Assembly: GCA_937894825.1 (NCBI GenBank)
Contig: CALCQT010000152.1
Location: forward strand, 1 to 12,925
Length of the DNA stretch: 12,925 bases
Direction of reading: 5' to 3'
Source of the DNA: an uncultured Anaerolineaceae bacterium
Lineage (GTDB): Bacteria > Chloroflexota > Anaerolineae > Anaerolineales > Anaerolineaceae
The position numbers and the translations under genes are program-made. Position 1 is the stretch's first letter, and each line of letters begins with the position of its first letter. Positions 1-12,925 of the stretch are shown one piece after another. The notes under the pieces are model-generated. The model saw nothing but the letters and a program-made list of their open reading frames with translations, was not told where the DNA came from and did not search any database.

Positions 1-1037
1 ACGCCTTTATCGAACAATGCCCTCGCAATCATAAAGGTTTGTTCATCACTGCCGATAATAATCGGAATAATCGGCGTCACAGAATTCCCGATGTCAAACC
101 CGAGCGCGGAAACCTCTTTTCGCATTTTGTTCCCGTTTCGAACCAATTGTTCATTCCATTGCGGTTCATCGCGCATGATTCGCAGGGCAGCCAAAGCCGC
201 TGCCGCGCTGGCCGGCTGAATACTGGCGCTGAAGATCATAGATCGGGCGTGATGTTTGATATATCGGACAACCTTGGCGTCGCCGGCGATGAATCCTCCC
301 AGTGAGGCGAAACTCTTACTGAACGTGGACATAATCAAATCGACTTCATCCGTCAGGCCGAATTCAAAGGAAGTCCCGCGTCCTCCGCCGGTCACGCCGA
401 TACCATGAGCATCATCAACCATCAGACGCGCATGGTATTTTTTCGCCAACAGAACCAGTTGATCCAGCGGAGCCAGATCCCCTTCCATACTGAACAGCCC
501 ATCGACAATGACCAATTTACCGGAATCTTCCGGCAATGATTTCAGAACCCGTTCCAAGTGGTCCATGTCATTGTGCTTGAAGCGTTCCAGTTTTCCATAA
601 GAAAGTTTCACGCCATCATAAATACTGGCATGGGCGTCTTTATCCAGAATAGCATAATCATTTTTGCTGACCAGCGCACTGATGGTTCCCAAGTTGACCT
701 GCATACCGGTTGAAAAGACCAACGCGGCTTCTTTCCCAACGAATTCGGCAATTTCCTTTTCCAGCGTTTCGTGGAGTTCAAGTGAACCATTCAAAAAACG
801 GGACCCGGTACAGCTCGTGCCATACTCCTGGATCGCATTAATAGCCGCTTCACGAACCTTGGGATGGGCCGTCAATCCCAAATAGTTGTTCGAACCGCAC
901 ATGATCAATTTCTTGCCGTGGTAGCTGGCAACGGTCCCTTCATTTTCGGACAAAGGCATAAAGTAAGGATAAACACCTTGCTCAATTGCAGCTTCAACCT
1001 CAGCACCATACCCATAACATTTTTCGAAAATGTCCAT
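1..1037 (-). CDS. Alpha-oxoamine synthase family PLP enzyme, serine palmitoyltransferase-like (C-terminus outside window)
   Basis: Reading the minus strand from an ATG at 1037 gives 345 uninterrupted codons running off the left edge, so the C-terminus is missing. The start is supported by AAGGAG about 7 bases upstream. The protein is a fold-type I PLP enzyme of the family that condenses an amino acid with an acyl-CoA (SPT, KBL, BioF, ALAS). Seen: GSNNYLGLTAHP near residue 48, a GSRFLNG segment near 78, the PLP-stacking His136 in DAHAS, Asp208/His211 in VDDAHGIGV, and the Schiff-base Lys241 in TFSKSFASLGG. The YGT-x-C-x-GSRFLNG block and the GVYPYF N-terminus resemble bacterial serine palmitoyltransferases more than glycine C-acetyltransferase or BioF, which suggests 3-ketosphinganine formation; this is inferred from resemblance only. 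It lies 180 bp downstream of folE on the same strand. A perfect TATAAT on the minus strand (1119-1114) could be its own -10 box, but no convincing -35 was found. Confidence 0.85.
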   Translation of the reverse strand, partial: MDIFEKCYGYGAEVEAAIEQGVYPYFMPLSENEGTVASYHGKKLIMCGSNNYLGLTAHPKVREAAINAIQEYGTSCTGSRFLNGSLELHETLEKEIAEFVGKEAALVFSTGMQVNLGTISALVSKNDYAILDKDAHASIYDGVKLSYGKLERFKHNDMDHLERVLKSLPEDSGKLVIVDGLFSMEGDLAPLDQLVLLAKKYHARLMVDDAHGIGVTGGGRGTSFEFGLTDEVDLIMSTFSKSFASLGGFIAGDAKVVRYIKHHARSMIFSASIQPASAAAALAALRIMRDEPQWNEQLVRNGNKMRKEVSALGFDIGNSVTPIIPIIIGSDEQTFMIARALFDKG

Positions 1038-1217
1038 ATTGACTCCTTCGTTGAAAAAATATTCTGCACAAAAATAAAAAATGAATCGCAGAGAATTTAG
1101 CAGTATCTAAAGAATTATACGGTATTTGTCTTTACAATCTCTTGCCGAGCGCGAAAACATGACGAGACACCTTGAGTCCCGCCACATAATCGTTTCTCGG
1201 ATATTTTCCTTTTGGAG

Positions 1218-1808
1218 CTAATCATCCGCTTCGTCTTTCTTAATTTGAGTATAAAAGTCCCTTCGTTTTTCAACATCGGAAAGGAAGACGCCGCGAAAAG
1301 CGCTGGTCACCAGACGGGCCCGTTCTTTTCGTACCCCGCGCATGATGCCGCATAAGTGGGATGCCTCAACATAGACCGCAATACCTGCCGGAGCAATTGA
1401 GGTATCCAAGGCATCCGCAATTTGCCGGGTCAAGCGTTCCTGCAACTGGAGCCGACGAGAAAACATATCCACAATTCGGGGAATTTTGGAAAGTCCAATT
1501 ACCTTTCCATCCGGGATATACGCCACATGCGCTGTGCCAAAAAAAGGGAGTAAATGGTGTTCGCACAGACTGTAAAATTCAATATCCCGAACCAGAACGA
1601 TTCCATCGGATGGCTCATGAAAGACGGCGCCATTGACAATCCCGCTCAAATCCTCCTGGTAGCCACCCAGAATTTCGGGCAGCATTCGCTCAACGCGATC
1701 CGGGGTGTTGATCAGCCCCTCCCGATTCGGATCTTCACCGATTCGCTCAAGAAAGAGCCGAACAGCTTCATAAATTTGTTTTTTTTCGTTCTGATTTTTA
1801 TCCGTCAA
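1218..1808 (-). CDS. folE: GTP cyclohydrolase I
   Basis: A 196-residue protein, the usual length for type I GTP cyclohydrolase. It converts GTP to 7,8-dihydroneopterin triphosphate, the first step of tetrahydrofolate and related pterin synthesis, as a cytosolic homodecamer. Visible signatures are [12 protein letters not shown] (residues 80-91), which supplies zinc ligands Cys82 and His85; the [22 protein letters not shown] block (105-126); and [10 protein letters not shown] (150-159) with the third zinc ligand Cys153. All catalytic zinc residues are present, so it should be active and zinc dependent. The start codon is TTG, and its TTG overlaps the TGA stop of the upstream isomerase gene (TTGA), so translation is probably coupled. 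AAAGG and GGA lie just upstream inside the isomerase coding sequence. No strong terminator is visible after the stop. Confidence 0.97.
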
Positions 1809-2800
1809 AATTGTCCGACCTTTACGATCTTTTCGCTGACAAACTTCGCGATGCGCGTCTGATTGATAATTGTAGTGAGAAATGCCACCGTCGCTGCGGT
1901 ACCATTCAGCGCCGGTTTCAACAGCGGACGAGCGATCCCCGCCAATTCCGCACCGAGCAGCAACGCTTTCCAGACCTCAACGCCATTGGTAATTCCTCCG
2001 GATGCGATCAACCGGATATCCGGATACTGTAAATGGATAGCTTCGATACATTGGGCTGTTGAAATACCCCAATCAAAAAACGGAGCCGCCAGATCCGCGG
2101 TTTCCGGGCGGCCGTCCGCAATGGTTTCTACTTTCACCCAGGAGGTCCCTCCGGCGCCGGCTACATCAATCATCGACACCCCGGCATCGGTCAGCCTGCG
2201 TGCATCGGATGCTGAGATCCCGCTGCCCACTTCCTTAATCAGGATCGGGACAGGAAAATCTTTGCAAAGCGTCTCAATTTTTGGCAGCAACCCTGAAAAA
2301 TTTGTGTTTCCTGACACCTGGAACACTTCCTGTAACGGATTCAGGTGAAGATAAAGCGCATCGGCCTCGGTAATTTCGACTGCATATAAACAGGAATCAC
2401 GCGTAAAGCGGTAATTCAATTGGACAGCGCCAAGGTTTGCCAAAATTGGGATATCCGGCGCAATTTTACGCGGCTTTTCAATTTTTCCTAAAGACAGTTC
2501 TTCAATAAAAACCCGCAGGGAACCAAAGGCGAAAGGAATCTTCAGTTCATTCGCCGCCTCCAACAAGACGTGATTGATCCGGTTGCCGTCATCCGGACCG
2601 CCGGTCATGGATGAAATCAAAACTGGCGCAGAAATTTTCCTGCCAAGGAATTCGGTCTCCAGGCTGATGTCCGCAAAATCGGTCTCCGGCAACGCTTTAT
2701 GTTCCAGGCGGTAATCGTCAAATCCGGATGGTATCTCGGACTGAACATCCTCACGCAAACATATTTGAATGTGATTTTTTTTTCGAGATACAATTGACAT
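1805..2800 (-). CDS. fni: Type 2 isopentenyl-diphosphate delta-isomerase (FMN-dependent)
   Basis: Interconverts isopentenyl and dimethylallyl diphosphate, using reduced FMN; it is unrelated to the type 1 (Nudix) enzyme. From ATG 2800 the product is 331 aa, normal for the family. Seen: N-terminal SRKKNHI, the SSMTGG flavin-site motif, ANLGAVQ, HLNPLQE (the segment that carries the conserved Gln/Glu), [11 protein letters not shown], the [11 protein letters not shown] phosphate-binding loop, and the C-terminal IASGGITNG and [10 protein letters not shown] loops typical of a TIM barrel. After HLNPLQE the family usually shows QPEGD, whereas here it reads QVSGN, a mild deviation. An upstream in-frame TTG at 2812 would add four residues (MDES). 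ATG 2800 is preferred because KKNHI then sits at the usual distance from the N-terminus and a GGA lies just upstream, though neither start has a strong ribosome binding site. It is coupled to folE by a TTGA overlap. Confidence 0.95.
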
Positions 2801-2974
2801 AGATTCGTCCAATCAAATATGCATGAGTTTACCATGGAATCATGAATAAACAGCAGGGTTAATCACAGCTATCGAAGCAAATCGTATAGATCCATTGACC
2901 TTGATAACAGACAGAGATGATCATCAAGAGATACCGCAACAGGACAGCAGCGATCTTGAATAGAAGGAGAAGCC

Positions 2975-3925
2975 ATGAAAGTAATCGATTGGCTGCTTGA
3001 CGGGGACATTGTGATCCAATATCTCACAAACAAGTATTTACTGGATCGTTTTTTCGATCATGGCAATCAGGGTTATATTGCCAGGTATCTTGCGCTGTTT
3101 GACCCGGTCAAGAAAGAATGGGGGAATAGTATTTATTCCGGCAAATGGATTTCCAGCACCTATACACTGTTAGAACTGAAGTACATGGAGGTCTATCCGG
3201 ATCATCCATTCTATCAGGACGGCACAAAAAAAGTGCTGGATGGACTTTGGAAAAATCATGGGAAAATTTCCAGGACACGTTATCAGGATATGTGTATGTC
3301 GGCGATGCTATTAAGCCTCATTTGTTATGGGAAAACTCAGGATATCAGGATCCATGAAATCGTTGATTATATTCTGGCACACCAGATGAGCGATGGCGGT
3401 TGGAATTGCGCTTGGGATTCAGCCCATAATCGGTCTGTTGTCAGTTCGGTTCATACGACGATCTCAGTTCTTGAAGCCCTGGCGGATTATGAAACAAATG
3501 GATATAATTATCGGCTATCCGAATTAAAACAACAGGCAACATCGGGACAAACGTATCTGCTAAACAGAAGCCTGTTTAAGTCACTGCGGTCCGGAGGAAT
3601 CATCCATCCGGATATGATCCATTTCCATTATCCCTGCCGCTGGAAATATGATTGTTTTCGGGCATTAGAGTACTTCGCTCGGGTTGACCATCCCTTTGAC
3701 GCCGGCATGCAAGCGGCCCTGGACCTCGCAAAAGATGCTCTCAAGCGAGGGTATATCTCCAAAGGAAAGACTTATTCCGGAAAAATTCATTTCCCTCTTG
3801 AGATGGGGGTAAAAGGACGGTTTAACACTTTCAGAGGTTTATTTATCCTGAAGTCCTATGACCGGAACGCCTATCAGGCGTGTCTCCGCACTGATTTCAA
3901 ATCCCAGGCGACACAAATCCGTTGA
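2975..3925 (+). CDS. Prenyltransferase/squalene-cyclase-like alpha-alpha toroid protein of unknown function
   Basis: A 316-residue soluble-looking protein with no signal peptide or membrane segment. The start is well supported by AGAAGGAGA 6-7 bases before the ATG. The N-terminus (MKVIDWLLDGDIVIQYLTNKYLL) and the internal helix pairs around residues 58-75, 103-118 and 125-170 fit the alpha/alpha toroid of terpenoid cyclases and protein prenyltransferases. The best motif is DGGWNCAWDSAHNRS (140-153), which resembles the QW/DGGW repeats of that superfamily. No DxDD motif of squalene-hopene cyclase is present, and length is about half that of a cyclase, so neither cyclase nor prenyltransferase activity can be claimed. 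Cys/His residues (Cys145, His151, His160, His218, Cys221) could line a pocket. It is transcribed divergently from the isoprenoid gene fni, 174 bp away, a suggestive but unproven link to isoprenoid chemistry. Confidence 0.75.
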   Translation: MKVIDWLLDGDIVIQYLTNKYLLDRFFDHGNQGYIARYLALFDPVKKEWGNSIYSGKWISSTYTLLELKYMEVYPDHPFYQDGTKKVLDGLWKNHGKISRTRYQDMCMSAMLLSLICYGKTQDIRIHEIVDYILAHQMSDGGWNCAWDSAHNRSVVSSVHTTISVLEALADYETNGYNYRLSELKQQATSGQTYLLNRSLFKSLRSGGIIHPDMIHFHYPCRWKYDCFRALEYFARVDHPFDAGMQAALDLAKDALKRGYISKGKTYSGKIHFPLEMGVKGRFNTFRGLFILKSYDRNAYQACLRTDFKSQATQIR

Positions 3926-3968
3926 TGGTTTTTACGATTTTGCAGACCGATTCCCGAAAAACAGCATC

Positions 3969-3991
3969 AAAAGCCGGATCGCATCGGTTTT
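3969..3991 (+). terminator. Weak candidate intrinsic terminator
   Basis: An A-run leads into CCG-g-AT, a CGC loop, then ATCGG and TTTT. This gives a short stem with two bulged G residues, 43 bp after the toroid-protein stop codon. It is placed as expected for a terminator of that gene, but the stem is short and the T-run is only four bases, so it may be fortuitous. The rest of the 236-bp gap up to 4162 holds no ORF that looks real. Confidence 0.3.
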
Positions 3992-4161
3992 ATCGCACCT
4001 TTCAGAAATCGCCAAATGAAATGTTTAGCCTCTTTGACCACCTCATAATGAAACCGAAGGTCACAAATGCCTGGAATACTTTTTTAATATTCTGAATAAC
4101 CGCCAGCGTTATAATAAGACAAAACATACGTTAATTTGCTATTATTTTAGGATAATTTATT

Positions 4162-5589
4162 ATGAGAAAAACAAAAATCATCTGCACACTGGGGCCGGCT
4201 ACCGACCGGGATAACATCCTCACAAAACTGATTGAAACAGGGATGGATGCCGCCAGATTCAACTTTTCCCACGGTTTACATGATGAACAAAAGGGAAGAT
4301 TTGAAAAACTGGTTGCATTAAGGGAAAAGACCGGCTTGCCGATCCCGGCCATCCTTGACACAAAGGGGCCGGAAATTCGTTTGGGAACTTTTCGTGATGG
4401 CCGCGTCAATCTGGTTAAAGGGCAAAAATTTCGCCTGACATCCACGCCGGAAGAGGGCACCAATGAGCAGGTCTCAATTTCATATACTGAGCTCCCAAAA
4501 GAAATTTCAATCGGAAACAGCATTCTGATTGACGACGGACTGGTCGAATTGGTCGTGGTTGACAAAAGTGACGATACGATCGATTGCCTGGTAAAAAACG
4601 ACGGGACGATCTCGGACAAAAAAGGCGTGAATATTCCGGGCGTAGCGCTCAACATGCCATTCATCAGCGAGAAAGACCGAAGCGATATCATTTTTGGCAT
4701 TGAAAACGGTTTCGATTTCATCGCAGCTTCTTTTGTCCGCAGCGCAGCCGATGTCCTGGAAATCCGCGCAATCCTGGACGAATATAACTGCAAAACGATT
4801 AATATCATTTCAAAAATCGAAAATCACCAGGGCGTAGATAATATTGACGAGATCATTGAAGTCTCCGACGCAATCATGATCGCCCGTGGCGACATGGGGA
4901 TTGAACTGCCGCTGGAGGAAATTCCTGTAATCCAGAAAAGTATCATAAAAAAGGTCTACAGAGCCGGGAAACAAGTCATCACTGCAACCCAAATGCTCGA
5001 CTCCATGATCAAGAATCCTCGTCCGACCAGAGCCGAAGCGACCGACGTCGCAAACGCGATCTATGACGGAACCAGCGCAATCATGTTGTCGGGGGAGACC
5101 GCCGCGGGAAAATATCCCCTCGAATCCCTTGAAACAATGATCCGCATTACTGAACGAACAGAACAGGATATTGATTATGTGAAAAGATTTATGCAGGCAG
5201 ATTCCCGCGGAACAACTGTTTCGGAAGCGATCTCGCATGCGACTTGTCTTTCAGCAATCGATCTGAAAGTCAAAGCAATTGTAACCGTCACAAAATCAGG
5301 CACAACAGCCCGGCAAATTTCAAAATTCCGTCCTCCTTGTCCGATCATTGGATGTACGCCCCATGAATCCGTCTTACGGCAGTTAAACCTCTCCTGGGGT
5401 GTAAAACCGCTGCTCATTGAAGAGGAACAGATCTCCACCCGGCTCTTAACCAATGCCGTGACGGCCGCCAGGGACGCAGGGTTTGTCAATAACGGTGATC
5501 TGGTCACGATTACCGCAGGCCTTCCGCTCGGAATTATCGGCAATACCAACCTGTTGAAAATTCATGTCGTCGGAAACGATGATATCTAA
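4162..5589 (+). CDS. pyk: Pyruvate kinase
   Basis: Catalyses the last step of glycolysis, PEP + ADP to pyruvate + ATP, in the cytosol. At 475 residues it matches the compact bacterial form without the extra PEP-utiliser C-terminal domain. Seen in order: KTKIICTLGPAT at the N-terminus, ARFNFSHG (substrate Arg and Ser), LDTKGPEIRLG, the B-domain lid with DDGLVELVV, the active-site ISKIENHQGV lysine/glutamate block, IARGDMGIELP (metal site), ATQMLDSMI, and PTRAEATDVANAI. The Glu in DTKGPE occupies the position known as Glu117 in muscle pyruvate kinase. A Glu there is associated with potassium dependence and a Lys with independence, so a potassium-dependent enzyme is predicted. AGGA lies about 9 bases before the ATG. 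A perfect TATAAT at 4110-4115 is a possible -10 box, though no good -35 accompanies it. A small membrane-protein gene follows closely. Confidence 0.98.
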   Translation: MRKTKIICTLGPATDRDNILTKLIETGMDAARFNFSHGLHDEQKGRFEKLVALREKTGLPIPAILDTKGPEIRLGTFRDGRVNLVKGQKFRLTSTPEEGTNEQVSISYTELPKEISIGNSILIDDGLVELVVVDKSDDTIDCLVKNDGTISDKKGVNIPGVALNMPFISEKDRSDIIFGIENGFDFIAASFVRSAADVLEIRAILDEYNCKTINIISKIENHQGVDNIDEIIEVSDAIMIARGDMGIELPLEEIPVIQKSIIKKVYRAGKQVITATQMLDSMIKNPRPTRAEATDVANAIYDGTSAIMLSGETAAGKYPLESLETMIRITERTEQDIDYVKRFMQADSRGTTVSEAISHATCLSAIDLKVKAIVTVTKSGTTARQISKFRPPCPIIGCTPHESVLRQLNLSWGVKPLLIEEEQISTRLLTNAVTAARDAGFVNNGDLVTITAGLPLGIIGNTNLLKIHVVGNDDI

Positions 5590-5622
5590 TTTATTTCGAG
5601 GGTGCCCGAGGAAGGATTGTAT

Positions 5623-6183
5623 TTGAAAATTTTGGAAAAGATTAAACCGGGGAAAGTTATTCAAATTATCCTGCTTGTCGGGTTTGTTTTGCTCGCAATT
5701 TATGCAATTGAGCACTTTGATTTTGATTTTACGAGAAATTTTATTGAGGAACATCGGATTTTGGGGATTTTCCTCGTATTAGCAATTTATGCCGGGTTGG
5801 GCGCAACGCCAATCCCGTCGGAGCCAATAACAGTTTTTCTAACCGGCTTAGGCGGCCCAACCTGGACAGTTTTTTGTGTTACGATTGGCAATACGATTGC
5901 ATCTTTTATCGAATATTTTATCGGTCATCGCGTTGGTGACGTTTCCGGGTTTGAAAAACGAAAGAAAACGTTACCATTCAATTTGAATAAAATGCCGGTT
6001 GAGGCGGTCCCCTTTCAGTTGTTGGGCAGGATGATTCCCGGCATTGGGGCAAAAAGCGTCGGCGTATTGAGCGGGATTTACCGGGTGAATCTATTCCGAT
6101 TCTTTTGGACATCAATCGTATCGAATTTGGCCGGAGCAATGCTCATTGTATTGAGCAGCATGGGGATTTTCCACCTCGTATAG
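5623..6183 (+). CDS. Small VTT-domain (SNARE-associated/DedA-like) membrane protein
   Basis: An integral inner-membrane protein of about 186 residues with hydrophobic segments near residues 11-30, 46-66, 74-98, 130-148 and 158-182. The GATPIPSEP motif near residue 60 matches the re-entrant P-x-P-x-E helix of VTT/DedA proteins, and GRMIPGIGAKSVGVLSGIYR resembles the second conserved GR-x-x-P-G block. One conserved Arg of that block is replaced by Gly. DedA/VTT proteins are linked to lipid carrier or phospholipid flipping and membrane homeostasis; substrate here is unknown. Start choice: a GTG at 5602 would extend the N-terminus by seven residues but has no spaced ribosome binding site, while TTG 5623 lies 6 bases after AGGAAGGA, so TTG is preferred. 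It begins 33 bp after the pyruvate kinase stop with no terminator between, so co-transcription is likely. Confidence 0.82.
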   Translation: MKILEKIKPGKVIQIILLVGFVLLAIYAIEHFDFDFTRNFIEEHRILGIFLVLAIYAGLGATPIPSEPITVFLTGLGGPTWTVFCVTIGNTIASFIEYFIGHRVGDVSGFEKRKKTLPFNLNKMPVEAVPFQLLGRMIPGIGAKSVGVLSGIYRVNLFRFFWTSIVSNLAGAMLIVLSSMGIFHLV

Positions 6184-6234
6184 TCAAAACCAACCGGAAG
6201 GCTTGCCAGAAAAAATTTCTACAGGAGTGTCGCC

Positions 6235-7329
6235 ATGGGATTCCAGTTACCCGAATATATTGAACCGGATTTTTCCGTCCCCTTCTTCCGGACAGCACCG
6301 GACGTACTGACCCAACCGGTCACAGTCACCGGCGTTGCTCCTGACAATTTCCACGCCACCTCGATCTTTCCGGAATACTTCAAAATCGCTGGCGTGTGGC
6401 GCCTGGCTGAAGAAAGCCGGATGGATTGCTGTGTCCGGGTCAATTCAGAAAACGAGCCGGAAATCATTGAGCCAAGACATTTACAGATTGGAGATAACGT
6501 CGTCCTTGGCCGCACAGAGGACGGCAGTGAAGGAATTTTTCTGCATGTGGATGGGTTTGTGCAAAAGTCAGCTTCCAGAGATCAGTTCGCTTTTCGCAGC
6601 GGGCGCAGCCGTGAAACCGCGTTTTCCAAAGATTATGATCATTTATATGACCTTCTGCACTTCGAAAGAGCGAACGGGAACATTCTGTGGGTGATGGGGC
6701 CGGCCTGCGCATTTGACGCAGACGCACGGAAAGCGATGGAATGGCTGATCGCCAATGGTTATGTGAATGGACTGCTGGCTGGAAACGCGCTCGCTACCCA
6801 CGATCTGGAAGCGGCCATGTTCGGCACTGCACTGGGGCAGAACATTTATTCACAGCAGTCCCATCCCAACGGTCATTACCATCATCTTGATTTGATCAAT
6901 GCGGTAAGAAAAAGTGGTTCAATTGAAAATTTTATTTCTGAGCAGGCCATCGACTCGGGGATTATTTTTTCCTGTCAGAAGTACGGTATCCCGACCGTGC
7001 TGACCGGCTCCATTCGGGATGATGGACCGCTGCCGGATGTGATTGCCGATACCTACCAAGGTCAGGACGCTATGCGCCGATTGGTCCGCCAGGCGACAAC
7101 AGTCATTTGTCTCGCGACACAGCTCCACACCATCGCCACCGGGAATATGACGCCTTCCTACCGGGTTGTCGACGGGACAGTACGTCCGTTGTACATCTAT
7201 TCAGTCGATATCTCCGAATTTGCCGTGAACAAGCTCGGCGACCGCGGCAGTTTGACCGCGACTTCCATCATCACCAATGTGCAGGATTTCGTCGTGATGC
7301 TGTCGAAAGGCCTGAAAACAGAAATATAA
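6235..7329 (+). CDS. TIGR00300 family protein, ornithine cyclodeaminase-like (LOR/SDH-type domain)
   Basis: A 364-residue soluble protein with AGGAG about 9 bases before the ATG. The N-terminal part (residues 18-110) holds QPVTVTGVAPDNFHAT and a beta-rich segment typical of TIGR00300. The C-terminal part is an NAD-binding Rossmann-like domain with GPACAFDADAR (155-165), LLAGNALATHDLEAA (181-195) and GSIRDDGPLPDV (259-269). Related domains form the C-terminal half of the cyanobacterial bifunctional ArgZ/AgrE protein and a methanogen protein reported as an NAD-dependent ornithine cyclodeaminase making proline from ornithine. That activity is therefore the best guess here, inferred from family only. 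Where relatives usually read GPA-hydrophobic-HTG, this protein has CAFDA, so the pocket may differ. It lies 51 bp after the VTT gene and may be the last gene of a pyk-led operon. Confidence 0.87.
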   Translation: MGFQLPEYIEPDFSVPFFRTAPDVLTQPVTVTGVAPDNFHATSIFPEYFKIAGVWRLAEESRMDCCVRVNSENEPEIIEPRHLQIGDNVVLGRTEDGSEGIFLHVDGFVQKSASRDQFAFRSGRSRETAFSKDYDHLYDLLHFERANGNILWVMGPACAFDADARKAMEWLIANGYVNGLLAGNALATHDLEAAMFGTALGQNIYSQQSHPNGHYHHLDLINAVRKSGSIENFISEQAIDSGIIFSCQKYGIPTVLTGSIRDDGPLPDVIADTYQGQDAMRRLVRQATTVICLATQLHTIATGNMTPSYRVVDGTVRPLYIYSVDISEFAVNKLGDRGSLTATSIITNVQDFVVMLSKGLKTEI

Positions 7330-7410
7330 ATGGAAAAATCTTTTTTGGCAGTCCTCTATAAGACAGCATAAAACAAACTGTTATGAGGGTGCAGCCAAGT
7401 TATGATGTCT

Positions 7411-7455
7411 GAAACAAGGTATCGTTCAGGTCGAATGATACCTTGTTTTATTCTG
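7411..7455 (+). terminator. Long hairpin terminator after the TIGR00300 gene
   Basis: Positions 7412-7427 pair with 7433-7448 as a 16-bp stem with one G-T wobble and a five-base loop (AGGTC). The outer part is AAACAAGG/CCTTGTTT, followed by TTATT. It sits 82 bp after the TIGR00300 stop. The T-tract is interrupted, so termination strength is uncertain, but the stem is too long and exact to be chance. Confidence 0.65.
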
Positions 7456-7565
7456 CTTTAAACCAAGATGTTCTTTCCATCCTCTGATATAAACGGGAAA
7501 GAATACTAGGGAAGTTACTCTATCCAATACCCAGACAACGGGATAGACAGACGAATGCAAATAAA

Positions 7566-7594
7566 TTGACATGTCTAAATTGATATGTTATTAT
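7566..7594 (+). promoter_or_regulatory. Sigma-70-type promoter of the PadR-hydrolase operon
   Basis: A perfect TTGACA (7566-7571), a 17-base spacer and TATTAT (7589-7594, 5 of 6 to consensus) predict transcription starting near 7601. A ribosome binding site, AAGGAAG (7609-7615), follows, then ATG 7624. This is one of the best promoters in the window. It overlaps a PadR-type operator. Confidence 0.8.
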
Positions 7595-7601
7595 TAACAT
7601 A
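7584..7601 (+). promoter_or_regulatory. PadR-type operator overlapping the -10 box
   Basis: TATGTTA-TTAT-TAACATA is a perfect inverted repeat with 7-base arms. It contains ATGT-N8-ACAT (7585-7600), the recognised core of PadR-family operators. The -10 hexamer lies entirely inside it, so binding would block RNA polymerase. A TTGAtATGT at 7580-7588 repeats TTGAcATGT at 7566-7574, giving a possible second half-site over the -35. The obvious ligand is the PadR protein encoded just downstream (autorepression), which is an inference. Confidence 0.7.
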
Positions 7602-7623
7602 GTTATAAAAGGAAGACTTGCAC

Positions 7624-8568
7624 ATGTCAATCACTCATACAATACTTGGAATGCTGAACTGCAAATCATCGACTGGGTATGATTTAAAAAAAATCATGCA
7701 GGACACATCATTTATGCCTTGGTCTGGGAATAATAATCAAATATATAAGGCATTGCTTGAATTGGATGATAACGCCTTTGTGAACAGTGAGCTTTATCCC
7801 CAAGACGGCTCTCCTACCAAAAAGGTATATACGATTACCGGAGCTGGGTTGTCTGAACTAAAAAAATGGGTACAGTCTGCGCCTGAAATGTTTGAAGTTA
7901 AAAAGCCTGTTTTACTTCAACTAGCATGGGCCGATCTGTTGAGCGATGAAGAATTAGATGAATTGCTGGGTAACTATGCGCAGGAACTGAGGGGGCAAAT
8001 ATTTATTGAGCAGACAAAGGTGCAATCCGGCTTTTTTAATCAGGGAAGAACCCCGCGTGAATCTGATATATGGGATTTAATCAATCAAAATATCATCCTT
8101 TCGTATCAGGCAGAATTAGCGTGGGTGGATAGGGCAAGAGAGATTTTATTCCGTCACCGTAATCAAAAGAAAACCGCAAAATCTGCTCCGATAAAGGAGC
8201 CTGAAAAAATGGAATACAAAATTATTGAAAAGAACAATCAAAGATATATCTTGTTAGATCTTATAGGGGAATCTGTGCAGACCGAAGAGGATGCAATTTG
8301 GCTGTTTACGGTTTGCATTGAAAACCAGATTACGCGTTTACTAATTCAGGGCGAAAGATTGTCCGACGACTTTTTGCGCTTGCGAACAGGGATAGCCGGG
8401 ATAGCCTTACAGAAATTTTCTATCTACGGCATCAAGGCCGCCGTTATCCTTGATAAAGAAAGAACCAGGGGAAAGTTCAAAGAATTTTTAGCGGAAAGCA
8501 ATAAAGGACAGGTTTTCAGAAGCTTTCTAACGTTTGAGGAAGCCGAAAATTGGCTGCTTGACAAATAG
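7624..8568 (+). CDS. PadR-family transcriptional regulator fused to a DUF4180 domain
   Basis: A 314-residue protein. Residues 1-75 form a PadR winged helix (MSITHTILGMLNCKSSTGYDLKK, NQIYKALLELD, PTKKVYTITGAGLSELKKW), followed by the helical PadR dimerisation region to about residue 180. A linker of charged residues leads to a C-terminal domain (about 196-314, from MEYKIIEKNNQRYILLDL) resembling DUF4180: DAIWLFTVCIENQ, LLIQGERLSDDFLRLRTGIAG, LQKFSIYGIKAAVI and FLTFEEAENWL. DUF4180 has no firmly known function; a sensory or ligand-binding role is plausible in this fusion. ATG 7624 is chosen over the in-frame TTG at 7618 because it stands 8 bases after AAGGAAG. The hydrolase gene begins 16 bp after the stop. 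Its base composition is visibly more AT-rich than the flanking chromosomal genes, which suggests acquisition by transfer, possibly from a Firmicute. Confidence 0.85.
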   Translation: MSITHTILGMLNCKSSTGYDLKKIMQDTSFMPWSGNNNQIYKALLELDDNAFVNSELYPQDGSPTKKVYTITGAGLSELKKWVQSAPEMFEVKKPVLLQLAWADLLSDEELDELLGNYAQELRGQIFIEQTKVQSGFFNQGRTPRESDIWDLINQNIILSYQAELAWVDRAREILFRHRNQKKTAKSAPIKEPEKMEYKIIEKNNQRYILLDLIGESVQTEEDAIWLFTVCIENQITRLLIQGERLSDDFLRLRTGIAGIALQKFSIYGIKAAVILDKERTRGKFKEFLAESNKGQVFRSFLTFEEAENWLLDK

Positions 8569-8584
8569 ACAAGAAAACAGTTTT

Positions 8585-9418
8585 ATGAACGCATTTAAGA
8601 CAAACGAAGGTAAACAAGCGGTAATTGAATACTATAATATGCTGGTTGGCCATATGAATGTCTCTCACGAGGAACTTTATGTTGAGACGCGATTCGGAGA
8701 TGCTTTTCTTCTTGCAGCAGGAGACAAAGAAAAAGAACCCGTTATTCTGTTGCATGGTAGCAGTATGAACGCCGCTATGTGGATAAAGGATATCGAGGAA
8801 ATGAGCAAGCATTTTCGGGTTTACGCGCCCGATTTGCCGGGCGAACCTGGCAGAAGCAGCGAGGAGCAACTGCAATTTGACAATATGGATTACGCTCTTT
8901 GGCTTAGCGATGTTTTTATGGCGCTTCACATTAACACCGCAAACCTTGTGGGGGTGTCTTTGGGGGCATGGCTTGCGGCAAAATTCGCATCAAATTATGC
9001 CGACAAAGTAAAAAAACTCGTTCTTCTCTGCCCTGCCGGTATCGGTGGTCAGAACAGCGCTTTCAAGGAAATTGCAATGACACTCCTGTCTAAAGGTGAA
9101 AGCGGAGTTGATGAACTCTTTCAAATGATAAATGGAGGTAATCCCATTCCGGAAATCATGCTGAATTATCAAAAGTTGATTGCGGGAGTTTTCAATTCCC
9201 GTATGGAGCCGATTCCGAGCTTCACGGACGAAGATTTGAAACACATAACCATGCCGAGTTTGTTGATTGTAGGCGAGAAAGACATTATGCTCAATTCCAT
9301 TGAAACCGCAGAACGATATAAGAGATTGGTTCCCACTGCAAGTATCATGGTTTTATCAGACGCGGGACACTCCTTACCTGGAAAAACAGAGAAGATTATA
9401 AATTTCCTGGTGAAGTAA
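8585..9418 (+). CDS. Alpha/beta hydrolase
   Basis: A 277-residue cytosolic alpha/beta-fold hydrolase. The oxyanion-hole segment ILLHGSS lies at 54-60, the nucleophile elbow G-V-S-L-G puts the catalytic Ser at 125, and the acid and base are Asp233 (in VGEKDIML) and His262 (in DAGHSLPG). The triad is complete and in the usual order, so it should be active, but the substrate (ester, lactone, thioester) cannot be read from sequence. Longer in-frame starts inside the preceding gene exist (TTG 8534), but ATG 8585 gives a natural N-terminus and no overlap; its ribosome binding site is weak, so translation may depend on coupling to the padR gene 16 bp upstream. The pairing with a PadR regulator suggests the regulator's ligand and the enzyme's substrate may be related. 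Confidence 0.9.
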   Translation: MNAFKTNEGKQAVIEYYNMLVGHMNVSHEELYVETRFGDAFLLAAGDKEKEPVILLHGSSMNAAMWIKDIEEMSKHFRVYAPDLPGEPGRSSEEQLQFDNMDYALWLSDVFMALHINTANLVGVSLGAWLAAKFASNYADKVKKLVLLCPAGIGGQNSAFKEIAMTLLSKGESGVDELFQMINGGNPIPEIMLNYQKLIAGVFNSRMEPIPSFTDEDLKHITMPSLLIVGEKDIMLNSIETAERYKRLVPTASIMVLSDAGHSLPGKTEKIINFLVK

Positions 9419-9430
9419 AAATCGAATCGA

Positions 9431-9491
9431 TAAAAACGAGAGCGTCGCTGCGGGAATAAAATCTCGCATAGGACGCTCTCGTTTTTATTTT
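9431..9491 (+). terminator. Strong symmetric terminator after the hydrolase gene
   Basis: Positions 9431-9446 pair perfectly with 9472-9487 over 16 bp, ending CGTTTTTA on both strands. A second inner stem of TGCGGGA with TCTCGCA extends it. The T-run reads TTTTTATTTTT. The A- and T-runs on each side let it work in both directions. It could therefore also stop transcription from the minus-strand gene whose remnant follows. Confidence 0.92.
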
Positions 9492-9500
9492 TCCAAATCC

Positions 9501-9668
9501 TCAGTCTACAAAGCCACCGAATCTGAAGTGAAAATCAATCGGCTTCGTCACATCCAACAAAAATTCAGGATGTGTCAACGCGCCCCAACTGTCATCACCA
9601 CCGACACCCATCTGCTGGATCGCTACCCTGACGACAGTACGATGAACTGCAAGAAAACATATTTTTTC
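9501..9668 (-). pseudogene. C-terminal remnant of a LacZ-type beta-galactosidase (GH2)
   Basis: On the minus strand, the open frame ending at TGA 9503-9501 contains QQMGVGGDDSWG followed by ALTHPEFLL and ends in FHFRFGGFVD. The QMGVGGDDSWGA-x-x-HPEF/Y-x-L signature, followed by a short strand near the C-terminus, is characteristic of the last 40-50 residues of long (LacZ-type) beta-galactosidases. The recognisable homology covers about 9501-9623. The frame continues without clear homology to a TAA at 9671-9669, and no start codon or catalytic domain is present; a full enzyme is about 1,000 residues. It is therefore a stub left by deletion or by insertion of neighbouring DNA. Nothing else resembling LacZ was found between here and 9950. 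Confidence 0.8.
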
Positions 9669-9703
9669 TTAGCGACTCATAATCACTGCTACTGATTTCT
9701 CCC

Positions 9704-9732
9704 TTGTCAATCACCCACTCTTCCAGTACAAT
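9704..9732 (+). promoter_or_regulatory. Promoter of the leader of the aromatic-lyase gene
   Basis: TTGTCA (9704-9709), exactly 17 bases, then TACAAT (9727-9732): each hexamer matches consensus in 5 of 6 positions. Transcription would start near 9739, about 12 bases before the small leader ORF and about 140 bases before the end of the terminator. Near-identical direct repeats TTAGCGACTC (9669-9678) and TTAGCGAGTC (9735-9744) bracket it and could be regulator sites. Confidence 0.55.
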
Positions 9733-9750
9733 CATTAGCGAGTCAAAAAA

Positions 9751-9828
9751 ATGAAATCATTATTCGCCAACACCTACGCTTATTATTACGGCAAGCCCAA
9801 TCGAAGCTCTGCCGGATTTTTCGCGTAA
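9751..9828 (+). CDS. Candidate 25-residue tyrosine-rich leader peptide
   Basis: ATG 9751 to TAA 9826-9828 encodes 25 residues with Tyr-Ala-Tyr-Tyr-Tyr at residues 9-13 and Phe-Phe near the end. The only ribosome-binding candidate is a weak GCGAG (9738-9742) 8 bases upstream. It lies between a good promoter and a strong intrinsic terminator, and the gene after the terminator encodes a tyrosine phenol-lyase/tryptophanase-family enzyme. This is the layout of a leader peptide in ribosome-mediated attenuation. The Tyr cluster is the main reason to take such a short ORF seriously. Chance is the main alternative, since TATTATTAC is an AT-rich run. Confidence 0.4.
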   Translation: MKSLFANTYAYYYGKPNRSSAGFFA

Positions 9829-9860
9829 GTACGTAAAACTGAAGATAAAAAGCGATATCC
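9789..9860 (+). promoter_or_regulatory. Possible alternative RNA pairings of an attenuator
   Basis: Just after the tyrosine codons, CGGCAAGC (9789-9796) can pair with GCT-c-TGCCG (9806-9814). GGAT (9814-9817) and TCGC (9821-9824), around the leader stop codon, can pair with ATCC (9857-9860) and GCGA (9852-9855), which form the 5' arm of the terminator. The second pairing would prevent the terminator. A ribosome paused at the Tyr codons would leave 9814-9824 free, while one reaching the stop codon would cover it. This was read by eye; no folding energy was calculated. Confidence 0.35.
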
Positions 9861-9880
9861 GCAGGGATATCGCTTTTTTT
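9847..9880 (+). terminator. Strong intrinsic terminator upstream of the aromatic-lyase gene
   Basis: Positions 9847-9860 pair perfectly with 9865-9878 (14 bp) around a GCAG tetraloop, and the run of seven T residues completes a textbook terminator. No conventional gene ends here on the plus strand. Its likely substrate is therefore the short leader transcript, with readthrough serving the lyase gene that starts 71 bp later. Confidence 0.9.
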
Positions 9881-9905
9881 ATGCTTATTTTCAGAAAGAT
9901 TTTAT

Positions 9906-9925
9906 TTTTCATTGGCCAATAAAAA
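9906..9925. promoter_or_regulatory. Palindrome between terminator and lyase gene
   Basis: ATTGGCCAAT (9911-9920) is a perfect 10-base palindrome, flanked by T-run and A-run arms that extend the symmetry to 20 bases with one mismatch. A TATAGT (9928-9933) follows directly, so this could be an operator over a secondary promoter for the lyase gene. No matching -35 was found. Confidence 0.35.
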
Positions 9926-9950
9926 TGTATAGTCAAACTGGGAGGAAATG

Positions 9951-11396
9951 ATGGAAGTGAAATTATCGGATGGCAGAATTATCCCCATGGAAATGCACAA
10001 GATAAAAATTGTGCAACAAACCAACCTGGCTTCGCTTGAAGACCGGAAGAGCGCGATTCGCAATGCGGGGTTTAACACTTTCCTGCTGCGCAGTCATGAC
10101 GTATTTCTGGACATGCTGACAGACAGCGGCACCAACGCCATGAGCGACAACCAGCAGAGTTCCATGCTCGTTTCGGACGATGCCTACGCCGGCTCGGAGA
10201 GTTTTAGCAAACTGGAGAAATCCGTTCAGGATATCCTGGGATTGCAATATGTCATTCCCGCGCATCAGGGACGGGCCTGCGAACATTTGCTGTCTCGTGT
10301 TTTCGTGAAACCAGGCTCCTTTGTCATCACCAACTATCATTTCACCACCACCAAAGCCCATATTAATCTCTACGGAGGAGAAGTTCTTGAATTAATCTCC
10401 GAAGCCGGCCGCGAAACCGCCAGCACCGTGCAATTCAAAGGCAATATGGATCTGGACATGCTGCGAGACGCGATCGAAAAAAATGGGAAAGAAAATATCG
10501 CTTTTATCCGAATGGAGGCGACCACCAATTTGATCGGAGGTCAGCCTTTCTCAATGGAAAACCTCAAAGCAGTCAGCGAAATCGCGAAGAATTTCGGCAT
10601 TATGACCGTTATGGACTGCAGCCTGATCTCTGAAAATGCCTACTTTATCAAGACCCGTGAAGCCGGCTTCGAAGATAAATCGATCAAAGACATTATTCAG
10701 GAGATGGCCGCGCAAGTGGACCTGATCTACATGTCCGGGCGCAAGAGCACCATGGCCCGCGGCGGTCTCATCGCAACAAACAGCCCAAAGATCTATCGCG
10801 AAATTTTACCTTTGGTCCCTGTTTACGAAGGTTTCATCACTTATGGAGGTATGTCTACTAAAGAAATTGAAGCCATCGCGGTCGGCATGCGGGAAATGGT
10901 CGATTTAGATATCGCGGGAAGCGGAGCCGAATTCATTAAATTCTTCGTAAACCGGTTGGAAGAACTTGGCGTACCGGTCGTGACACCTCCCGGCGGTCTC
11001 GGATGTCACATTGACGCCAGCCGTTTTGTACCGCACATCCCCTGGAATGAATACCCGGCTTCGGCGCTGGCTGCGGCCATTTATCTGGTAACCGGCAGCC
11101 GCGGCATGGAACGCGGCAGTCTGTCCATGGATCGTACTCCGGATGGAGAAGAAGTGCCGTCCGATATGGAACTGGTCCGGCTGGCCGTGCCTCGCCGGAC
11201 ATTCACACTGTCTCAACTGGAATTTATGGCCGACCGTATCGCCTGGTTGCATAAGAATCGCGAGCTGATTCAGGGGCTACGCTGGGTGGATGAACCGCCC
11301 GTGCTGCGGTTTTTTATTGGCCGTCTTGATTCCATTGATGGCTGGGAAGATGCCTTGATAAACACTTTCACCGCTGAATTTGGGGATTCCCGCTAA
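9951..11396 (+). CDS. Beta-eliminating lyase, divergent tyrosine phenol-lyase/tryptophanase family member
   Basis: A 481-residue PLP-dependent protein colinear with tyrosine phenol-lyase and tryptophanase, which cleave Tyr or Trp to phenol or indole, pyruvate and ammonia. Two ATGs are adjacent (9948 and 9951); the second is better spaced from GGAGG (9941-9945). Seen: LTDSGTNAMSD, Tyr79 in AYAGSE, Arg108 in HQGR, HFTTT (Thr132), TNLIGGQP (Asn193), Asp222, MSGRK with the presumed PLP Lys265, MERG (Arg388) and LRFF. Thr132 and Arg388 match the tyrosine phenol-lyase pattern; tryptophanase has Asp and a non-Arg residue there. Against this, the conserved Arg after Asp222 is Leu225, the Lys before the PLP lysine is Arg264, and the potassium-site region is shortened. 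It is preceded by a terminator and candidate tyrosine-rich leader. Aromatic substrate is likely, but exact specificity is open. Confidence 0.88.
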   Translation: MEVKLSDGRIIPMEMHKIKIVQQTNLASLEDRKSAIRNAGFNTFLLRSHDVFLDMLTDSGTNAMSDNQQSSMLVSDDAYAGSESFSKLEKSVQDILGLQYVIPAHQGRACEHLLSRVFVKPGSFVITNYHFTTTKAHINLYGGEVLELISEAGRETASTVQFKGNMDLDMLRDAIEKNGKENIAFIRMEATTNLIGGQPFSMENLKAVSEIAKNFGIMTVMDCSLISENAYFIKTREAGFEDKSIKDIIQEMAAQVDLIYMSGRKSTMARGGLIATNSPKIYREILPLVPVYEGFITYGGMSTKEIEAIAVGMREMVDLDIAGSGAEFIKFFVNRLEELGVPVVTPPGGLGCHIDASRFVPHIPWNEYPASALAAAIYLVTGSRGMERGSLSMDRTPDGEEVPSDMELVRLAVPRRTFTLSQLEFMADRIAWLHKNRELIQGLRWVDEPPVLRFFIGRLDSIDGWEDALINTFTAEFGDSR

Positions 11397-11433
11397 ACAC
11401 TTAACTGCGGACTTTCAATTTATTCTCGTAACC

Positions 11434-11474
11434 AAGGGGCCGGCACGTATATTTTCACGATGCCGGCCTTTTGG
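11434..11474 (+). terminator. Intrinsic terminator after the lyase gene
   Basis: GGCCGGCA (11438-11445) pairs with TGCCGGCC (11461-11468). The pairing extends through two G-T wobbles and two A-T pairs to 11434-11445/11461-11472, with a 15-base loop and a short TTTT tail. It lies 37 bp after the lyase stop and separates it from the reductase gene. Confidence 0.7.
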
Positions 11475-11493
11475 TATCCCCGATTATGAATCA

Positions 11494-11502
11494 TGGTATA
11501 GT
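11494..11502 (+). promoter_or_regulatory. Candidate extended -10 promoter of the reductase-MerR operon
   Basis: TGGTATAGT is an extended -10 (TG-n-TATAGT) in the gap after the lyase terminator, 45 bp before the reductase start. No good -35 hexamer is present, which extended -10 promoters can tolerate. GTATAGTATAC (11496-11506) overlaps it as an odd-length palindrome and could be a regulator site. Confidence 0.45.
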
Positions 11503-11546
11503 ATACAAGTTGGAGATTATGCTAAATTTAAAGAGGAATTTTTATC

Positions 11547-12464
11547 ATGGAAATTAAATCCGTTACTTTCGTTGGTCAGGGCGTGCTGGGGACGTTGTTC
11601 GGAAAAATCATCATTGATCATCTCGGGAAAGATACCGTTCGATTTGTCGCGAATAAAGAACGAATCGCCCGTTATCAGAAAGATGGCGTCTATTCGAATG
11701 GAGAAAAATGCGACTTTCAATATGTGGACGAAGAAAATCAGGGTGACCCCGCTGATTTGGTTATCTTTACAGTGAAGTTCATGCAGCTCGAAGACGCGAT
11801 CAAAACGGCCAGAAATCAGGTTGGAGAAAACACCATCATCCTGTCACTCTTAAACGGCATCGTGAGTGAAGAATACCTTTCAGAAGCTTTTGGCGCGGAG
11901 AAAGTGCTTTATAGTGTTGCGCAGGGGATGGACGCCGTGATGCGCGGGAACCAGATGACCTATATGCGTCCGGGAAGAATCGAATTCGGTGAAGCAGACG
12001 GTTCATACAGTGAAAAAGTCAAAGCAGTGGAAGCTTTCTTCACCAAAGCCGGGATCGCCCATAGCGTCCCGGACGATATGCTCAAAAAAGTCTGGAGCAA
12101 ATGGATGCTAAACGTCGGTGCTAACCAAGTCGTGACCGCCTATGAAACTACCTACCGTGCGATCCAGCAGGAAGGAGAACCGCGCGAGAAACTGATCGCC
12201 GCCATGCGGGAAGTCCTCACCATCGCCAATAAAAAAGGTATTAATCTGACCGAAGCCGATTTGAAATACTGGTTGGACGACGTGCTTGCGCCCATGAACC
12301 CGGAAGGAATGCCGTCCATGCGCCAGGACGCCGAAGCGCACCGGAAAACCGAAGTTGATCTTTTCGCCGGTTCAATCATCAAATTGGGTAAAGAACTGGA
12401 CGTTCCGACCCCGGTAAATCAGTTCCTTTATGACAGAATTACCGAGATTGAGCTCAATTACTGA
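11547..12464 (+). CDS. Ketopantoate reductase family (ApbA/PanE) oxidoreductase
   Basis: A 305-residue NADPH-dependent reductase, the normal length for the family; the reference activity is 2-dehydropantoate to pantoate in pantothenate/CoA synthesis. Seen: the N-terminal Rossmann motif GQGVLG (10-15), FTVKFMQ (74-80), LLNGI with Asn103, the catalytic K-x-x-x-N pair Lys185/Asn189 with Asn193, and the C-terminal PSMRQDAEAHRKTEVD block with Ser257 and Glu269 at the substrate-binding positions. All residues known to matter in E. coli PanE have counterparts, so the fold and general reaction are secure. Many genomes carry several paralogues acting on other 2-keto acids, and no other pantothenate gene is nearby, so panE itself is not assigned. 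AGAGGAA (11532-11538) precedes the ATG. A MerR gene follows 12 bp downstream, suggesting a two-gene operon. Confidence 0.88.
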   Translation: MEIKSVTFVGQGVLGTLFGKIIIDHLGKDTVRFVANKERIARYQKDGVYSNGEKCDFQYVDEENQGDPADLVIFTVKFMQLEDAIKTARNQVGENTIILSLLNGIVSEEYLSEAFGAEKVLYSVAQGMDAVMRGNQMTYMRPGRIEFGEADGSYSEKVKAVEAFFTKAGIAHSVPDDMLKKVWSKWMLNVGANQVVTAYETTYRAIQQEGEPREKLIAAMREVLTIANKKGINLTEADLKYWLDDVLAPMNPEGMPSMRQDAEAHRKTEVDLFAGSIIKLGKELDVPTPVNQFLYDRITEIELNY

Positions 12465-12476
12465 TCAGGTGACCGC

Positions 12477-12887
12477 ATGAAATGCTCTATCAGCGAAGCT
12501 GCCAAACGGACCGGATTATCCGCCCACACCATCCGTTATTATGAAAAAGAAGGCTTACTGCCCTTTGTCGAGCGAAATCCGAATGGTATCCGTGAATTCA
12601 GCGAAAGCGATTTTGAATGGCTTGCCGTGATTGAATGCTTGAAAGGCACCGGCATGTCGATTAAAGAGATCGGTGAGTTTATTGGATGGTGCATGGAAGG
12701 CGATGCGACTTTACAGCAACGTCTGGATATGTTCCTGGTTCAAAAACAGAAGCTGCAGGAGAAAATGGCTGAGCTAAACCGGTTTATGGAAAAAATCGAC
12801 CGGAAAATTCATTATTATGAGATCGCCGTGGAGGCCGGAACCGAACCGATTCATGAGAATGGATGTGAACCGGTAGCAATAGAATAA
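12477..12887 (+). CDS. MerR-family transcriptional regulator
   Basis: A 136-residue DNA-binding protein. Residues 3-40 form the MerR helix-turn-helix and wing (SISEAAKRTGLSAHTIRYYEKEGLL, then NPNGIREFSESD), a second helical pair covers 43-72, and a long dimerisation coiled coil runs from about 80 to 116. The short C-terminal tail lacks a metal-binding cysteine cluster; cysteines at 3, 54, 72 and 130 are scattered. This resembles the small MerR proteins (AdhR/NmlR-like) that respond to aldehydes or other electrophiles, but the inducer cannot be read from sequence. AGGTG stands just before the ATG, and the gene begins 12 bp after the reductase stop, so it probably regulates its own operon. The 38 bp after it to the window edge hold nothing recognisable. 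Confidence 0.92.
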   Translation: MKCSISEAAKRTGLSAHTIRYYEKEGLLPFVERNPNGIREFSESDFEWLAVIECLKGTGMSIKEIGEFIGWCMEGDATLQQRLDMFLVQKQKLQEKMAELNRFMEKIDRKIHYYEIAVEAGTEPIHENGCEPVAIE

Positions 12888-12925
12888 TTACAAACACCAA
12901 TGGCTATGCGAAAGAACGCGGCTGT

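What the first reader, a model, noticed from the sequence alone, without database searches (positions are those of the whole stretch)
9704..9880. Possible tyrosine-responsive attenuator before an aromatic amino-acid lyase gene
Seen directly: a TTGTCA-N17-TACAAT promoter, a 25-codon ORF with Tyr-Ala-Tyr-Tyr-Tyr at residues 9-13, a pairing option right after those codons, a competing pairing between the leader stop region and the 5' arm of the terminator, and a 14-bp/T7 terminator. Downstream lies a tyrosine phenol-lyase/tryptophanase-family gene. Known: leader-peptide attenuation controls amino-acid biosynthetic operons, and the tna operon uses a leader peptide with Rho. A tyrosine-rich leader with an intrinsic terminator before a lyase of this family is not something I know to be described. 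One oddity: classical stalling would raise expression when tyrosine is scarce, the reverse of a degradative logic, so the enzyme may run synthetically or the mechanism may differ.
Basis: partly seen in the sequence, partly recalled or inferred. Interest (0 to 1): 0.72.

Follow-up and report, generated by a model that had tools for sequence, protein, structure and literature searches.

The report
Tyrosine-starvation switch before a lyase gene
A short tyrosine-rich reading frame and a set of competing RNA hairpins sit in front of a gene that looks like a tyrosine-splitting enzyme, in a pattern found in two bacterial phyla that should turn the gene on when tyrosine runs short, which suggests the enzyme helps to supply tyrosine instead of breaking it down.

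Summary
The window comes from an Anaerolineaceae (Chloroflexota) draft genome. Of 147 family genomes, 23 carry this lyase subfamily, and 23 of 23 have tyrosine codons followed by a hairpin upstream of it; so do 4 of 23 Bacteroidota-titled loci. The window's layout is a textbook ribosome-controlled attenuator: tyrosine codons in arm A, A:B protector, B:C antiterminator, C:D terminator, with some compensatory changes in A:B and B:C. It predicts expression when charged tRNA-Tyr is scarce. Six ordinary lyase paralogs from leader-bearing genomes lack the leader, and the aromatic operon of two sister genomes has its own Phe/Tyr-rich leader. The enzyme keeps the phenol-binding residues of tyrosine phenol-lyase but has Leu in place of Arg217 in 81 of 81 sequences. 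Best reading: an attenuator for a divergent lyase that makes or salvages tyrosine. Unexpected extra: 7 of 12 relatives with a second leader design open with AUG-GUG-Ser-UUU-UAU and carry their tyrosine run in a stop-free +1 frame; the 5 without UUUUAU carry it in frame 0. This points to a +1 frameshift at a hungry tyrosine codon as the sensor. Nothing here was tested at the bench.

The parts
9704..9732 (+). Promoter: -35 TTGTCA (9704-9709), 17-nt spacer, -10 TACAAT (9727-9732); start near 9739 inferred
   Evidence: a promoter just upstream of the leader start with 10-11 of 12 matches in 5 of 6 other genus leaders (L002, L003, L005, L006, L145), the sixth (L004) cut by its contig end
9751..9828 (+). 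Leader ORF, 25 codons, MKSLFANTYAYYYGKPNRSSAGFFA; no Shine-Dalgarno-like motif within 18 nt
   Evidence: orthologous leader ORFs in L002-L006, L009-L011, L125, L128, L145
9775..9789 (+). Regulatory Tyr codons: TAC 9775-9777, then TAT TAT TAC 9781-9789
   Evidence: a Tyr, a spacer and at least YYY in all 12 type I leaders seen
9772..9796 (+). Arm A of the protector hairpin, overlapping the Tyr codons
   Evidence: A:B pairs counted
9806..9830 (+). Arm B: pairs with A (protector), or 9809-9824 with C (antiterminator); covers the leader stop codon
9847..9860 (+). Arm C: 5' arm of the terminator; 9852-9864 pairs with B in the antiterminator
9865..9880 (+). Arm D (9865-9878) and U-tract (9874-9880): intrinsic terminator C:D
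9948..11396 (+). Divergent tyrosine phenol-lyase/tryptophanase-family gene (start at 9951 equally likely: several relatives begin ATGGAAGT)

Best explanation
9704-9880 is a tyrosine-responsive ribosome-mediated transcription attenuator controlling a divergent lyase of the tyrosine phenol-lyase/tryptophanase family. When charged tRNA-Tyr is plentiful the ribosome runs to the stop codon, covers arm B, and C:D ends transcription. When it is scarce the ribosome stops on the Tyr codons and covers arm A; B then pairs with C before D is made, and the gene is read. Without translation A:B forms and C:D terminates. The enzyme therefore most likely works to supply tyrosine (for example phenol + pyruvate + ammonia to tyrosine, the reverse of the textbook direction). 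Shown: anatomy, conservation, some compensatory changes, absence from the paralogs examined. Inferred: the response to tRNA-Tyr charging, kinetics, enzyme reaction and direction.
For: Tyr run in 23 of 23 family loci and in L145. B:C duplex stronger than 95% of shuffles in 11 of 15 loci scored, including 4 of 4 Bacteroidales. In seven genus leaders A:B plus C:D keep 90.5% of cells paired and B:C 81.9%, against 31-47% when slid; cells with double changes exceed shuffles (6 vs mean 2.0, 0 of 500; 3 vs 1.3, 16 of 500). Six paralogs from leader-bearing genomes have no leader. The aromatic operon of two sister genomes has an aromatic-codon leader plus hairpin and T-run. TPL residues Y71, R100, T124, K257 and R381 kept in 80-81 of 81.
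Against: Four of 15 loci (L003, L005, L009, L128) have no B:C above shuffles. The number of pairs with double changes is not above shuffles (3, reached by 118 of 500; B:C 1, reached by 439 of 500), and C:D itself has none. At equilibrium C:D wins even with the ribosome stalled in the five loci folded, so the switch must be kinetic. The gene is a lyase, and TPL Arg217 is Leu in 81 of 81, so the reaction is not assured. Across 37 family genomes the gene is not tied to loss of AroC (7 of 19 without AroC, 8 of 18 with). Leaders were found in only 4 of 23 Bacteroidota-titled loci, and L044, titled Anaerolineae, shows no Tyr run.
Confidence: 0.8

Rival explanations
1. TnaC-like sensing: the nascent peptide binds free tyrosine and arrests the ribosome, turning on a degradative enzyme when tyrosine is high.
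For: The enzyme family is that of tryptophanase, whose E. coli operon is induced by free tryptophan through TnaC arrest (starts of abstracts PMC8429421 and PMC3902921, seen).
Against: A ribosome held at the leader stop in the window would cover B but leave C:D free, which switches the gene off (geometry; footprint recalled). C-termini of the type I peptides vary (GFFA, FSRK, GVFA, AVV, GVV, RLRQ). The terminator is intrinsic.
Confidence: 0.08
2. The attenuator works as described, but the enzyme does something other than making tyrosine, for example a different beta-substitution on a scavenged phenol, or recycling amino groups under aromatic starvation.
For: Arg217-to-Leu in 81 of 81 and Lys256-to-Arg in the 13 closest sequences; both NCBIfam equivalog cut-offs (TPL, tryptophanase) missed.
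Against: Residues that hold the phenol ring in TPL (T124, R381, F448; roles recalled) are kept in 80-81 of 81.
Confidence: 0.3
3. The Tyr-rich ORF is a chance frame; only promoter and terminator matter.
For: Single promoter and terminator matches are at chance counts.
Against: Tyr runs in 23 of 23 family loci; 8 of 80 vs 4 of 4115 in controls; recurrence in Bacteroidales.
Confidence: 0.02

Closest known systems
E. coli trp/his/pheA leader attenuators (ribosome-mediated)
   Same: Regulatory codons in a short leader ORF, protector/antiterminator/terminator, on when the amino acid is scarce (logic as in PMC1183508, passages read).
   Different: Tyrosine codons as the regulatory run; a downstream gene of a lyase family usually called degradative; no Shine-Dalgarno-like motif in most leaders; seen in Chloroflexota and Bacteroidota.
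TnaC leader of the tryptophanase operon
   Same: Leader peptide before an enzyme of the same PLP family.
   Different: TnaC senses free tryptophan by nascent-chain arrest and induces degradation; here codon starvation and an intrinsic terminator fit.
Tyrosine phenol-lyase of Citrobacter/Erwinia type
   Same: Best solved-structure matches are TPLs; ring-binding residues kept.
   Different: Leu for Arg217, Arg for Lys256; below the TPL equivalog cut-off (465.5 vs 720.7 bits); regulation by TyrR and tyrosine in enterobacteria is recalled, and no such site was looked for here.
E. coli pheL and ermC leader frameshifting (for the second leader design in relatives)
   Same: Frameshifting in a leader ORF; in ermC a drug-induced shift is used for control (PMC5009743, passages).
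   Different: pheL frameshifting is judged incidental there; the same review says no examples were known of starvation ('hungry codon') frameshifting making a trans-frame protein with a starvation function.

Membership tests
Ribosome-mediated transcription attenuator | Short leader ORF rich in codons of one amino acid | tested here: met
Ribosome-mediated transcription attenuator | Intrinsic terminator between leader ORF and gene | tested here: met
   window; relatives: (type II: no good T-run after the first hairpin in 4 of 12)
Ribosome-mediated transcription attenuator | Antiterminator that excludes the terminator and is freed by stalling | tested here: met
   window and 10 of 14 other loci above shuffles; equilibrium folds favour C:D
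Ribosome-mediated transcription attenuator | Readthrough rises when the cognate tRNA is uncharged | not testable with these tools
   needs experiment
Ribosome-mediated transcription attenuator | Downstream gene makes the cognate amino acid | tested here: inconclusive
   TPL-family gene; ring-binding residues kept, R217 lost
TnaC-type arrest leader | Conserved arrest motif near the peptide C-terminus (definition recalled) | tested here: not met
   type I C-termini vary, compared by eye
T-box or other Rfam leader | Match to an Rfam family | tested here: not met
   0 matches at gathering score in the window
Tyrosine phenol-lyase (TIGR02618 equivalog) | Score above curated cut-off | tested here: not met
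   465.5 vs 720.7 bits
Tryptophanase/TPL subfamily NF009709 | Score above curated cut-off | tested here: met
   586 vs 285 bits
Tyrosine phenol-lyase | Ring-binding and PLP residues Y71, R100, T124, K257, R381, F448 (roles recalled) | tested here: met
   80-81 of 81 sequences
Tyrosine phenol-lyase | Arg217 (PLP-side residue; role recalled) | tested here: not met
   Leu in 81 of 81; Arg in the 12 of 17 paralog loci whose motif was readable

The most novel reading that the evidence does not exclude
In relatives of the window (7 loci, 6 genera of Anaerolineaceae, including the cultured Longilinea arvoryzae) the tyrosine sensor is a starvation-driven +1 ribosomal frameshift. The leader opens AUG-GUG-Ser-UUU-UAU. 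With tyrosine the ribosome reads UAU and stops 1-6 codons later, far from the terminator. Without it the Phe-tRNA slips on UUUU, the ribosome goes on in the +1 frame, and it halts on the tyrosine run at the foot of a hairpin that begins inside the leader stop codon, so the gene is read.
Probability: 0.42. Interest if true: 0.86.

Novelty: new variant of a known kind. Interest (0 to 1): 0.63.

Why it matters
It gives a physiological direction to a widespread branch of a textbook degradative enzyme family (relatives at 53-62% identity in many phyla): the control logic says the enzyme is wanted when tyrosine is short, a possible route from phenol to tyrosine. If the second design in relatives is right, it would be a natural use of hungry-codon +1 frameshifting as an amino-acid sensor; a 2016 review (PMC5009743, passages) knew no example of starvation frameshifting making a trans-frame protein with a starvation function and judged leader frameshifting in pheL incidental. 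Longilinea arvoryzae makes it testable in a cultured strain.

Tried and rejected
Type II leaders: a pairing between the segment before the Tyr run and the hairpin foot (P0) was not above shuffles in 10 of 12 loci (18 and 12 of 300 in L122 and L123) and was dropped. The motif ATGGTGAGYTTTTAT as a wider regulon mark: 5 hits in 396 class genomes, none before a Tyr run, and 5 hits for the reversed control; none of the seven genomes known to carry the UUUUAU leader was in that sample, so the test is weak. Tyrosine auxotrophy as explanation for the gene's distribution: no association over 37 family genomes of varied completeness; within the genus 4 of 4 genomes without AroC carry the gene (two as contig-edge pieces) against 4 of 10 with it, too few to conclude. 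Trp-rich leaders before the subfamily: no Trp hit looked like a leader (by eye). The same tyrosine motif elsewhere in the window genome: TAYGCNTAYTAYTAY occurs only here. Neighbour genes: ORF maps of 12 loci show no obvious shared arrangement; the neighbours were not compared by sequence. Literature searches showed no title on a leader-peptide attenuator before a tyrosine phenol-lyase; several lists were capped (25 of 143, 20 of 35, 20 of 48, 15 of 32) and only an open-access library was searched. One search stopped with an error after five loci and was redone as with 15 loci (of the leaders then known; type II loci were handled, L145 only in the alignment). L089 and L056 show Tyr runs but were not scored. 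No structure prediction and no search of the large protein database was run.

Full report
What the window holds. The window is one contig of a 3.38-Mb draft genome (G000, 613 contigs, 95.9% complete). The closest named relative found is an uncultured Anaerolineaceae bacterium (85% protein identity), so the source is taken as an Anaerolineaceae species, Chloroflexota. At 9704-9880 lie a promoter, a 25-codon ORF with Tyr at residues 9, 11, 12 and 13, and a 14-bp terminator, followed at 9948 by a gene of the tryptophanase/tyrosine phenol-lyase family. Rfam has no match in the window at gathering score.

The gene. The 482-residue protein passes the cut-off of NCBIfam subfamily NF009709 (586 vs 285 bits) but not the equivalog cut-offs: TPL 465.5 vs 720.7; tryptophanase 390.7 vs 825.8 and 411.1 vs 750. 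Its best solved relatives are tyrosine phenol-lyases. Lys256 reads Arg in the window and in the 13 closest sequences. Residue roles are recalled. The ordinary paralogs (about 40% identical) keep Arg217 in the 12 of 17 loci whose motif could be read. This is a separate branch whose reaction has not been shown here.

Orthologous leaders. Of 147 family genomes, 23 carry the branch at E <= 1e-160. All 23 have a Tyr run upstream. Eleven are of the window type (type I: L001-L006, L009, L010, L011, L125, L128), with peptides such as MRSIPFSTYAYYYYGKPHKRSAGFFV and MQLFSNFYAYYYYGSQFKPAGVFA; a twelfth is on a contig-edge copy (L145). Twelve are of a second type, described below. In the 80 named loci a strict rule finds 8, four Anaerolineae (L031, L038, L054, L055) and four Bacteroidales (L073, L074, L094, L106), against 4 of 4115 control windows. 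The rule misses L041, whose Tyr run has no in-frame start. L044, titled Anaerolineae, has no Tyr run. Of 23 loci titled as Bacteroidota, 4 have the leader. In the 17 paralog loci L014-L030, no ORF of 8-60 codons in the 260 nt upstream has three Tyr codons in a row (L022 has YYFHY), and six paralogs from leader-bearing genomes have no Tyr cluster in 330 nt.

Mutually exclusive pairings. With the ribosome placed on the last Tyr codon, the free segment up to the leader stop pairs with the terminator's 5' arm better than 95% of shuffles in 11 of 15 loci; L003, L005, L009 and L128 do not (mononucleotide shuffles of the upstream segment). In the Bacteroidales L073, L074 and L094 all four arms read plainly: A GGCTTMC, B GTAAGTC, C GGCTTACC, D GGYAAGCC. 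In an alignment of seven genus leaders, A:B plus C:D keep 90.5% of cells paired (31-47% when slid) with six double-change cells (shuffled mean 2.0, 0 of 500), all in A:B; B:C keeps 81.9% (32-45% when slid) with a U-A to G-C change in three sequences (16 of 500). The number of pairs with double changes is not above shuffles, C:D has none, and a structure taken from one of the rows favours itself over slid versions, so this support is moderate. Equilibrium folding of the complete RNA prefers C:D in the five loci done, so the switch must act while D is not yet made, as in known attenuators.

Direction. In the window a ribosome on the Tyr codons covers A and frees B (on); a ribosome at the stop covers B and leaves C:D (off); no ribosome gives A:B and C:D (off). 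The ribosome footprint used is recalled. Facts that favour a supply role: (1) the aromatic operon of two sister genomes has its own leader, MDTLKFFGFYFFFFGFAYYYARKAHLNFTVCRYPEP in G009 and MTTANSFYFYFFFFGFWYFYSKIRLNFAESRSLSRR in G001, followed by a hairpin and T-run; in G009 the first three genes pass Pfam cut-offs for DAHP synthase, prephenate dehydrogenase and 3-dehydroquinate synthase; (2) six ordinary paralogs lack the leader. The window genome itself gave no hit for that DAHP synthase (other types were not sought), for AroB or for AroC, whereas G001, G003, G009 and G010 did, and it keeps the gene and its switch. It does, however, hold a PDT-ACT protein (164 bits) and a weak PDH_N/PDH_C protein (35 and 27 bits, both over their cut-offs), so calling it an aromatic auxotroph would be premature. 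Against a salvage role for auxotrophs: over 37 family genomes the gene is not linked to loss of AroC (7 of 19 vs 8 of 18, counting contig-edge pieces in G008 and G011).

The second leader design. In 12 loci (L007, L008, L012, L013, L120-L124, L126, L127, L129) the leader ends in YYY or YxY plus one codon plus UAG, and a strong hairpin (-19 to -39 kcal/mol) begins within that UAG in 12 of 12. Three to five Ts follow in 8; L008, L120 and L123 have none and L122 a poor run. In 5 loci (L008, L012, L120, L122, L123) an AUG lies in frame with the Tyr codons. In the other 7 the leader begins AUG-GUG-(AGC, AGU or UCU)-UUU-UAU, the length to UAG is 67 or 73 nt (3n+1), frame 0 stops 1-6 codons after the UAU, and the +1 frame that holds the Tyr codons has 0 stops in 128 codons, against 8 of 128 and 7 of 121 in the other two frames. 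The middle segments of the six equal-length leaders are 26-64% identical, yet all seven are multiples of three. The split is complete: UUUUAU with +1, no UUUUAU with frame 0. L121 and L122 are of one genus; L122 lacks the UUUUAU and is one base shorter. In five of the seven a -10 box ends 7-10 nt before the AUG (the -35 boxes are weak), so the RNA may be nearly leaderless. A +1 slip of Phe-tRNA on UUU_U with UAU hungry in the A site explains this; UUU_U occurs as the +1 site in a small minority of release factor 2 genes, and a slow A-site codon favours +1 shifts (PMC5009743, passages). Weak points: the same review rates UUU_U far less slippery than CUU_U; shuffles give P = 0.013 for the open frame alone, with the loci taken as independent although they are related; no further leader with the motif turned up. 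L126 and L127 carry the same leaders as the named loci L041 (Longilinea arvoryzae KOME-1) and L055.

Verdict. Tyrosine-responsive attenuation is very likely; a supply role for the enzyme is the best reading but untested; the frameshift sensor in relatives is the most surprising lead.

Noticed in passing
L130:9489-9685 (+) and L131:10970 downward (-): Phe/Tyr- and Phe/Tyr/Trp-rich leader ORFs with a hairpin and T-run before the aromatic biosynthesis operon of two sister genomes.
   Followed up: partly
L147 (genome G008), about 1200-2499: Remnant of DAHP synthase with stops, closely followed by a long frame whose start looks like AroE (name recalled): the aromatic operon seems deleted in between.
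   Followed up: partly
L139:1698-2576 and L138:509-1498 (-): A PDT-ACT protein and a weak prephenate-dehydrogenase-like protein in the window genome, which gave no hit for DAHP synthase, AroB or AroC; their substrates are unclear.
   Followed up: partly
window 7618-8568: PadR regulator fused to a DUF4180 domain.
   Followed up: no
window 6235-7329: Protein matching a putative nickel-pincer-nucleotide-dependent ornithine cyclodeaminase variant, NF052526.
   Followed up: no
L089 and L056, upstream of the lyase gene: Tyr runs in open frames in a Prolixibacteraceae genome and an unplaced bacterium, not scored as leaders.
   Followed up: no
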